Positions 1-64,000 of a stretch of 64,000 nucleotides of DNA are shown one piece after another. The position numbers and the translations under genes are program-made. A model generated the notes under the pieces. The model saw nothing but the letters and a program-made list of their open reading frames with translations, had not been told where the DNA came from and ran no database searches. Every line of letters starts with the position of its first letter. Position 1 is the stretch's first letter. The stretch comes from Chelatococcus caeni (GTDB lineage Bacteria; Pseudomonadota; Alphaproteobacteria; Rhizobiales; Beijerinckiaceae), in contig NZ_JACIEN010000001.1 in the NCBI RefSeq assembly GCF_014196925.1, positions 620,001-684,000 on the forward strand, in the 5' to 3' direction.

Positions 1-450
1 AGCGTCTCGACCATCAAGCACGCGCATCACGCCTTCGATGTCGACAGGCCGGGCAAGGATTCCTTCCAGCACCGGCAGGCCGGCGCGCGCGAGGTGCTGG
101 TGGCCTCGCGCCGGCGCTGGGCGCTGATGCGCGAATTGAGGGACGAGCGCGAGCCGCGGCTCGCCGAGCTCGTGGCGCTGATCGACGATTGCGATATCCT
201 CCTCGTCGAGGGCTTCAAGCGCGAGGAGCACGTCAAGGTGGAGGTCTACCGCAAGGCCAACGGCAAGCCGCCGCTCCATCCCGACGACGGCCGCATCGTC
301 GCCGTGGCGAGCGACGTCGCCCTGCCCGATGCCGGGCGCCCGGTCATCGACATCGACGACATCGAAACGATCGCCGATGTCGTCATGGCCCATGCCGAGC
401 CCGTGGAGCGGCTGATGGAGAGGCTTTCCGCGCATGGCCCAGCTGAGTGA
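1..450 (+). CDS. mobB: Molybdopterin-guanine dinucleotide biosynthesis protein MobB, C-terminal part
   Basis: The reading frame is open from base 1, so the start codon and the N-terminal P-loop lie outside the window. The visible part begins with the segment STIKHAHHAFDVDRPGKDS, followed by QHRQAGAREVLVASRRRWAL, which are typical of MobB after the Walker A region. MobB is a GTP-binding helper of MobA in the conversion of molybdopterin to its guanine dinucleotide form. The gene overlaps moeA by 17 bases, which fits a shared molybdenum-cofactor operon. Identity is by family recognition; only about 149 residues are present. Confidence 0.9.
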   Translation, partial: SVSTIKHAHHAFDVDRPGKDSFQHRQAGAREVLVASRRRWALMRELRDEREPRLAELVALIDDCDILLVEGFKREEHVKVEVYRKANGKPPLHPDDGRIVAVASDVALPDAGRPVIDIDDIETIADVVMAHAEPVERLMERLSAHGPAE

Positions 451-1684
451 CGACTGCTTCGCCTTCGGCGGGCCGCTGATGTCCGTCGAGGAGGCGCTGG
501 CGCTGATCGGCGAGCGCATCGCGCCCATCGACGGCGTCGAGGACGTGCTGGTGCGCAGCGCCGAGGGCCGCGTGCTGGGACGCGACGTGCCGGCGCTCGT
601 CGATCTGCCGCCCTTCGACAATTCCGCCGTCGACGGCTGGGCGGTGCGCCATGGCGACCTTGCGCGCGAGGGCGAGACGCGCCTGCCGGCCGCCGGGCGG
701 GTGATCGCCGGCAGCGCTGCGGCCGCCATGCCCCCCGGCCATGCCGTGCGCATCTTCACCGGCGCGCCGATGCCCGCCGGGGCCGACACCGTCTTCATGC
801 AGGAGGACGTGACGCTCGATGGCGGGACGGTCGTCCTGCCGCCGGGGCTGAAGCGCGGCGCCAATTGCCGCAAGGCGGGCGAGGACATTGCGCGCGGGGC
901 GGTGGCGCTGCCGGCCGGCCGGCTCCTCAGGCCGCAGGACCTCGCGCTCGCGGCCGCCGTCGGCCATGCGAGCCTGCCGGTGCGCCGGCCGCTGCGGGTC
1001 GCCGTCTTCTCCACGGGCAACGAGCTCGTCGAGCCCGGCGAGCCGCTGCCCGCGGCCGGCATCTACGATTCCAACCGCTTCGCCCTCATCGCCTTGCTCG
1101 GCCGGCTGGGCGTCGCGGTGTCGGACCTCGGCGTGCTGCGCGACGAGCCGGAGCGCCTGCGCGAAGCGCTCATGGCCGCGAGCGGGGAGCATGACCTCAT
1201 CCTCACCTCGGGCGGCGTCTCGACGGGGGAGGAGGACCATGTCCGCGCGGCGGTGGAGGCGGCGGGCCGTCTCGTCTTCTGGCGCCTCGCCATCAAGCCG
1301 GGCCGGCCGGTCGCCATGGGCGTCATCGCCGGCACGCCCTTCGTCGGCCTGCCGGGCAATCCCGTCGCGGTCTATGTCACCTTCACCTTCGTGGTGCGCC
1401 CGCTTCTCGCCCGGCTGATGGGCGCGGAGCTACCGCGCCCGCTCGCCATCCCGGCACGGGCCGCCTTCGCCTATCGCAAGAAGGCCGGGCGGCGCGAATT
1501 CGTGCGCGTCAGCCTGCGGCGCGGCGCGGACAGCGCGTACGAGGCGGTGAAATACCCGCGCGACGGTGCCGGCGTGCTGACCTCGCTCACCGAGACGGAC
1601 GGCCTCGCGGTACTGCCCGAGGACATGACGGGCCTCGCCGAGGGCGACAGGGTCGACGTCTATCCCTACGCGCTCCTCGGCTGA
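434..1684 (+). CDS. moeA: Molybdopterin molybdenumtransferase MoeA
   Basis: A 416-residue cytoplasmic enzyme that inserts molybdate into adenylylated molybdopterin. Family segments are visible: PPFDNSAVDGWAVR near residue 57, IFTGAPMPAGADTV near 111, the TSGGVSTGEEDHV loop of the MPT-binding domain near 258, and GLPGNPVAVYV near 303. The length matches MoeA. The start at 434 overlaps the end of mobB and has GGAGAGG upstream; an ATG at 479 is a less likely alternative. The 3' end overlaps the convergent permease gene at 1666 by 19 bases, so the two transcripts are antisense to each other at their ends. Confidence 0.95.
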   Translation: MAQLSDDCFAFGGPLMSVEEALALIGERIAPIDGVEDVLVRSAEGRVLGRDVPALVDLPPFDNSAVDGWAVRHGDLAREGETRLPAAGRVIAGSAAAAMPPGHAVRIFTGAPMPAGADTVFMQEDVTLDGGTVVLPPGLKRGANCRKAGEDIARGAVALPAGRLLRPQDLALAAAVGHASLPVRRPLRVAVFSTGNELVEPGEPLPAAGIYDSNRFALIALLGRLGVAVSDLGVLRDEPERLREALMAASGEHDLILTSGGVSTGEEDHVRAAVEAAGRLVFWRLAIKPGRPVAMGVIAGTPFVGLPGNPVAVYVTFTFVVRPLLARLMGAELPRPLAIPARAAFAYRKKAGRREFVRVSLRRGADSAYEAVKYPRDGAGVLTSLTETDGLAVLPEDMTGLAEGDRVDVYPYALLG

Positions 1685-2418
1685 CGCGCCCGCCGCTCGA
1701 GGAAGCCGAGGCCGAGGTCGACGAGGATGGCGAGCATGGCGACGAGCACGCCGCCCTGCAGCACATAGGCGAGGTTGTCCGCCTGCAGCCCAGCGATGAT
1801 GATCTCGCCGAGGCCCTTGGCACCGACCGTCGAGCCGATGGTCGCCGTCCCGATGCTGACGATGATCGAGACGCGAAAGCCCGCGATGATCACCGGCAGC
1901 GCCAGCGGCAGCTCGATCTCCCTGAGGATGCGCCGGCCCGTCATGCCCATGCCGCGCGCCGCCTCGACCACCTGCGGCGAGACGCCCTTCAGCCCGGCGA
2001 TGGTGTTCTCGAAGATCGGCAGCAGCCCGTAGGCGAAGAGGGCGACGAGCGTCGGCCGCGCGCCGAAGCCGGTGAGCGGCACGGCGACGGCGAGCATGGC
2101 GATGGGCGGGAAGGTCTGGCCGAGATTGGCGACGGCGCGGGCGAGCGGCAGATATTGCGCGCCGGCCGGGCGCGTCACGAAGATGCCGATGGCGAGGGCG
2201 ATGACGAGCGCCGCAAGGCTCGCCGCGGCGACGATGCCCATGTGGGAGAGGGTCAGCGCCAGGATGCTGTCGCGGTCGTAGATCGCCGGCTGGCCGAATT
2301 TCGTCAGCGCCGCGAGCGGCCGCTCGAAGGCCTCAGGGGCGAGCACCATCACGGCAAAGAGCGCAACAGCGATCCCGGCTGCCCCGATCCGCAGGAGGCG
2401 GCGGCGCTGCGCTATCAC
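1666..2418 (-). CDS. Osmoprotectant ABC transporter permease, YehW-like
   Basis: A 250-residue inner-membrane permease with about six hydrophobic segments and the BPD_transp_1 EAA loop, seen as VVEAARGMGMTGRRILREIE. It is the last of four leftward genes whose order (binding protein, YehY-like permease, YehX-like ATPase, YehW-like permease) is that of the E. coli osmF-yehYXW system for glycine betaine and related compounds. It starts with GTG at 2418, overlapping the TGA of the ATPase gene (GTGA), which implies translational coupling. The substrate is inferred from family and gene order only. Confidence 0.88.
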   Translation of the reverse strand: MIAQRRRLLRIGAAGIAVALFAVMVLAPEAFERPLAALTKFGQPAIYDRDSILALTLSHMGIVAAASLAALVIALAIGIFVTRPAGAQYLPLARAVANLGQTFPPIAMLAVAVPLTGFGARPTLVALFAYGLLPIFENTIAGLKGVSPQVVEAARGMGMTGRRILREIELPLALPVIIAGFRVSIIVSIGTATIGSTVGAKGLGEIIIAGLQADNLAYVLQGGVLVAMLAILVDLGLGFLERRARQPRSA

Positions 2419-3401
2419 CGGCCGCCCCCGCCGAAGGCGATGATCCGCTCCATGGCGATTGCGCCGACCATCGCTCCGGCCTCGTCGACGACGGGCAGCT
2501 CGTCGACGCCGGCGAAGACGAGGCGCGACGCCGCCTCGCGCAGGCTCGCCGAAGCGGAGAGGGGGGCGAGGGACGCGTCTGCACCGGCCTTGCGGAAGGT
2601 GCCGTCGGCTTCTGCCGTCCAGCCCGTTGCCGGCTGCATCAATGCGGTGACGCCGGCGAGGGAGAGCAGCTTCAGCCCGCGGTCCTCGCTGCCGACCAGG
2701 GATTCGACGAAGGCGCTCGCCGGGTGGCGCAGGAGGGCCTCGGGCGTATCGAGCTGCACGATGCGGCCCTTCTCCATCACCGCCAGCCTGTCGGCCAGCT
2801 TGAAGGCCTCGTCCATGTCGTGCGTGACGATGAGCACGGTCGTGCCCATGCGCCGGCGGATGGCGAGGAACTCGTCCTGCAGGCGCGTGCGGGTGATGGG
2901 ATCGAGCGCGCCGAAGGGCTCGTCCATCAGGAGCACGGCGGGCTTGCCCGCCATGGCGCGCGCCACGCCCACGCGCTGCTGCTGGCCGCCGGACAGTTCG
3001 TGCGGATATTTGCGCGCGAAGACGGCGGGCGGCAGGCCGAAGAGCTCGAGCAGCTCCTCGATGCGGGCCGCGATGCGCGCGCGCGGCCAGCCGAGCAGGC
3101 GCGGCACGGTGGCGATGTTCTGGGCGACGGTGCGATGCGGGAAGAGGCCGATGCCCTGGATGGCATAGCCCATGCGCAGCCTGAGCGTCGCCGGCGGGAT
3201 GCTCGTCGTGTCGACGCCATCGATCAGGACGCGCCCGGCGCTCGGCTCGATGAGGCGATTGATCATGCGCAGCGTCGTCGACTTGCCGCAGCCCGAGGGG
3301 CCGATGAGCGCCAGCGCCTCGCCCTCGGCGAGTTCGAAGGAGATGCCGTCGACCGCCCGGACCGGGCCGAAGGTCTTCGTCAGTGCCTCGACCGTGATCA
3401 T
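2415..3401 (-). CDS. Osmoprotectant ABC transporter ATP-binding protein with CBS domain, YehX-like
   Basis: A 328-residue ATPase that powers the importer. Walker A is GPSGCGKST near residue 34, the Q-loop follows near AIQGIGLFPHR, the signature is ELSGGQQQR near 136, and Walker B is VLLMDEPFGALDP near 155. The last 80 residues contain a CBS-like segment (ELPVVDEAGAMVGAIAMERI), usual in OpuA-type ATPases, where it can sense ionic strength. ATGA overlaps join it to the genes on both sides. Confidence 0.92.
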   Translation of the reverse strand: MITVEALTKTFGPVRAVDGISFELAEGEALALIGPSGCGKSTTLRMINRLIEPSAGRVLIDGVDTTSIPPATLRLRMGYAIQGIGLFPHRTVAQNIATVPRLLGWPRARIAARIEELLELFGLPPAVFARKYPHELSGGQQQRVGVARAMAGKPAVLLMDEPFGALDPITRTRLQDEFLAIRRRMGTTVLIVTHDMDEAFKLADRLAVMEKGRIVQLDTPEALLRHPASAFVESLVGSEDRGLKLLSLAGVTALMQPATGWTAEADGTFRKAGADASLAPLSASASLREAASRLVFAGVDELPVVDEAGAMVGAIAMERIIAFGGGGR

Positions 3402-4588
3402 GCCGGCCTCCCCCTCGCGCGGCCCGCGACCGCATCGAGCACGACGGCGGCGAGAAAGGCGAGGATGACGATGGGCACGGCGCCGAGCAGCACGAGGTCC
3501 ATGGCGGTCTGCCCCATGCCGCGGAAGACGAAAGTGCCGAAGCCGCCTGCGCCGATCAGCGCCGCAACGGCCGCAAGGCCGATGTTCTGCACCAGCACGA
3601 TGCGCACGCCCGTGACGATGACGGGGAAGGCGAGCGGCCATTCGACGCTGGCGAGACGCCGCAGCGGACCCATGCCCATGCCGCGCGCCGCCTCCACCAC
3701 CGCCGGCGGCACGGCCGCGAAGCCCGCCACCGTATTGGCGACGACCGGCAGCAGCGAATAGAGGAACAGCGCAACGAGGGCGGGCGTCAGGCCGATGCCG
3801 CGGATGCCGGCGGCGCCGAGCGCGGGATAGGCGGCCGCCAGCGCGGCGAGCGGGGCCATCATCAGGCCGAACATGGCGATGCTCGGCACGGTCTGGATGA
3901 CCGACAGCACCGCGAGCACTGCTCCCCGCGCCGCGGCCTGGCGGTGGCAGAGATAGCCGAGCGGGATGCCGAGCAGCAGCGCCGGCGCGAGGCTGCCGCC
4001 GACGAGGACGAGATGGCGCGCCCCCTGCTGCCAGAAGCTGTCGCGGTTGGCGGCGTATTCGCGCATGATCGACAGGTCGTTCCACAGCCCCGCCGCCAGC
4101 ACCACGAGCACCGCCCCGACGGCGGCGAAGGCGAACGTGATGCGTGCCAGCGGCCCGCCGCGCAGCTTGACGAGCGCATCGGCGAGGATGAGCCCGAAGG
4201 CGCCGATAATGAGCCAGAAGCCGGAGCCCAGCGAGACGCGCGCCAGCGTCGCGCCGGCAGGCAGCAGCGCCGTCGCCGCAAGGCCGGCGCCGAGGAGGGC
4301 CGCGAGCGCGCCGGCCGCCCCGGCCAGGGCCTGCACGGCGGCATGATGCGCGAGCGCCGCGACGACGGCGCAGGCCGCGAGGACGGCGGCAAGCGGCAGG
4401 CCGAGCCAGGCGGCCGGCAGCGCGGGCAGGGCGAAGCCCTCGCCCGAGACGATGCGGTTGGGCTGCAGTGCGAGGAAGGGCGCGAAACCGACGGCGAGAA
4501 GCGCAGCGACGGCGCACAGCCGCGCAAGGCCGCGTCCCTCCGCGGCGGCTCCCTCCGGCACGGGGCGCGCTGTCGGCTCTTCCGTCAC
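3398..4588 (-). CDS. Osmoprotectant ABC transporter permease, YehY-like
   Basis: A 396-residue membrane protein. The C-terminal half is the permease domain with the EAA loop VVEAARGMGMGPLRRLASVE. The N-terminal 170 residues add several hydrophobic helices, an extension also present in YehY and absent from the shorter YehW partner. It would form the translocation channel together with the 1666-2418 product. Its gene lies 14 bases after the binding-protein gene and overlaps the ATPase start by four bases, so the four genes are one transcription unit. Confidence 0.88.
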   Translation of the reverse strand: MTEEPTARPVPEGAAAEGRGLARLCAVAALLAVGFAPFLALQPNRIVSGEGFALPALPAAWLGLPLAAVLAACAVVAALAHHAAVQALAGAAGALAALLGAGLAATALLPAGATLARVSLGSGFWLIIGAFGLILADALVKLRGGPLARITFAFAAVGAVLVVLAAGLWNDLSIMREYAANRDSFWQQGARHLVLVGGSLAPALLLGIPLGYLCHRQAAARGAVLAVLSVIQTVPSIAMFGLMMAPLAALAAAYPALGAAGIRGIGLTPALVALFLYSLLPVVANTVAGFAAVPPAVVEAARGMGMGPLRRLASVEWPLAFPVIVTGVRIVLVQNIGLAAVAALIGAGGFGTFVFRGMGQTAMDLVLLGAVPIVILAFLAAVVLDAVAGRARGRPA

Positions 4589-4602
4589 GCGAGGGCGGCC
4601 CG

Positions 4603-5508
4603 CTACTTCAGAAGGCCCTTGCTCGTCAGGTAGTCCTTCGCCACGGCACCGGCGTTCTCGCCGCCGACGGCGATGCGCCCGTTGAGCTTCTGCAGCGTCT
4701 CGAGGTCGAGCGAGGCGAACACCGGTTCGAGCAGCTCCTCGATCTGCGGATATTGCTTCAGCACCGCCTCGCGGATGATCGGCGCCGGCTGGTAGACCGG
4801 CTGCACGCCCTTGTCGTCCGTCATGACGACGAGGCCGACCTCGGCGATGGCGCCGTCCGTGCCGTAGACCATGGCGGCATTGGTGCCGTCCGTCTCTTCG
4901 GCCGCCGCCTTGATCGTGGCGGCCGTGTCGCCGCCGGCGAGGGTCAGCAGCTGGTCGGACTTCAGGGTAAAGCCGTAGGCCTTCTGGAAGGCGGGCAGGG
5001 CCGCGGCCGAATTGACGAACTCGGCCGAGGCGGCGAGCTTCACCTTGCCGCCCTTCGCCACATAGGCGCCGAAGTCCGACATCGTCGCGAGCTTTTCCGC
5101 CGTCGCGAGGTCGCCGCGTACGGCGATCGCCCAGGTGTTATTGGCCGGGGCCGGCGTCAGCCAGACGATCTTCTCGGCGTCGTAGTCGCGCTGCTTCGCC
5201 TCGGCATAGCCCTTGGCCGCGTCCTTCCAGACGTCGCTGTCGGCCATGTTGTAGAAGAAGCCGGCGTTGCCGGTGTACTCCGGATAGATGTCGATCTCGC
5301 CTGCCCTGATCGCGGCGCGCACCACGGGCGTCGCCCCGAGCGAGACCCGGTCGACGACCGGGATGCCGTTGTCCTGCAGCACGAGGCGGATCATGGCGCC
5401 GAGCAGGCTGCCCTCGGTATCGATCTTCGATGCGACGACGACGTCGGCGCGAGCCGCGCCCGTTGCCATGGCGATGGCCGCGACGGCGGCCAGGACCGTC
5501 TTCTTCAT
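4603..5508 (-). CDS. Osmoprotectant-binding periplasmic protein, OsmF/YehZ-like
   Basis: A 301-residue protein of the OpuAC family (PF04069). The first 21 residues are a signal peptide ending in GAARA. The next segment, VVVASKIDTEGSLLGAMIR, and EIDIYPEYTGNAGFFY near residue 93 are hallmarks of OsmF/OpuBC proteins. The start at 5508 is chosen because a GGGAAAGGGGGA ribosome-binding site precedes it. It is the first gene of the leftward importer operon. The ligand is probably glycine betaine, choline or a relative, by family only. Confidence 0.9.
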   Translation of the reverse strand: MKKTVLAAVAAIAMATGAARADVVVASKIDTEGSLLGAMIRLVLQDNGIPVVDRVSLGATPVVRAAIRAGEIDIYPEYTGNAGFFYNMADSDVWKDAAKGYAEAKQRDYDAEKIVWLTPAPANNTWAIAVRGDLATAEKLATMSDFGAYVAKGGKVKLAASAEFVNSAAALPAFQKAYGFTLKSDQLLTLAGGDTAATIKAAAEETDGTNAAMVYGTDGAIAEVGLVVMTDDKGVQPVYQPAPIIREAVLKQYPQIEELLEPVFASLDLETLQKLNGRIAVGGENAGAVAKDYLTSKGLLK

Positions 5509-5759
5509 GGAAGCGTCCCCCTTCCCAATGCGCGAGCCGTGACGCGCCTCATGGTCGACAGCATAGGGCGAGCCGTGCCGATGCATCAATGTCCCGGCGC
5601 GTGCGTGGCGCAACGTGCAGCCGCGGGCCGCACGATACGCACCCTGTCATGATTCGTCCTTGATGTTCGTCCAGATGTGGCGTGCCGTTGTCATTGACGA
5701 CGTGGACCCCATCTTTCCCTCGTAGCGCCCGCATGCCGGGCCTCGTTGCCGGAATTCGC

Positions 5760-6413
5760 ATGCTGGACGATACGAATCGTATGCCGGTTGTGTTCGGAGC
5801 GGCGCGCCCGCGCCGCCGTTTCTCGGAGGTTCTGCGGGAGCTTGCCGCTTTCCCGTCCGAGCGGGTGCGCGTCGCCGACATCCTCGATGCCTTCGGCGAC
5901 CGGGCTTTCGGCGCATTGATGCTCATCTTCGCGGTGCCGAACGTGCTGCCGCTGCCGCCCGGCACCTCGTCCGTGCTCGGCGCGCCGCTCCTGTTCATCG
6001 CCGCGCAGCTCATGCTCGGCCGGCCGGTGCTGTGGCTGCCGCAGCTCATCACGGAGCGCTCGCTGTCGCGCGGCGACTTCGCCGCCATGGCCGACAAGCT
6101 GCTGCCGCATCTGACGCGGTTCGAGCGCATGCTGCAGCCGCGCCTGACCGGCCTCTTCAACCCGATGCACGACCGCATCATCGGCGGCGCCTGCCTCATC
6201 CTCGCGATCATCCTGTTCCTGCCGATCCCCTTCGGCAACATGCTGCCGGCCTTCGCCATCTCGGCCTTCGCCATCGGGCTCATGGAGCGCGACGGCATCG
6301 CGGTCGCCGTCGGCTGGCTGGGCAAGCTCGCGAGCCTTGCCGTGCTGGCCGCCATCTCGACGGCGCTCGTTGCCGCCGCGGTCGCCTTCTTCACGCATCT
6401 CTGGCCGTTCTGA
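5760..6413 (+). CDS. ExoD-family exopolysaccharide synthesis membrane protein
   Basis: A protein of about 217 residues matching the ExoD family (PF06055): SEVLRELAAFPSERVRVADI, then DAFGDRAFGALMLIFAVPNV and LPLPPGTSSVLG. Four or so transmembrane helices are predicted in the C-terminal two thirds. ExoD affects exopolysaccharide production in rhizobia, but its biochemical role is not known. The start is uncertain: ATG codons at 5733, 5760 and 5781 are in frame and none has a strong ribosome-binding site. Confidence 0.85.
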   Translation: MLDDTNRMPVVFGAARPRRRFSEVLRELAAFPSERVRVADILDAFGDRAFGALMLIFAVPNVLPLPPGTSSVLGAPLLFIAAQLMLGRPVLWLPQLITERSLSRGDFAAMADKLLPHLTRFERMLQPRLTGLFNPMHDRIIGGACLILAIILFLPIPFGNMLPAFAISAFAIGLMERDGIAVAVGWLGKLASLAVLAAISTALVAAAVAFFTHLWPF

Positions 6414-6521
6414 TCCGCCCCTTGCACGCAAAGCGGCTTGACCCACCGCCCTTTCGTCGTGATGCTCTTGCCGCCGCCGGCTCGGCCCGCGGCTGCGCAG
6501 CCTGGCAAAGGGGGGAATGCC

Positions 6522-7028
6522 ATGGGTTTTGCGATCGTGCGTCGGGCGTATCTGCCAACTGCATTCTGGCTCGCCGGCGCGGCGCTGCTTGCCGGCTGCG
6601 CGGGCGATGACGTCGTCTCGCCCGCCGTGACCACGCCGGCCCTGCCGCCGGTGACGGCGGAGCAGCTGGTGGGCCGCTGGGGCCTCGGCTCCTATCACCG
6701 CGACACCGACCGCGACCGCACGGTCAAGGAAGCGCGCGCCCAGTGCCGCAATCCCTACGTCATCAAGGCGGGGGCCGACGGCGGCGTGATCATGAACCTC
6801 GCCGACGAGAAGGAGCCGCGCGAGCTCCTCGTCAAGCCGACGCGCGAGGGCCGCACCTTCATCGGCCCGGGCGAGCGGCCGGCCGGCGACCTGACGGACA
6901 TGGAAATCATCGCCGTCGACGACACGAGCTTCACCGTGCAGTGGGTCGATCCGGACGTCTCGTCCCGCTACGGCACGATGGTCTATGTCAATTGTGCGCC
7001 GCGGAGCGCAAGAACGGCGGCGGGGTGA
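6522..7028 (+). CDS. Hypothetical lipoprotein
   Basis: A 168-residue protein with a lipoprotein signal: a hydrophobic stretch followed by the lipobox LLAGC, so lipidation is expected at the Cys near residue 27. The mature part is small and soluble (EQLVGRWGLGSYH, then CRNPYVIKAGADGG) and looks like the secreted lipoproteins common in Hyphomicrobiales. I do not recognise a characterised function. The start at 6522 is preceded by AAGGGGGG. It lies 50 bases before an L,D-transpeptidase gene, so an envelope role is plausible. Confidence 0.75.
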   Translation: MGFAIVRRAYLPTAFWLAGAALLAGCAGDDVVSPAVTTPALPPVTAEQLVGRWGLGSYHRDTDRDRTVKEARAQCRNPYVIKAGADGGVIMNLADEKEPRELLVKPTREGRTFIGPGERPAGDLTDMEIIAVDDTSFTVQWVDPDVSSRYGTMVYVNCAPRSARTAAG

Positions 7029-7078
7029 GAGCAACGGCGCCGCGGCAGCGCGCGCCACGAACGAGCGAGGTGATGGCG

Positions 7079-7699
7079 ATGCCGGAAAAGGGCGTTCTCC
7101 TCCAGCGGCTGTTTGGGGTGCTCGCGGGACTTGTCCTGGCGGTGATGGTCGCGGTGCCGGCGGTGGCGCAGGTGCAGCGGGGCGTCATGGAGATCGAGGA
7201 CCAGCCCGGCTTCGTGCCCGACGAGGCCGACGAGGTCCTCGCCGGGCCCTTCGAGCGCCAGCTCGTCTTCTTCCGCACGACGGAGGCGCCCGGCACCATC
7301 ATCATCCACACGTCGGAGCGTTTCCTCTATCTCGTAGAGGGCAACAACCGGGCCATGCGCTACGGCATCGGCGTCGGCCGCGAGGGCTTCCAGTGGTCGG
7401 GCCTGCTGCAGATCTCGCGCAAGCAGGAATGGCCGGACTGGCGCCCGCCGCCGGAGATGATCCAGCGCCAGCCCTATCTGCCGCGCTTCATGGCCGGCGG
7501 CCCCGGCAATCCCATGGGGGCCCGGGCGCTCTATCTGGGCACGACGATCTATCGTATCCACGGCACCAACCAGCCGCAGACGATCGGCCACGCCGTGTCC
7601 TCCGGCTGCTTCCGTCTCGTCAACAACGACGTCGTCGATCTTTACGAACGGGTGCCGGTGGGCACCAAGGTCATCGTCCGCCACGCCGCGAAGCTGTGA
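7079..7699 (+). CDS. L,D-transpeptidase (YkuD domain)
   Basis: A 206-residue exported protein with an N-terminal signal peptide (cleavage near residue 30, VPAVAQ). It carries the YkuD catalytic motif: HGT at 161-163, then SSGCFR with catalytic Cys177. Such enzymes make 3-3 crosslinks in peptidoglycan or attach outer-membrane proteins to it. The start at 7079 is preferred over the ATG at 7073 because GAGG then lies eight bases upstream. Confidence 0.9.
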   Translation: MPEKGVLLQRLFGVLAGLVLAVMVAVPAVAQVQRGVMEIEDQPGFVPDEADEVLAGPFERQLVFFRTTEAPGTIIIHTSERFLYLVEGNNRAMRYGIGVGREGFQWSGLLQISRKQEWPDWRPPPEMIQRQPYLPRFMAGGPGNPMGARALYLGTTIYRIHGTNQPQTIGHAVSSGCFRLVNNDVVDLYERVPVGTKVIVRHAAKL

Positions 7700-7723
7700 C
7701 GGGGCAGGGCAGGGGGGAAGGGA

Positions 7724-8746
7724 ATGCGCGTCATCGGAAATGCGGCCGCGGCCGCCGGTTTTGTGGCGGCAGCAGCGCTCGCGGCACCGGCGGCAGCCGG
7801 TACGCTCGACACCGTCAAGCAGCGTGACAAGCTCGTCTGCGGTGTCAGCCAGGGGCTCGCGGGCTTCTCGGCGGCGGATGCGAGCGGGCAGTGGAGCGGC
7901 TTCGACGTCGATTTCTGCCGCGCCATCGCAGCCGCCATCCTCGACGATCCGGCCAAGGTGGAGTTCGTCCCCCTGTCGGCGGCGGAGCGCTTCGAGGCGC
8001 TGAAGAGCGGCAAGGTCGACGTTCTCTCGCGCAATTCCACCTGGACGCTGGGGCGCGAGGTGGACCACGGCATCGTCTTCACCGCCGTGAACTATTATGA
8101 CGGCCAGGGTTTCCTCGTGCCCAAGGCGCGCGCCATCGGCTCGGCGCTGGAAATGGACGGCACGAAGGTCTGCGTGCAGGCCGGCACCACGAGCGAGGCC
8201 AACCTGCGCGATTTCTTCGACGCCAACGGCATGACGCTGGAGACCGTGGTCGTCTCCTCGCCCGAGGAGGCCGTGAAGACCTACGGCGAGGGGGGCTGCA
8301 CGGCCATCTCGAGCGACGTGTCGCAGCTCCACGCCGAGCGCCTGGCGCTCGAGAACCCCTCCGACCATTCCGTCCTGCCGGACATCATCTCCAAGGAGCC
8401 GCTCGCGCCCGCCGTGCGCAGCGACGACATGGCGTGGTTCACCATCGTGAAATGGGTGAGCTTCGCCATGCTCAACGCCGAGGAGCTCGGCGTGTCGTCG
8501 ACGCGCATCGACGAGGCGCTCGGTTCGAACAAGCCCGACGTGCGCCGCCTCGTCGGCACGGAAGGCGGCTTCGGCGAGAAGCTGGGCCTCACCAACGACT
8601 GGGTGGTGCGCATCGTCCGCGCCGTGGGCAACTACGGCGAGGTCTACGAGCGCAACGTCGGCGTCGGCTCGAAGCTCGGCATCCCGCGCGGCATCAACCA
8701 GCTCTGGAGCCTGGGCGGCATCCAGTACGCGCCGCCGTTGCGATAG
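7724..8746 (+). CDS. Amino-acid ABC transporter periplasmic binding protein, AapJ-like
   Basis: A 340-residue binding protein (SBP_bac_3). A signal peptide of about 25 residues ends in APAAAG. It is followed by TLDTVKQRDKLVCGVSQGLAGF and the fold motif GFDVDFCRAIAAAI, as in the general amino-acid binding protein AapJ of rhizobia. A purine-rich site (GGGGGGAAGGGA) precedes the ATG. No permease or ATPase gene is next to it; in rhizobia aapQMP usually follow aapJ, so here it appears solitary or separated. Confidence 0.9.
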   Translation: MRVIGNAAAAAGFVAAAALAAPAAAGTLDTVKQRDKLVCGVSQGLAGFSAADASGQWSGFDVDFCRAIAAAILDDPAKVEFVPLSAAERFEALKSGKVDVLSRNSTWTLGREVDHGIVFTAVNYYDGQGFLVPKARAIGSALEMDGTKVCVQAGTTSEANLRDFFDANGMTLETVVVSSPEEAVKTYGEGGCTAISSDVSQLHAERLALENPSDHSVLPDIISKEPLAPAVRSDDMAWFTIVKWVSFAMLNAEELGVSSTRIDEALGSNKPDVRRLVGTEGGFGEKLGLTNDWVVRIVRAVGNYGEVYERNVGVGSKLGIPRGINQLWSLGGIQYAPPLR

Positions 8747-8841
8747 GCGAGGCGGCAAGTTCACCCGCGATGCACCTCCCCCGTTTGGGGGGAGGGTTTT
8801 TCATTTCGATTGTTTCGACCAGTTCATTGCCGTTGCACCGT

Positions 8842-8913
8842 TTGGATTGCCCCAGGTTGGATAGCCCCAAGTCGGATTGCTCATGTTGGATTGCTCAAGT
8901 TGGATTGCTCATG
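8842..8913 (+). repeat. Five tandem 14-15 bp repeats ending on a start codon
   Basis: Units at 8842-8856, 8857-8871, 8872-8885, 8886-8899 and 8900-8913 share the pattern TTGGATTGCtCAtG, the first two being 15 bp and the last three 14 bp. The last unit ends in the ATG at 8911-8913, which starts the small ORF that follows. The repeats lie just after the AapJ-like gene. Confidence 0.9.
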
Positions 8914-9243
8914 TCCGTTCTTCTCACCGCCCTGGCAGCAGGTGGCGGCCTGCTGACCGGTATTCTGACCCGTGCCCCCGCCTGGATCATCACGAGCGGC
9001 CTTCTCGGCCTTGCCGCCCTCGCGGCCTGGCTCGCCTCCGCTGTCCCGGCGGGCGAAGCCCTGACGCTGTACCTTGCCTTCTGTGCGGGACTGTCAAGCG
9101 CCCTCTGCCTCTCCCTCGCGCGGCGCGCGAGGGAGAGGAGAACGCAACGGACAGGACGGCAGGGCGCCGCTGCGGATCGTTTACAGGAGCACGGGGCGAG
9201 GACCGTGCCGAGCCTGTGCGACGGTGGCGGCGCACAGCAATAG
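8911..9243 (+). CDS. Small predicted membrane protein, hypothetical
   Basis: A possible 110-residue protein that begins MSVLLTALAAGGGLLTGILT and has two to three hydrophobic segments in its first 70 residues, followed by a basic tail (RRARERRTQR). Codon use looks coding in the hydrophobic part and less so at the end. There is no clear ribosome-binding site; instead the tandem repeats abut the ATG. I recognise no family. It may be a real accessory gene or a degraded one. Confidence 0.4.
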   Translation: MSVLLTALAAGGGLLTGILTRAPAWIITSGLLGLAALAAWLASAVPAGEALTLYLAFCAGLSSALCLSLARRARERRTQRTGRQGAAADRLQEHGARTVPSLCDGGGAQQ

Positions 9244-9637
9244 GCTCGATGTCCATCGGCGAGATGCGATGCGGCTCCGACTCGGCCGGCCGTTGAAAAG
9301 CGCCCCGACGACGCAAGCGCCTCCGGAGCATGGCTATCTGCGCCAGCATCATCGCAGCCTGCCGGCCGCGGAGAGCGACCAGAGCGAGGTCAGCGAAGGC
9401 TCCGGCCCTCCAGCCCGGGACCTGCGCTCGGGGCCCAAGGCACAGTCAACCCACCGAGGCGCGAACCGCAAGCGTGCCGGAAAAGCCCGCCCTGTTCGCA
9501 CACGGCCCAGCTCCTTGATATCGTTGGGCTAATCGCCGCCGCCCGCGACGATCCTCCGCCGGCGCGCCGGCGGAAGAGCCCGCTTCGCGATCCGAACCCC
9601 GTTTTGCTCGTTGCCGCAATCAGGTAAGAGCAAGGGC
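9244..9637. promoter_or_regulatory. Region before the CRISPR array, including its likely leader
   Basis: No convincing gene is present. The last 100 bases before the first repeat should hold the leader and promoter of the array, because the repeats end in TTGAAAC reading rightward and the degenerate repeat is at the far right. A perfect 20-bp palindrome, TCCGCCGGCGCGCCGGCGGA, lies at 9555-9574. No cas1, cas2 or cas4 fragment is visible, although these genes usually adjoin the leader in I-C loci. Confidence 0.45.
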
Positions 9638-12538
9638 GTCGCTCCCCATGCGGGGGCGTGGGTTGAAACGGCTTCGTCGTCAGCCAGACGTCGCATGTCG
9701 AGGTCGTCGCTCCCCATGCGGGGGCGTGGGTTGAAACACATCGAGGCCGCCGCGCATATGGAAGGGGACGGGTCGCTCCCCATGCGGGGGCGTGGGTTGA
9801 AACAAGATCGTCATCGATCGCGCCGACCTCTTGAAGGTCGCTCCCCATGCGGGGGCGTGGGTTGAACCCCCCCCTATAGTCCCCCCCAAGGGGGACGAGA
9901 GAGTCGCTCCCCATGCGGGGGCGTGGGTTGAAACCTCATCCTGCAGGTTGCGGACGATGGAGAGCGAGCCGGTCGCTCCCCATGCGGGGGCGTGGGTTGA
10001 AACCTCCACCATGCGGCGCATCTCGGCATCCACGATGGTCGCTCCCCATGCGGGGGCGTGGGTTGAAACATCTCCGCACCTTTGGCTTGGTGACAATCGC
10101 GTAGGTCGCTCCCCATGCGGGGGCGTGGGTTGAAACCAGGCCATCGAGCTGCGCCCGGTGGACGCCGGCATCCTGGGTCGCTCCCCATGCGGGGGCGTGG
10201 GTTGAAACGTCAGGGCGCCGTTGAGCGCCCGCGTCGTTCCCTCGTCGCTCCCCATGCGGGGGCGTGGGTTGAAACCTTAAGCCACCACGCCGCCCAACCC
10301 TTGGCCGAGGTCGCTCCCCATGCGGGGGCGTGGGTTGAAACGGTACCACCTCCTCCGGCTCAATGCTGATGTCGAGTCGCTCCCCATGCGGGGGCGTGGG
10401 TTGAAACTGGAAGACGGCCGGCTCGTGTGGGGCTGGGGCGGGGTCGCTCCCCATGCGGGGGCGTGGGTTGAAACCGTGCTGGCGTTCGGGTCCGGCGCTG
10501 CGGCGGCCGTCGCTCCCCATGCGGGGGCGTGGGTTGAAACTGCACGTGCCACGCCAGAAGCATCTGCTTGAAGGTCGCTCCCCATGCGGGGGCGTGGGTT
10601 GAAACATGAGGATGGCCCGCTGCACCACGTTGGTGGCGTGTCGCTCCCCATGCGGGGGCGTGGGTTGAAACTTCACCTGCCGGATGGAGGTGCGGGCTCC
10701 GGGGGTGTCGCTCCCCATGCGGGGGCGTGGGTTGAAACTCAGAGAACCGGCGAACGGTGATGTCGGGGAACTGTCGCTCCCCATGCGGGGGCGTGGGTTG
10801 AAACGCCGCCGGCAAAGCCGCCCAGGCCGCCAAGCAGGAGTCGCTCCCCATGCGGGGGCGTGGGTTGAAACGCGCCAAAGCCGTCGATCCCGATGCGCAC
10901 AGTGGTCGTCGCTCCCCATGCGGGGGCGTGGGTTGAAACGGCTACTTGTCGCCGTGCTACTGGATCAAAGACCGTCGCTCCCCATGCGGGGGCGTGGGTT
11001 GAAACAGCGTGATCGCCGGCCGCTCGCCCGTATCCGGCTGTCGCTCCCCATGCGGGGGCGTGGGTTGAAACTCCCGCAAGCCGCTGGCCCAGATCCTCGC
11101 CGAGGTGTCGCTCCCCATGCGGGGGCGTGGGTTGAAACCCAAGCCGGCCGGTGTCGTCTCGTGCTGATGTGGTCGCTCCCCATGCGGGGGCGTGGGTTGA
11201 AACATCTTGCTACCCTCCCTCACGCCGCTGCCACGCTGGTCGCTCCCCATGCGGGGGCGTGGGTTGAAACGGGTTGTCCTTCGAGAACACGAAGGCGTAG
11301 ACCTGGTCGCTCCCCATGCGGGGGCGTGGGTTGAAACTGGCCCAGGATGGCCAAGGGAGCGTACATCGTCGTCGCTCCCCATGCGGGGGCGTGGGTTGAA
11401 ACCCTACGATGGTGGAGACGGGCTCGCGCATGTCGTGTCGCTCCCCATGCGGGGGCGTGGGTTGAAACCCGTCTTGAATAAATGCCCTAATATTCCCCGA
11501 CCCGGTCGCTCCCCATGCGGGGGCGTGGGTTGAAACCCCGGCGATCCGGCGAAGGCGCTCAGGGCCTGCGGTCGCTCCCCATGCGGGGGCGTGGGTTGAA
11601 ACGCCCTCGGACTCGCTCCGGAGCAGGTGCTTGAGGGTCGCTCCCCATGCGGGGGCGTGGGTTGAAACTGCTCGGTGAGCATGTAGCGCTCGCCGATGAC
11701 GAAGTCGCTCCCCATGCGGGGGCGTGGGTTGAAACCCGAAAGTGGGCCAACCCCTGAGGCCCTTGAGGAAGTCGCTCCCCATGCGGGGGCGTGGGTTGAA
11801 ACCGGCGCCCTGCAGGATGACACGCTGAAGTCCCACGTCGCTCCCCATGCGGGGGCGTGGGTTGAAACTCAAGCGCGTCGCGCTCCTCAAGCCAGCCTTC
11901 GGGTCGCTCCCCATGCGGGGGCGTGGGTTGAAACTCCTCCTCGCCGCTCTTCTCGCGGCCCTCTCCGCAGTCGCTCCCCATGCGGGGGCGTGGGTTGAAA
12001 CTTAAGAAGCGGCTAGAGGCGGTCCTGCTGCGCCGGTCGCTCCCCATGCGGGGGCGTGGGTTGAAACAACCAGGCCACCGACGAGAAGACGGAATGGGTG
12101 AGTCGCTCCCCATGCGGGGGCGTGGGTTGAAACTTGATGCCGGCGGCCTTGTCGGCCATCTCAAGCTGTCGCTCCCCATGCGGGGGCGTGGGTTGAAACG
12201 AGGCGAGCGGAGCCGGCCCGCCTGCGATGGCCCGGTCGCTCCCCATGCGGGGGCGTGGGTTGAAACTTCCAGGACCGCCTCGCCATGGGTGGCTTCGCGG
12301 CGGTCGCTCCCCATGCGGGGGGCGTGGGTTGAAACAGGAAGCACCTCCCCAAGGTCGAGAAGCCGAACGTCGTCGCTCCCCATGCGGGGGGCGTGGGTTG
12401 AAACTCCAGCTTGGCGCGCCGGCGCTCGTCGATCGGATGGTCGCTCCCCATGCGGGGGCGTGGATTGAAACCTGATGGACGAATACGTGAAGGTCGACCG
12501 TGCCCGTCTCTCCCCATTGCGGGAACGCGGATCGAAAT
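9638..12538 (+). CRISPR. Subtype I-C-like CRISPR array, 44 repeats and 43 spacers
   Basis: A 32-bp repeat begins GTCGCTCCCC and ends GGGCGTGGGTTGAAAC, the pattern of subtype I-C. Repeats start at 9638, 9706, 9772, 9837, 9903, 9972 and so on every 65-72 bases up to 12440; a degenerate last copy is at 12506-12538. Spacers are 33-37 bases except one of 40 at 10137-10176, and none looks duplicated. Repeat 4 has A to C at 9867; repeats at 12303 and 12372 have an extra G in the G-run; the repeat at 12440 reads GTGGATTGAAAC. Decay at the right end and the TTGAAAC ends put the leader on the left. No cas genes are in the window. Confidence 0.98.
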
Positions 12539-12889
12539 TTGGGCCGGTCTGCGGAGCATCCGCAGGCCGGCTGCACTCCCGCGTGGGCGTATGCCGTCAT
12601 CCAGACGAGGAGCTTGGACAGGCGGCTCGGGGTCGTCCCGAACTTGCCAGCTTCATGAAAAACGGGCTTCGATGCCGGAAAGTCGCTTCAAAGCCTGCTT
12701 TGATGTGGCGCGCCGCTATGCAAGCCGGCTTTCATAGCGAGGATCGGGCGCCCGGAGCGGGAAGGGAGCGCCGCTGTGCCGGCATCCGTGCCGACGAGTG
12801 GTGCCTCGTCTTCCCTGTTCGTTCGCGACCTGCGCGAGCGAACGGGCTCCGCAGGCGGACATCAAAGCGTTGATTTTCTTGGATTTCCG
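12539..12889. other. Gene-free stretch between the array and tRNA-Ser
   Basis: About 350 bases with no ORF that looks coding, no further recognisable repeat and no clear terminator. It may be decayed array or old accessory sequence. Confidence 0.6.
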
Positions 12890-12978
12890 CGGAGACGAGG
12901 GGATTCGAACCCCTGATACGTGTTACCACGTATAACGGTTTAGCAAACCGCCGCCTTCAGCCACTCGGCCACGTCTCC
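12890..12978 (-). tRNA. tRNA-Ser (anticodon GCT)
   Basis: On the minus strand the gene reads from GGAGACGTGGCCGAGTGG at its 5' end, with a GGTTTGCTAAACC anticodon stem-loop giving anticodon GCT, a long variable arm (ACGTGGTAACACGT) typical of serine tRNAs, and the T-arm GGGGTTCGAATCCCC. The acceptor stem GGAGACG/CGTCTCC is perfect, with G as discriminator. CCA is not encoded. Its 3' end faces the CRISPR array. Confidence 0.96.
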
Positions 12979-13228
12979 TGCGGCGGCCAAGCCCTAACCT
13001 TTTCGCGGATTCCGGTCAACATGCCAGTTGGGTCATGCACCGCCACTTTGGGCCGCGGCCGGCCTGCTTTTTCGGCGCGGGGCGGGGAGTGCGCGTGGCC
13101 GAAGGGATGCTGCAGCGCAGCGGCATGCATGGGCGCGGAGCCAAATGACATGATGATTCCGTTGTTTGCGCCTTGCTGCATTGCGTGTATGGCAAAAGAG
13201 CTTTGCGCTATTTGAGAGGGGGCTCTGC

Positions 13229-16200
13229 ATGAAGATCAAGCGCCTGTTGGTTGCCAACCGCTCCGAGATCGCCATTCGGGTGTTTCGGGCGGCGACGGAA
13301 CTCGGCATCCAGACGGTGGCGATCTATGCGGAGGAGGACAAACTCTCGCTGCACCGCTTCAAGGCGGACGAGGCCTATCAGGTCGGCAAGGGCAGGGGGC
13401 CGCTCGAGGCCTATCTCTCCATCGACGAGGTGATCCGCGTCGCCAGGGAGGCACGGGTCGACGCCATCCACCCCGGCTATGGCTTCCTGTCCGAGAGCCC
13501 GGAATTTGCGGAAGCCTGCGCCGCCGCCGGCATCATCTTCATCGGGCCGAAGCCCGAAACGATGCGCACGCTCGGCAACAAGGTGGCGGCGCGCAACCTC
13601 GCCATTTCCGTCGGCGTGCCGGTGATGCCGGCGACCGACCCGCTGCCGGAGGATCCCGCCGAGATCAGACGCCTTGCCGCCGAGGTCGGCTATCCGGTCA
13701 TGCTCAAGGCCTCCTGGGGCGGCGGCGGGCGCGGCATGCGCCCCATCGAGAGCGAGGACAAGCTCATCGACGCCGTCCTGAGCGCGAGGCGCGAGGCGAA
13801 GGCCGCCTTCGGCAAGGACGAGGTCTATCTCGAAAAGCTCGTGCGCCGCGCCCGCCATGTCGAGGTGCAGCTCCTCGGCGACAGGCACGGCAACCTCGTC
13901 CACCTCTTCGAGCGCGACTGCTCCATTCAGCGCCGCAACCAGAAGGTGATTGAGCGCGCGCCGGCGCCCTATCTCGACGCGGCGACCCGCGCCGCCCTGT
14001 GCGAGGCGGGTCTCAAGATCGGCCGGGCGACGGATTATGTCGGCGCCGGCACGGTCGAGTTCCTCATGGATGCCGACACGGGCGCCTTCTACTTCATCGA
14101 GGTCAACCCGCGCATCCAGGTGGAGCACACGGTGACAGAGGTCGTCACCGGGCTCGACATCGTCAAGGCGCAGATCCGGGTCGCCGAGGGCGGGCGGCTC
14201 GGCATCGCGGCCGAGACAGGCATTCCGCCGCAGTCGGAAATCGTGCTCGACGGCCACGCCCTGCAGTGCCGCATCACCACGGAGAACCCGGAGAACAACT
14301 TCATCCCGGACTACGGCCGCATCACCGCCTATCGCGGCGCCTTCGGCTTCGGCATCCGCGTCGACGGCGGCACGGCCTATTCCGGGGCCGTCGTCACCCG
14401 TTTCTACGACCCGATGCTGGAGAAGGTGACGGCCTGGGCGCCGACGCCGGGCGAGGCCATCGCCCGCATGGACCGGGCGCTGCGCGAATACCGCATCCGC
14501 GGCGTCGCCACCAACCTCTTCTTCCTCGAGGCGGTGCTGTCGCATCCGAAGTTCCGCGGCAACGACTACACCACCCGCTTCATCGACGAGACGCCGGAGC
14601 TGTTCAGCGCGCCGCGGCGGCGCGACCGGGCGACCAAGCTGCTCACCTATATCGCCGACGTCACGGTGAACGGCCATCCGGAGGTGAAGGGCCGCGCCCG
14701 CCCGCCCGCCGAGGCCCGCCCGCCGCATGCGCCCGTCTTTCCGGCGCCGTCCGGCGTGGAAGGCACGCGCCGAGTGCTCGACCGCCTGGGGCCGAAGGGC
14801 TTTGCCGACTGGATGCGCGCCGAGCGCCGGGCGCTCGTCACGGACACCACGATGCGCGACGCGCACCAGTCGCTCCTTGCCACGCGCATGCGCACCTTCG
14901 ACATCGCCGGCGCGGCGGAGGCCTATGCCAACGGCCTGCCGCAGCTCTTCTCGCTCGAATGCTGGGGCGGCGCCACCTTCGACGTCGCCATGCGCTTCCT
15001 CACCGAGGACCCGTGGGAGCGGCTGGCGCTGCTGCGCGAGAAGGTGCCGAACGTGCTCCTGCAGATGCTGCTGCGCGGGGCGAACGGCGTCGGCTACACC
15101 AATTATCCCGACAATGTCGTGCGCCATTTCGTCCGCCAGGCGGCGGATGCGGGCATGGACCTCTTCCGCGTGTTCGACTGCCTCAACTGGGTCGAGAACA
15201 TGCGCGTCGCCATCGACGCCGTCGGTGAGGCGGGCAAGCTGGCGGAAGGGGCCATCTGCTACACCGGCGACATCCTCGACCCCGCCCGCGCCAAGTACTC
15301 GCTCGGCTATTACGTCGGTCTTGCGAAGGACCTGGAGAAGGCCGGCTGCCACATCCTCGGCATCAAGGACATGGCGGGGCTGCTGAAGCCCGCGGCGGCC
15401 AGGGTGCTGGTCAAGGCGCTGCGCGAGGAGGTCGGCCTGCCGATCCACCTTCACACGCACGACACCTCCGGCATCGCGGCGGCGAGCGTGCTGGCGGCGG
15501 TCGCCGCCGGGGTGGACGCCTTCGATGCGGCGATGGACGCCATGTCCGGCGCGACGTCGCAGCCCTGCCTCGGCTCGCTGGTCGAGGCCCTGCGCCATAC
15601 GGACGAGGACACCGGGCTCGATCCGGAGGCCATCCGCCAGCTCAGCTTCTACTGGGAGGCGGTGCGCACCCAATACGCGGCCTTCGAGAGCGACCTAAAG
15701 TCCGGCGCCTCCGAGGTCTATCTCCACGAGATGCCGGGCGGCCAGTTCACCAATCTCAAGGAGCAGGCGCGTTCGCTCGGCCTCGAGACGCGCTGGCATG
15801 AGGTGGCCAAGGCCTACCGGGCGGCCAACGACCTCTTCGGCGACATCGTCAAGGTCACGCCCTCGTCCAAGGTCGTCGGCGACATGGCGCTGATGATGGT
15901 GGCGCAGGGGCTCACCCCGGCGGACGTGCTCGACGAGAAGCGCGACATCGCCTTCCCGGGCTCGGTCGTCGAGATGCTGCGCGGCGACCTCGGCCAGCCG
16001 CCGGGCGGCTGGCCCGAGGCCCTGCAGCGGAAGGTGCTGAAGGGCGAGGCGCCGTCCACCGCCCGGCCGGGGTCCTTGCTGCCGCCGGCCGATCTCGCCG
16101 CAGCGCGCGCGGAAGCCGAGAAGCGTTGCGGCCGCGCGGTCAGCGAGCGGGAGCTGTCCTCCTTCCTGATGTATCCGAAGGTCTTCGCCGAGTTCTGCGG

Positions 16201-16672
16201 CGCGAGCCGCAAGTATGGGCCCGTGTCGTCCCTGCCGACGCCGGTCTTCTTCTACGGCATGCAGGTGGGCGACGACATCGCCGTCACCATCGAGAAGGGC
16301 AAGACCCTCGTCATCCGCCTGCAGGCCGTGGGCGACACCGACGAGGAGGGGCAGGTGCGCGTCTTCTTCGAGCTCAACGGCCAGCCGCGCATCATCAAGG
16401 TGCCGAACCGCGCCGCCGCGGCGAGCCGGCCGGTGCGGCGCAAGGCCGACGAGGCGAACGAGAAGCACGTCGCCGCCCCCATGCCCGGCGCCGTCGCCAC
16501 CGTCGCCGTCAAGGCGGGGCAGGAGGTCCGGGCCGGCGACATCCTCCTCACCATCGAGGCCATGAAGATGGAGACCGCCATCCACGCCGCGCGCGACGGG
16601 CGCGTCGCCGAGGTCGTCGTGGCGCCGGCCACGCCTGTCGAAGCCAAGGATTTGCTTGTCATTTTCGAATAG
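13229..16672 (+). CDS. pyc: Pyruvate carboxylase
   Basis: A 1147-residue biotin enzyme that carboxylates pyruvate to oxaloacetate and so refills the TCA cycle. The N-terminal biotin carboxylase domain (about 1-460) begins KRLLVANRSEIAIRVFRAA and has the ATP-grasp loop SWGGGGRGM. The carboxyltransferase domain (about 530-800) has DTTMRDAHQSLLATRMRT. The PYC domain follows, and the biotinyl domain at the C-terminus has EAMKMET with biotinylated Lys1113. The start at 13229 follows GAGAGGGGG. Length and domain order match the single-chain enzyme. Confidence 0.98.
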   Translation: MKIKRLLVANRSEIAIRVFRAATELGIQTVAIYAEEDKLSLHRFKADEAYQVGKGRGPLEAYLSIDEVIRVAREARVDAIHPGYGFLSESPEFAEACAAAGIIFIGPKPETMRTLGNKVAARNLAISVGVPVMPATDPLPEDPAEIRRLAAEVGYPVMLKASWGGGGRGMRPIESEDKLIDAVLSARREAKAAFGKDEVYLEKLVRRARHVEVQLLGDRHGNLVHLFERDCSIQRRNQKVIERAPAPYLDAATRAALCEAGLKIGRATDYVGAGTVEFLMDADTGAFYFIEVNPRIQVEHTVTEVVTGLDIVKAQIRVAEGGRLGIAAETGIPPQSEIVLDGHALQCRITTENPENNFIPDYGRITAYRGAFGFGIRVDGGTAYSGAVVTRFYDPMLEKVTAWAPTPGEAIARMDRALREYRIRGVATNLFFLEAVLSHPKFRGNDYTTRFIDETPELFSAPRRRDRATKLLTYIADVTVNGHPEVKGRARPPAEARPPHAPVFPAPSGVEGTRRVLDRLGPKGFADWMRAERRALVTDTTMRDAHQSLLATRMRTFDIAGAAEAYANGLPQLFSLECWGGATFDVAMRFLTEDPWERLALLREKVPNVLLQMLLRGANGVGYTNYPDNVVRHFVRQAADAGMDLFRVFDCLNWVENMRVAIDAVGEAGKLAEGAICYTGDILDPARAKYSLGYYVGLAKDLEKAGCHILGIKDMAGLLKPAAARVLVKALREEVGLPIHLHTHDTSGIAAASVLAAVAAGVDAFDAAMDAMSGATSQPCLGSLVEALRHTDEDTGLDPEAIRQLSFYWEAVRTQYAAFESDLKSGASEVYLHEMPGGQFTNLKEQARSLGLETRWHEVAKAYRAANDLFGDIVKVTPSSKVVGDMALMMVAQGLTPADVLDEKRDIAFPGSVVEMLRGDLGQPPGGWPEALQRKVLKGEAPSTARPGSLLPPADLAAARAEAEKRCGRAVSERELSSFLMYPKVFAEFCGASRKYGPVSSLPTPVFFYGMQVGDDIAVTIEKGKTLVIRLQAVGDTDEEGQVRVFFELNGQPRIIKVPNRAAAASRPVRRKADEANEKHVAAPMPGAVATVAVKAGQEVRAGDILLTIEAMKMETAIHAARDGRVAEVVVAPATPVEAKDLLVIFE

Positions 16673-16831
16673 ACGGCCATCCTGCGAAAAGGCAGTCGCG
16701 CAAAGCCGGAATCGAGGCTATGATTAGTCTGTCGCCGCAAGCACGCTTACGGACGAGACCGCTCGGCCTGCCGCATGGCGTGGCCATGTATTTTCGGGTA
16801 TGATGAAAACTCTCCCAGTTGGATATCCTGT

Positions 16832-17569
16832 ATGAACCGATACGATGATAACCGTGACGCCCGCCGCAGGGGTGGTGGCCGTCGCGACAGCTTTGACTCC
16901 CGTGACGGCGGTTTCGGGGGGCGCGATGGTGGCTTCGGCGGTCGTGACGGAGGCTTCGGCGGCCGTGATGGCGGCTTCGGGGGCCGTGACGGCGGTTTCG
17001 GTGGCCGCGAGGGTGGTTTCGGCGGTCGTCCGTCGCGCGATGCGTTTGCGGCGCCGGCCGGCCCGCCGACCGACGCGACGGTGAAGTGGTTCAACCCCGA
17101 GAAGGGCTTCGGCTTCGTTGCCTGCGAGGATGGGTCGGGCGATGCCTTCCTGTCCATGCGCTCGCTCGAGGCTGCCGGCTTCAACGGGGCCGAGCCGGGT
17201 GCGCGCATCGTCGTGCGCCTGCGCGAGGGACCGAAGGGCAACCAGGTCGCCGAGGTGCTCGAGCTCGAGGACCTGCCGCCGCAGCCGCGCGCTCCGCGTG
17301 GTCCGCGCGCCGGTGGCGGCGGCGGCGGCTTCGCTCCGCGGGTTCCGGAAGGACCGGCCGAGGAGATGGCGGGCACCGTCAAGTGGTACAATCGTGACAA
17401 GGGCTTCGGCTTCGTGCAGCCCGACGACGGTGGCCGCGACGTGTTCGTCCACGCTTCGACGCTGCAGCGCGGTGGCATCGCCGACCTCGCCGAGGGCCAG
17501 CGGGTCAACATGAGCGTCGTCGCCGGCGCCAAGGGCCGTGAAGCCTCGATGATTTCCTACGCCGACTGA
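16832..17569 (+). CDS. Double cold-shock-domain protein with RGG-like repeat tract
   Basis: A 245-residue predicted RNA-binding protein. Residues 1-23 are charged ([18 protein letters not shown]), residues 24-65 are six heptads of RDGGFGG (the last REGGFGG), and two cold-shock domains follow at about 82-147 and 181-245. Both have the RNP1 motif KGFGFV. RNP2 is normal in the second domain (VFVHAS) but altered in the first (AFLSMR). A Gly-rich linker with [10 protein letters not shown] joins the domains. Tandem-CSD proteins are common in alphaproteobacteria; the long GGFGGRD tract is unusual. A strong terminator follows. The start at 16832 removes an unlikely N-terminal extension. Confidence 0.9.
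16901..17026 (+). repeat. Six in-frame 21-bp tandem repeats coding RDGGFGG
   Basis: Six near-identical 21-bp units inside the cold-shock gene encode five RDGGFGG heptads and one REGGFGG. Variation between units is mostly at third codon positions, which suggests selection on the protein sequence rather than very recent slippage. Confidence 0.9.
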
Positions 17570-17614
17570 CCGGCGGCGCAAGCCTCGCCGATCTTCGGAC
17601 GTCCGAGATGAAGA

Positions 17615-17644
17615 AGCCGCGGGCGGCTGCGCCCGCGGCTTTTT
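17615..17644 (+). terminator. Intrinsic terminator after the cold-shock gene
   Basis: An 11-bp perfect stem, AGCCGCGGGCG with CGCCCGCGGCT, and a GCTG loop are followed by a run of Ts. It lies 45 bases after the stop codon. Confidence 0.92.
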
Positions 17645-17685
17645 GCTGCGTTGCGGCAACTTTTTGCGTTCGCTGCAAGGTCGTT

Positions 17686-17760
17686 GCAAGATCTGTCCTG
17701 GCAAGATCTGCCCTGGCAAGATCTGCTCTGGCAAGATCTGCTCTGGCAGGATCCGCCGTG
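17686..17760 (+). repeat. Five 15-bp tandem repeats upstream of the patatin gene
   Basis: Five head-to-tail copies of GCAAGATCTGctCTG (17686-17700, 17701-17715, 17716-17730, 17731-17745, 17746-17760); the last is diverged. They lie between the cold-shock terminator and the patatin start, 57 bases before the start codon, in what should be the promoter or 5' untranslated region. Confidence 0.92.
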
Positions 17761-17817
17761 CCGTATGCCGTCCTGTCATATGGCTGTGCGACAAGGGCGA
17801 TCATGAGGGGAGGGCGG

Positions 17818-18987
17818 ATGGCGAAGGCAGCAGGATCCGGCGCGTCGCGTGACGGCGAGCGTCTTCCCTTCGAGTGCATCGCCCTTGTCCTCCAGGGGGG
17901 CGGGGCGCTCGGCGCCTATCAGGCCGGCGTCTACGAGGCGCTGGCCGAGGCCGGCATCCATCCCGACTGGGTGGCGGGGATCTCCATCGGCGCCATCAAT
18001 TCGGCCATCATCGCCGGCAACGCGCCCACCGAGCGCGTCGACAAGCTCAGGGCCTTCTGGGAGCGCATCACCGCGCGCCCGACGTGGGAGCTGGCCGGCG
18101 CCTGGTTCGACACCATACCGCACGGGGACTTCGCCCGCAGCGTCATCAACCAGATCAGTGCCGAGATCGCGCTTTTCGAGGGGGCGAGCGACTTCTTCTC
18201 GCCGCGTTTTCCGCCGCCCTTCTTCCAGGCGGCCGGCAGCCTCGCCGCCACCAGCTTCTACGACACCCGGGCGCTGCGCAGCACCCTGGAGGAACTGGTC
18301 GACTTCGACCGCATCAACGCCGGCGAAACGCGCCTGAGCGTCGGGGCGGTCAATGTCACGAGCGGCAACTTCACCTATTTCGACACGACGAAGCATCGCC
18401 TCGCGCCCGAGCACGTGATGGCGAGCGGCGCCCTGCCGCCGGGCTTTCCCGCGGTCGAGATCGACGGCGAGTTCTATTGGGACGGCGGTCTCATCTCCAA
18501 CACGCCGCTGCAATGGGTGGTGATGCAGAGCGGGACGCGTGCCGACACCCTGGCCTTTCAGGTCGACCTGTGGAGCGCCGGCGGACGCTTTCCCGCCACG
18601 CTGACGGATGTGTCGACACGGCAGAAGGAGATCCAGTTCTCCAGCCGCACGCGCGCCAATACGGACCAGTTCAAGCAGATGCAGGAGCTGCGCCACGCCC
18701 TCGCGCATCTCCTCGACAAACTGCCGCCGGACCTCAGCCGCAGCGAGGAGGCCCGCCTCCTCGGGCGCGCGGCGGATTTCAAGGTCTACAACCTCGTCCA
18801 TCTCATCTATCGCTCGCGCGCCTATGAGGGGGATTCGAAGGACTACGAATTCTCCCGGCGCAGCATGCGGGACCACTGGCAGTCGGGCTACGAGGATGCG
18901 GCGCGCGCCCTGGCGCACCCGCAGATCTTCACGCGGCCGCAGAACCACGCCGGACTGCAGGTCTTCGATTTCGCCGACGAAGAGTGA
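17818..18987 (+). CDS. Patatin-like phospholipase (DUF3734 type)
   Basis: A 389-residue serine hydrolase. The oxyanion-hole motif GGGALG is at 27-32, the nucleophile motif GISIG at 54-58 (Ser56), and the catalytic Asp in DGG at 222-224, giving a complete Ser-Asp dyad. The C-terminal extension fits the DUF3734 group, often found in Hyphomicrobiales beside ketone-body or PHB-related genes. Here an acetoacetate decarboxylase gene follows 80 bases later. The start at 17818 has GGGGAGGG upstream; ATG 17803 is an alternative. No signal peptide is seen, so it is probably cytoplasmic. Confidence 0.9.
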
Positions 18988-19067
18988 CGGCTTGGTCGCG
19001 CGGGCAACCGCCGGCCGGAGGGATCATCACGGCTTGCAGGCCGACCGAGGGACGAGGAGCGCACATC

Positions 19068-19805
19068 ATGAAGCTTGAAGACGTCGTGAGAAATGCCTTC
19101 GCCATGCCCCTGACCAGCCCGGCCTATCCGCCCGGGCCCTATCGCTTCATCGACCGCGAGTTCCTGATCATCACCTACCGTACGGACCCGGAGAAGCTGC
19201 GCGCCCTGGTGCCGGAGCCGCTCGAGATCGACGAGCCGCTCGTCAAGTACGAGTTCATCCGCATGCCGGATTCGACCGGCTTCGGCGACTATACGGAAAC
19301 CGGCCAGGTGATCCCGGTGCGCTTCGAGGGCCGCAAGGGCGGCTACACCCACTGCATGTTCCTCAACGACCATCCGCCGATCGCCGGCGGGCGCGAGTTG
19401 TGGGGCTTCCCCAAGAAGCTTGCGAGCCCGAGCCTCAAGGCCGAGATCGACACGCTCGTCGGCACGCTCGATTACGGTCCCGTGCGCGTGGCGACCGGCA
19501 CGATGGGCTACAAGCATCGCAGCGCGGATCTCGATGCCGTGCGGACCGCGCTGATGCAGCCGAACTTCCTGCTCAAGATCATCCCGCATGTCGACGGCAC
19601 GCCGCGCATCTGCGAGCTGGTCGAATATTATCTCGAGGACGTCACCGTCAAAGGGGCATGGACCGGGCCGGCCGCCCTGTCGCTCAACCCGCATGCCCTG
19701 GCGCCCGTGGCGGAGCTGCCGGTGCTCGAGGTCGTCTCCGCCCTGCACCTCGTCGCCGATCTGACGCTCGGGCTCGGGCGCGTCGCCCACGACTATCTGG
19801 CGTGA
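19068..19805 (+). CDS. adc: Acetoacetate decarboxylase
   Basis: A 245-residue enzyme of the Adc family (PF06314) that would convert acetoacetate to acetone and CO2. The active-site segment [12 protein letters not shown] includes the adjacent lysines 116 and 117; in the clostridial enzyme such a Lys pair forms and tunes the Schiff base. The length is normal. GAGGAG precedes the ATG at 19068. The patatin gene upstream is in the same direction. The stop codon is only four bases from the convergent GntR gene. The true substrate could be another beta-keto acid. Confidence 0.9.
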
Positions 19806-19809
19806 GGGC

Positions 19810-20565
19810 TCAGGCCGTTTCCACCCGCACACGCACGGCGCCGCCGCGCAGCACCGTGTTGCCGAACAGGACCGGACGGCCTTCCCCGTCCGTGTCCACA
19901 TAGCTCAACACGATCACCGGCTCGTCGAGGTCGATGCCGAGTGCCGCGGCCTCGACCTTGCGGGGCATGCGCGTGTCGATCCAGGTGGCGCGGCGCAGGA
20001 GCCTGCGGCAGTCGAACTCCGCGAGGGTAGCCGACAGGCTGCGCAGGCGGGCGAAGGTGGCATCGATGCCGGCGAAACGCGCAGCATCGAAATAGTGATA
20101 GCCGTAGGACAGCAACCGCGAGCCGGCCTGGCGCAGCGTCTCCAGCACCAGCAGCTCGCCGCCCCTGTCGATCTGCAGCAGGCCGGCGAGATAGTGCGAC
20201 GTGGGGCGACGGTAGGAGGCGATGAGCTCGCCGGTCGCCGCGTCGTTCATGGCCTGCTCGAGCTCGGTCGAGCTCGGCTGGCGGGCGATCCGGTATTCCG
20301 GCTGCTCGTCGGTGACGAAGACGCCCGCCCCCTGCCGCGAGACGACGAGGCCCTTGTCCGCCAGCTTGAGCAGCGCCATGCGGACCGTGTGGCGATTGAC
20401 CCCGGAGCGCCGCGACAATTCCAGCTCGGACGGAAGCTTTTGCCCTGAGGCGACGAGCCCCCCGCGAATCTCGAACTCGATGTCGCTCAGGATCTGCCGC
20501 CAGACGGGTACGGACGCCGATCGATCAAGAGGCAAGCCATCCGGGAAGGAGAAGCAATCATTCAT
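19810..20565 (-). CDS. GntR-family transcriptional regulator, HutC type
   Basis: A 251-residue regulator with an N-terminal winged helix-turn-helix (about 20-85: PVWRQILSDIEFEIRGG, SELELSRRSGVNRHTVRMAL) and a C-terminal UTRA effector domain ending in LRGGAVRVRVETA. UTRA domains usually bind a sugar phosphate, amino acid or phosphonate-type ligand. The gene is divergent from the PfkB kinase gene, with a 205-base AT-rich intergenic region between them, so the kinase and the regulator itself are the likely targets. Confidence 0.9.
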   Translation of the reverse strand: MNDCFSFPDGLPLDRSASVPVWRQILSDIEFEIRGGLVASGQKLPSELELSRRSGVNRHTVRMALLKLADKGLVVSRQGAGVFVTDEQPEYRIARQPSSTELEQAMNDAATGELIASYRRPTSHYLAGLLQIDRGGELLVLETLRQAGSRLLSYGYHYFDAARFAGIDATFARLRSLSATLAEFDCRRLLRRATWIDTRMPRKVEAAALGIDLDEPVIVLSYVDTDGEGRPVLFGNTVLRGGAVRVRVETA

Positions 20566-20770
20566 AGCGAGCCTGTTCGCCTCTGTACGGAAAAATAAAG
20601 TAAAATTCTAACGGTTCAAATTAATGCATCCCGTTGATGTAAAAAACCACCCATGTGTCCTAGGGGCTGAAATTGCGCCGGATCCGCGGCAGCATCTTGA
20701 CGTGCGCCCGTCGGGCTGGCATCGCCGCTTGTCCAGTCTCGCACGCGTGCGGCCGCATATCGAGCCCTGA

Positions 20771-21661
20771 ATGCAATCCGTCCTCTGCATCGGCATCGCC
20801 ACCCTCGATTATGTCTACAAGCTCGACGCCCTGCCGACGCGGGCGGAGAAATATCGCGCCCGCGATGTGGCGGTGACGACGGGCGGCTGTGCCGGCAATG
20901 CAGCCGTCGCCATCGCACGCCTCGGCGGCAGGGCCCGGCTCGTCGCCCGCCTCGGGGACGATCGCGTCGGCGACGACATCGTGGGCTCGCTCACCGACGA
21001 GGGCGTCGACTGCAGCGGTGTCGTGCGCATCGGCGGCCAGCGTTCGCCGGTGTCGGCGATCCTGGTCGATGCGGCCGGCGAGCGCACCGTGATCAGCTAT
21101 TCCGATCCGCGCTATCCCGCCGCCGTGGAGAGCCTTCCCGCGGCGCTGCCGCCGGGAACCGGCGCCGTGCTCGGCGACACGCGCTGGCAGGAGGGGGCGG
21201 CGCGGATCTTCACGCTGGCCCGCGCGGCCGGCGTGCCCGCTGTGTTCGATGTCGACCGCGCCCCAGACCATCCCGGCGTCCTCGAAGCCGCGAGCCACAT
21301 TGCCTTCAGCGCGCAGGCGCTGCGGGAGCGCACGGGGCTCGACGATCCGCGGGAAGGGCTCGGCCGTCTCGCCGTGGGGCTTCGCGACAGCTGGCTGGCC
21401 GTGACGACGGGAGAGGGGGGCGTCTTCTTCATCGAGGACGGCAAGGTCGCGCACGAGCCGGCTTTCACGGTCGACGTGGTCGACACCCTCGGAGCCGGCG
21501 ATGTCTGGCACGGCGCGCTCGCCCTGGCGCTGGCGGAGGGCATGGCGCCGCGCCCTGCCGTGCGCTTCGCAAATGCGACCGCGGCCATCAAATGCACCCG
21601 CTTCGGCGGCGGTCGCGGCGCCCCGAGCCGCGCCGAGGTGGAGCGCCTGTTGCAGAGCTAG
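20771..21661 (+). CDS. PfkB-family sugar kinase, YihV-like
   Basis: A 296-residue ribokinase-family kinase. The N-terminal GG motif is VTTGGCAGNAAVAIARLG, and the catalytic C-terminal motif is DVVDTLGAGDVWHGALA, with Asp of GAGD as the base. Several segments (DALPTRAEKYRARD, GDTRWQEGA, FTLARAAGV, AIKCTRFGG) recall E. coli YihV, the 6-deoxy-6-sulfofructose kinase, more than RbsK or Fruk, but this comparison is from memory. No sulfoquinovose isomerase or aldolase gene is nearby, so the substrate is open. The gene is followed by the lacI-type gene 79 bases later. Confidence 0.85.
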   Translation: MQSVLCIGIATLDYVYKLDALPTRAEKYRARDVAVTTGGCAGNAAVAIARLGGRARLVARLGDDRVGDDIVGSLTDEGVDCSGVVRIGGQRSPVSAILVDAAGERTVISYSDPRYPAAVESLPAALPPGTGAVLGDTRWQEGAARIFTLARAAGVPAVFDVDRAPDHPGVLEAASHIAFSAQALRERTGLDDPREGLGRLAVGLRDSWLAVTTGEGGVFFIEDGKVAHEPAFTVDVVDTLGAGDVWHGALALALAEGMAPRPAVRFANATAAIKCTRFGGGRGAPSRAEVERLLQS

Positions 21662-21706
21662 GCCGGCTTTCGCGTTTTTTGCCCTGGCCGGGTGATCTTG
21701 CGTTGC

Positions 21707-21726
21707 GCACCTCAGAAAATGAGGGC
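21707..21726. promoter_or_regulatory. Operator-like dyad before the lacI-type gene
   Basis: The half-sites GCACCTCA (21707-21714) and TGAGGGC (21720-21726) are separated by GAAAA, 14 bases before the start codon. Nearly the same half-sites occur at 30476-30498 in front of the ABC operon, which suggests the binding site of the regulator encoded here and autoregulation. Confidence 0.55.
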
Positions 21727-21740
21727 AACATGCCTCTGTC

Positions 21741-22778
21741 ATGAGCATGATCGCCGAACGGATAACGCTGGAGGATGTCGCGCGGGAGGCGGGCGTATCG
21801 CTCGCGACCGTGGACCGTGTACTCAACCGGCGCCCCGGCGTGCGCGAGAAGACCGCCGCCAAGGTGCAGGCGGCCATCGCCAAGCTCGGCTACCGGCCCG
21901 ATCCCGTCGCCGCGCGGCTGGCGCGCAAGGAGACCTTCCGCTTCTGCTTCATCCTGCCGACGGGCACCAACACCTTCATGAGCAACCTCGAGGAGCAGGT
22001 GGGCGCGACGGCCGAGTGGCTCGTCACCCAGCGGGCCTTCGTCGACATGGTGCATGTCGATGTCTTCGATCCCGACGTCCTCGCCACGGCGCTCGAGCGG
22101 CTCGAAGGCCGCTATCACGGCGTTGCGGTCATCGCGCTCGATCATCCGCGCGTCAGGGCCGCCATCGACGATCTCGTCGCGCGCGGCTCGGCCGTGGTGA
22201 CCCTGGTGTCGGACGCGCCGACCTCGCGCAGGCTGCGCTATGTCGGCATCGACAACACGGCCGCCGGGCGCACGGCCGGCACGCTGATGGGGCGCTTCTC
22301 CGGCGGGCGCGAGGGACCCGTCGCGCTCATCGCCGGTTCGCTCGCCCTGCGCGACCATGCCGAGCGGCAGTTCGGCTTCATGCAGGTGGTGAACGGCGAG
22401 TTCGCCAACCTGAGAACCCTGCCGCTGCGCGAGGGGCGCGACGATTCAGAGCTGACCCGCAAGGTGACGGAGGACATCCTCGCCGCCCATCCCGATCTCG
22501 TCGGCATCTACAACGTCGGGGCCGGCAACCGCGGCATCGCCGCGGCCCTCGAGGCCGCGGGGCGGGAGCGGGACGTCGTCTTCATCGGCCACGACCTCAC
22601 TGCCTACACGCGGCGCTTCCTCGTGCGCGGCATCATGGACGCGGTCATCAACCAGGACGCCGGCCACGAGGCCCGCTCGGCCGCGCGCGTGCTCCTCGCC
22701 CATTGCACGGGCGAGCCCATCCTGCCCGAGCAGGAGCGCATCCGCATCGACATCTTCCTGCGGGACAATATTCCGTAG
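21741..22778 (+). CDS. LacI-family transcriptional regulator
   Basis: A 345-residue repressor-type protein. The helix-turn-helix is at residues 8-30 (ITLEDVAREAGVSLATVDRV) with the hinge helix following (YRPDPVAARLA), and a periplasmic-binding-like effector domain makes up the rest (CFILPTGTNTFM, YVGIDNTAAGRTAG, IYNVGAGNRG). This type often binds free or phosphorylated sugars. It sits between the kinase gene and the sugar ABC operon and has an operator-like dyad in its own promoter, so it is the probable regulator of the island. Confidence 0.92.
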   Translation: MSMIAERITLEDVAREAGVSLATVDRVLNRRPGVREKTAAKVQAAIAKLGYRPDPVAARLARKETFRFCFILPTGTNTFMSNLEEQVGATAEWLVTQRAFVDMVHVDVFDPDVLATALERLEGRYHGVAVIALDHPRVRAAIDDLVARGSAVVTLVSDAPTSRRLRYVGIDNTAAGRTAGTLMGRFSGGREGPVALIAGSLALRDHAERQFGFMQVVNGEFANLRTLPLREGRDDSELTRKVTEDILAAHPDLVGIYNVGAGNRGIAAALEAAGRERDVVFIGHDLTAYTRRFLVRGIMDAVINQDAGHEARSAARVLLAHCTGEPILPEQERIRIDIFLRDNIP

Positions 22779-22783
22779 CGGGC

Positions 22784-22822
22784 TCGGCAGTCGGCGGTCG
22801 GCAGTCGGCAGTCGGCAGTCGC
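22784..22822. repeat. GGCAGTC microsatellite
   Basis: Five or so 7-bp units of TCGGCAG lie directly after the stop codon of the lacI-type gene. Related tracts occur at 31386-31480 and 47205-47262, each beside a copy of the same REP-like element. Confidence 0.85.
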
Positions 22823-22854
22823 TTGGTCCGCGCGCCTGCCAACCTCGCACTACG

Positions 22855-22925
22855 ATCTTCCCCGGACGCATGCAGCGAAGCGGAATGCGAGCCGGGGTCC
22901 AGCGCAAGAATCTGCCGAAGGCGCC
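22855..22925 (+). repeat. REP-like dispersed element, copy A
   Basis: The core is CCCCGGACGCATGCAGCGAA, followed by GCGGAATGCGAGCCGGGG and a tail ending in GCCGAAGGCGCC. The core is an imperfect palindrome. It is shared with copies at 23006-23077, 31533-31605 and 47100-47170. Confidence 0.88.
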
Positions 22926-23005
22926 CTATGATCCAGCGCCGATCCGCATCGCGCTACGCGTCCCGGTGTGGCGCGCGGGGCATGAAAGGCATGCCACGCG
23001 ACCAC

Positions 23006-23077
23006 GGCACCTTCGGCGAGTCATGGCGCTGGATCCGGGATCGCGTTCCGCTTCGCTGCACGCGTCCGGGAAACGAG
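23006..23077 (-). repeat. REP-like dispersed element, copy B (inverted)
   Basis: On the minus strand it reads CTCGTTTCCCGGACGCGTGC and so on, ending in GCCGAAGGTGCC. It is inverted relative to copy A 80 bases away, so the two copies could pair to form a long hairpin between the convergent lacI-type gene and ABC operon. Confidence 0.88.
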
Positions 23078-23122
23078 ATTGCTTTCGGTTGGGAAGCGGC
23101 GCTCCTGCCGACTTCCGATCCC

Positions 23123-23899
23123 TCAGGCCGCCTGTTTCAGTGCCTCGTCGGCCGTCAGCGCCGTGTCCGGCGTGCCGGAGACGATGAGCTCCAGCACCTC
23201 CTTCTCGCTGGTGTGGGCGATATAGCGGTCGCCGACATTCTCGCCGCGCTTCAGCACCATGATGCGGTCGCCGACCTCGAAGATGTCGGTGAGGCGATGC
23301 GAGATGATGACCTGCGCCACGCCCTGGCGCTTCAGTTCCGCCATCGTCTCCAGCAGCCGCTCGGTCGCCATCACCGAGAGATTGGCGGTCGGCTCGTCGA
23401 AGATGATGACCTTGGGCTCGAAGGAGATGGCGCGGGCGATGGCGACGGACTGCTGGCGTCCGCCCGACAGGCTCTCCACCTTCTGGAACACCGAATTGAC
23501 GTCCACCTTGAGGCGGCCCAGCACCTGCCGCGCCTCCTCGTACATCTTCGGCCGGTCGACGAAGAGGCCGAAGCGCCGCGGCCAGCGGCCGAGGAAGATG
23601 TTCTGGCCGACGTCCATGTTCCCGCACAGGGCGAAGTCCTGGTAGATCATCTCGATGCCGCGGTCGCGGCTCTCGTGCGGGCTCCTGAAGTGGGTTTCCT
23701 CGCCGTTGACGAGCACCTCGCCCGCATCGCGCTGGTAGGCGCCGGTCATCACCTTCATCAGCGTCGACTTGCCGGCGGAATTGTCGCCGACGAGGCCGAG
23801 GATCTCGCCCGGCATGAGGTGGAAGTTGACGTTGTTGAGCGCCTGCACCGCGCCGAAGCGCTTCATGATGCCGCGCATCTCGATGATCGGCGTCGTCAT
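23123..23899 (-). CDS. Sugar ABC transporter ATP-binding protein (second ATPase)
   Basis: A 258-residue ATPase of the ribose/xylose (CUT2) class. Walker A is GDNSAGKST near residue 36, the signature SLSGGRQQ near 144, Walker B VIIFDEPTANLS near 164, and the H-loop ISHR. It has one nucleotide-binding domain; RbsA-type proteins usually have two fused. Its start overlaps the fused permease stop (ATGA), and it is the last gene of the operon. It presumably pairs with the fused permease and one of the two binding proteins. Confidence 0.93.
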   Translation of the reverse strand: MTTPIIEMRGIMKRFGAVQALNNVNFHLMPGEILGLVGDNSAGKSTLMKVMTGAYQRDAGEVLVNGEETHFRSPHESRDRGIEMIYQDFALCGNMDVGQNIFLGRWPRRFGLFVDRPKMYEEARQVLGRLKVDVNSVFQKVESLSGGRQQSVAIARAISFEPKVIIFDEPTANLSVMATERLLETMAELKRQGVAQVIISHRLTDIFEVGDRIMVLKRGENVGDRYIAHTSEKEVLELIVSGTPDTALTADEALKQAA

Positions 23900-26199
23900 G
23901 CGCCTTTACTCCCTGCTTGCAGTCTCAGCTTCTCGGCGGCCGCGAGCTGCCGGCGGCGACGCCATTCGCCGAAGATGTTGTTCTGGCGGAACCAGATGTC
24001 GCCGATCACGGCGACGAGCAGGATGAGACCGATGAACACGTTCATCCAGTGCTGCGGCAGCACGAAGGAGGCGCCGTTGGCGAGGATCACCTGCAGCGAC
24101 AGCAGCGAGCGGATGAGCGTGATGACGGCCGCCCCCGCAAGCGAGCCGATGATGGTGCCGTAGCCGCCGAAGATCGAGCCGCCGCCGATGATCACCGAGG
24201 CGATGGCGTCGAGCTCGCGCAGCAGGCCGGCGGACGGGTTGAAGCTGCGGTAGAAAGCGACGTAGATGACGCCCGCCGCTGCCGCGCACAGCCCCGAGAA
24301 GACGAGCGACAGGAAGCGCACGCGCTTCGTGTCGACGCCCGCATAGCTCGCCGCCCGCTCGTTGCCGCCGGTGGCATAGACCTTCTGCCCGAAGGGCGTC
24401 GCCCCGAGGACGATGCCGGCGACAATCGCGACGAGGAGGAGGAACAGCGTCTGCACGCTGACGGCGCGCGTCACCTCCAGCCACAATCCCGCCTGCGGCG
24501 GCATGCCGAAATAGGACAGCACCTCGTAGAGATTGCGGCCGATGAGGTTGAAGCGCTCGGGGAAGCCCGAGAGCTGGCGGCCGGAGACGATCCAGGCCGC
24601 CAGGCCGCGGGCGATGTAGAACATGCCGAGCGTGGCGACGAAGGAGGGCAGGTTGAAGCGCGTCGTCAGCCAGCCGTTGACGGCGCCGCACAGGGCCCCG
24701 GCGGCGAGCGCGAGCGAGATGGCGAGGAGCGGATCGCCGCCCATCTCCTTCATCACATAGGCGGCCACGGCCCCCGACAGGGCCAGCACCGAGCCGACCG
24801 ACAGGTCGATGTCGCCGTTGGCGATCACGTAGGTGAGGCCGAGTGACAGGAGCGCCACCTCGGAGAAGGCGAGCAGCAGGTTGAAGGAATTGTTGAGCGA
24901 GCCCCAGAAATCCGGCCGCAGCCACATGCCGACGAGCCACAGCACGACGACGAGGATGATGGCCGCCGCGTCGCGCCGGTGCAGGAAGGCCCTGAGCCCG
25001 CGGGCGCCGACGCCGCGCGCATCGCTCGCCGTGCCGAAGGTCTTGACGCCGACGATGGCCGCACCGCCGGGATCGAGGCTCGGCGGCGGCTCGGAGCCGG
25101 TAAGCCAGGCCTTGAGGCGGCCGAAGACATTGCCGCGCACCACCCAGGGCTCGATCAGCACGGCCGCGAGCAGGATGAAGCCGAGGAAGGCCGGCACGGC
25201 GCCGGGCGGCAGCTGGGCCAGCGCCTGCACCTCCATCTCGACGCCGCCCACCGTGATGGTGCGCGTGACGGGAATGCCCTCGCGCAGCACCTTGTCGATG
25301 AGCACGACGAGGGCCGCGCCGAGGCATGCGCCGATGACGCGCCCGCGCCCGCCGGCGATCGCGGCCCCGCCGACGATGACGGCGGCGATGACGATGAGTT
25401 CCGCCCCCTGGCCGTATTGCGAGGTGACGCCCTTGTCCTGCGTGGCGTTCATCAGCCCGGCGACCGCGGCGCAGAAGGACGAGATCATGAAGCCGCGGAT
25501 GCGCACGGCCTTCGTCGCGATGCCGGCATATTGCGCCGCCTGCTCGTTGCCGCCCACCGCATAGGTCTCGTAGCCGATGCGCGTCTTGGCGAGGACGAAG
25601 GCGCCGACGACGGCGAAGACCAGGAAGATGAGGATCTGGTTGTTGAAGCCGAGCGCATTGGTCTCGCCCATGGCGAAGAGCCAGTAGCCCTGCGCCTTGA
25701 GGTCGAAGCCGATGGTCTTGCCGCCGGTGAGGCCGAGCACGAGGCCGCGGCCGATGAAGAGCATCGTCAGCGTGGCGATGAACGGCGGCACGCGCAGGAT
25801 GGCGACGAGCACGCCGTTGACGAGGCCGATGGCGAGGCCGAGCCCGAGGCAGAGGAGGGCGGCGGGCACCGCGTCCATGCCGTAATGCGTCGGCGAGAAG
25901 AAGATCGAGAAGGCGACGGCGGTCAGCCCGAGCGTCGAGCCCACGGACAGGTCGAGATCGCGGTTGACGATGACGAAGGTCATGCCGACCGCCATCACGC
26001 CATAGCGGGCCGTATCCCGCAGCACGGCTGAAATGGCGTCGGTCGAGCCGAAGAAGGTCGGGTTGAGAAGGACCCCGACGAGATAGAGCAGGGCCATGAA
26101 GGCAAGGAGGCCCGCTTCCCAGCCGCCGACGAGCTGCATCGGAAGGTGCTGGGGCGAGCGAGGGGTGTCCGGCCGGCCGGCTGCCGCCGCAATTGCCAT
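23896..26199 (-). CDS. Fused double permease of a CUT2-type sugar ABC transporter
   Basis: A 767-residue protein made of two complete RbsC-like permease domains (BPD_transp_2). The first covers about residues 20-370 (VIVNRDLDLSVGSTLGLTA, YAVGGNEQAAQYAGI); the second about 410-745 (VIANGDIDLSVGSVLALSG, YATGGNERAASYAGV). A hydrophilic linker around 370-410 joins them. The domains differ clearly from each other, so this is an old fusion of a heterodimeric pair rather than a recent duplication. Usual RbsC permeases have about 320-350 residues and act as dimers. There are no frameshift signs. Confidence 0.93.
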   Translation of the reverse strand: MAIAAAAGRPDTPRSPQHLPMQLVGGWEAGLLAFMALLYLVGVLLNPTFFGSTDAISAVLRDTARYGVMAVGMTFVIVNRDLDLSVGSTLGLTAVAFSIFFSPTHYGMDAVPAALLCLGLGLAIGLVNGVLVAILRVPPFIATLTMLFIGRGLVLGLTGGKTIGFDLKAQGYWLFAMGETNALGFNNQILIFLVFAVVGAFVLAKTRIGYETYAVGGNEQAAQYAGIATKAVRIRGFMISSFCAAVAGLMNATQDKGVTSQYGQGAELIVIAAVIVGGAAIAGGRGRVIGACLGAALVVLIDKVLREGIPVTRTITVGGVEMEVQALAQLPPGAVPAFLGFILLAAVLIEPWVVRGNVFGRLKAWLTGSEPPPSLDPGGAAIVGVKTFGTASDARGVGARGLRAFLHRRDAAAIILVVVLWLVGMWLRPDFWGSLNNSFNLLLAFSEVALLSLGLTYVIANGDIDLSVGSVLALSGAVAAYVMKEMGGDPLLAISLALAAGALCGAVNGWLTTRFNLPSFVATLGMFYIARGLAAWIVSGRQLSGFPERFNLIGRNLYEVLSYFGMPPQAGLWLEVTRAVSVQTLFLLLVAIVAGIVLGATPFGQKVYATGGNERAASYAGVDTKRVRFLSLVFSGLCAAAAGVIYVAFYRSFNPSAGLLRELDAIASVIIGGGSIFGGYGTIIGSLAGAAVITLIRSLLSLQVILANGASFVLPQHWMNVFIGLILLVAVIGDIWFRQNNIFGEWRRRRQLAAAEKLRLQAGSKGA

Positions 26200-26295
26200 C
26201 CCGATGTTCCTTATGTCGTCCCTCTGCGCGGCTTCGCGCCGCGTCGCTTTGGCCTGCCCGCCGGCGCCCCTTGGCGGCGCCGGCGGGCAAACGGT

Positions 26296-27378
26296 TCAGT
26301 TCTCGAAGCGCTTGCCGACCGTGTCGATGCTGTCCTTCGTCACGAGCTGGGCGCGCGTGTCGAGGTTGGCCCCCGCGATGCCGCGGTCGATCTGCAGATA
26401 GAGCTGCGCCACGGGCCAGAAGCCCTGCAGGAACGGTTGCTGGCCGAGCGAGCCGGTGAGCGCGCCGGTGCGGATCTGCTCCTGCTGCTTGGGGCCGAGG
26501 TCGAAGCCGAAGGCGCAGACCTTGTCGTTGAGCTTCAGCTGGCTGATGGCGTCGCCCAGCGCCGGGGTCACGAAGCCGTTGGCGGCGAAGGCGCCCACCA
26601 CGTCCTTGCGGCTCTCGATGAGCGTCACCACCGAGCCGACGATGTTGTTGGCGTCGACGTCGATGCCGATGTTCTCGGGCCCGGCGTCGACCTTGAAGTC
26701 CTTCAGCTTGCCGGCGTCGTTGAGGGCTTTGACGGTGGCCTCGAAGGCGGACTTGATGCGGTTGTTCACCTCCACGTTGCCGAGCGTCGTGGTGGAGGGG
26801 AAGATGATGGAGCCGCCCGTCACGCCCTTGTCGACGAGGCACTTGACGAGGGCCTCGCCGCCGATGGCGGCCGCCGAGGCGTCCTGCCCCGTGTGCGAGA
26901 TCTGCGAGCGGTTGAGGAGGTTGGGGTCGTGCGAGTTGGTCGTCGCGACGGGGATGCCGCGCTCCATGAGCTTCTTGACGATGTCGTCATAGGCGCCCGA
27001 TTGCGGCGTCGTCATGATGACGCCGTCGATGGTCGGGTCGTTGATGATCTGGTTGAGGATCTGGATCTCGCGCGGGATGTCGTCGACCGGCGCTTCCGAG
27101 CCGAGCATCAGTAGGTTGATGCCGAAGGCATTGGCCGCCACCTTGGCGCCGACATAGGTCGGGTCGAAGAAGCCGTTGCCCGCCGTGTGGGTGACGATGG
27201 CGAAGGTGAGCTTGCCGTCCTTGGAGTTGAAGTCCTTCGTTTCCGGCGCCTCCTTGGCGGCATCGTCGAAGGAATAGCCGCCCACCGCCCGTTCGAGCGC
27301 GCCCGACTGGGCATGCGCGGCGACCGACAGCAGCGATACGCCCGCGGCAAGGGCGGCGACGGTGAGATAACGCTTCAT
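26296..27378 (-). CDS. Periplasmic sugar-binding protein, second SBP of the operon
   Basis: A 360-residue exported protein (Peripla_BP_4). The signal peptide ends around AAHAQS. A charged segment of about 35 residues precedes the fold, which starts at LTFAIVTHTAGNGFFDPTYV; DGVIMTTPQS and AFAANGFVTPALGDA follow. GGGAGGTTTCC precedes the ATG. It lies next to the fused-permease gene and is the likely feeder of that permease. Sequence similarity to the first binding protein (27451-28386) is low, so the two probably bind different ligands. Confidence 0.9.
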   Translation of the reverse strand: MKRYLTVAALAAGVSLLSVAAHAQSGALERAVGGYSFDDAAKEAPETKDFNSKDGKLTFAIVTHTAGNGFFDPTYVGAKVAANAFGINLLMLGSEAPVDDIPREIQILNQIINDPTIDGVIMTTPQSGAYDDIVKKLMERGIPVATTNSHDPNLLNRSQISHTGQDASAAAIGGEALVKCLVDKGVTGGSIIFPSTTTLGNVEVNNRIKSAFEATVKALNDAGKLKDFKVDAGPENIGIDVDANNIVGSVVTLIESRKDVVGAFAANGFVTPALGDAISQLKLNDKVCAFGFDLGPKQQEQIRTGALTGSLGQQPFLQGFWPVAQLYLQIDRGIAGANLDTRAQLVTKDSIDTVGKRFEN

Positions 27379-27450
27379 GGAAACCTCCCAGCTCGGTTCT
27401 TGACGGTGTCGGCGCCGGCGGCATTCACCCGCCGGCGCCGCCCGATCGGT

Positions 27451-28386
27451 TCACTTCTTCAGCATCGCGTCGACGTTGTCCGGCGTGACGGTGTCGAGCC
27501 CGGTGTAGATGATCTCCTCGACCTTCTCGCCCTTCTTGAGCGCCAGCAGCGCGTCCATCGACTTCTCGCCCATCTCGAAGGGCCGCTGGCCGATCAGCGC
27601 GTTGGCATAGCCCTCCTTCAGGAGCTCGAGCTGCACCGGAAGCGTGTCGGCGACCACCAGCGAGAACTGGCCGGCGTCGATGTCCTTCTTGAATTTCGAG
27701 GCGAAGCTCCGGAAGCCCTCGCGCGCGAACATCGGCCAGCCGCCGACCGGCACGATGGCGGCAAGGTCGGGATTGCCGGTCTTGAGATCCTGCATCTGCT
27801 GTACGGCGAGCGCGATGTCGTCGTTGCAGAAGGTCGGCGAGCCGGAGATCTCCTCCCACTTCGAGCCCTTCAGCGCCTCGCGCACGCCCTCCACGCGCTC
27901 CTGCAGGTTCTTGGCCGCCGGGCCGCCGGAAACCATGGCGAACTTGCCGCCTTCGGGGCGCAGCTCCTTCAGCTTGGTGCCGAGGGCCAGGCCGAACTCC
28001 TTGTTGTTGGTGCCGATATAGGCCGTGCGGGCCGAGCCCGGCGCGTCGGCGTCGAAGGTGATGACGGGGATGCCCGCATCGACCGCGGCCTTGATGGAGC
28101 GCGTGGCGGCGGCGACGTCCGACACCGAAATGGCGAGGCCGTCGACCTTCTGGGCGATGAGATCCTGGATGATCTGCGCCTGGCTCGCCGGCTCGTGCTC
28201 CACCGGGCCCTTGTAGATGCACTCGACGTTGCCGAGCTCCTTGGCGCGCTTGACGCAGCCGTCGCGGGCGAGGTCGAAGAACGGGTTGTTCATGGCCTTC
28301 GGCACGACCGCGAAGCGGTAGTTCTCGGCCATGGCGGGCAGGGTGAGCGCGGCGAGTGCCACAGCCGCCAGAAGCATCTTTCGCAT
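27451..28386 (-). CDS. Periplasmic sugar-binding protein, first SBP of the operon
   Basis: A 311-residue RbsB-like protein with a signal peptide ending PAMAEN. The fold motifs are FAVVPKAMNNPFFDLARDG, DGLAISVSDVAAAT and TFDADAPGSARTAYIGTNN, typical of ribose or galactose-type binding proteins. A very strong ribosome-binding site (GAGGAGGAGG) precedes it, consistent with the higher output needed for a binding protein within an operon. It follows the single-permease gene by 172 bases that contain two hairpins. Confidence 0.92.
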   Translation of the reverse strand: MRKMLLAAVALAALTLPAMAENYRFAVVPKAMNNPFFDLARDGCVKRAKELGNVECIYKGPVEHEPASQAQIIQDLIAQKVDGLAISVSDVAAATRSIKAAVDAGIPVITFDADAPGSARTAYIGTNNKEFGLALGTKLKELRPEGGKFAMVSGGPAAKNLQERVEGVREALKGSKWEEISGSPTFCNDDIALAVQQMQDLKTGNPDLAAIVPVGGWPMFAREGFRSFASKFKKDIDAGQFSLVVADTLPVQLELLKEGYANALIGQRPFEMGEKSMDALLALKKGEKVEEIIYTGLDTVTPDNVDAMLKK

Positions 28387-28498
28387 GGGTTCCTCCTCCT
28401 CGGTGATGGGCGCCCCTCGTTCACGAAGGGTGATGCCTGTCGTGTCTGTTCGAGCTTCAGCTTGTGCTTCTTGGCCCGGCAGCCGGGCAGTACGGGGA

Positions 28499-28554
28499 GC
28501 GGGGGAAAAGCCCCCGCGCCGAATGACAGATCGCCCCGGATGTCCTCCGGGGCG
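28499..28554 (-). promoter_or_regulatory. Two hairpins between permease and binding-protein genes
   Basis: The stems are GCGGGGG/CCCCCGC (28499-28517) and CGCCCCGGA/TCCGGGGCG (28532-28554), just after the permease stop on the minus strand. Neither has a T-run, so they look more like mRNA-stabilising or processing structures than terminators. Confidence 0.5.
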
Positions 28555-28558
28555 TTCC

Positions 28559-29617
28559 TCAGGCCGCGCGGCCGCTGCGCAGGCGGTCCACCAGCACGGC
28601 GAGGATGATGATCATGCCGACGAGCACGATCTGCCAGTAGGCATTGATGCCCGCGAGCACGAGGCCGTTGCGGATGACCTCGATGAGCAGCGCGCCGATG
28701 ACGGCGCCCGCCGGCCCGCCGATGCCGCCGGCGAGATTCGCCCCGCCGATGACCGCCGCCGCGATGATGGTGAGCTCGTAGCCCGTCGCGAGATTGGCCG
28801 GGGCCGAGCCGAGCCAGCCCGTCATCAGGATGCCGGCGAAGCCGGCCGACAGCGAGCACAGCACATAGACCGAGACCTTGACCCGCTCGACCGAGATGCC
28901 CGTGAGCGCCGCCGCCTTCTCGTTGCCGCCGAGCGCGAAGACGTGCCGGCCGAAGGCCGTGTGGTGCAGCACGACGCCGAGGATCGCGGCGAGGCCGAGG
29001 AGATAGATGACCGCCATCGGCACGCCGAGGATGGTCCCGTCCGTGAAGGCATAGAAGGCGTCGAGGTCCGGCCCGGCCGGCGTCTGGCCGCGCCCCTCCG
29101 TCACCGCATAGGCGAGGCCCCGCGCGATCGACAGCATGCCGAGCGTCGTCACGAAGGGCGACAGCCCGACGCGCGCCACCAGGAGCCCGTTGGCGAGCCC
29201 GACGAGGACGGCGACGCCGAGCCCGGCGGCGATCGCGAGCGTCATGGTGGCGAACGGCACGCCGGCGAGGCCGGTGCTCGCGAGGGCCTGCATCGCCATG
29301 GCGCAGGCGATCGCCGACAGCGCCATGACGGAGCCGACCGACAGGTCGATGCCGCCGGTGACGATGACGAGCGTCATGCCGAGCGTCACGATGCCGATGA
29401 AGGAGAAGTTCTTGGCGACATTGGCGACGTTGCCGGCCGAGAGAAAGGCCGGGCTCATCAGGGCCATGACGATGACGATGGCGATGAGGGCCGCCGCCAC
29501 ATAGGCGGTCTGGCTCGCGAAGAAGCCGCGCTGCCACCAGGCGGCGCGCCCCACATTGGCGAAGTCGCCCGTCTTGAGGGCGCCCGCCGGCGCCGATGAG
29601 GTCTCGCTCGCCATCAT
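28559..29617 (-). CDS. CUT2-type sugar ABC transporter permease
   Basis: A 352-residue permease (BPD_transp_2) with eight to ten membrane helices. The signature segments are TLVIVTGGIDLSVGSVMAL and FALGGNEKAAALTGI. It overlaps the ATPase gene by four bases at 29614-29617, and AAGGAGG precedes its start. Together with the ATPase at 29614-30354 and the binding protein at 27451-28386 it forms a complete conventional importer. Confidence 0.94.
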   Translation of the reverse strand: MMASETSSAPAGALKTGDFANVGRAAWWQRGFFASQTAYVAAALIAIVIVMALMSPAFLSAGNVANVAKNFSFIGIVTLGMTLVIVTGGIDLSVGSVMALSAIACAMAMQALASTGLAGVPFATMTLAIAAGLGVAVLVGLANGLLVARVGLSPFVTTLGMLSIARGLAYAVTEGRGQTPAGPDLDAFYAFTDGTILGVPMAVIYLLGLAAILGVVLHHTAFGRHVFALGGNEKAAALTGISVERVKVSVYVLCSLSAGFAGILMTGWLGSAPANLATGYELTIIAAAVIGGANLAGGIGGPAGAVIGALLIEVIRNGLVLAGINAYWQIVLVGMIIILAVLVDRLRSGRAA

Positions 29618-30354
29618 GCGGCCTCCTTGGCGCCGGTGATCAGGGCCGTGACTTCCTCGGGGCTCGAGCGGGCGATGGCCTTGTCGGCCACCTTGCGGCC
29701 GCGCCGCAGCACGACCACCCGGTCGCAGACGCTGAAGACGTCCGGCATGCGGTGGGAGATGAGGATGACGGCGACGCCGTGGTCCTTGAGGCGGCGGATG
29801 AGGTCCAGCACCTCCGCCACCTGGCGCACGGAGATCGCGGCCGTCGGCTCGTCCATCAGCACGAGCTTGGCGTCGGACAGGCGCGTGCGGGCGATGGCCA
29901 CCGCCTGGCGCTGGCCGCCCGACATGGCGCGCACCACGTCGCTGGCGCGCGTCTCCGACTTGAGCTCCGCGAAGAGCTCGCCCGCCCGCCGGTTCATCGC
30001 CCCGTGGTCGAGGAAGCTGAAGGGGCCGACGCGGCGCCGGAGCTCCCGGCCCAGGAACACGTTGGCGGCGGCGGTCAGGTTGTCGGCGAGCGCAAGGTCC
30101 TGGTAGACGACCTCGATGCCGACGTCGCGCGCATCCACCGGCCGCGTGAAATGCACCGGCTGCCCGTCGAAGGCGATGCTGCCGTTGGTCGGCGCGAAAT
30201 TGCCGGCGATGATCTTGACGAGGGTGGACTTGCCGGCGCCGTTGTCCCCCATCAGGCCGACGGCTTCGCCGGGCTCGATGGCAAGATCGACGTCGCCCAG
30301 CGCCCGGATGGCGCCGAACTCCTTGCCCACTCCCCTCAGTTCGAGAAGCGCCAA
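29614..30354 (-). CDS. Sugar ABC transporter ATP-binding protein (first ATPase)
   Basis: A 246-residue CUT2-type ATPase with a single nucleotide-binding domain. Walker A is GDNGAGKST near residue 36, the signature AMSGGQRQ, Walker B LVLMDEPTAAIS, and the H-loop ISHR. It is the first gene of the six-gene leftward operon. The start is a TTG at 30354, supported by GGGGAGGA eight bases upstream; no ATG is near. The promoter must lie in the 270 bases shared with the divergent dehydrogenase gene. Confidence 0.92.
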   Translation of the reverse strand: MALLELRGVGKEFGAIRALGDVDLAIEPGEAVGLMGDNGAGKSTLVKIIAGNFAPTNGSIAFDGQPVHFTRPVDARDVGIEVVYQDLALADNLTAAANVFLGRELRRRVGPFSFLDHGAMNRRAGELFAELKSETRASDVVRAMSGGQRQAVAIARTRLSDAKLVLMDEPTAAISVRQVAEVLDLIRRLKDHGVAVILISHRMPDVFSVCDRVVVLRRGRKVADKAIARSSPEEVTALITGAKEAA

Positions 30355-30475
30355 ATGTCTTTCCTCCCCTGGTCGTGGCCGGCTGCGCGTCGCCCGGCCG
30401 GGCCGCTCTTCATGGCGGCTCCCGTGGGGCTGACGATGCCCAATCGCATGACGGCGCGCAACTCATTTTTGCGGT

Positions 30476-30498
30476 GCACCTCAAAAATTCTGAGGTGC
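30476..30498. promoter_or_regulatory. Operator-like palindrome between ABC operon and dehydrogenase
   Basis: Perfect 8-bp half-sites GCACCTCA (30476-30483) and TGAGGTGC (30491-30498) are spaced by AAAATTC. The site is 121 bases before the ATPase start and 124 bases before the dehydrogenase start. It resembles the dyad before the lacI-type gene and is the best candidate for that repressor's site. Confidence 0.65.
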
Positions 30499-30622
30499 GC
30501 ATGTCAATCTCGTTGAACATTCGTCGTATGGCGCTAGTGTGCGGGCATCAAAGGCGTGGCGGCCGCGGCCCCGACCGGGCGTGGCGGCCGCTTCCAGGCG
30601 CTCAGCTCAGGGAGACATGGTC

Positions 30623-31381
30623 ATGGGGGCGATCTATCCGGATCTTGCCGGCAAGGTGGTGCTGGTCACCGGCGGCGGCTCGGGCATCGGCGAGGCGATC
30701 GTGCGGCGTTTCGCGGAGCAGAAGGCGAAGATCGGCTTCATCGACATCAAGGGCGATGAATCGCGCGCCCTTGCCGCCGAGCTCGCGCGCTCGGGCGCGC
30801 AGGTGCATTTCGAGGAGGCAGACCTGACCGACATCGCCGCCCTGCGCGCGGCCGTCGCGCGCATCCGCGCGGCGCTCGGCCCCATCGGCGTGCTCGTCAA
30901 CAATGCGGCGCACGACGAGCGCCACCCGACGGAGGAGGTGACGCCGGAGTACTGGGACGATCGAATCGCGGTGAACCTCAAGCACCAGTTCTTCGCCGCC
31001 CAGGCCGTGCTGCCGGACATGAAGGCGGGCGGCGGCGGCGCCATCATCAACTTCGGCTCGGTGTCCTGGATGGTCGGGCAGGGCGGCATGGCCGCCTATA
31101 CGGCCGCCAAATCGGCCGTGCTCGGCCTCACACGCTCCCTCGCGCGCGACTATGGACCGGACAACATCCGCGTGAACGCCATCGCCCCGGGCTGGATCAT
31201 GACGCAGCGGCAGATCGAGAAATGGCTGACGCCCGAGGGCGAGGCGGAGCTGATGCAGCGCCAGTGCCTGAAGCGCAAGCTGGTGCCCGACGACGTCGCC
31301 CGCGTCACCGTCTTCTTCGCCTCCGAGGAGGCCTCCGCCTGCACCAACCAGCATTACGTCGTCGACGGCGGCTGGGTGTAA
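30623..31381 (+). CDS. Short-chain dehydrogenase/reductase, sugar dehydrogenase type
   Basis: A 252-residue classical SDR. The cofactor motif TGGGSGIGE is near residue 15, NNAAH near 91, and the catalytic Ser and YTAAK follow (FGSVSWMVGQ, AAYTAAKSA). The closing segment QHYVVDGGWV is typical of the family. Relatives of this kind include xylose and galactose 1-dehydrogenases, so a role in oxidising the imported sugar is likely but unproven. The start at 30623 puts GGAG eight bases upstream; ATG 30617 is too close to it. It is divergent from the ABC operon. Confidence 0.88.
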   Translation: MGAIYPDLAGKVVLVTGGGSGIGEAIVRRFAEQKAKIGFIDIKGDESRALAAELARSGAQVHFEEADLTDIAALRAAVARIRAALGPIGVLVNNAAHDERHPTEEVTPEYWDDRIAVNLKHQFFAAQAVLPDMKAGGGGAIINFGSVSWMVGQGGMAAYTAAKSAVLGLTRSLARDYGPDNIRVNAIAPGWIMTQRQIEKWLTPEGEAELMQRQCLKRKLVPDDVARVTVFFASEEASACTNQHYVVDGGWV

Positions 31382-31385
31382 AGGC

Positions 31386-31480
31386 GGGCAGTCGGCAATA
31401 GGCAGTGGGGCAATAGGCAATAGGCAATAGGCAGTAGGCAACAGGCAGTAGGGCGGTAGGCGGTGGGCAGTAGGGCGGCA
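31386..31480. repeat. GGCAATA/GGCAGTA microsatellite
   Basis: About twelve degenerate 7-8 bp units of the type GGCAATA or GGCAGTAG follow the dehydrogenase stop. This tract is related to those at 22784 and 47205 and, like them, lies next to a REP-like element. Confidence 0.82.
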
Positions 31481-31532
31481 AGGCGCCAGCCGCAGGCCGT
31501 CGAACCGGGAGCCCGCACGCGGTCCGCCTCAA

Positions 31533-31605
31533 CCTCGTTTCCCGGGCGCATGCAGCGAAGCGGAATGCGACCCGGGAACCAGCACAAGGACTTGCCGAAG
31601 GCACC
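31533..31605 (+). repeat. REP-like dispersed element, copy C
   Basis: It reads CTCGTTTCCCGGGCGCATGC, then AGCGAAGCGGAATGCGACCC, with a tail ending in GCCGAAGGCACC. It matches copies A, B and D over about 70 bases. The surrounding 31382-32166 stretch has no gene. Confidence 0.88.
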
Positions 31606-31852
31606 GTATAAGGTGCTCGCCCGGCGCCTCTGGCGGTCCTGCTCCAGCGCGTTTTCGTGCTTCAACGCCGGCTGGCGCGCTTGCATCGACCCCTCCGGCC
31701 CGCTCCGGAGATTCGCCCGAAGGCGTGATTCCCCGGCCCGGGTCTCCTCCTCGCCAAAGCGCGCTGAGCGCATGTTGCCGGGCATTGCGGGCAGGCCCTG
31801 GCTCGCTCCGCCGGCTCACGAGCGCCCCAAAAGGGTGCCGCCCCGCGCTCCT

Positions 31853-31886
31853 CAAGTCGTTAAAATTGTGTAAACAGAACGACTTG
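31853..31886. promoter_or_regulatory. Inverted repeat upstream of the first porin
   Basis: Perfect 9-bp arms CAAGTCGTT (31853-31861) and AACGACTTG (31878-31886) flank a 16-base AT-rich centre, about 280 bases before the porin start. The region is unusually AT-rich for this genome, so it may hold the porin promoter or an operator. Confidence 0.45.
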
Positions 31887-32166
31887 CAGGGTGGGGCCCA
31901 GGAAAGTGGCGTTTCTGCAACAGCGCCTCGAAAACGCCACAACCGGCCCTCGTTTAGGTTGATCCAAAAGAGGCTGTCGGACATGTTGGCTCTGCGTTCG
32001 GGGGCGACCCGGCCGCAGATTCGAGCCTGGCGCTATGCTCAGCCGCAATGCCGAGGATGACGGCAGGCTCGACAGGTTGGGGGAAAAGGGGACTTTCCAA
32101 GGAGCGGCGTTGCCGGCTGAGGAAAAAGAACCGCTCCCGAAGGGTCTCGAAACTTTGGAGGTCACT

Positions 32167-33558
32167 ATGAAGCTCGCTAAGAGCCTTCTCCTCGGAACGG
32201 TTGCCGGCCTCGCCGCGGCCGCTGGGGCTCAGGCCGCCGATCTTCCCATGCGGAAGGCTGCGCCTGTCGAGTACGTTCGTGTTTGCTCGGTGCACGGCGC
32301 CGGCTTCTTCTACATCCCTGGCTCGGACACCTGCATCAAGATCGGTGGTCGTGTCCGCGCTGAGTACCGTTACCTCGAGCCGACCTCGTCGTACTCGCTC
32401 TCTGCTACGAGCACGGGCGTGGGCTCCATTAACGTGGCTCCCGGCGTCTGGTTCAACCCGGGCCGCCGTTCCGACGCCACCGGCTTCCGCGCTCGCGGCC
32501 GTATCAACGTCGATGCCCGTACCGCCACCGAGTGGGGCACGCTGCGCACCTTCGTGCAGGTCGACGTGACCGCCAACACCGGCAACTACCTGGGCGCCGG
32601 CCGCAATGGCTTCGGTCCGGGTGTTGATACGACGGACGTCGCCCTCGACAAGGCTTACATCCAGTGGGCCGGCATCACGGCTGGTCGTATCAGCTCGTTC
32701 TTCGACTTCTACGCCGCGGCCATCAACTTCGGCTCGGGCTACATGGCGTCGCTGGGCTCGGATAACGGCTCGGTCAACACCCTTGCCTACACCGCGACCT
32801 TCGGCAACGGCTTCTCCGCGACCCTCGCCCTTGAGGATCGTAGCGCGGTCGTCCGTAACGTTGCGAGCACGGCCAACGTTCTCGGTGGGACCAACAACAT
32901 TCTCGGCGGCCAGCGCATGCCGAGCATCGTCGGTAACCTCCGCGTCGACCAGGGCTGGGGTTCGGCTCAGCTGTCGGGTGTTGTGCAGCAGCTCAACGCC
33001 TCGACGCTTGATCCGCTGGGCGGCCGTATCGACAGCGAGTACGGCTACGCGATCCAGGCTGGCGTGAAGGTCAACCTGCCCATGCTCGCCGCCGGCGACG
33101 CCCTGTGGCTGCAGGCTGCTTACGCTGACGGCGCCCTCGGCCGCCTCGGCCTCGGCAACCTGACCACCTTCGGCACCCTTTACGGTGTGGCCGTCGATGG
33201 TGTTGAGCTCAACGGCAGCATCAAGCGCACGAAGGGCTGGGGTGTGACGGCTGCGTTCCTGCACTACTGGACGCCGTCGATCCGTCAGGCCGTGTTCGGT
33301 AACTACACGGCTGTCGACTACTCGGGTTCTGCCATCGCCGCCTACTCGACGGTTGACGGCTTCGCCACCATCAACGACTTCAAGGTCTGGACGGTTGGCA
33401 CGAACGTGATCTGGTCGCCGGTCAAGGCCTTCGACATCGGCGTCGAGGTGCTCTACCAGAAGCTCGACCCGAAGGGCCGCTTCATCTTCCCGAACGGCTC
33501 GTCCAAGGCCGACGTGGACGTGTGGGAAGCTCGCCTTCGCTTCCAGCGCGACTTCTGA
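32167..33558 (+). CDS. Porin of the Omp2 / porin_2 family
   Basis: A 463-residue outer-membrane porin of the alphaproteobacterial type (PF02530). The signal peptide ends AGAQAADLP. The family start segment VEYVRVCSVHGAGFFYIPGS, then DTCIKIGGRVRAEYRYLEP, is clear, and the protein ends in an aromatic residue (RLRFQRDF) as needed for BAM recognition. Codon use is that of a highly expressed gene (many GGT, CGT and GCT codons, unlike its neighbours). GGAGG precedes the ATG, and a strong terminator follows. It would form a trimeric beta-barrel pore for small solutes. Confidence 0.95.
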   Translation: MKLAKSLLLGTVAGLAAAAGAQAADLPMRKAAPVEYVRVCSVHGAGFFYIPGSDTCIKIGGRVRAEYRYLEPTSSYSLSATSTGVGSINVAPGVWFNPGRRSDATGFRARGRINVDARTATEWGTLRTFVQVDVTANTGNYLGAGRNGFGPGVDTTDVALDKAYIQWAGITAGRISSFFDFYAAAINFGSGYMASLGSDNGSVNTLAYTATFGNGFSATLALEDRSAVVRNVASTANVLGGTNNILGGQRMPSIVGNLRVDQGWGSAQLSGVVQQLNASTLDPLGGRIDSEYGYAIQAGVKVNLPMLAAGDALWLQAAYADGALGRLGLGNLTTFGTLYGVAVDGVELNGSIKRTKGWGVTAAFLHYWTPSIRQAVFGNYTAVDYSGSAIAAYSTVDGFATINDFKVWTVGTNVIWSPVKAFDIGVEVLYQKLDPKGRFIFPNGSSKADVDVWEARLRFQRDF

Positions 33559-33584
33559 TCTCATCCCGCAAGGGTGATATCGAG

Positions 33585-33614
33585 ACCCCGGCGCGTCAGC
33601 GCCGGGGTTTTTCT
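33585..33614 (+). terminator. Intrinsic terminator of the first porin
   Basis: A perfect 10-bp stem ACCCCGGCGC/GCGCCGGGGT with a GTCA loop is followed by TTTTCTTTT. Confidence 0.93.
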
Positions 33615-33791
33615 TTTGGGATCACGCGGGCTGGGAATCAGCCTGTCGGGCGGCAGCGTCAGCTCCGGATGGAGCGCATGATGCAAGTGGCGCGTGCACC
33701 TGGGCTGCACAGGATGCGCGCAGGTCTCATCCCATTCCTTATGCAGTCTGCCCGCTTAGTGTTCATTTTCTTTATTCCGCATTTATTCGAT

Positions 33792-33810
33792 GTTGTTGCC
33801 ATGCAACAAC
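33792..33810. promoter_or_regulatory. Palindrome upstream of the second porin
   Basis: Perfect arms GTTGTTGC (33792-33799) and GCAACAAC (33803-33810) are centred on CAT, with GA/TC extending the match after one mismatch. It lies at the end of an AT-rich stretch (33755-33790), 126 bases before the second porin start. It looks like an operator. Nothing else of note is in the 378-base gap. Confidence 0.5.
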
Positions 33811-33936
33811 GTCCCTGAATCCTTGTCTTTGGTCGCCGATCTCTGCGTTTTAACTTGAGCTCCCCGCTGTCGTCGTCAGACTGTCATCCATGGGTGCCGG
33901 CCATCGGTCAGGCCGCGTGGATGATGGAGAGGACGA

Positions 33937-35225
33937 ATGCGTGTCGTATCGCAGCTGTTGTTGGGCGGCGTCGCAGGCCTTGCTCTTGCGGGCGGCGCCA
34001 AGGCCGCCGACCTGCCGATGACCAAGGCGGCGCCCGTCGAATACGTGCGCATCTGTTCCGTGCACGGGGCCGGCTTCTTCTACATCCCGGGGTCCGACAC
34101 CTGCATCAAGATCGGCGGCCGCGTCCGCGCCGAGTACCGCTACCTCGAGCCGCTGTGGACACGCCGGGCGAGGGCCGCGAGAATGACGCCACCGGCTTCC
34201 GCGCCGTCGGCCGCATGAATGTCGATGCGCGCACGGCGACGGACTGGGGCACGCTCCGGACCTTCCTCCAGGTCGACGTCTTCGCCGATACCGGCAGCTA
34301 CAATTCCCAGCCGGGTCCTGCCGGCGACACGACGGACGTTGTCCTCGACAAGGCCTATATCCAGTGGGCCGGCATCACGGCGGGCCGCACGTCCTCGTTC
34401 TTCGACTTCTACGCCAACGACCTCAACTTCGGCTCCGGCGCCCTCGGCAGCCTCGGTTCCGACCTCACGGTCAACCTCCTCGCCTATACCGCCACCTTCG
34501 GCAACGGCTTCTCGGCCACCATCGCGCTCGAGGATCGCAGCGCCCATACGCTCAACGGCATCACCTATGCCCAGGCCGGGCAGCGCATGCCCGACGTCGT
34601 CGCCAACCTGCGTGTCGATCAGGACTGGGGCTCGGCGCAGCTCGCGGGTGCGCTGCACCAGCTCAACTCGATCGATATCGGCGCCGGCCTCGGCGGCCTC
34701 GGCTTCGGCTCGGGCCCCCTGGGTAGCCGTGTCGGCACCGAATACGGCTACGCCATCCAGGCCGGCGTGCAGGTCAACCTGCCGATGCTCGCGCCGGGCG
34801 ACACGCTGTGGCTGCAGGCGGCCTATGCCGACGGCGCCATCTCCTATCTCGGCGTCTATGACGACTTCAACATCGGCCCGGTCTCCGGTCCCGTCAGCGA
34901 GGCGGTCATCGTCAACGGCGATATCAAGAAGACCAAGGGCTGGGGCGCCACGGCCGCCTTGCTGCACTACTGGACGCCGTCCATCCGCCAGGCGTTGTTC
35001 GGCAACTACACGTCGATCGACTATTCGGCAGCGACCTTGCAGCAGGATTTCAAGGTCTGGACTGTCGGCAGCAACGTGATCTGGTCGCCCGTCTCCGCCT
35101 TCGACATCGGCCTCGAGGTCATCTATCAGAAGCTCGACGTCGACCGCGACCTCGCGGCGCCGGTCTTCGTCAAGCGCTCGGAGGACATCTGGGAGGCGCG
35201 CCTGCGGCTGCAGCGCGAGTTCTGA
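33937..35225 (+). pseudogene. Second porin_2 gene, interrupted by a frameshift
   Basis: From 33937 (after GGAGAGGA) the protein reads as a porin signal peptide and start (MRVVSQLLLGGVAGLALAGG, CSVHGAGFFYIPGS, RAEYRYLEP). After about 34155 homology continues only in the next frame (ENDATGFRAVGRMNVDARTA) through to the proper porin end LRLQREF at 35225. One base is missing, or two are extra, near 34150-34165, and about 18 residues present in the intact porin at this point are also missing. The rest is intact, has a good terminator and is about as conserved as the neighbour. It is either a recent pseudogene, a phase variant or a sequencing error. Confidence 0.8.
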
Positions 35226-35248
35226 TCGTCATCGGCAGGATGATCCGA

Positions 35249-35281
35249 AGCCCTCGCAGGCAGCTGCGAGGGCTTTTGGTT
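35249..35281 (+). terminator. Intrinsic terminator after the second porin
   Basis: A perfect 12-bp stem AAGCCCTCGCAG/CTGCGAGGGCTT with a GCAG loop is followed by a T-rich tail. It can also serve the convergent hydrolase gene. Confidence 0.9.
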
Positions 35282-35302
35282 TTAGAGAGCCGCGCCGCAG
35301 CC

Positions 35303-36193
35303 TCAGCCGAGATGGCGGATGAAGGAGAGGATGGGCCGCCTGACGTCCTTGTGGCTCGTCAGCGGTGCATGGCCCTGGGCCGGGATTTCGACCGCCTCCA
35401 GCCGCTCGTGGGCGGCGCGCATGCGAGCCAGCGTGTCGGGGGAGAGGATGTCCGAATTGGCGCCGCGCAAGGCCAGCACCGGCACCCCGGCGAGGCCGCC
35501 GAACAGGGGCCACAGCTCGGGCAGCTTCGATTCGAGGTCGAGCGTCTCCAGCGTCTTGAGGAGAGCCGGGTCGTAATCGGGCAGGAGGCGTCCGTCGGCG
35601 TCCTGCCGCCAGGTCGCCGCCGCCATCTCGTGCCATTCCGCGTCGCTCAGCTCCGGGAACTGCGCGTCCTGCAGGCGCCGCAGGATGTCGACGGCCTCCT
35701 CGATGGTGCGCGGGCTCGGCAGCTTGCCGATATAGCCGCGGATGCGCATGAGCCCGCGCGCCTCGATGACCGGGCCGATGTCGTTGAGCACGGCGGCGGC
35801 GATGGCGGCGGGGCGGGCGGCGGCCATGGCCATGGTGATGAGGCCGCCGCGCGAGGTGCCGATGAAGATCGCGCGCTCCACGCCGAGGGCGGCGAGCGCC
35901 TGCATGAGATCGTCGAGCTCGACGCGCACGTCGTAGTTGCGCCAGTCGCGGTCGCGCTCGGAAGCGCCGCGCCCGCGATAGTCCACCGCGAGCACCCGGC
36001 GCGGGCGCTTTTCGTCGGCGACGAGGTCGAGCGCAAGCGCATGGAAATCCGCCGCCGTCCGGGCGAGCCCCGGCAGGCAGACCACGGGCAGGGCCCGGGC
36101 GGGGGCCTCGGGGACATAGTCGCGGACATTGAGGCGCAGGCCGTCGCGCGCAGTGACGAAGCGGCTCTCGTAGGTGTCGGTTCCGGCGGGCAA
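35303..36193 (-). CDS. Alpha/beta hydrolase
   Basis: A 296-residue hydrolase-fold protein. The nucleophile elbow is GTSRGG near residue 113, the acid residue is probably Asp in GANSDILSP, and the catalytic His is in GHAPL near the C-terminus. The segment VVCLPGLARTAADFHALA near residue 37 supplies the oxyanion hole. No signal peptide is seen, so it is cytoplasmic. The substrate is unknown; esterase or lactonase activities are common in the family. The start appears to be TTG at 36193, since no in-frame ATG lies near the family start. Confidence 0.85.
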   Translation of the reverse strand: MPAGTDTYESRFVTARDGLRLNVRDYVPEAPARALPVVCLPGLARTAADFHALALDLVADEKRPRRVLAVDYRGRGASERDRDWRNYDVRVELDDLMQALAALGVERAIFIGTSRGGLITMAMAAARPAAIAAAVLNDIGPVIEARGLMRIRGYIGKLPSPRTIEEAVDILRRLQDAQFPELSDAEWHEMAAATWRQDADGRLLPDYDPALLKTLETLDLESKLPELWPLFGGLAGVPVLALRGANSDILSPDTLARMRAAHERLEAVEIPAQGHAPLTSHKDVRRPILSFIRHLG

Positions 36194-36257
36194 GGCGGCA
36201 GTCCGTGAAGATCGGCGGGGATCGGGCCGGCGCTCGGCCGGCCGCCCGCAAGCTGGT

Positions 36258-38351
36258 CTAGTTGGCGCCGCGGCGCAAGTCCTCGTCGATCAGGAGTGCC
36301 GTGCGGCCGTCCACGCGCTCGCGGTAGACCTGCAGGTTTTCCATCACGCGCTGCACATAGTTGCGCGTCTCGTTGAAGGGAATGCGCTCCACCCAGTCCA
36401 CCGGGTCGACGCCCGGGCTGCGCGGGTCGCCATAGGCCGCGATCCAGCGGCGTACGTTGCCGGGCCCGGCGTTGTAGGCGGCGAAGGTCAGGATGTACGA
36501 GCCGCGCCAGTAGCCGACGAGCTCGCCGAGATGGGCGGTGCCGAGCGTGGCGTTGTAGGCCGGGTCCGCCGTCAGCCGGTTGAGGTCGAAGGCGAGGCCC
36601 GCGCGCTTCGCCGTCTCGCGCGCCGTCGCCGGCATGAGCTGCATCAGGCCGCGCGCGCCGGCGGGCGAGATGGCGCCTGGCTCGAATGCGCTCTCCTGCC
36701 GGGCGATGGCGAGCACCATGGCGCGCTCGACGGCGCCGGCATCGTCGACCGGCGGCACGCCGTCGGTCGGGAAGGCCTCGGCATGGAGGAGGTGCCCCGC
36801 ATAGAGCGCCCGCTTGCCGACGAGGAGGCGCCCGCGCGCGTCATTGGCTTGGGCGGCGATTTCCGCAAGAACGGCGAAGGTCTCCGCATCGCGCGCCGTG
36901 CGTGCGGCCTGGGCCAGCAGCGGCACGCTGAGGCTCGCGTCGCCGAGGCGATAGGCGAGGCGCAGGGCACCGATGAGCGGCTCGGCCTCCGCCCGGGCCC
37001 GGGCGGCCGGGTCGGGCAGGGCCGCCGCGTGCGCCGGCACCTCGGCCTCCCCGAGCCTGTGCCGCGCCAGCTGGCCGTAATAGGCGGTGCCGTGCCGCGC
37101 CGCCTCCTGGTAGAAGCGCCGCGCCTCCTCGGCCCGTCCGGCCGCCTCGGCGGTGCGACCGCGCCAGTAGGCGACGCGGGAGACGGAGATGGGCAGGGTG
37201 GCGGCGGGCGCCGCCTCGGCGAAATGCGCCGCCGCGCGCTCCGGCTCGTTGAGGAAGCGCAGGGCGATGAAGCCGGCGAAGAAGGCATTCTCGATCTTCG
37301 CCGTCTCGCTCTCGGCCTCGTTGACCCGCGCCACGGCATAGGCGGCGCGCGCGTCGCCGGCGTCGAGCAGGCCGCGGGCGAGGATGCGCCGCTCCAGCGC
37401 CCAGCTGTCGCCGTCGGCGAGCGCGGCGACGACGCGCGGGGCATCCTCGAGCGCCTTGGCCGCTTCGGGGAGCTTGTCCTGCCGGCGCAGCATGCGGGCG
37501 CGCGCGAAGACATAGGCCGGCGTGCTGCGCAGGGCGGCGGGCACGGCGTCGAGCAGCTTGCCGGCACCGGCCGGGTTCTTCATGGCGGCGCCGAAGGCCT
37601 TGAGGAGCGCCTCGTGGCCGGGGCCCAGCGCCTTGGCCTCGGGCAGGGCCTCGACGAGCCGCTCGGCGAACAAGAGGCGCTCGAGCCGCCGTTCATGGTC
37701 GGAGCGCAGCAATTCAGAACCGAAGCGGGCATTGATCCGCTTCTCCAGGGCATCGCTCATCGCCTCGCGGCGCCAGACGCGCCGGGCGATCTCGGCGGCG
37801 TCGCTGTCATGGCCCTCGGCGGCCAGCATCTCGGCGAGGGCGATCTGCCCTTCGGGGCTCACGGGCTCGCGGGTCGCGAAGAAGCCGCGCACGACGCGGG
37901 CCGGCTTGGCCTCTTCGAGCAGGGCCTGTTCGGCCCTCTTCTGCAGGCCGTCCTCGCCCGGCCAGCCGGGATGCCGGTTGAGGAAGGTGTTGATCCGCTC
38001 GAAGGCGAGCGCACGGGCGTTGTGGCGCAGCGCCACCCATTCGGCGAGCGTGCGCGCGGCCGGCGTCTCGAGGGAGCGGGCCAGCGCATCGCCGTCGCCG
38101 ATGCGGCCGGCGCGATAGAGCTTGATGGTCTCGTCGAGCGTCAGGAGCGGCGAGGGGGCGGGGCTTTGCGCCGCCTCGTTCTCGGGCCGGGCAGGGGGAT
38201 CGGGCAGCGAGACGGGGGTGGCCGTGCTCTCCGGGCGCGGCGGCGGCAGCACGGCCGCGCGGCTCGGCCGCTGCACGGCCACGGTCAGGACGACGGCGCC
38301 GACGAGCCCGAGCGCCGTGCTCGCGGCGAGAAAACGTGTGAACGGCTTCAT
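36258..38351 (-). CDS. Soluble lytic murein transglycosylase
   Basis: A 697-residue periplasmic enzyme that cleaves the glycan strands of peptidoglycan. The N-terminus has a signal anchor or signal peptide (FLAASTALGLVGAVVLTVAV), a Pro-rich segment and a long alpha-helical superhelix with TPR-like repeats. The C-terminal SLT domain has the catalytic Glu in IARQESAFEPGA, then GLMQLMPATARETA and AAYNAGPGNVRRW. The start at 38351 is chosen from the signal peptide. It is divergent from dapA, a conserved arrangement in Hyphomicrobiales. Confidence 0.93.
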   Translation of the reverse strand: MKPFTRFLAASTALGLVGAVVLTVAVQRPSRAAVLPPPRPESTATPVSLPDPPARPENEAAQSPAPSPLLTLDETIKLYRAGRIGDGDALARSLETPAARTLAEWVALRHNARALAFERINTFLNRHPGWPGEDGLQKRAEQALLEEAKPARVVRGFFATREPVSPEGQIALAEMLAAEGHDSDAAEIARRVWRREAMSDALEKRINARFGSELLRSDHERRLERLLFAERLVEALPEAKALGPGHEALLKAFGAAMKNPAGAGKLLDAVPAALRSTPAYVFARARMLRRQDKLPEAAKALEDAPRVVAALADGDSWALERRILARGLLDAGDARAAYAVARVNEAESETAKIENAFFAGFIALRFLNEPERAAAHFAEAAPAATLPISVSRVAYWRGRTAEAAGRAEEARRFYQEAARHGTAYYGQLARHRLGEAEVPAHAAALPDPAARARAEAEPLIGALRLAYRLGDASLSVPLLAQAARTARDAETFAVLAEIAAQANDARGRLLVGKRALYAGHLLHAEAFPTDGVPPVDDAGAVERAMVLAIARQESAFEPGAISPAGARGLMQLMPATARETAKRAGLAFDLNRLTADPAYNATLGTAHLGELVGYWRGSYILTFAAYNAGPGNVRRWIAAYGDPRSPGVDPVDWVERIPFNETRNYVQRVMENLQVYRERVDGRTALLIDEDLRRGAN

Positions 38352-38569
38352 CGCGCCCTCGTCGCGAAGATGACGGCCTCGATCACGCAGGTATGGATTG
38401 TCCCAGCCCCCCGTTGAGGAAATGCTAACGTTGTTCGGACGCTGAAACGGAATGGCGCCCCTTTGCCTCCACCTCAATGAGCGGTATGACTGCGGCAGAC
38501 GTATGGCCGTCCGACCATGCGCCATTCCCGCAAGGACAACGAACGCAGCTGCGTTTTGGAGCGACAGTA

Positions 38570-39463
38570 ATGACGACGCATCGCCTCTTCACCGGTTCAC
38601 TGACAGCGCTCGTGACGCCGTTCAGGGACGGGAAACTGGACGAGGCGGCCTTTCGCGGGCATGTCGCGTGGCAGATCGAGAACGGCACGCACGGCCTCGT
38701 GCCCGTGGGCACGACGGGCGAGAGCCCGACACTGACCCACGACGAGCACAAGCAGGTGGTGGCCTGGTGCATCGCGGAGGCGAGGGGCAAGGTGCCGGTC
38801 GTCGCCGGGGCCGGCTCGAACAACACGGCCGAGGCCATCGACCTCGCGCGCCACGCCGAGGAGGCCGGCGCCGACGGGCTGCTCGTCGTCACGCCCTACT
38901 ACAACAAGCCGACCCAGGAAGGGCTCTACCAGCACTTCAAGGCCATCAACGATGCCGTCGGCATCCCGATCCTCATCTACAACATCCCCGGCCGGTCGGT
39001 GATCGACATGAGCGTCGACACCATGAAGCGCCTGTCGGAGCTGAAGAACATCACCGGCGTCAAGGACGCGACGGCCAATGTGGCGCGCGTCAGCCTGCAG
39101 CGCGAGGCGATGGGGCCGGAGTTCAACCAGCTCTCGGGTGAGGATGCGACGGCGCTCGGCTTCATGGCCCACGGCGGCCACGGCTGCATCTCGGTGACGG
39201 CGAACGTTGCCCCGAAGCTGTGCTCGGAGTTCCAGGAGGCGTGCCTCAGGGGCGACTACAAGGCGGCCCTCGCCATCCAGGACCGGCTGATGCCTCTGCA
39301 CACGGCGCTCTTCGTCGAGACCAATCCGTCGCCGGCGAAGTACGGCCTGTCCATCCTCGGCCGCATGAGCGAGGAGACGCGCCTGCCGCTCGTGCCGGTG
39401 ACGGAGGCGACCAAGCGCCAGATGCGTGCCGCCATGGTGCACGCGGGCTTGATCAACGCTTGA
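38570..39463 (+). CDS. dapA: 4-hydroxy-tetrahydrodipicolinate synthase
   Basis: A 297-residue TIM-barrel enzyme that condenses pyruvate with aspartate semialdehyde, the first step of the lysine and diaminopimelate branch. The Schiff-base Lys165 is in GVKDAT, Tyr137 in IYNIPGR, and the pyruvate-binding GTTGESPTL is at 47-55. The length is normal. The start at 38570 has TTGGAG upstream. smpB follows 50 bases later, as in many rhizobial genomes. Confidence 0.96.
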
Positions 39464-39512
39464 GAAATGACCATGTCCGCCGCGGCGGCGAGAGCCGCTG
39501 CGGCGAACGGGG

Positions 39513-40001
39513 ATGGGTGACGTGTCAGCGAAGAACAACAAGACGCCCGGGCCGCGCGTGGTGGCGGACAACCGCAAGGCGCGGTTCAACTACGAGATCC
39601 TCGAGAACATCGAGGCCGGCATCGCGCTGACGGGCACGGAAGTGAAGTCGCTGCGCGAGGGCAAGGCCACGATCGGCGAGGCCTATGCCGGGCCGTCGGG
39701 CAACGAGTTCTTCCTGTTCAACGCCTATATCCCGGAATATCTGCAGGCCAACCGCTTCAACCACGAGACGCGGCGCCCGCGCCGGCTGCTGCTGCACCGC
39801 CGGCAGATCAACAAGCTGCTCGGTGCCACCCAACGCGAGGGCTTCACGGTCATTCCGCTGCGCGTCTATTTCAACGAGCGCGGCCGCGCCAAGGTGGAGC
39901 TCGGCCTCGCCCGCGGCAAGAAGCTGCACGACAAGCGCGAGACCGAGAAGCAGCGCACCTGGGAGCGCGAGAAGGCGCGCGTGCTGCGCGAGCGCGGCTG
40001 A
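39513..40001 (+). CDS. smpB: SsrA-binding protein SmpB
   Basis: A 162-residue partner of tmRNA in rescue of stalled ribosomes. Family motifs are present: [40 protein letters not shown], and the basic C-terminal tail [21 protein letters not shown] at 39522 is an alternative start that would give 159 residues. The downstream VOC gene is 28 bases away, so the two may be cotranscribed with dapA. Confidence 0.96.
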
Positions 40002-40029
40002 GGTCCGGTCAGCGGCTGGGGAGGAGCCT

Positions 40030-40413
40030 TTGACGAAGCATATCTCGTTCGACCATTGCGTGATCCACGTGTCCGACTGGTCGGTGTCGCGCAAGTTCTA
40101 TTGCGACGTGCTCGGCGCCGAGGCGGTGCCGGTGCGCAACGGCTTCGCCTTCCGCTTCGGCGCCATGCAGCTCAACTGCCATGGCCCCGGCCAGCTCGGC
40201 GAGCCGCGGGCGCGGCTGCCGGTGATGCCGGGCAACAGCGATCTGTGCTTCGAATGGCACGGCACGATCGAGGAGGCGCTCGCCCATCTCGCCGCCCATG
40301 ACGTCGCCGTCGAGCTCGGCCCGGTGGAGCGCTTTGGCGCGCGCGGCCATGGCACCAGCGTCTATTTCCGCGACCCCGACGGCTCGCTGCTCGAGTTCAT
40401 CGCCTACGCCTGA
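40030..40413 (+). CDS. VOC-family (glyoxalase/dioxygenase fold) protein
   Basis: A 127-residue protein of the vicinal oxygen chelate superfamily: FDHCVIHVSDWSVSRKFYCD at the start, a middle FEWHGTIEEAL segment, and SVYFRDPDGSLLEFIAY at the end. Likely metal ligands are His9 and the C-terminal Glu in LLEF. The start is TTG at 40030, with GGGGAGGAG just upstream and no ATG in range. The enzymatic activity is not predictable; lactoylglutathione lyase-like or resistance functions are possible. Confidence 0.85.
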   Translation: MTKHISFDHCVIHVSDWSVSRKFYCDVLGAEAVPVRNGFAFRFGAMQLNCHGPGQLGEPRARLPVMPGNSDLCFEWHGTIEEALAHLAAHDVAVELGPVERFGARGHGTSVYFRDPDGSLLEFIAYA

Positions 40414-40422
40414 GGCGCGCCG

Positions 40423-41424
40423 TCAGGCTTGCGCCGGCAGCGCCTCCTCCTCCTCGTCTTCCATCTCCTTGAGCCGCCGGTCGGCATAGTGCCGCGCCAG
40501 CACCGCGCAGGCCATCAGCTGGATCTGGTGGAAGAGCATCAGCGGCAGCAGGATGATGCCGGTGTCCTGCCCGGCGAAGATGACCTTCGCCATCGGCACG
40601 CCGCTCGCGAGGCTCTTCTTGGAGCCGCAGAAGACGATGGTGATCTCGTCCTCGCGGCTGAAGCCGAGAAGCCGCGCGGACGCGGTCGTGACGGCGAGCA
40701 CGAGGGCGAGCAGCACCACGTCGACGCCCACCATGACCGCGAGGTCGAGCGCCGATAGCTTGTGCCACAGCCCGTCCACCACCGCGTGGCTGAAGGCGAT
40801 ATAGACGACGAGCAGGATGGAGCCGCGGTCGACGAGGCCGAGGATGCGGCGGTTCTCGATCACCCACTTGCCGATCTTCGGCTGCAGGACCTGTCCGACG
40901 ACGAAGGGCAGGAGCAGCTGCACGAGGATGCTGCCGACGGCCTCCAGCGACGGCCCGCTGCCGCGCGCGCTGAACAGCAGCCCGACGAGGAGCGGCGTCA
41001 GGAACATGCCGAGGATGTTGGAGGCGGAGGCCGAGCAGACGGCCGCCGAGACGTTGCCGTGCGCGATCGAGGTGAAGGCGATCGACGACTGGATCGTCGA
41101 CGGCAGGACGCACAGGAAGAGGATGCCCGCATAGAGCGCCGGGCTGAGCAGCGTCGGCACGAGGAGACCGGCGGCGAGCCCGAGGAGCGGGAAGAGCACG
41201 AAGGTGGCGGCGAACACCATGAGATGGAGCCGCCAGTGCGTGAACCCCGCGATGACGGTCGCCCGCGACAGGCGCGCGCCCTGCAGGAAGAAGACGAGCG
41301 CGATGGCGATGTCGGTGGCGATGCTGAACGGCTCCACCAGCGCGCCGCGCACCGGCAGGACGCTCGACAGCGCGACGACGCCGAGGAGCGCGAGAAGAAA
41401 CCTGTCCGCCAGGAGCCGCAACAT
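40423..41424 (-). CDS. Bile acid:sodium symporter family transporter (YfeH-like)
   Basis: A 333-residue inner-membrane protein with nine to ten hydrophobic helices, of the SBF-like group (PF13593). Segments such as FLCVLPSTIQSSIAFTSIAHGNVSAAVC and IVFCGSKKSLASGVPM correspond to the discontinuous helices that bind sodium and substrate in this fold. The C-terminus is acidic (KEMEDEEEE). The substrate is unknown. It is divergent from a LysR gene 102 bases away, which probably controls it. Confidence 0.9.
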   Translation of the reverse strand: MLRLLADRFLLALLGVVALSSVLPVRGALVEPFSIATDIAIALVFFLQGARLSRATVIAGFTHWRLHLMVFAATFVLFPLLGLAAGLLVPTLLSPALYAGILFLCVLPSTIQSSIAFTSIAHGNVSAAVCSASASNILGMFLTPLLVGLLFSARGSGPSLEAVGSILVQLLLPFVVGQVLQPKIGKWVIENRRILGLVDRGSILLVVYIAFSHAVVDGLWHKLSALDLAVMVGVDVVLLALVLAVTTASARLLGFSREDEITIVFCGSKKSLASGVPMAKVIFAGQDTGIILLPLMLFHQIQLMACAVLARHYADRRLKEMEDEEEEALPAQA

Positions 41425-41526
41425 GATGCCACCTCGGTTGAGAGCCTCGGCGGCACATCTAGCCTGCGGCTGGATTATTTGGAATTGTGCTGATGCGGAT
41501 ATCAGTCATCGCGGAATGAGATAGCC

Positions 41527-42381
41527 ATGTACGATCCCGTGCTCCTGCGCACCTTCGCGGCCGTCGCCGAGGCGCGCAGCTTCACCGGCGCCGGGCGTCT
41601 CCTCGCCATCGGCCAGTCCACGGTGAGCCAGCATGTGCGCAGGCTGGAGGAGGCGGTCGGCCGGCGGCTCGTGGCGCGCGATACCCATTCCGTGACGCTG
41701 ACGCCGGACGGGGAGGCGATGCTGGGCTTCGCGCGCAACATCCTGGAGATGAACCGCCGGGTCGAGCGCTATTTCGAGGGGGCGGAGCTGCGCGGCAAGC
41801 TGCGCTTCGGCGCCTCGGAGGATTTCGTCCTGTCGCGCCTCGCCGAGGTGCTCGGCGACTTCGCCCGGCGCAACCCTTCCGTCGATCTCGAGATCACGGT
41901 CGCGCTCAGCGGCATTCTCAACGAGATGCTGCAGGCGGGCGAGCTCGACCTCGTGCTCGCCAAGCGGCGCATCGGCCAGGAGCAGGGCACGCTCGTGCGC
42001 CGCGAGGCGCTGGTCTGGGCCGCGGCCAATCCGGCCCTCGTCGTCCCGGACCGGCCGGTGCCGCTCATCGCCTTTCCCCCGCCCAGCATCACGCGGGCGG
42101 TGGCCATCGAGGCGCTGGAGCGGGCGAACGTGCCGTGGCGGATCGTCTGCACCTCCGGCAGCCTGAGCGGCCTGCGTGCGGCCGCGGTGGCCGGCCTCGG
42201 CGTCCTCGTGCAGCCGCGCAGCATGCTGCCCGCCGGGCTGGTGGAGCTGCGCGCCGGGCGTCATCTGCCGGAGCTGGAGGAGGTGGAGTTCGTTTTGGCC
42301 GCGGCCGGCCGGGAATTCACCGGGCCGGCGCGGGAGCTCGCGGCGGACATCCTCGCCGGCAACGCCCGCCTGTCCATGTGA
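41527..42381 (+). CDS. LysR-family transcriptional regulator
   Basis: A 284-residue LTTR. The N-terminal helix-turn-helix is LLRTFAAVAEARSFTGAGRL followed by IGQSTVSQHVRRLEEAVG; the C-terminal half is the effector domain (RFGASEDFVLSRLAEVLGDF). The gap to the divergent transporter gene contains AT-rich, T-N11-A-type sequence around 41470-41510, as expected for LTTR binding. The effector is unknown. Its stop codon is six bases from the convergent glycosylase gene. Confidence 0.92.
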   Translation: MYDPVLLRTFAAVAEARSFTGAGRLLAIGQSTVSQHVRRLEEAVGRRLVARDTHSVTLTPDGEAMLGFARNILEMNRRVERYFEGAELRGKLRFGASEDFVLSRLAEVLGDFARRNPSVDLEITVALSGILNEMLQAGELDLVLAKRRIGQEQGTLVRREALVWAAANPALVVPDRPVPLIAFPPPSITRAVAIEALERANVPWRIVCTSGSLSGLRAAAVAGLGVLVQPRSMLPAGLVELRAGRHLPELEEVEFVLAAAGREFTGPARELAADILAGNARLSM

Positions 42382-42387
42382 GGTGCC

Positions 42388-43020
42388 TCACCGGGCGTCG
42401 AGATAGGCCTTCATGTCGGTGAAGACGGCGCGGAACATGTCCCGCGTCAGGCGGCCGGTGTTCGTGTTGTAGCGGGAGCAGTGATAGCTGTCGAAGAGGC
42501 GAACGCGACCGATGTCGTGCGCCGCCTGATGCGCGAAGGGTACCTTGCCGGGCGAGGCGCCGAGCGCGCGCACCGTGCTTTCGTGGGCGATGCGGCCGAG
42601 CGCCAGGATGGCGCTGAGCTCCGGCAGCGAGGCTATGGTGGCGGCGAGATAGCTGCGGCAGGTCTTGATCTCGGGGCCGGTCGGCTTGTTCTCCGGCGGC
42701 ACGCAGCGCACGGCGTTCGTCAGCAGCGCTCCCTTGAGCTGCAGGCCGTCGTCCGGCCGCGCGGCGAAGACGCCGGACGAGAAGCCGAAGTCCGACAGCG
42801 TCTCGTAGAGGAGATCGCCCGCATAATCGCCGGTGAACGGCCGGCCGGTGCGGTTGGCCCCGCGCAGGCCGGGCGCGAGGCCCACGATGAGGAGGCGCGC
42901 GCCCTTGTCCCCGAAGGAGGGGACGGGCGCGTTGTGCCAGAGGGGCTCACGCGCGCGCCACTCGTCGCGGAAGGCGACGAGCCGCGGGCATTGCGGGCAG
43001 TCGGACGAAGGCTCGATCAT
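42388..43020 (-). CDS. Uracil-DNA glycosylase, family 5 (UDGb) type
   Basis: A 210-residue DNA-repair enzyme that removes deaminated bases. Motif A is GLAPGLRGANRTGRPFTGDY near residue 47, and motif B is HCSRYNTNTGR near 181, close to the HPSPRN-type motif of UDGb. Cysteines at 8 and 11 (CPQC) plus two further ones (in NAVRCVPP and KTCRSY) can hold a 4Fe-4S cluster. The substitution in motif B is noted. It follows the NYN gene by 14 bases on the same strand and could be cotranscribed. Confidence 0.88.
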   Translation of the reverse strand: MIEPSSDCPQCPRLVAFRDEWRAREPLWHNAPVPSFGDKGARLLIVGLAPGLRGANRTGRPFTGDYAGDLLYETLSDFGFSSGVFAARPDDGLQLKGALLTNAVRCVPPENKPTGPEIKTCRSYLAATIASLPELSAILALGRIAHESTVRALGASPGKVPFAHQAAHDIGRVRLFDSYHCSRYNTNTGRLTRDMFRAVFTDMKAYLDAR

Positions 43021-43034
43021 GCGGGGCAGGGGTA

Positions 43035-43682
43035 TCAGCCCTCGTTGCCGCCGTCATCCCTCTCCGGCGGCGTCTGGCGGATGCCGTAGCGCCGCTCGAG
43101 CCCGCGGCCGCGCGGGCTGTCCTCGAAGCCGCCGTGCTGCATGCGCTGCATGCGCTCGGCCGGGTCACGGCCGATGCGGGGCTCGAGCTGCATGATCTCG
43201 ACGAACTCGTCGGCCTGGCGGCGCAACTCGTCCGCGATCATCGGCGGCTGGGTCGAGATGGTGGAAACCACCGACACGCGCACGCCGCGCCGCTGCATGG
43301 CCTCGACGAGCGAACGGAAGTCGCCGTCGCCGGAGAACAGCACCATTTCGTCGATGAAGGGCGCGAGCTCGAGCGCGTCGATGGCGAGCTCGATGTCCAT
43401 GTTGCCCTTGACCTTGCGACGCCCGGAGGAATCCACGAATTCCTTGGTCGGCTTCGTCACCACGCGATAGCCGTTGTAATCCAGCCAGTCGATCAGCGGT
43501 CGAATCGAAGAATATTCCTGATCCTCGATCATCGCCGTGTAATAGAAAGCCCTGACCAGGCGCCCCCTGTCCTGGAACTCTTTTAAGAGCCGTTTATAAT
43601 CGATATCGAATCCAAGTGTCTTGGTCGTTGCGTAGAGATTGGCGCCGTCGATAAACAGTGCGATACGCTGCTTGCTGCTCAT
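43035..43682 (-). CDS. NYN-domain (LabA/DUF88) putative ribonuclease
   Basis: A 215-residue PIN-like nuclease. The acidic residues of the active site are visible in RIALFIDGANLYAT near residue 6, KGNMDIELAIDAL near 93 and LFSGDGDFRSLVEAM near 114. The C-terminal 50 residues are charged and probably disordered. NYN proteins are thought to act on RNA; the target here is unknown. It heads a two-gene unit with the glycosylase. Its orthologues usually lie near rpoZ, rsh and smpB in Hyphomicrobiales, as here. Confidence 0.9.
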   Translation of the reverse strand: MSSKQRIALFIDGANLYATTKTLGFDIDYKRLLKEFQDRGRLVRAFYYTAMIEDQEYSSIRPLIDWLDYNGYRVVTKPTKEFVDSSGRRKVKGNMDIELAIDALELAPFIDEMVLFSGDGDFRSLVEAMQRRGVRVSVVSTISTQPPMIADELRRQADEFVEIMQLEPRIGRDPAERMQRMQHGGFEDSPRGRGLERRYGIRQTPPERDDGGNEG

Positions 43683-44159
43683 GGATTATACTCGGGGGTC
43701 TTTTGGTTTCAGGTGGGGCGCTGGCGTTTCTGGTCTACGTCTCGGCTCGTGCGGTCCATGGCGAATTATGGAACAATTGACGCTCATGGACATTCTGCGA
43801 CCCCGTTGGCTTATCCAGCATTTGGGGGCAAGGTAGAGCGGCTAAACGTAACAGCATCGTAAATATTATTCTGTTATTTCTACCATTCCCGGCTTCTGGG
43901 TCAACAAAGGACGACTCTTCGCGAACGCTGCGCTGCAATAGAGCCCTGCCTTGCCGCATCCGGCTCGCCGGCGCGAGCAGGCCTGCGGAAGGTCTTCGTT
44001 CACGCCTGCCGAGCGCCCGCTGCTGCATCTCCCGGCGACTTCGGGCATGCTCCGTGCGAAGCCGGCCGCCCGTCACCCGTACATTTAAACTTGTCTATAT
44101 CTACTAGACGAGTTGCGGGGGCTTGTCATGCGCTGCGTGCCACGCCGCGTGCAGAATTT
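43683..44159. promoter_or_regulatory. Intergenic region with a long inverted repeat
   Basis: No gene is seen in 477 bases. An AT-rich stretch (43838-43888) may hold the promoter of the NYN gene. Near the rsh end, 10-bp arms AACTTGTCTA (44088-44097) and TAGACGAGTT (44105-44114), with one mismatch, flank a 7-base centre; it resembles an operator but has no T-run. Confidence 0.5.
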
Positions 44160-46367
44160 TCAGCCCGTGACGCGAGTTACCTTGCTCACCACACGCTTTG
44201 CGCGAAGTTCGCCGATGATGGCGTTGAGGTGTTTCAAGTCCCACACGGACACATCGATCGTCAGATCGGTGAAATCCGGCGTCCTGCGGCGCATGATGAC
44301 GTTGTCGATATTGCCGTCATGCTCGGCGATCACCTGCGCAACCGTAGCGAGCGTGCCCGGTTCGTTGATGGAGTTGAGCGCGATCCGCGCGGGAAAACGC
44401 TGCCGGTTGCTGTCCTCCACCGCCCAGCGCACGTCGAGCCAGCGGTCCGGCGCATCCTCGAAGGCGGCGAGGGAGGGGGACTGGATGGGGTAGATGGTGA
44501 TGCCTTCGCCCGGCGTCAGGATGCCGACGATGCGGTCCCCCGGCACGGCGCCGCCCTCCGGCGCGAAGCGCACCGGCAGGTCGCCGTTGAGGCCGCGGAT
44601 GGGGATGGCGCAGCTCGGGCCTTCCTCCCCGCCGGTGCCGGGCACCTTGAAGCGCAGGTTGTCCCCGCCCTTGATGTCGAACCAGCCGACGCCGTTGGCG
44701 CTGTCGCTGCTCGGCTTCCGGTCCTCCCGGTATTCCGGGTAGATGGCCTGCACCACATCGCCCGAGAACATCTCGCCGCGTCCGACGGCGGCGAGCACGT
44801 CGTCGATCGACTGCCGTGCGAGCCGCGGCAGCGCCGCCTTCAGCTTGTCGTCGGAGAAGGCCTTGCCGGCGCGCTCGAAGGCCCGGTCGAGGATCTGGCG
44901 GCCGAGGCCCGCATATTGCCGGCGCACGGCGCTGCGTGTGGCGCGGCGGATGGCGGCGCGCGCCTTGCCCGTGACGACGAGCGATTCCCAGGCCGCCGGC
45001 GGCACCTGTCCCTCCGCGCGCACGATCTCGACCTCGTCGCCGTTCTGCAGCTCCGACAGCAGCGGCGCGATTCGGCCGTTGATCTTGGCGCCGACCGCCG
45101 TGTTGCCGACGTCCGTGTGCACGGCATAGGCGAAGTCGATGGGTGTCGCGCCGCGGGGCAGGGCGATGAGCCGCCCCTTGGGCGTGAAGCAGAAGACCTG
45201 GTCGTGGAAGAGCTCGAGCTTGGTGTGCTCGAGGAACTCCTCCGGGCTGTCGCCCTCGGCGAGGAGGTCGACCGTGCGCCGCAGCCACTGATAGGCCCGG
45301 CTCTCGTTCATCAGCGTGCCGCCGGCGCCGGTGCGCCCGTCCTTGTAAAGGGCGTGTGCCGCGATGCCGTACTCGGCGATCTCGTGCATCTCGGCGGTGC
45401 GGATCTGCAGTTCGACGCGCTGGTGCCCGGGCCCGATCACCGTCGTGTGGATCGAGCGATAGTCGTTCTGCTTCGGCGTCGAGATGTAGTCCTTGTAGCG
45501 CCCGGGCACCATCGGCCAGGTGGTGTGCACCACGCCGAGCGCCCGGTAGCAGTCGTCGAGGCTGTCGACGAGGACGCGGAAGCCGAAGATGTCGGAGAGC
45601 TGCTCGAAGGCGACGGACTTGCGCTCCATCTTGCGCCAGATGGAATAGGGCCGCTTGCGCCGGCCGGTCACCTTCGCCGCGATGCCCCGTTCGGCGAGCC
45701 GGGCCATCAGGTCGCGCTCGATGGTGTCGATCAGCGGGCCGTTGCGCTGGGCCACTTCCTCGAGCCGGCGGGTGATCGTCTCGTAGGCCTCCGGCTTCAG
45801 GTAACGGAAGGAGAGATCCTCCAGTTCGTCGCGCATTTCCTGGATGCCCATGCGCCCGGCGAGCGGGGCATAGATCTCCAGCGTCTCCTCGGCGACGCGC
45901 AGGCGCTTTTCCGGCACCACGTAGTGCAGGGTGCGCATATTGTGCAGCCGGTCGGCCAGCTTGACGAGCAGCACGCGCACGTCGGCGGCGATGGCGAGCA
46001 GCAGCTTGCGGAAGTTCTCGCCCTGCTTGGCCTTCTTCGACACGAAGTCGAGCTTCTTGATCTTGGTGAGGCCGTCCACCAGCGCGCCGATCTCCTGACC
46101 GAACATGCGGTCGATCTCTTCGCGCGTGGCGTCGGTGTCCTCGATCGTGTCGTGCAGGACGGCGGCGACGATGGTTGAATCGTCGAGCCTGAGGTCCGTC
46201 AGGATGGCCGCGACCTCGAGGGGATGGGAAAAGAACAGGTCGCCCGAGGCGCGCTTCTGCTGGCCGTGCGCCCGCATGGCATAGACATAGGCCCGGTCGA
46301 GCAAGGCCTCGTCCGCATCCGGATGATAACGTTTGACACGCTCGACGAGCTCATACTGCCGCATCAT
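44160..46367 (-). CDS. rsh: Bifunctional (p)ppGpp synthetase/hydrolase Rsh
   Basis: A 735-residue RelA/SpoT homologue, the single stringent-response enzyme usual in alphaproteobacteria. The N-terminal HD hydrolase domain has HDTIED at 72-77 and the metal-binding SHPLEVAAIL near 47. The synthetase domain has PGRYKDYISTPKQNDYRSIH. The TGS domain (FCFTPKGRLIALPRGATPID) and C-terminal ACT domain (NEPGTLATVAQVIAEHDGNI) follow. The start MMRQYELVERV at 46367 is the conserved one; no strong ribosome-binding site is seen. Both activities look intact. rpoZ lies upstream on the same strand. Confidence 0.95.
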   Translation of the reverse strand: MMRQYELVERVKRYHPDADEALLDRAYVYAMRAHGQQKRASGDLFFSHPLEVAAILTDLRLDDSTIVAAVLHDTIEDTDATREEIDRMFGQEIGALVDGLTKIKKLDFVSKKAKQGENFRKLLLAIAADVRVLLVKLADRLHNMRTLHYVVPEKRLRVAEETLEIYAPLAGRMGIQEMRDELEDLSFRYLKPEAYETITRRLEEVAQRNGPLIDTIERDLMARLAERGIAAKVTGRRKRPYSIWRKMERKSVAFEQLSDIFGFRVLVDSLDDCYRALGVVHTTWPMVPGRYKDYISTPKQNDYRSIHTTVIGPGHQRVELQIRTAEMHEIAEYGIAAHALYKDGRTGAGGTLMNESRAYQWLRRTVDLLAEGDSPEEFLEHTKLELFHDQVFCFTPKGRLIALPRGATPIDFAYAVHTDVGNTAVGAKINGRIAPLLSELQNGDEVEIVRAEGQVPPAAWESLVVTGKARAAIRRATRSAVRRQYAGLGRQILDRAFERAGKAFSDDKLKAALPRLARQSIDDVLAAVGRGEMFSGDVVQAIYPEYREDRKPSSDSANGVGWFDIKGGDNLRFKVPGTGGEEGPSCAIPIRGLNGDLPVRFAPEGGAVPGDRIVGILTPGEGITIYPIQSPSLAAFEDAPDRWLDVRWAVEDSNRQRFPARIALNSINEPGTLATVAQVIAEHDGNIDNVIMRRRTPDFTDLTIDVSVWDLKHLNAIIGELRAKRVVSKVTRVTG

Positions 46368-46476
46368 GGGCCGGTGACCGGGATCAGTTCTCAATTTTTC
46401 AAAAGATATCATGAAGATAGGCCGGTGGCGCAAGGGCTTGCACAGCGCCTCGACGCCGCAGCTTGCGTCCGCCAAC

Positions 46477-46505
46477 GAAAAAAGCCCGGCTGGGTGCCGG
46501 GCTTT
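46477..46505 (-). terminator. Intrinsic terminator of rpoZ
   Basis: On the minus strand the stem AGCCCGGC/GCCGGGCT with a five-base loop is followed by TTTTTTCG. It separates rpoZ from rsh. Confidence 0.9.
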
Positions 46506-46536
46506 CCAGCCAACCGCTGGCGTCGCAGCGTGCCGG

Positions 46537-46920
46537 TCAGTCGTCGTCGCCGCTGTCGGCCGGCGGGACGAGGCCCTCGAGGCCGCGCAGCAGGTCTTCC
46601 TCGCTCATCCGGTCGAACTGCACGTCGCTGTCGTCGCCGCTCGACGACGGCGTGCCGATCAGCGGCACGGCGTCCGCCTCCGGCTCGTCGACCTCGACGT
46701 AGCGCTGCATCGAGTGGATGAGGTCTTCCTTCAGGTCTTCCGGCGAGACGGTCTCGTCCGCGATCTCGCGCAGGGCCACCACCGGGTTCTTGTCACGGTC
46801 GCGGTCGACCGTCAGCGGAGCGCCGGCGGAGATCATGCGGGCACGATGGCCAGCGAGGAGCACGAGGTCGAAGCGGTTGTCGACCTTGTCGATGCAATCC
46901 TCGACGGTAACGCGAGCCAT
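46537..46920 (-). CDS. rpoZ: RNA polymerase omega subunit
   Basis: A 127-residue subunit of RNA polymerase that helps assembly and forms part of the ppGpp site. The conserved start [20 protein letters not shown] and [20 protein letters not shown] are clear. The C-terminus is acidic and extended ([10 protein letters not shown] to the end), as in Hyphomicrobiales. The start at 46920 is preceded by GAGGGAG. Confidence 0.96.
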
Positions 46921-47042
46921 GCTGGGCTCCCTCTCAAGCGACAAAATGTTACGGATCGAACGCGCTACCTACACCCGCGGGCCCGCGAGCGCAAGGGGCG
47001 GCGAGGCGGCGGGCGGCGGAAGGGCCGGCGCACGCGCTCGTG

Positions 47043-47087
47043 CCCCGGACGCACCGCAGCATGAAATGATGCGGTGCTGAGCCGGGG
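47043..47087. repeat. REP-type palindrome, second kind
   Basis: A 45-base imperfect palindrome: CCCCGGACGCACCGCA on the left, TGCGGTGCTGAGCCGGGG on the right. It resembles the CCCGGAC...GCCGGG repeats scattered in many alphaproteobacterial genomes, and lies just before copy D of the other element. Confidence 0.8.
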
Positions 47088-47099
47088 CCTATTCAAGCA

Positions 47100-47170
47100 G
47101 CGCCTGCGGCGGATTCTCGCGCTGGTTCCCGGCTCGCATTCCGCTTCGCTGCATGCGTCCGGGAAACGAG
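47100..47170 (-). repeat. REP-like dispersed element, copy D
   Basis: On the minus strand: CTCGTTTCCCGGACGCATGC, then AGCGAAGCGGAATGCGAGCC, with a tail to GCCGCAGGCGC. It is nearly identical to copy C in its core. Confidence 0.88.
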
Positions 47171-47204
47171 GTTGCTTCCGGTTGCCGCGGTCTGCCATCC
47201 GCTT

Positions 47205-47262
47205 CGACTGCCGACTGCCGACTGCCGACTGCCGACTGCCGACTGCCGACTGCCGACTGCCG
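47205..47262. repeat. GACTGCC microsatellite
   Basis: Eight perfect 7-bp units of GACTGCC (GGCAGTC on the minus strand), immediately before the 3' end of the MmcQ/YjbR gene. Only a few bases separate it from that stop codon. Confidence 0.92.
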
Positions 47263-47271
47263 CTTGATCCC

Positions 47272-47616
47272 TCACACTCCCGCCGCGAGCCGCTTCGGCG
47301 CCGTCATGCGGTAGCTGCGGCGCACGATGGCTTCGACCTCGGTCCAGTCGGCGCCGTCGTCGAGGCGCATGCCGATCCAGCCCTTGTGGCCGACGTAGGG
47401 CGGCACGAAGAAGCGCGCCGGGTCGGCGCCGACGAGCACCATCTGGCTGCCGGGCGGCGCCTTACACCACAGCGAGGGGCGGCCGTCGCCGCTCCTCGGC
47501 ATGGCGAAGATCTTGTCGCGGATGCGGAACGTGGGGCCGCCCCAGGTTTCCTTCTCCTCGGCCTCGGGCAGGGCGAGGCAGATGCGGCGCAGCAGATCGA
47601 CCGGCTCCACCGTCAC
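47272..47616 (-). CDS. MmcQ/YjbR-family protein
   Basis: A 114-residue protein of the MmcQ/YjbR family (PF04237): LLRRICLALPEAEEKETWGG, FRIRDKIFAM, VPPYVGHKGWIGMRLD and a final RRSYRMTAPKRLA. The family has a double-wing DNA-binding-like fold, but no function is established. The start is GTG at 47616 with GAGGGGGG upstream; an in-frame upstream ATG would overlap the NUDIX gene. It follows the NUDIX gene by ten bases. Confidence 0.85.
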   Translation of the reverse strand: MTVEPVDLLRRICLALPEAEEKETWGGPTFRIRDKIFAMPRSGDGRPSLWCKAPPGSQMVLVGADPARFFVPPYVGHKGWIGMRLDDGADWTEVEAIVRRSYRMTAPKRLAAGV

Positions 47617-47626
47617 GGGACCCCCC

Positions 47627-48379
47627 TCACAGCTCCTCGCGGACGAAGCGTCCACGGCGTTCGTAATAGAACGGCACGGGCAGCTCCGGCGCGAAGCCGC
47701 CGGCGATGCGCGCCTCCAGTTCCTCGATGATCACATGCGTGATCGTGGGCAGGTCGAGGCGCTTGGCGTCGCGCAGCGACACCCAGGCGAGCTCGGTGAG
47801 CTCCGACTGCGGCCCGACGATGTCCGGAACGGTGGCGGCGATGGCGGTCGCGTCCACGGCGAAGAAGCGCGTGTCGAAGCGCTTGGGCCGGCGCGGCGGC
47901 GTGATGGCGCGGGCGACGAACTGCAGCGTCTCGAGATCGGGAAAGATGCCGTGCTCGAGAAAGGCTCGCCACGGCCCCTCCGGCGCGCTCTCCGGCGGGC
48001 CGTAGTCGCGCGAGCCGATGATGAGCCCGGTCTCCTCGAAGGTCTCGCGCACCGCGGCGAGCGCAAGCGCCCTGGCACGCACGAGGCTGGGGCGCGTGAC
48101 GCGGGAGACGAGGCGCATCTCGGCGGCCGGGTTGAGCATGCCGGCCACCGGCATCGCCCGGTCCCCGGCCTCGATGCGCCCGCCGGGGAAGACGAACTTG
48201 CCGGGCATGAACTTGTGGCCTTCGTGCCGCCGGCCCATCAGCACCTTCGGCGTGCGGCCGCGCCGGTCGATGATGATGAGCGTCGCCGCGTCCCTGGGGC
48301 GCTGGTTGTCCCAGCGCCGCTCCCGCGGCGCATTCGTCAGGAGTTCGGTCGTCGACAGATGCCGGGCGTGGTCGCTCAC
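47627..48379 (-). CDS. NUDIX hydrolase with an interrupted Nudix box
   Basis: A protein of about 250 residues. The Nudix box is split: GGRIEAGD near residue 68 and AAVRETFEETGL near 108 are separated by about 35 extra residues, where the usual box has about seven. The catalytic Glu residues of REXXEE are present. This layout is known from NUDT19-like proteins that act on CoA derivatives, but the substrate cannot be stated. The start is taken as GTG 48379, with AAGGA upstream and four bases after the DUF983 stop; ATG 48394 is the alternative. Confidence 0.87.
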   Translation of the reverse strand: MSDHARHLSTTELLTNAPRERRWDNQRPRDAATLIIIDRRGRTPKVLMGRRHEGHKFMPGKFVFPGGRIEAGDRAMPVAGMLNPAAEMRLVSRVTRPSLVRARALALAAVRETFEETGLIIGSRDYGPPESAPEGPWRAFLEHGIFPDLETLQFVARAITPPRRPKRFDTRFFAVDATAIAATVPDIVGPQSELTELAWVSLRDAKRLDLPTITHVIIEELEARIAGGFAPELPVPFYYERRGRFVREEL

Positions 48380-48383
48380 CGCG

Positions 48384-48824
48384 TTATCCTTCATTGCCGC
48401 TCATGCGCAGCGGCGCTTCCTCGTCGGCGTTGTCGCCGAAGCCGTGCATGCGCAGCGCCCACTGGTAGCCGACGACCCCGCCCTTCACCGGCTGCAGCAG
48501 CGCAAGGCACATGCCGAGGGCGAGCAGGGGCCACAGCACCATGTGCGTCCACAGCGGCCACTCGGCCGCGCTCTCGATGGTGAGGTTGGCGCCCACGACG
48601 ACGTGGCCGACGATGGTGATGACGATATAGGGCGGCAGGTCGTCGGACCGGTGGTGCGACAGGTCCTCGCCGCAGGCCTCGCACTGCGGCCTGACCTTGA
48701 GGAAGCCCGAGAACAGGCGGCCGCGGCCGCAGGCCGGGCAGCGGCAGGCAAGGCCGCGCTTGATCGCGCCCTGCCAGTCGCGCCGCTCCTCGAAGGCATT
48801 CATCAATCGTCCCGTCGGGGCCAT
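48384..48824 (-). CDS. DUF983 membrane protein with zinc-ribbon motif
   Basis: A 146-residue protein. An N-terminal C4 zinc-ribbon-like motif (CRCPACGRG and CEACG, residues about 27-52) is followed by two transmembrane helices (IVITIVGHVVVGANLTI and MVLWPLLALGMCLALLQPV). This is DUF983, whose function is unknown. The start at 48824 has AGGA six bases upstream and overlaps the RNase R gene; ATG 48803, in a TGATG overlap with the rnr stop, is the alternative. The rnr-DUF983-NUDIX order is conserved in Hyphomicrobiales. Confidence 0.88.
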   Translation of the reverse strand: MAPTGRLMNAFEERRDWQGAIKRGLACRCPACGRGRLFSGFLKVRPQCEACGEDLSHHRSDDLPPYIVITIVGHVVVGANLTIESAAEWPLWTHMVLWPLLALGMCLALLQPVKGGVVGYQWALRMHGFGDNADEEAPLRMSGNEG

Positions 48825-51205
48825 GTCGTATCCTGTTTCGCCCGGTTGTTGCGCGCGCCTTTCTGCCGGGCCGCCTTGCGAGCGGCTGCCCGCTCGGCCG
48901 CCTTGGCGCTCTTGCCGGGCCGGAAGGATTTGGCATTGCGGCTGCGCGCGCGCAATTGGGCGCTCTGTCGCGCGCCGGCCTTGCCGTCGCTGAGCATCTC
49001 GAAGCGCAGGGCGCCGGCCACGGGCGCGGCTTCGACGAGGCGCACCGTCACCCGGTCGCCGAGGCGGAAGACCTCGCCCGAGCGGGAGCCGACGAGGGCA
49101 TGTTGCCGCTCGTCGAAGCGGAAGTAGTCGGCGCCCAGCGTCGCTGCCGGGATGAAGCCGTCGGCGCCGGTGTGGTCGAGCTTCACGAAGAGCCCCGCGC
49201 CGGTCACGCCCGCGATCTGCCCCTCGAAGGTCGCGCCGACATGGTCGGCCATGTAGTGGGCGATGAGCCGGTCGATGGTCTCGCGCTCGGCCGCCATGGC
49301 GCGCCGCTCCGCCGCCGAGATGCGCGCCGCGACCTCCGCCATCTCCTCCCGCGTCGTCGAGGCGGGCAGGCCGCCATCGCCGAGCTTCAGGTGGCGGATG
49401 AGGGAGCGGTGCACGATGAGATCGGCATAGCGGCGGATGGGCGAGGTGAAGTGGGCGTAGCGGCGCAGCGCCAGGCCGAAGTGGCCGTAATTGTCCGTCG
49501 AATATTCGGCCTGCGCCTGCGAGCGCAGCACGATCTCGTTGATGAAGGCCCGGTGCGGGGTCTTGTCCACCGAGGCGAGGATGCGGTTGAAGAGGGACGG
49601 GTGCAGCACGCCGCCCTTCGGCAGCTTGAGGCCGATGGAGGCGAGCACCTCGCCGAGCACGCGCATCTTCTCGAGCGAGGGCTCGTCGTGCACGCGGTAG
49701 GTGAAGGCGAGGTCGCTCTTCTCCAGCGTCTCGGCGGCGCAGACATTGGCGAGGATCATGAATTCCTCGATCAGCCGGTGCGCGTCGAGCCGCTCGGGAA
49801 TGAGCACGTGGTCGACCGTACCGTCCTCCTTGAGGATGAGCTTGCGCTCCGGCAGGTCGAGCGCCAGCGGCTCGCGTGCGTCGCGGGCGCGGGCGAGCGC
49901 GTGATAGGCGGCCCACAGCGGTCTCAGAACGGGTTCGACGAGCGTGTCCGTCACCTCGTCCGGCCTGCCGTCGATGGCCTTCTGCGCCTGCGGATAGGCG
50001 AGCTTGGCGGCCGAGCGCATGAGCACGCGGTGGAAGCTGTGGCGCTTCTTGCGGCCGCTCGCGTCGATGACGATGCGCACGGCGAGCGCCGGCCGATCCT
50101 CGCCCGGGCGCAGCGAGCACAGGTCGTTCGAGATGCGCTCGGGCAGCATCGGCACGACCCGGTCGGGGAAATAGACCGAGTTGCCGCGCTCCAGCGCCTC
50201 CCGGTCGAGCGCCGAGCCCGGCGTCACATAGGCAGCGACATCGGCGATGGCGACGTGCAGGACATGGCCGCCCGGATTGTCCGGGTCCTCGTCCGGCTCC
50301 GCGTGGACGGCGTCGTCGTGATCCTTGGCATCGGCGGGGTCGATGGTGACGAGCGGCAGCGCGCGCCAGTCCTCGCGTCCCGCAAGCGTCGCGGGCTTCG
50401 CCGCCTCCGCCTCGCGCAGCACCGCCGGCGGGAAGACGTGCGGGATGCCGTGGGCGTGGATGGCGACGAGGCTGATGGCGCGCTCGGACTTGAGGGAGCC
50501 GAGACGCTCGCGCACCTTGGCCTGCGGCGGGCCGAGGCGCGTGCCGCGCGCGACGGAGACGCTGACGAGGTCGCCGTCCTCCGCCTCGCCCTCGGCGCCG
50601 GCTGGAATGATGATCTCCCGCCCGAGCGACTTCTTGTCGACGGACACGAGATAGCTGCCGCCGCGCTCGCGGTTGACCCGGTAGACGCCGAGCACCTGGG
50701 CCTTCATCTTGGCGATGAGCTTGATGATGCGCCCGGTGTAGACCTGCGGGCCTTCTTCCCCGGCCGGCTCGACGCGCACCAGCGCCCGGTCGCCGACGCC
50801 CGGGGCCGGCTCGCCGGCGCGCTGCCGGCGGGACGGGGCAATGATGATGCGCGGCGCCTTGCCGTCCTCCTCCGTGCTCCACTCCGCCGGCTCGGCGACG
50901 AGCTCGCCGTCGGCGTCGCGGCCGGTGATGTCGGCGAGCACGACGGGCGGCAGGCGCCCGGCCTTGTGCAGCACCTTGCGCCGCCGGTCGATGACGCCCT
51001 CGTCCTCCAGTTCGCGCAGCATGCGCTTCAGCCAGATACGCTCGCCGCCGCCGATGCCGAAGGCGCGCGCGATCTCGCGCTTGCCGACCTTGCCGGGCGA
51101 TTCGGCGATGAAGGCGGCGATGGCCTCCTTCGTCGGCATGTGCGCATCGCCGCGGACGGGGCTGTGGTGGTGGGTGGCTTTCGGGGGCTTCAGGCGTCGG
51201 GCCAA
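48803..51205 (-). CDS. rnr: Ribonuclease R
   Basis: An 800-residue 3'-5' exoribonuclease of the RNB family that degrades structured RNA. After an N-terminal winged-helix segment (REIARAFGIGGGERIWLKRM) come cold-shock-like domains, the RNB catalytic domain with Asp residues in TIDPADAKDHDDAVHAEPDE, and a C-terminal S1 domain (VGATFEGQIAGVTGAGLFVK) with a Lys/Arg-rich tail. The start is uncertain: TTG 51205 gives the LARRLKPPK beginning seen in relatives; ATG 51256 and ATG 51139 are alternatives. Confidence 0.94.
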   Translation of the reverse strand: MARRLKPPKATHHHSPVRGDAHMPTKEAIAAFIAESPGKVGKREIARAFGIGGGERIWLKRMLRELEDEGVIDRRRKVLHKAGRLPPVVLADITGRDADGELVAEPAEWSTEEDGKAPRIIIAPSRRQRAGEPAPGVGDRALVRVEPAGEEGPQVYTGRIIKLIAKMKAQVLGVYRVNRERGGSYLVSVDKKSLGREIIIPAGAEGEAEDGDLVSVSVARGTRLGPPQAKVRERLGSLKSERAISLVAIHAHGIPHVFPPAVLREAEAAKPATLAGREDWRALPLVTIDPADAKDHDDAVHAEPDEDPDNPGGHVLHVAIADVAAYVTPGSALDREALERGNSVYFPDRVVPMLPERISNDLCSLRPGEDRPALAVRIVIDASGRKKRHSFHRVLMRSAAKLAYPQAQKAIDGRPDEVTDTLVEPVLRPLWAAYHALARARDAREPLALDLPERKLILKEDGTVDHVLIPERLDAHRLIEEFMILANVCAAETLEKSDLAFTYRVHDEPSLEKMRVLGEVLASIGLKLPKGGVLHPSLFNRILASVDKTPHRAFINEIVLRSQAQAEYSTDNYGHFGLALRRYAHFTSPIRRYADLIVHRSLIRHLKLGDGGLPASTTREEMAEVAARISAAERRAMAAERETIDRLIAHYMADHVGATFEGQIAGVTGAGLFVKLDHTGADGFIPAATLGADYFRFDERQHALVGSRSGEVFRLGDRVTVRLVEAAPVAGALRFEMLSDGKAGARQSAQLRARSRNAKSFRPGKSAKAAERAAARKAARQKGARNNRAKQDTTWPRRDD

Positions 51206-51482
51206 GGTTCTTGTCCAATCGGTCGTTGGGTCTGTTCTCGCATGAGCGGCGCGCAAAGGCTACAGCGGCCATCCCGCCGCGGCGGCCGGCGGCCTGCGCT
51301 GACCGAATGCGGTGGCAGCGGCACGGGTTCCAAGCGCACGGCAGGGTGAGAATATCCGGCTGGGCCGGGTTTTCCTAAAGTTTTACTCAGCAGCCACATG
51401 AGAACAACTCGAAAACATGCCGATTGACAGTGAAGCGGTTGCCCAATAGCTGACGGCGGTTGTTTTCGGGGTTGGGGCTTAA

Positions 51483-52574
51483 ATGAACGATATTTCAGCA
51501 ATGCCGCGCGCAGCGGCGATGCCGGCTGGCGGGCGTATCGAACAATTCACCTTCGCGGGGTCGGCCCGAGAATATTTCGGCATCTGGATCGTCAACGTGC
51601 TGCTGACGATCGTGACGCTCGGCATCTACTCCGCCTGGGCCAAGGTGCGGCGCATGCGCTATTTCTATGGCAGCACCCGTCTTGCCGGCAGCAGCTTCGA
51701 TTATCACGCGCGGCCGGTGAAGATCCTCATCGGCCGCATCATCGTGGTCACGGCGATCGTCATCTACAACGTCCTCGCCAATCTCGCCCCGCTCGCCGGC
51801 CTGGCCGTCAGCCTCGTTCTGCTGCCGGTCGTGCCCTGGCTGCTGCAGCGCGGACTGCGCTTCAACGCCCGCGTCACGAGCTTCCGCAACGTGCGGTTCG
51901 ACTTCGCCGGCGGCTACTGGGGCGCGGCCAGGGCCTTCGTCCTCGGCCCGGTTATTGCCGTGCTCTCGCTCGGCATTCTCGCCCCCGTCACCTCGCGCTG
52001 GCTGTGGCGCTACGTGGTCGGCAACCTGCGCTACGGCGGCCGCGGTGTCGCCTGCGAGCCGAGCGTGCGCGCGCTCTATCGCCAATGGTGGCTGCCGGCG
52101 TTGCTCGTCGTCTGCGGGCTGGTGCTCGTCGCCGGCGGCGTCGTCGCGCTGAAGGCGTCGTCGCTGCTGCAGGCCATGGGCTATGACGACCTGCGCCGCG
52201 TGCTGTCCGTGATCATCCCCATCGGCATCGTCGCCTATCTCGTCCTGTTCTACGGCACGGCAGGCCTCGTCTACCACGCCGGCGTGCGCAACGTCGCGCT
52301 TGGCGCCACGGTGCTCGACGGCCAGCATCGCTTCCGCTCCACGCTGTCGCGCGGCCGCTATGCCTTCATCGCCATCACCAATCTCCTCGCCACGGTCTTC
52401 TCGCTCGGGCTGGCGCGGCCCTGGGCGGCGGTGCGCATGGCGCGCTACAACGCCGCCGCAACCGCGCTCGTCGTCGCCGGCTCGCTCGACGACTACCTGA
52501 GCGGGATCGTCGTGAGCGGTTCGGCCGTCGGAGCGGAGTTCATGGATGTGGAAGGCTTCGACTTTGCCCTCTGA
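51483..52574 (+). CDS. YjgN-family (DUF898) membrane protein
   Basis: A 363-residue protein of the DUF898/YjgN family. About eight hydrophobic helices are arranged in pairs, with the repeated family motif TLGIYSAWAKVRRMRYFYGS near residue 43 and a second copy SLGLARPWAAVRMARYNAAA near 311. The function is unknown. The gene overlaps the next one by 29 bases, so the two proteins are likely made together. Confidence 0.9.
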   Translation: MNDISAMPRAAAMPAGGRIEQFTFAGSAREYFGIWIVNVLLTIVTLGIYSAWAKVRRMRYFYGSTRLAGSSFDYHARPVKILIGRIIVVTAIVIYNVLANLAPLAGLAVSLVLLPVVPWLLQRGLRFNARVTSFRNVRFDFAGGYWGAARAFVLGPVIAVLSLGILAPVTSRWLWRYVVGNLRYGGRGVACEPSVRALYRQWWLPALLVVCGLVLVAGGVVALKASSLLQAMGYDDLRRVLSVIIPIGIVAYLVLFYGTAGLVYHAGVRNVALGATVLDGQHRFRSTLSRGRYAFIAITNLLATVFSLGLARPWAAVRMARYNAAATALVVAGSLDDYLSGIVVSGSAVGAEFMDVEGFDFAL

Positions 52575-53640
52575 CGCGGCGACGGAGGCGGAGCAGCCCT
52601 TCGCCTGTGACGGCACGTGGCATCCGCCGGGCGGCAGCCGGGCCGTGCCCGCACGGCTCGTCGCCGACCGCGGGCGCGTCGAGATCGTGCCCGCCGACGT
52701 GGCGGCCGAGGTGGCGCTCGCCACGGGCCTGGAGACAGAGGTGGAGGTCTCGGCGCGGGTCGGGTCGATCCCGCGCCGCGTCGTCCTGCCTGACGGCAGC
52801 GTCTTCGTCTCCCACGACAACGACGCACTCGACCGCTGGCTGCAGCGCCGGCACGGTGCCGGCTACGGCTTCGTCGCGGCGCTGGAGCGCTTCCATCCGC
52901 GCCTCCTCGTCGTCGTCGCCATGATCGTGGCGCTGTGCTTCGCGACCTACCGCTATGCCCTGCCGGTGATGGTCGAGGTCGCCGTGGCGGTCACGCCGCC
53001 GGTCGCCCCGCAGATGATGGGGCGCAGCGTGCTCGCGACGCTCGACCATTCGCTGCTGGCGCCTTCCGCGCTCGGGGAGGGTGTACAGGATTCGCTGAAG
53101 CGCCAGTTCCGCGACCTCGCCGACCTTTCCCCGCGCAAGGCCGAGGGCTTCACCCTTCACCTCCGGCGGGGCGGCCGCATCGGTGCCAATGCCTTCGCGC
53201 TGCCGGACGGCGCCATCATCCTCACGGACGAACTCGTCGAGTTGGCCCAAAGTGAGGACGAGATCCTGGGCGTGCTGGCGCACGAGATCGGCCACGTGGA
53301 GCACGAGCACAGCCTGCGTCGACTCTATCTCGCCGCCGGCCTGTCGGGGCTGATCATGCTTGCCGGCGGCGATATCGGCGCCGCGGTTGAGGACCTGCTG
53401 ATGCAGGGCTCGCTGCTCGTGACGCTGTCCTATTCGCGCGACCACGAGCATGAGGCCGACCGCTACAGCGCCGCGCTGATGGCGCGTGCCGGCCGTGATC
53501 CGCTCGCTCTCGGACGGCTCTTCGCGCGTCTGGAAGAGGAGCTCGGGGCAGGCGGCGGTGGCCTGCTCTCCACCCACCCGGCCACCGGCGAGCGCATCGA
53601 CCGGCTGCGCCGCGAAGCCGAGAGCCAGCTGCGCGACTGA
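52546..53640 (+). CDS. M48-family zinc metallopeptidase, membrane-anchored
   Basis: A 364-residue protein. The N-terminal 110 residues are soluble, one membrane helix lies at about 119-140 (LLVVVAMIVALCFATYRYAL), and the peptidase M48 domain follows with HEIGH at 246-250 and the third ligand in RDHEHEAD near 300. The HEXXH motif is intact. YjgN (DUF898) and M48 genes commonly occur as a pair, and here they overlap. The protein probably degrades misfolded or envelope proteins; the target is unknown. Confidence 0.9.
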   Translation: MWKASTLPSDAATEAEQPFACDGTWHPPGGSRAVPARLVADRGRVEIVPADVAAEVALATGLETEVEVSARVGSIPRRVVLPDGSVFVSHDNDALDRWLQRRHGAGYGFVAALERFHPRLLVVVAMIVALCFATYRYALPVMVEVAVAVTPPVAPQMMGRSVLATLDHSLLAPSALGEGVQDSLKRQFRDLADLSPRKAEGFTLHLRRGGRIGANAFALPDGAIILTDELVELAQSEDEILGVLAHEIGHVEHEHSLRRLYLAAGLSGLIMLAGGDIGAAVEDLLMQGSLLVTLSYSRDHEHEADRYSAALMARAGRDPLALGRLFARLEEELGAGGGGLLSTHPATGERIDRLRREAESQLRD

Positions 53641-53655
53641 GCGGCGCCGCCGTCC

Positions 53656-55341
53656 CTAGAGCAGGGGCAGGGCGCGTCGCAGCAGGTCCGCCCCGGCACT
53701 CGCGAGGTCGTTGGCGCCGAAGCCGCGCCGTGGGGCGGCGAGGCGTGTCCGGACGAAGGCTTCGGCGATCGGCGGTGGGGCCGAGCGGGCGAGGGCGGCG
53801 GCGGCGGCCACCAGCGCTAGCGTCTCGGCGATGCGGCGCGCGTTCCGCTCCCGCTCGCTGCCGGCGAGCATCGCCTCGACGTCCGCCAGCGCCTCCCGCG
53901 CGCCGGAGAGGCCGGCGACCTCCTCGCCGAGGGTGACGAGCACGGAGGCCATCGCCTCGGCGTCACGCTCGGCCGCACGCAGCACGTCGAGCGCCATGAC
54001 GTTGCCGGAGCCCTCCCAGATGGCGTTGACCGGCGCCTCGCGGTAGAGGCGGGGCATCGGGCTTTCCTCGACATAGCCGTTGCCGCCGAGGCATTCCATC
54101 GCCTCGTAGAGGAAGGCCGGCGCCGCCTTGCACACGAGGAACTTCGCCGCCGGCGTCAGGATGCGCGCCCGCGCCGCCTCGCGCGCGTTCTCGGCGGCGA
54201 GGTCGAAGCTCGCGGCGAGCCGCAAAGCGAGCGCCGTCGCCGCCTCGCTTTCGAGGGCAAGGTCGGCGAGGACGGCCGCCATCACCGGCTGGTCGACGAG
54301 CTTGCGCTGCATGACCGAGCGGTGCCGGGCGTGGTGCACGGCGAGCGCGAGGCCCATGCGCATCAGGCCGGCCGAGGCGACGACGCAGTCGAGGCGGGTC
54401 AGCTGCACCATCTCGATGATGGTGCGCACGCCCTTGCCCTCCTCGCCGACGCGCCAGGCGAAGGCCTTGTGGAATTCCACCTCCGAGGAGGCGTTGGAGC
54501 GGTTGCCGAGCTTGTCCTTGAGCCGCTGCAGGTGGAGCGCGTTGACGTTGCCGTCCGGCCGGAAGCGCGGCATCAGGAAGCAGGTGAGGCCGCCCGGCGC
54601 CTGCGCCAGCACCAGGAAGGCGTCGCACATCGGCGCCGACATGAACCACTTGTGGCCGGTGATCTCGTACTCGTCGCCGCTCGCGGGCTCCGCGCGGGTG
54701 GTGTTGGCGCGCACGTCCGTGCCGCCCTGCTTTTCCGTCATGCCCATGCCGACGGTGACGCCGCGCTTTTCCCAGAAGGGGACGAAGCGCGGATCGTAGT
54801 GGCGCGAGCGCACCATGGGCAGCCAGTCACGCAGCCGCTCGGGCGAGGCCGCAATGGCTGCCAGCGATGCATGCGTCATGGTGAGCGGGCAGACGTGGCC
54901 GCTCTCCACCTCCGCCGTGATGAAGAGGCGCGCGGCGCGGGCGACATGGGAGCCGGCAGAAGAGCCCGCGTGCGACGAGCCGTTCATCGCCGGATGGGCG
55001 CGGCCGTTGCCGGCCGCCTCCCAGGTCGAGGCGTGCAGGCCGGCCTCGACGCCGGCCTCCATCAGCGCGTGATAGGCCGGGTGGAACTCGACTATGTCGG
55101 CGCGCCGGCCCTGGGCGTCGTGGGTGCGCAGGCGCGGCGGGTTCTCGTTGGCGAGGCGGCCGAGGTCGAGTCGCTCGGCCGTGCCGCAGCTTTCGCCGAA
55201 GGACAGGAGCCCGTTGCCGATGGCATCGACGCCGACGCTCTTCAGCGCGTCGAGGAGCGGCTGGTCGAGCGCGGCCAGGTTGACGTCGGTGAAGGGGGGC
55301 GTCTGGTTGAACACATCGTGCGTGGAGGCCGTATCGGTCAC
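53656..55341 (-). CDS. Acyl-CoA dehydrogenase, AidB-like
   Basis: A 561-residue flavoprotein of the AidB/acyl-CoA dehydrogenase family. Features include MTEKQGGTDVRANTT near residue 199, ITGHKWFMSAP near 223, the RSNASSEVEF loop, ECLGGNGYVEESPMPRLYRE near 419 and IWEGSGNVMALDVLR with the catalytic Glu near 443. AidB in E. coli is linked to alkylation resistance and binds DNA with FAD; rhizobial relatives may be isovaleryl-CoA-like enzymes. The start is GTG 55341 with GAGGAAG upstream. Confidence 0.88.
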   Translation of the reverse strand: MTDTASTHDVFNQTPPFTDVNLAALDQPLLDALKSVGVDAIGNGLLSFGESCGTAERLDLGRLANENPPRLRTHDAQGRRADIVEFHPAYHALMEAGVEAGLHASTWEAAGNGRAHPAMNGSSHAGSSAGSHVARAARLFITAEVESGHVCPLTMTHASLAAIAASPERLRDWLPMVRSRHYDPRFVPFWEKRGVTVGMGMTEKQGGTDVRANTTRAEPASGDEYEITGHKWFMSAPMCDAFLVLAQAPGGLTCFLMPRFRPDGNVNALHLQRLKDKLGNRSNASSEVEFHKAFAWRVGEEGKGVRTIIEMVQLTRLDCVVASAGLMRMGLALAVHHARHRSVMQRKLVDQPVMAAVLADLALESEAATALALRLAASFDLAAENAREAARARILTPAAKFLVCKAAPAFLYEAMECLGGNGYVEESPMPRLYREAPVNAIWEGSGNVMALDVLRAAERDAEAMASVLVTLGEEVAGLSGAREALADVEAMLAGSERERNARRIAETLALVAAAAALARSAPPPIAEAFVRTRLAAPRRGFGANDLASAGADLLRRALPLL

Positions 55342-55587
55342 GTTCTTCCTCGAGATCGGGCCACAAGATCGCCATGCGCGAGCGAATCGGACCACTCACC
55401 ACTCGCGCCATCGAGGCATGGCATCATCGGCAAACAATGCAAGCCGGACGTGCGCTTGTCACCGTGCGGCTCTCTACGGAGCGAGTATTTGCAAGATTAA
55501 TGATCGACTTTCCGACATTTTTAAGAGCCGCGCGTGAACACTCGTCAAAGCCGGAGACGGCCGACCGGACATAAGGTGAGGGAGCTC

Positions 55588-57624
55588 ATGCGGCGACGAT
55601 CAGGCGTATCGCTGCGCCTGCGGCTCATGCTGCTGGCGGGGGTGCCTTTCCTCGGCATGCTCGTCGTCACCGCCATTTCGCTCGCCGGCCTCGCCGCCAT
55701 CGAGGATGCCCAGCAGGACGCCTCGCGCGCCTCCCAGCTCGAGCAGACGGCGCTCGTCATGCAGGCCGAGCTGCGGGAGATCGATCTCTCGGTCGACCAG
55801 CTTCTGCTGGCCCAGGGGGACGTGAGCCTCGTCCAGGTGGAGGGCCATATCGCGCAGGCCGGCATTCTTGTCGCACGCCTGTCGGCTCTCGACGCGGGGG
55901 TGGTGCTGCGGGGTGAGATCGGCGCCCTCGAGGGGGCGCTCGCCCGCATGCGCGAGCGGTTCGCCGATCTCGTCGCGGCGCAGGACCGCATCGGCTTCAC
56001 GCTCGACGAGGGGCTGCGCGGCACCTTCCGCGAAGCCGCCGGCGAGATGGAGCGGCGGCTCGTCGCCCGTGCGCCGCAGGACGCCACCTTGTGGCGCCTG
56101 CGGGCCATGAACGCGCTGCTGATGGTGCGGCGCTACGAGAAGGACTACATGATCACCGGCACCCAGCAGGCGCTGGGGCAGCAGCGGCAGGCCCTGCAGA
56201 CGCTCGAGCAGGAGCTTGCGGCCGTGCCGGCGGATCAGCGCTGGCTCGCCGAGCAGGTCAGGCCCTATCTCGGCGTCTATCGCGCGGCCTTCGATCGCCA
56301 CATCGCCGACACCGCCGCGCGGCGCTCGGCGGAGGCGGCGTTCACGGAACACCTGCGCGACGGCATTGCGGTGGCCCGGCGCGTGGTCGGCCTTGCCGCC
56401 CAGCACGAGGCGGCGACGCTCGAGGCCATGGGCGCCACGAGCTCGGTCCTCCGGCACATGCAGGTCCTGGCCCTGATCATCACCGTCATCCTCTCCGGCA
56501 TCGTCGCTTATTTCATGGCGCGCGGCCTGTCGCGGCCCCTGCAGAGCATGATCGTCGCCATGCGGCGGCTGCGCGCCGGCGAGCGGGACGTGGCCGTGAT
56601 GGGCGAAGGCCGGCACGACGAGATCGGCGAGATGGCGCAGGCCGTCGCCATGTTCCGCGACCACGCGCGCCAGCGCGACGCGCTCATCGCCGATGCGAAC
56701 AGGAGCGCCACGGTCACGCAGCGGCGCGCGGAACGGCTGGAGGCGCTCGTCACGCGCTTCGAGGCGGACATCTCCCGCACGCTCACCAGCGTGCGCGATG
56801 GGGTGCGCCTGCTCGACGACATGGCTTCGGACCTGACGAACATGTCGGTGGGCGTGTCGCAGAAGGCCGAGGAGGCCGAGGTCGCCGTCACCGGCGTGTC
56901 GGACAACGTGGCCTCGGTCGCGGCCGGGGTGGACCATCTCACCTCCTCGACGGAAGGCATCGCCAACCGCGCGGCCCAGTCCGATGCCGTCGCCGAACAG
57001 GCGGTGGTGGCCATCGGCCATACGGTCGAGACGATCCGCAGCCTGGCGGAGCGTGCGGCCCGCATCGAGGAGGTGACGGACATCATCCACGCCATCGCCG
57101 ACCAGGTGAACCTCCTTTCGCTCAATGCCGCCATCGAGGCGGCCCGGGCCGGGGATGCCGGCCGCGGCTTTGCCGTCGTGGCGCAGGAGGTGAAGGGGCT
57201 CGCCGGCCAGACGGCCGAGTTCGCCAGCGAGATCGCGGCCAAGATCAGGGAGATCCAGGAGGCGTCCGCGGCGGCGGAACGTTCCGTCGGCGCCATGGAC
57301 AGCCTGGTGGCGGAAGTGTCGGGCGTGGCGACGGGTGTTGCGGAAGCGGCGCGCGAGCAGCACGGCATCGTCGCCCGCATGGCGGCCAAGACCCAGGCCG
57401 TCGCGGCCGAGGCGCGCGCCGGCGCCCTGTCCATGCGCAGCGTCGAGAACGAGGTGGTGCGCGCCGGCGCCGCCGCCGCCGCCGTCAGCGAATGGTCCTC
57501 GCGGCTGTCGCAGCAGGCCGATGCGCTGGAGGCGAGCGTCCGTGCCTTTCTCGAGGGCGTCGAGGCGGCGGAAGGGGAGGATGGCGTGCCCTCCGGTCCA
57601 CAAGGAGAAGCCGGCGCGGCTTGA
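55588..57624 (+). CDS. Methyl-accepting chemotaxis protein
   Basis: A 678-residue chemoreceptor. A membrane helix near residues 10-35 and another near 295-318 ([20 protein letters not shown]) flank a mostly helical periplasmic sensor of about 260 residues ([20 protein letters not shown] is typical of the HBM-type sensor). A HAMP domain follows, then the signalling domain with the hairpin tip [20 protein letters not shown] and [20 protein letters not shown]. The start at 55588 has GGTGAGGGAG upstream. The ligand is unknown. It is divergent from the acyl-CoA dehydrogenase gene and next to fabD by chance as far as I can tell. Confidence 0.93.
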
Positions 57625-57676
57625 CAGCGCGGCAGAACCAATGGCACTGCCCCGCGACGTTTTATTGGAGTGCCGC

Positions 57677-58624
57677 ATGCCAGTCGCTTTCACCTTTCCG
57701 GGCCAGGGCAGCCAGGCCGTCGGGATGGGCAAGGCTCTCGCCGAGGCCTTTCCGGTCGCCCGTGCCGTCTTCGCCGAGGTCGACGAGGCCCTCGGCCAGA
57801 AGCTCTCGCAGGTGATGTGGGAGGGGCCGCAGGACGCGCTGACGCTGACGGCGAACGCCCAGCCCGCCCTCATGGCCGCCAGTCTCGCCGTCGTGCGCGT
57901 GCTGGAGAGCGAGGCCGGGCTCGACCTCGCGCGCGATGTCGCCTTCGTCGCCGGCCACTCGCTCGGCGAATATTCGGCGCTCGCCGCGGCGGGCAGCCTC
58001 TCCGTCGCCGATACGGCGCGGCTGCTGCGCATCCGTGGCGACGCCATGCAGAAGGCCGTGCCGGCGGGCGAGGGCGCCATGGCCGCCATCCTCGGCATGG
58101 AATTCGAGGACGCGGCCCAGGTCGCGGCCGAGGCGGCCGAGGGCGAGGTCTGCGAGGCCGCCAACGACAACGGCGGCGGGCAGGTGGTCGTGTCCGGCCA
58201 CAAGGCCGCGGTCGAGCGGGCGGTGGCGCTCGCCCCGCAGCGCGGCGCCAAGCGCGCCATGCTCCTGCCCGTGTCCGCCCCCTTCCACTGCTCGCTGATG
58301 CAGCCGGCGGCCGACGTGATGGCCGAGGCGCTGTCGACGGTCGTGATCGCGGCGCCGAAGGCGCCGCTCGTCGCCAATGTCCATGCGCGCGCCGTGACCG
58401 ATCCGCAGGTGATCCGCGAAGGGCTCGTGCGCCAGGTCACCGGCACGGTACGCTGGCGCGAGTGCGTCGCCTTCATGGCCGGCGAGGGCGTTGATTCATT
58501 CTATGAGCTCGGCTCCGGCAAGGTGCTGACGGGCCTTGCCAAACGCATCGCCGCCGGGGCCTCGGCCCAGGCCGTGGGCACGCCCGAGGACGTCGCCGCC
58601 TACAAGGCGTCGCGCGGGCTCTGA
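57677..58624 (+). CDS. fabD: Malonyl-CoA:ACP transacylase
   Basis: A 315-residue enzyme that loads malonyl groups on acyl carrier protein. The nucleophile Ser95 is in GHSLGEYS; the N-terminal segment FTFPGQGSQ and SAPFHCSLM with the catalytic His are present. It is the first gene of the fatty-acid cluster fabD-fabG-acpP-fabF. TTGGAG precedes the ATG. Confidence 0.97.
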   Translation: MPVAFTFPGQGSQAVGMGKALAEAFPVARAVFAEVDEALGQKLSQVMWEGPQDALTLTANAQPALMAASLAVVRVLESEAGLDLARDVAFVAGHSLGEYSALAAAGSLSVADTARLLRIRGDAMQKAVPAGEGAMAAILGMEFEDAAQVAAEAAEGEVCEAANDNGGGQVVVSGHKAAVERAVALAPQRGAKRAMLLPVSAPFHCSLMQPAADVMAEALSTVVIAAPKAPLVANVHARAVTDPQVIREGLVRQVTGTVRWRECVAFMAGEGVDSFYELGSGKVLTGLAKRIAAGASAQAVGTPEDVAAYKASRGL

Positions 58625-58638
58625 CAGCGGAGGGTCGC

Positions 58639-59376
58639 ATGTTCGAACTCAAGGGTCGCAAGGCGCTCGTCACGGGCGCGACGGGCGGGATCGGCGGCGC
58701 CATCGCGCGGGCGCTGCACGCGCGCGGCGCCGAGGTGGCGCTCTCCGGCACGCGCCGCGAGGCTTTGGAAAAGCTCGCCGGCGAGCTCGGCGAGCGGGTG
58801 CACGTGGTGCCGGCCAACCTCGCCGACACGGCCGAAGTGGAGGCGCTGGTGCCGGCGGCCGAGCAGGCCCTCGGCGGGCTCGACATCCTCGTCAACAACG
58901 CCGGCATCACGCGCGACAACCTCTTCATGCGCATGAAGGACGAGGAGTGGGACGCGGTCATCGCCGTCAACCTGACCTCCGCCTTCCGCCTGTCGCGCGC
59001 GGCGGTGAAGGGCATGATGCGCCGGCGCTTCGGCCGCATCGTCGGCATCGGCTCCATCGTCGGCGCCACCGGCAATCCCGGCCAGGGCAACTACGCCGCC
59101 GCCAAGGCGGGCCTCGTCGGCATGACGAAGGCGCTCGCCGCCGAGGTCGCGAGCCGCAGCATCACCGTCAACTGCGTCGCCCCCGGCTTCATCGAGACGC
59201 CGATGACCGACGCGCTCAACGACAAGCAGCGGGAATCGATCCTCGGCAACGTGCCGGCCGGCCGGCTCGGCACGGGTGAGGAAGTGGCCGCGGCGGTCGT
59301 CTATCTCGCCTCCGACGAAGCCGCTTACGTGACCGGGCAGACCCTGCATGTGAACGGCGGAATGGCAATGTTCTGA
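58639..59376 (+). CDS. fabG: 3-oxoacyl-ACP reductase
   Basis: A 245-residue NADPH-dependent reductase of the SDR family that reduces beta-ketoacyl-ACP. The cofactor motif TGATGGIG is at 12-19, NNAG at 86-89, the catalytic triad Ser139, Tyr152 and Lys156. GGAGGG precedes the ATG, 14 bases after the fabD stop. Confidence 0.97.
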   Translation: MFELKGRKALVTGATGGIGGAIARALHARGAEVALSGTRREALEKLAGELGERVHVVPANLADTAEVEALVPAAEQALGGLDILVNNAGITRDNLFMRMKDEEWDAVIAVNLTSAFRLSRAAVKGMMRRRFGRIVGIGSIVGATGNPGQGNYAAAKAGLVGMTKALAAEVASRSITVNCVAPGFIETPMTDALNDKQRESILGNVPAGRLGTGEEVAAAVVYLASDEAAYVTGQTLHVNGGMAMF

Positions 59377-59638
59377 ACAACTTATCGCGGCTTCTGGAAT
59401 CGGTTCGGCGGGCCGGCAAGGCCTCTCGCCTTCACGATCCGAGTATGTTAACAAGCCGTTCTAACCCTGTCCGTGCCCGCCGATACCCAAGGGTTTCGTG
59501 CTGGCTGGCCGGGTGCGGGAGGGGGGCTTTTAGAGAACCCGCCCCGCCTCGGCCTCAAGCTGGAAGTTGTGTTTTCCCGGGTCCGTGAGTGAGACTGATG
59601 CTCCCGGACCTCCGACAAGTGGAACTGAGGACAAACCG

Positions 59639-59878
59639 ATGAGTGATATCGCCGAGCGCGTGAAGAAGATCGTCGTCGAGCACCTTGGCGTCGACGCCGA
59701 GAAGGTGACGGACAGCGCCAATTTCATCGACGATCTCGGTGCCGACAGCCTCGACACGGTCGAGCTCGTCATGGCGTTCGAGGAAGAGTTCAGCGTCGAG
59801 ATCCCGGACGATGCCGCCGAGACGATCGTCACCGTCGGCGACGCCATCAAGTTCCTCGAGAAGAACGTCGCGGCCTGA
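59639..59878 (+). CDS. acpP: Acyl carrier protein
   Basis: A 79-residue acidic protein whose Ser37, in the motif GADSLDTVE, carries phosphopantetheine. It shuttles acyl chains among the fatty-acid enzymes. The 262-base gap after fabG probably has its own promoter, fitting the high expression of ACP. TGAGGA precedes the ATG; the longer upstream ORF has no ACP homology. Confidence 0.97.
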
Positions 59879-59953
59879 ACCGGCCTTGTCGACCGGCGTG
59901 CGGCGCCCCATCTGCGCCGCGCCGGCCTTGTGGCTTGCTGACAGAGTGATTGC

Positions 59954-61213
59954 ATGAGACGTGTCGTCGTCACCGGCCTCGGGATGGTTACGCCGCTCGG
60001 CAGCGGCGTGGACGTGACCTGGCGTCGGCTGCTGGCCGGCGAGAGCGGTGCTTCGCGCGTCGAGGCATTCGAGGTGTCGGACCTTCCCTGCCAGATCGCC
60101 TGCTCCATTCCGCGCGGCGCCGGCGAGGGCGAGTTCGATGCCGACGCCTGGATGGAGCCGAAGGAGCAGCGCAAGGTCGATCCCTTCATCGTCTATGCGA
60201 TGGCGGCGGCCAAGCAGGCGCTCGATGACGCCGACTGGCATCCGTCCTCCTACGAGGACCAGATCGTCAGCGGCGTCCTGATCGGCTCCGGCATCGGCGG
60301 CATCGGCGGCATCCACGATGCCTCCCTGCTGCTGGAGGAGCGCGGGCCCCGCCGCATCTCTCCCTTCTTCATTCCCGGGCGTCTCATCAATCTCGCGTCC
60401 GGTTACGTGTCGATCGAGCACGGGCTCAAGGGCCCGAACCACGCGGTCGTCACCGCCTGCTCGACCGGTGCCCACGCCATTGGCGATGCGGCCCGCATGA
60501 TCGCGCTCGGCGATGCCGACGTCATGGTCGCCGGCGGCAGCGAATCGCCCATCAACCGCCTGTCGCTCGCGGGCTTCGCCGCCTGCCGGGCCCTGTGCAC
60601 CGCCTTCAACGACGATCCGACCAGGGGCTCGCGGCCCTATGACCGGGACCGTGACGGCTTCGTCATGGGCGAGGGGGCCGGTGTCGTCGTGCTCGAGGAA
60701 TACGATCATGCCAGGGCGCGCGGCGCGCGCATCTATGCCGAGGTCATCGGCTACGGCATGTCGGGCGACGCCTATCACATCACCGCCCCGTCGGAAGACG
60801 GCGACGGCGCCTTCCGCTGCATGCAGGCGGCGCTGAAGCGCGCGGGGATCGTTGCCGCCGACCTCGACTACGTCAATGCCCACGGCACCTCGACCATGGC
60901 CGACGAGATCGAATTGCGCGCCGTCGAGCGGCTCGTCGGCAATGCCGCGGCCAACATCAGCATGTCGTCCACGAAGTCGGCCATCGGGCACCTGCTCGGC
61001 GCGGCCGGCGCGGTCGAGGCGATCTTCTCCATTCTCGCGATCCGCGACCAGGTGGCGCCGCCGACGCTGAATCTCGACAACCCGTCGGTGGACACGCCGA
61101 TCGACCTTGTCCCGCACAAGGCGCGGCAGCGCGAGATCAACGTGGTGCTGTCGAATTCCTTCGGCTTCGGAGGGACGAACGCATCACTTGCTTTTCGCAG
61201 GGTCGACGCCTGA
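59954..61213 (+). CDS. fabF: 3-oxoacyl-ACP synthase II
   Basis: A 419-residue condensing enzyme that extends acyl chains in fatty-acid synthesis. The catalytic residues are Cys169 (TACSTG), His310 (AHGTST) and His346 (GHLLGAAG), all present. The start MRRVVVTGLGMVTPLG is typical. It lies 75 bases after acpP. Confidence 0.97.
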   Translation: MRRVVVTGLGMVTPLGSGVDVTWRRLLAGESGASRVEAFEVSDLPCQIACSIPRGAGEGEFDADAWMEPKEQRKVDPFIVYAMAAAKQALDDADWHPSSYEDQIVSGVLIGSGIGGIGGIHDASLLLEERGPRRISPFFIPGRLINLASGYVSIEHGLKGPNHAVVTACSTGAHAIGDAARMIALGDADVMVAGGSESPINRLSLAGFAACRALCTAFNDDPTRGSRPYDRDRDGFVMGEGAGVVVLEEYDHARARGARIYAEVIGYGMSGDAYHITAPSEDGDGAFRCMQAALKRAGIVAADLDYVNAHGTSTMADEIELRAVERLVGNAAANISMSSTKSAIGHLLGAAGAVEAIFSILAIRDQVAPPTLNLDNPSVDTPIDLVPHKARQREINVVLSNSFGFGGTNASLAFRRVDA

Positions 61214-61301
61214 GTTGTCTCGGGCGGCGTGCTTTCGCCATAATCGATCCTAGTGTTGGAGGCGAAGGCAAGTTCTTCGCGGGAGGGCCAGCCTGATTCC
61301 G

Positions 61302-62651
61302 ATGGGCGACAACGAGCACGCATCGTCGGCGCAGGATCCGGCGCGCAATGTGGACCCGGCGCCGCGCGTCGCCCCACGCAGTCCGAGCGAGGCGATCAAG
61401 CCAATGGTAGCACCACCCCCACCGCCGCGTGTGTCCCGCCGCCGCCGCCGTGGCGGGCTGTTGTCTGCGCTCAGCGCCTTCTTCACCTTCATCATGATCG
61501 CGGTGCTGGCCTTCGGCGCGGCCGTCTATCTCGGCCAGCGGCAGTTCGATGCGCCGGGGCCCCTCGCCGAGGACAAGGCGGTGGTCGTGCGCGGCGGCGG
61601 GCAGACCGTCGCAGAGACGCTGCGGCGCGAAGGCGTCATCGACTATCCGCTCCTCTTCGTGCTCGGCCTTTACGCCACGGGCAAGAACGACGAGCTCAAG
61701 GCGGGCGAGTACCTCTTCAGGCGCGAAGCCAGCCTGCGTGAGGTGATGGACATCATCGCCTCGGGCCGGACGCTGCTGCACCCCATCACCCTGCCGGAGG
61801 GGCTGACGAGCGAGCAGATCGTCGCCCGGCTGATGGAGAACGACCTGCTCACCGGCCAGATCGCCGAGGTGCCGGCCGAGGGCACGCTGCTGCCCGAGAC
61901 CTACAAGGTGGCGCGCGGCACGCCGCGCCAGGTGCTGGTCGACCGCATGAAGGCGGACCACAAGCGCATGGTGCAGGAGGTCTGGGCCAACCGCGATCCG
62001 GACCTGCCGCTGAAAAGCCCCGAGGAACTGATCGTGCTCGCCTCCATCGTGGAGAAGGAGACCGGCGTGGCGGACGAGCGGCCGCGGGTCGCGGCCGTGT
62101 TCGTCAACCGACTTCGCAAGGGCATGAAGCTGCAGTCCGACCCGACGATCGTCTACGGCCTCGTCGGCGGCAAGGGCACGCTCGGCCGCGGCATCCGGCG
62201 CAGCGAGATCAACCAGGCGACGCCCTACAACACCTACGTCATCCCCGGCCTGCCGCCGGGCCCCATCGCCAATCCGGGCCGCGACGCGCTGCAGGCGGCG
62301 GCGCGGCCGAGCAATACGAACGACCTCTATTTCGTCGCCGACGGCAGCGGTGGCCATGCCTTCTCGGAGACGCTCGACCAGCACAACCGCAATGTGCGGC
62401 AGTGGCGCCGGATCGAGGCGGAGCGTGCGCCGACCGGCACCGCTCCCGAGGTGGACCGGGTCGACCCCGATGAAGAGGGGGCCGAGGGCGCCAAGCCGGC
62501 GGGCGAGCCGCAGCGGCAGGGCGCCGCCGGCTCCCGCGGACCGAAGATCTACGACGCCTCGGAAGGGACGCCGAAGGATCCGCTGCGGAACAAGACCTTC
62601 GATCTCACCTCGCCCAAGGTGGTGCCGGACGTCAGCACTCTGACGGATTAG
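61302..62651 (+). CDS. mltG: Endolytic transglycosylase MltG
   Basis: A 449-residue inner-membrane enzyme that ends nascent glycan strands. The cytoplasmic N-terminus is Pro- and Arg-rich (VSRRRRRGG), followed by one membrane helix at about 52-76, a LysM-like segment, and the YceG domain with the catalytic Glu in LASIVEKETGVADERP and ATPYNTYVIPGLPPGPIANP. The C-terminal 80 residues are hydrophilic and probably disordered. Its place between fabF and yicC-gmk is conserved. Confidence 0.95.
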   Translation: MGDNEHASSAQDPARNVDPAPRVAPRSPSEAIKPMVAPPPPPRVSRRRRRGGLLSALSAFFTFIMIAVLAFGAAVYLGQRQFDAPGPLAEDKAVVVRGGGQTVAETLRREGVIDYPLLFVLGLYATGKNDELKAGEYLFRREASLREVMDIIASGRTLLHPITLPEGLTSEQIVARLMENDLLTGQIAEVPAEGTLLPETYKVARGTPRQVLVDRMKADHKRMVQEVWANRDPDLPLKSPEELIVLASIVEKETGVADERPRVAAVFVNRLRKGMKLQSDPTIVYGLVGGKGTLGRGIRRSEINQATPYNTYVIPGLPPGPIANPGRDALQAAARPSNTNDLYFVADGSGGHAFSETLDQHNRNVRQWRRIEAERAPTGTAPEVDRVDPDEEGAEGAKPAGEPQRQGAAGSRGPKIYDASEGTPKDPLRNKTFDLTSPKVVPDVSTLTD

Positions 62652-62761
62652 GCCGTGCCGGCCGGCACGGCTGCTGCGAAGACAGCAGGCGGTTCGGCGA
62701 AGTGCCGGCATTTGCGGGCCGCGCCCGAGAGCCGGCCCGATTTTTCATTCGACGAGGCAAC

Positions 62762-63649
62762 ATGACCCTTCGCAGCATGACCGGCTTCGCCCGCGAGGCG
62801 GGCGATACGGGCCCCTATCGCTGGGCCTGGGAGATCAAGACCGTCAACGGCCGCGGGCTCGACCTGCGCCTGCGCCTGCCGCCCGGCCACGAAGGGGTGG
62901 GAGAGGCGGCGCGGCAGCTGATCGGCAAGGCGCTCGGCCGCGGCACGTGTCACGCCAATCTCTCGCTCGCCCGCGCCGAGCAGACGCCGGTCGCCCGCAT
63001 CAACACGGCCATGCTGAACGGACTCATCGACACCGTCAAAGGCCTCGCGCTGCCGCCGGGCATCGCGCCGGCGACGCTCGACGGGCTGCTCTCCGTGCGC
63101 GGCGTCGTCGAGATCATCGACGATGCCGACGACGAGGCGCTGCTGACGCGCCTTGCGGCCGATGTCGAGGCGGGGCTGACGCGGGCGCTCGCGGCGCTCG
63201 TCAGCACGCGGACCGCGGAGGGCGAGGCGCTCGCCGCCATCCTGTCCGCCCAGATCGACCGCATCGCGGAGCTCGCCGCCGCCGCCGAGGCCTGCCCGGC
63301 GCGCCAGCCGGAGGCGATCAAGGCCCGCCTCGCCGGGCAGGTGGCCGCTCTCATCGACAGTGACCGGCGCCTCGACGAGACGCGCCTCCACCAGGAGGCG
63401 GTGCTCATCGCGGCCAAGGCCGACATCCGCGAGGAGCTCGACCGCCTGAAGAGCCACGTGGAGAGCGTGCGCGCGCTGCTCGCCGAAGGCGGCGTCATCG
63501 GCCGGCGGCTCGACTTCCTCGCCCAGGAGTTGTCGCGGGAGGCGAACACGCTGTGCGCCAAGGCCGGCGATGCCTCCTTGACGGCCATCGGTCTTGACCT
63601 CAAGACGGTGGTGGAGCAGTTCCGCGAGCAGGTCCAGAACGTCGAATGA
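62762..63649 (+). CDS. yicC: YicC-family endoribonuclease-like protein
   Basis: A 295-residue protein with the YicC-like N-terminal segment [27 protein letters not shown] and the C-terminal DUF1732 segment ([20 protein letters not shown]). YicC proteins are reported to be endoribonucleases. The stop codon overlaps the gmk start (ATGA), so the pair is translationally coupled. GAGG precedes the ATG. Confidence 0.95.
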
Positions 63650-64000
63650 GCAAGCCTTCCCCCGGTCCCGCGATCGAGCGTCGCGGGCTCGTCCTCATCC
63701 TGTCCTCGCCCTCCGGCGCCGGCAAGACCACGCTCACGCGCAACATGATCGAGAAGGCGGAGCTCGGGCTGCGCCTGTCCATCTCCGTCACCACGCGCCA
63801 GCGCCGCCCGTCCGAGATCGACGGCGTGCACTACCATTTCATCGAGAAGGACCAGTTCATCTTCATGCGCGACCGGGGCGACCTGATCGAGTGGGCGGAG
63901 GTGCACGGCAACTTCTACGGCACGCCGCGCCGGCCGGTGGAGGAGGCGCTCGCCGCCGGCCAGGACATGGTCTTCGACATCGACTGGCAGGGCACGCAGC
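63646..64000 (+). CDS. gmk: Guanylate kinase, N-terminal part
   Basis: The first 118 residues of guanylate kinase, cut by the window end. The P-loop is [10 protein letters not shown] near residue 20, and the GMP-binding segment is [20 protein letters not shown]. It converts GMP to GDP. The start overlaps yicC by four bases. Confidence 0.96.

Follow-up and report, generated by a model that had tools for sequence, protein, structure and literature searches.

A heptad repeat array in the N-terminal tail of a double cold-shock-domain protein of Chelatococcus

The double cold-shock-domain (CSD) protein encoded at 16832-17569 on the plus strand of the window carries in its N-terminal tail an array of six heptads, five reading RDGGFGG and one REGGFGG (aa 24-65; 16901-17026, plus strand), and the peptide of this array is, judging by the pattern of substitutions, under purifying selection. 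As far as the compared sequences tell, the exact tract is a trait of one lineage and its composition recurs in the family. The window is the whole stretch of DNA analysed, 64,000 nucleotides long, from a Chelatococcus caeni genome of 5.43 Mb. We consider it fairly probable that the protein is a cold-shock-type RNA chaperone, to which the disordered segments add weak multivalent contacts of arginine and aromatic residues.

The gene and its surroundings

Re-reading of the sequence gave the same open reading frame (245 aa), start and heptad repeat as the earlier note on this DNA. The N-terminus MNRYDD and the context of the start codon (ATG at 16832) are common to seven aligned relatives, and AGTTGGAT, directly 5' of the ATG, is kept in six of these seven. 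A conserved promoter-like block ending in TATGAT (16695-16724, plus strand) lies 107 bases before the start codon; it aligns with C. sambhunathii and C. composti, less strongly with Pseudochelatococcus and C. asaccharovorans, and is not conserved in the orthologue L011 of genome G002. The promoter consensus scanner reported no promoter. Downstream, a GC-rich hairpin with a T run (17615-17644, plus strand), kept in C. sambhunathii and C. composti, is a probable intrinsic terminator, inside which the scanner's stem (17625-17640) is a shorter one. Because of the promoter-like block upstream and the hairpin downstream, the gene probably forms its own transcription unit. By Pfam, its neighbours are pyruvate carboxylase (upstream), patatin, acetoacetate decarboxylase and a GntR regulator, identities that suggest no functional link to the double-CSD gene.

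Outside the array, the use of GGT and CGT is above that of five neighbours (p 0.0007 and 0.003) and no different from that of 12 ribosomal and EF genes (p 0.45 and 0.22), so that from codon use alone, with small counts, the protein is probably abundant. Within the array CGT, and perhaps GGT, are above the ribosomal genes (p 0.009 and 0.05; 6 and 24 codons).

Several other features were observed in the window. The patatin ORF as listed (17608-18987) begins within the terminator region of the double-CSD gene; its likelier start is the in-frame ATG at 17818, which follows a purine-rich stretch. Beyond the terminator lies a 15-bp tandem repeat, GCAAGATCTGCCCTG (4.8 copies, 17686-17757), of which about three diverged copies were seen by eye in C. 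sambhunathii and about one in C. composti; in C. sambhunathii these repeats are followed, again by eye, by decarboxylase-like sequence, as if the patatin gene were missing. A long CRISPR array at 9638-12471 holds 41 copies of the repeat GTCGCTCCCCATGCGGGGGCGTGGGTTGAAAC with at most four mismatches, 39 of them exact, and two further copies with an extra G were found by eye. Of six ORFs compared with Pfam to its left, three matched (MoeA, ExoD and a solute-binding protein) and none of these is a cas gene, and a tRNA-Ser (gct) lies just beyond it on the minus strand (12889-12978). Two heptanucleotide tandem repeats, GGCAGTA (12.3 imperfect copies, 31386-31476) and CGACTGC (8.3 perfect copies, 47205-47262), are also present.

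Domain architecture and predicted structure

The cold-shock domain (Pfam PF00313) matches two stretches of the protein, which as a whole scores 116 bits where the cut-off is 27; five CSD matches exceed the cut-off in the genome, two of them in this protein. AlphaFold2, given 41 family members, models two OB folds with block means of at least 90 over aa 81-140 and 181-230, whereas pLDDT is below 50 over aa 14-72 and 148-173; low model confidence being the usual sign of disorder, the latter two stretches are predicted to be disordered. The proposed union of two CSDs with a low-complexity tail is therefore upheld by the Pfam matches and by the predicted disorder over aa 14-72. Along the plus strand, an Arg/Asp-rich segment of 23 residues (16832-16900), which aligns with the RRRGFDDD motif of the family that is absent in this lineage, precedes the array, and CSD1 (aa 79-145, predicted OB fold, 17066-17266) is separated from CSD2 (aa 179-241, 17366-17554) by a Gly/Pro/Arg linker of predicted disorder (aa 148-173, 17273-17350). 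The best matches among solved structures are single CSDs, namely CspA, CspC and CspE, then YBX1 (YB-1) and YBX2, with the CSD of AtGRP2 (8tg0) at rank 49.

CSD2, found by Pfam and by fold prediction, is canonical, with complete RNP motifs (KGFGF, DVFVH), and its RNP2 His is present in 93/93 orthologues. In CSD1 the RNP1 motif KGFGF is intact and the RNP2 His is replaced by Ser (DAFLSM); this position holds His in 85, Ser in seven and Pro in one of the 93 orthologues. The eight that lack His are the same eight that start with MNRYDD. Since the RNP2 His, which we take to matter in cold-shock domains, is Ser here, CSD1 of the MNRYDD lineage is likely weaker. A connection between the array and the loss of this His was considered and rejected, as the loss is common to array-less relatives (five of the eight).

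The repeat array and selection on its peptide

Tandem Repeats Finder gave the array scores of 181 (period 42) and 141 (period 21). At lag 7 the tail matches itself over 29 residues at longest, against at most 9 in 10,000 shuffles of the tail residues at lags 2-15. Arg, Phe and acidic residues each occur six times among the 42 residues, and the array is thus a charge-neutral R/D polyampholyte. The first unit ends in the codons GGG GGG at the same position in all three species that carry the array, which argues that the units were not homogenised while their silent sites diverged. In C. composti the array comprises five units, one of them of six residues.

When the six units are compared with one another, 6 of 21 nucleotide positions vary, all of them third codon positions, with one D/E change; the chance that six varying positions all fall among the seven third positions of 21 is 1.3e-4. 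Summed over unit pairs, which are not independent, pS is 0.66 and pN 0.02. Among the best 80 of 502 relatives, the closest named one is Chelatococcus sambhunathii DSM 18167 (98% identity in the best segment), and it served for the site-by-site comparison of the array; the C. composti array, which differs in length, was left out. Between the window and C. sambhunathii the array shows seven silent changes at 34 sites and no replacement at 92 sites (Fisher p 6e-5), the CSD1 region 16 silent and 3 replacement changes, CSD2 10 and 0, and the first 23 residues none of either kind. Against C. composti the counts are about 24 silent and about 10 replacement changes for the CSD1 region, 18 and 3 for CSD2, and 2 and 1 for the first 23 residues. 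The earlier claims that unit variation is mostly silent and that the peptide is kept by selection both agree with these counts. The array peptide is accordingly tightly conserved in one species comparison, though its unit number and length may vary.

Searches for further tracts and for RNA elements gave little. In its own genome the tract had one other hit with E up to 1 (L129, E 0.04), which was rejected: it lies opposite to a 330-aa ORF, and no ORF of at least 300 aa is listed on its own strand. The Rfam scan returned five matches at an E of 1 or less, all scoring far below the respective gathering score. Excess codon scrambling in the array was rejected, its GGC share being no different from that of the rest of the gene (p 0.41).

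Distribution of the array among relatives

Loci were taken from 60 related genomes and from a collection of 84,980 species genomes (the best 80 of 502 relatives). The resulting 115 loci included several copies of one gene; 16 were left out, and of the remaining 99 there were 93 distinct. Those left out had less than 120 bits (single-CSD or paralogue matches, and L026, a relative with a split alignment) or no start found on a cut or late-beginning contig (L053, L067, L077 and L115); L107 was left out as well. The left-out L067 also has DRGGFGG in its linker. A single alignment of at least 120 bits occurs in 20/60 related genomes, by hand count from the table, and in a class-wide sample 346/385 genomes gave at least some match, single CSDs included.

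The array is present in 3 of the 93 distinct curated orthologues, those of the window genome, C. sambhunathii and C. composti, which are close relatives of one another. It is absent in Pseudochelatococcus and C. asaccharovorans, and of the four Chelatococcus genomes compared it is missing in one, G002, whose protein (L011) is 63% identical. Single seed-like stretches occur in the nearest sisters, for instance RDGGYGHSSRDD in Pseudochelatococcus lubricantis and RDSGFGGPR in L010, a relative of C. asaccharovorans. A query with the tract against 397 genomes of the order matched three, that of the window and two spurious ones: matches in G304 run through TAG stops, and G045 has a DNA repeat that was matched in three reading frames (GFGLRAS). 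Neither C. sambhunathii nor C. composti was matched; presumably neither was in that sample.

A tree of the CSD columns, from a short search on 100 rows and 129 columns, leaves 37 of 90 inner branches open. It places the three array rows in one group (SH-aLRT 94), apart from a group of seven Pleomorphomonadaceae (99), and joins the array group with Pseudochelatococcus, C. asaccharovorans and L010 (SH-aLRT 86); L011 sits on a long unplaced branch. A second two-CSD paralogue of the genome itself (L003, C1:1414606-1415070) has no Gly/Arg/Phe tail and groups, on a long branch of its own, with similar proteins from six related genomes.

Since the array is missing in 90/93 curated orthologues, it is not needed for the core function of the family. 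The earlier note had regarded absence of the tract from close relatives as evidence against its reading, and in the nearest sister genera the tract is indeed absent; yet comparable tracts stand elsewhere in the protein in other lineages. The comparison of repeat number and silent variation across orthologues that it had suggested yields six or five units in only three species, but it does find the peptide conserved against C. sambhunathii.

Low-complexity segments across the family

Most members share an N-terminus of the form M[SG][RK]GRDFR.PRRRGFDDD. Its RRRGFDDD part is conserved in most of the 93 members inside a variable, disordered tail (e.g. L044, 273-905), and may be a docking site. 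The pattern [RK]G[FY]DDD occurs in 71/93 orthologues, or 78/93 if GG is allowed, but in 0/8 of the members starting with MNRYDD (Chelatococcus, Pseudochelatococcus, L010 and L011). In the window protein the array begins right behind this changed N-terminal motif.

Low-complexity segments are found at two places, between the N-terminal motif and CSD1 and between CSD1 and CSD2. In the 93 proteins the ratio of Arg to Lys is 744:100 in the tails and 475:3 in the linkers; for their CSDs it is 488:762, and for 322 ORFs flanking the named loci 12165:2704. G[FY]G occurs in the tail or linker of 72/93 proteins. Motifs of DR or RD with Gly and an aromatic residue occur in 24/93 proteins (56 sites in 9,089 residues; 24 of these sites belong to the three array proteins) and in 1/322 flanking ORFs (one site in 123,271 residues), a descriptive count, as the motif was defined once the tails had been seen and the flanking ORFs are unmatched for disorder and Gly.

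Other lineages have short arrays of related composition in their linkers. Pleomorphomonas koreensis (L085) carries GGDRGGFGGGDRGGFGGG, L062 and L156 have units of DRFGGG, and Roseicella (L069) has two copies of GGFGDRPPRA; the units read FDRGG/YDRGG in L159 and PRPDRFGGG in L166. The window array, with its 29-residue self-match equalled in C. sambhunathii, is the longest repeat among the 93, followed by the GGGGM repeat of L046 at 14. Repeats of this kind are lacking in many members, in whose linkers there are GGM or Pro/Arg runs or nothing similar. A G/F/R/D composition that recurs among relatives is nevertheless supported by the 93 orthologues and by the class loci (26/30 parsed, among them the window's own locus and a few already counted). 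Mainly because their place in the chain differs, the array and the linker repeats appear to have originated independently. It is rather unlikely, in our estimate, that double-CSD proteins of Alphaproteobacteria repeatedly and independently evolved repeats of Gly, an aromatic residue and D/R at these two places, in convergence with TAF15, for the reason that multivalent Arg and aromatic contacts make an RNP-condensate scaffold tuned by repeat number.

The tract had also been likened to RGG segments, a likeness that does not hold under a published definition. This definition requires two or more RG/RGG elements that fit the GAR pattern (PMC9957100). The array holds no RG, and neither the GAR nor the di-RG pattern is matched in the tails of the window, C. 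sambhunathii and C. composti proteins. Elsewhere in the family the GAR pattern occurs in 39/93 tails and 13/93 linkers, many of the tail matches being RGs of the N-terminal motif.

Possible roles and origins of the array

Cold-shock domains bind single-stranded RNA or DNA, and CSD2, likely less so CSD1, would be expected from the domain family to do the same in this protein. The N-tail, stretched to six RDGGFGG units in one Chelatococcus lineage, would then add many weak contacts, with Arg reaching phosphate and bases, Phe stacking, cation-pi contacts between Arg and Phe, pairing of Arg with Asp, and Gly as a flexible spacer. Such a polyampholyte would suit weak, reversible contacts with itself and with RNA, and could concentrate the protein locally and make it more avid, both on RNA and towards its own copies. 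We infer both RNA binding by the tail and its multivalency; since Arg is paired with Asp or Glu and the net charge is zero, binding should be weaker than in true RGG tracts.

Whether the tail goes further and drives RNA-dependent condensates in the cell, as the tails of AtGRP2 or TAF15 do, is a tentative proposal that we would not expect to hold. It draws on the G-F-R-D repeat with a unit close to TAF15 DRGG-YGG (PMC12818744, PMC9957100), on the AtGRP2 precedent (PMC13261584) and on similar repeats in other lineages of the family; but Phe and Arg number just six each in the 42 aa, six acidic residues cancel the charge, RG is absent, and AtGRP2 needed Arg, yet removal of Tyr raised its phase separation (PMC13261584). 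A sticker role for Phe therefore does not follow. It is likewise doubtful that the tail is a near-neutral spacer, expanded by slippage in GC-rich Gly codons, in which selection only purges insoluble or toxic variants. The restriction of the array to one lineage, the five-unit variant of C. composti with its short unit, and the single RDGGYG or RDSGFGG of sister lineages as a possible seed for copying would all suit such an origin, but zero replacements against seven silent changes between two species, the high silent divergence between units and the retention of F, R and D/E go beyond mere flexibility.

A multi-copy protein-docking motif is quite improbable. RRRGFDDD would here have been replaced by RRD-GFD-RD and an RD-GF unit then amplified for the same partner, in keeping with [RK]G[FY]DDD being common in the family and missing from all MNRYDD starters and with the position of the array right behind the changed motif; the likeness between motif and unit is only slight, however, and there is no known partner. 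Scarcely credible, finally, is the notion that a DNA or RNA element or an antisense ORF is conserved rather than the sense peptide. An antisense ORF of 261 aa does read (PPKPPSR)6 through the array, and as its wobble positions coincide with those of the sense frame (worked out by hand), the array changes are silent there too, and array silence alone cannot tell the strands apart. The sense frame was chosen not because of the array but because of its CSDs and conserved start, with a family behind it, and the antisense frame over the gene is broken by stops in four relatives (two in C. sambhunathii, one in C. composti, six in P. lubricantis and four in C. asaccharovorans). An RNA element was rejected on the ordinary folding of the array (z -0.71), and silent sites diverge strongly between units. 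We thus retain the reading of an RNA chaperone with weak additional tail contacts.

The double-CSD family, which spans, in cultured species, everything from repeat-free members to nearly perfect heptad arrays, offers a natural experiment on the low-complexity tails of an RNA chaperone, and the sister species that lack the array make the role of multivalency directly testable in bacteria.

Comparison with known systems

CSDs with Gly/Arg-rich tails are already known in plants; among the matches listed from the open-licence literature, nothing in titles or abstract openings concerned the tails of the double-CSD family. TAF15 has an RRM and a zinc finger instead of CSDs. Its repeat is described as D(S)RGG(G)YGG (PMC9957100) or as YGGDRGG (PMC12818744), and this FET-family protein resembles the window array in having a unit of Gly, one aromatic residue and a D/R pair. 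The array differs in RD instead of DR, in Phe instead of Tyr, in lacking RG, in its six units and in its N-terminal place, and the TAF15-type DRGG(Y/F)G repeat is absent from the window protein. DRGG[FY]G is found at least once in the linker of 7/93 proteins (L025, L035, L071, L074, L085, L099 and L108) and in tandem in the Pleomorphomonas linker (L085), whose DRGGFGG comes close to TAF15 DRGG-YGG.

AtGRP2, a plant CSD protein with a Gly/Arg/Tyr tail, forms droplets in vitro that are abolished by removal of Arg, whereas removal of Tyr raised phase separation (PMC13261584). It shares with the window protein a CSD and a disordered Gly/Arg/aromatic segment, and by this analogy RNA-dependent condensation of the double-CSD protein is plausible. 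It differs in having one CSD, two zinc knuckles interspersed with Gly-rich regions (PMC11602973) and Tyr in the C-terminal part (PMC13261584).

The CspA family and Caulobacter crescentus CspC and CspD have the same domain, PF00313, in CspC and CspD in two copies (PMC4551563), and are likened here by domain content, not by tree; the long Gly/Arg/Phe tail and the family N-terminus of RRRGFDDD type set the window protein and its family apart from them. CspC and CspD are induced in stationary phase, with CspC thought to act via mRNA stability (PMC4551563), and cold therefore need not be the relevant condition. Rho is an unrelated protein, but it too is conserved in bacteria and binds RNA, and its low-complexity insertions are specific to lineages and in some cases contain short tandem repeats (PMC10284900); its insertion adjoins a CSD-like domain, and phase separation has been reported for Bacteroides thetaiotaomicron Rho (PMC10284900).
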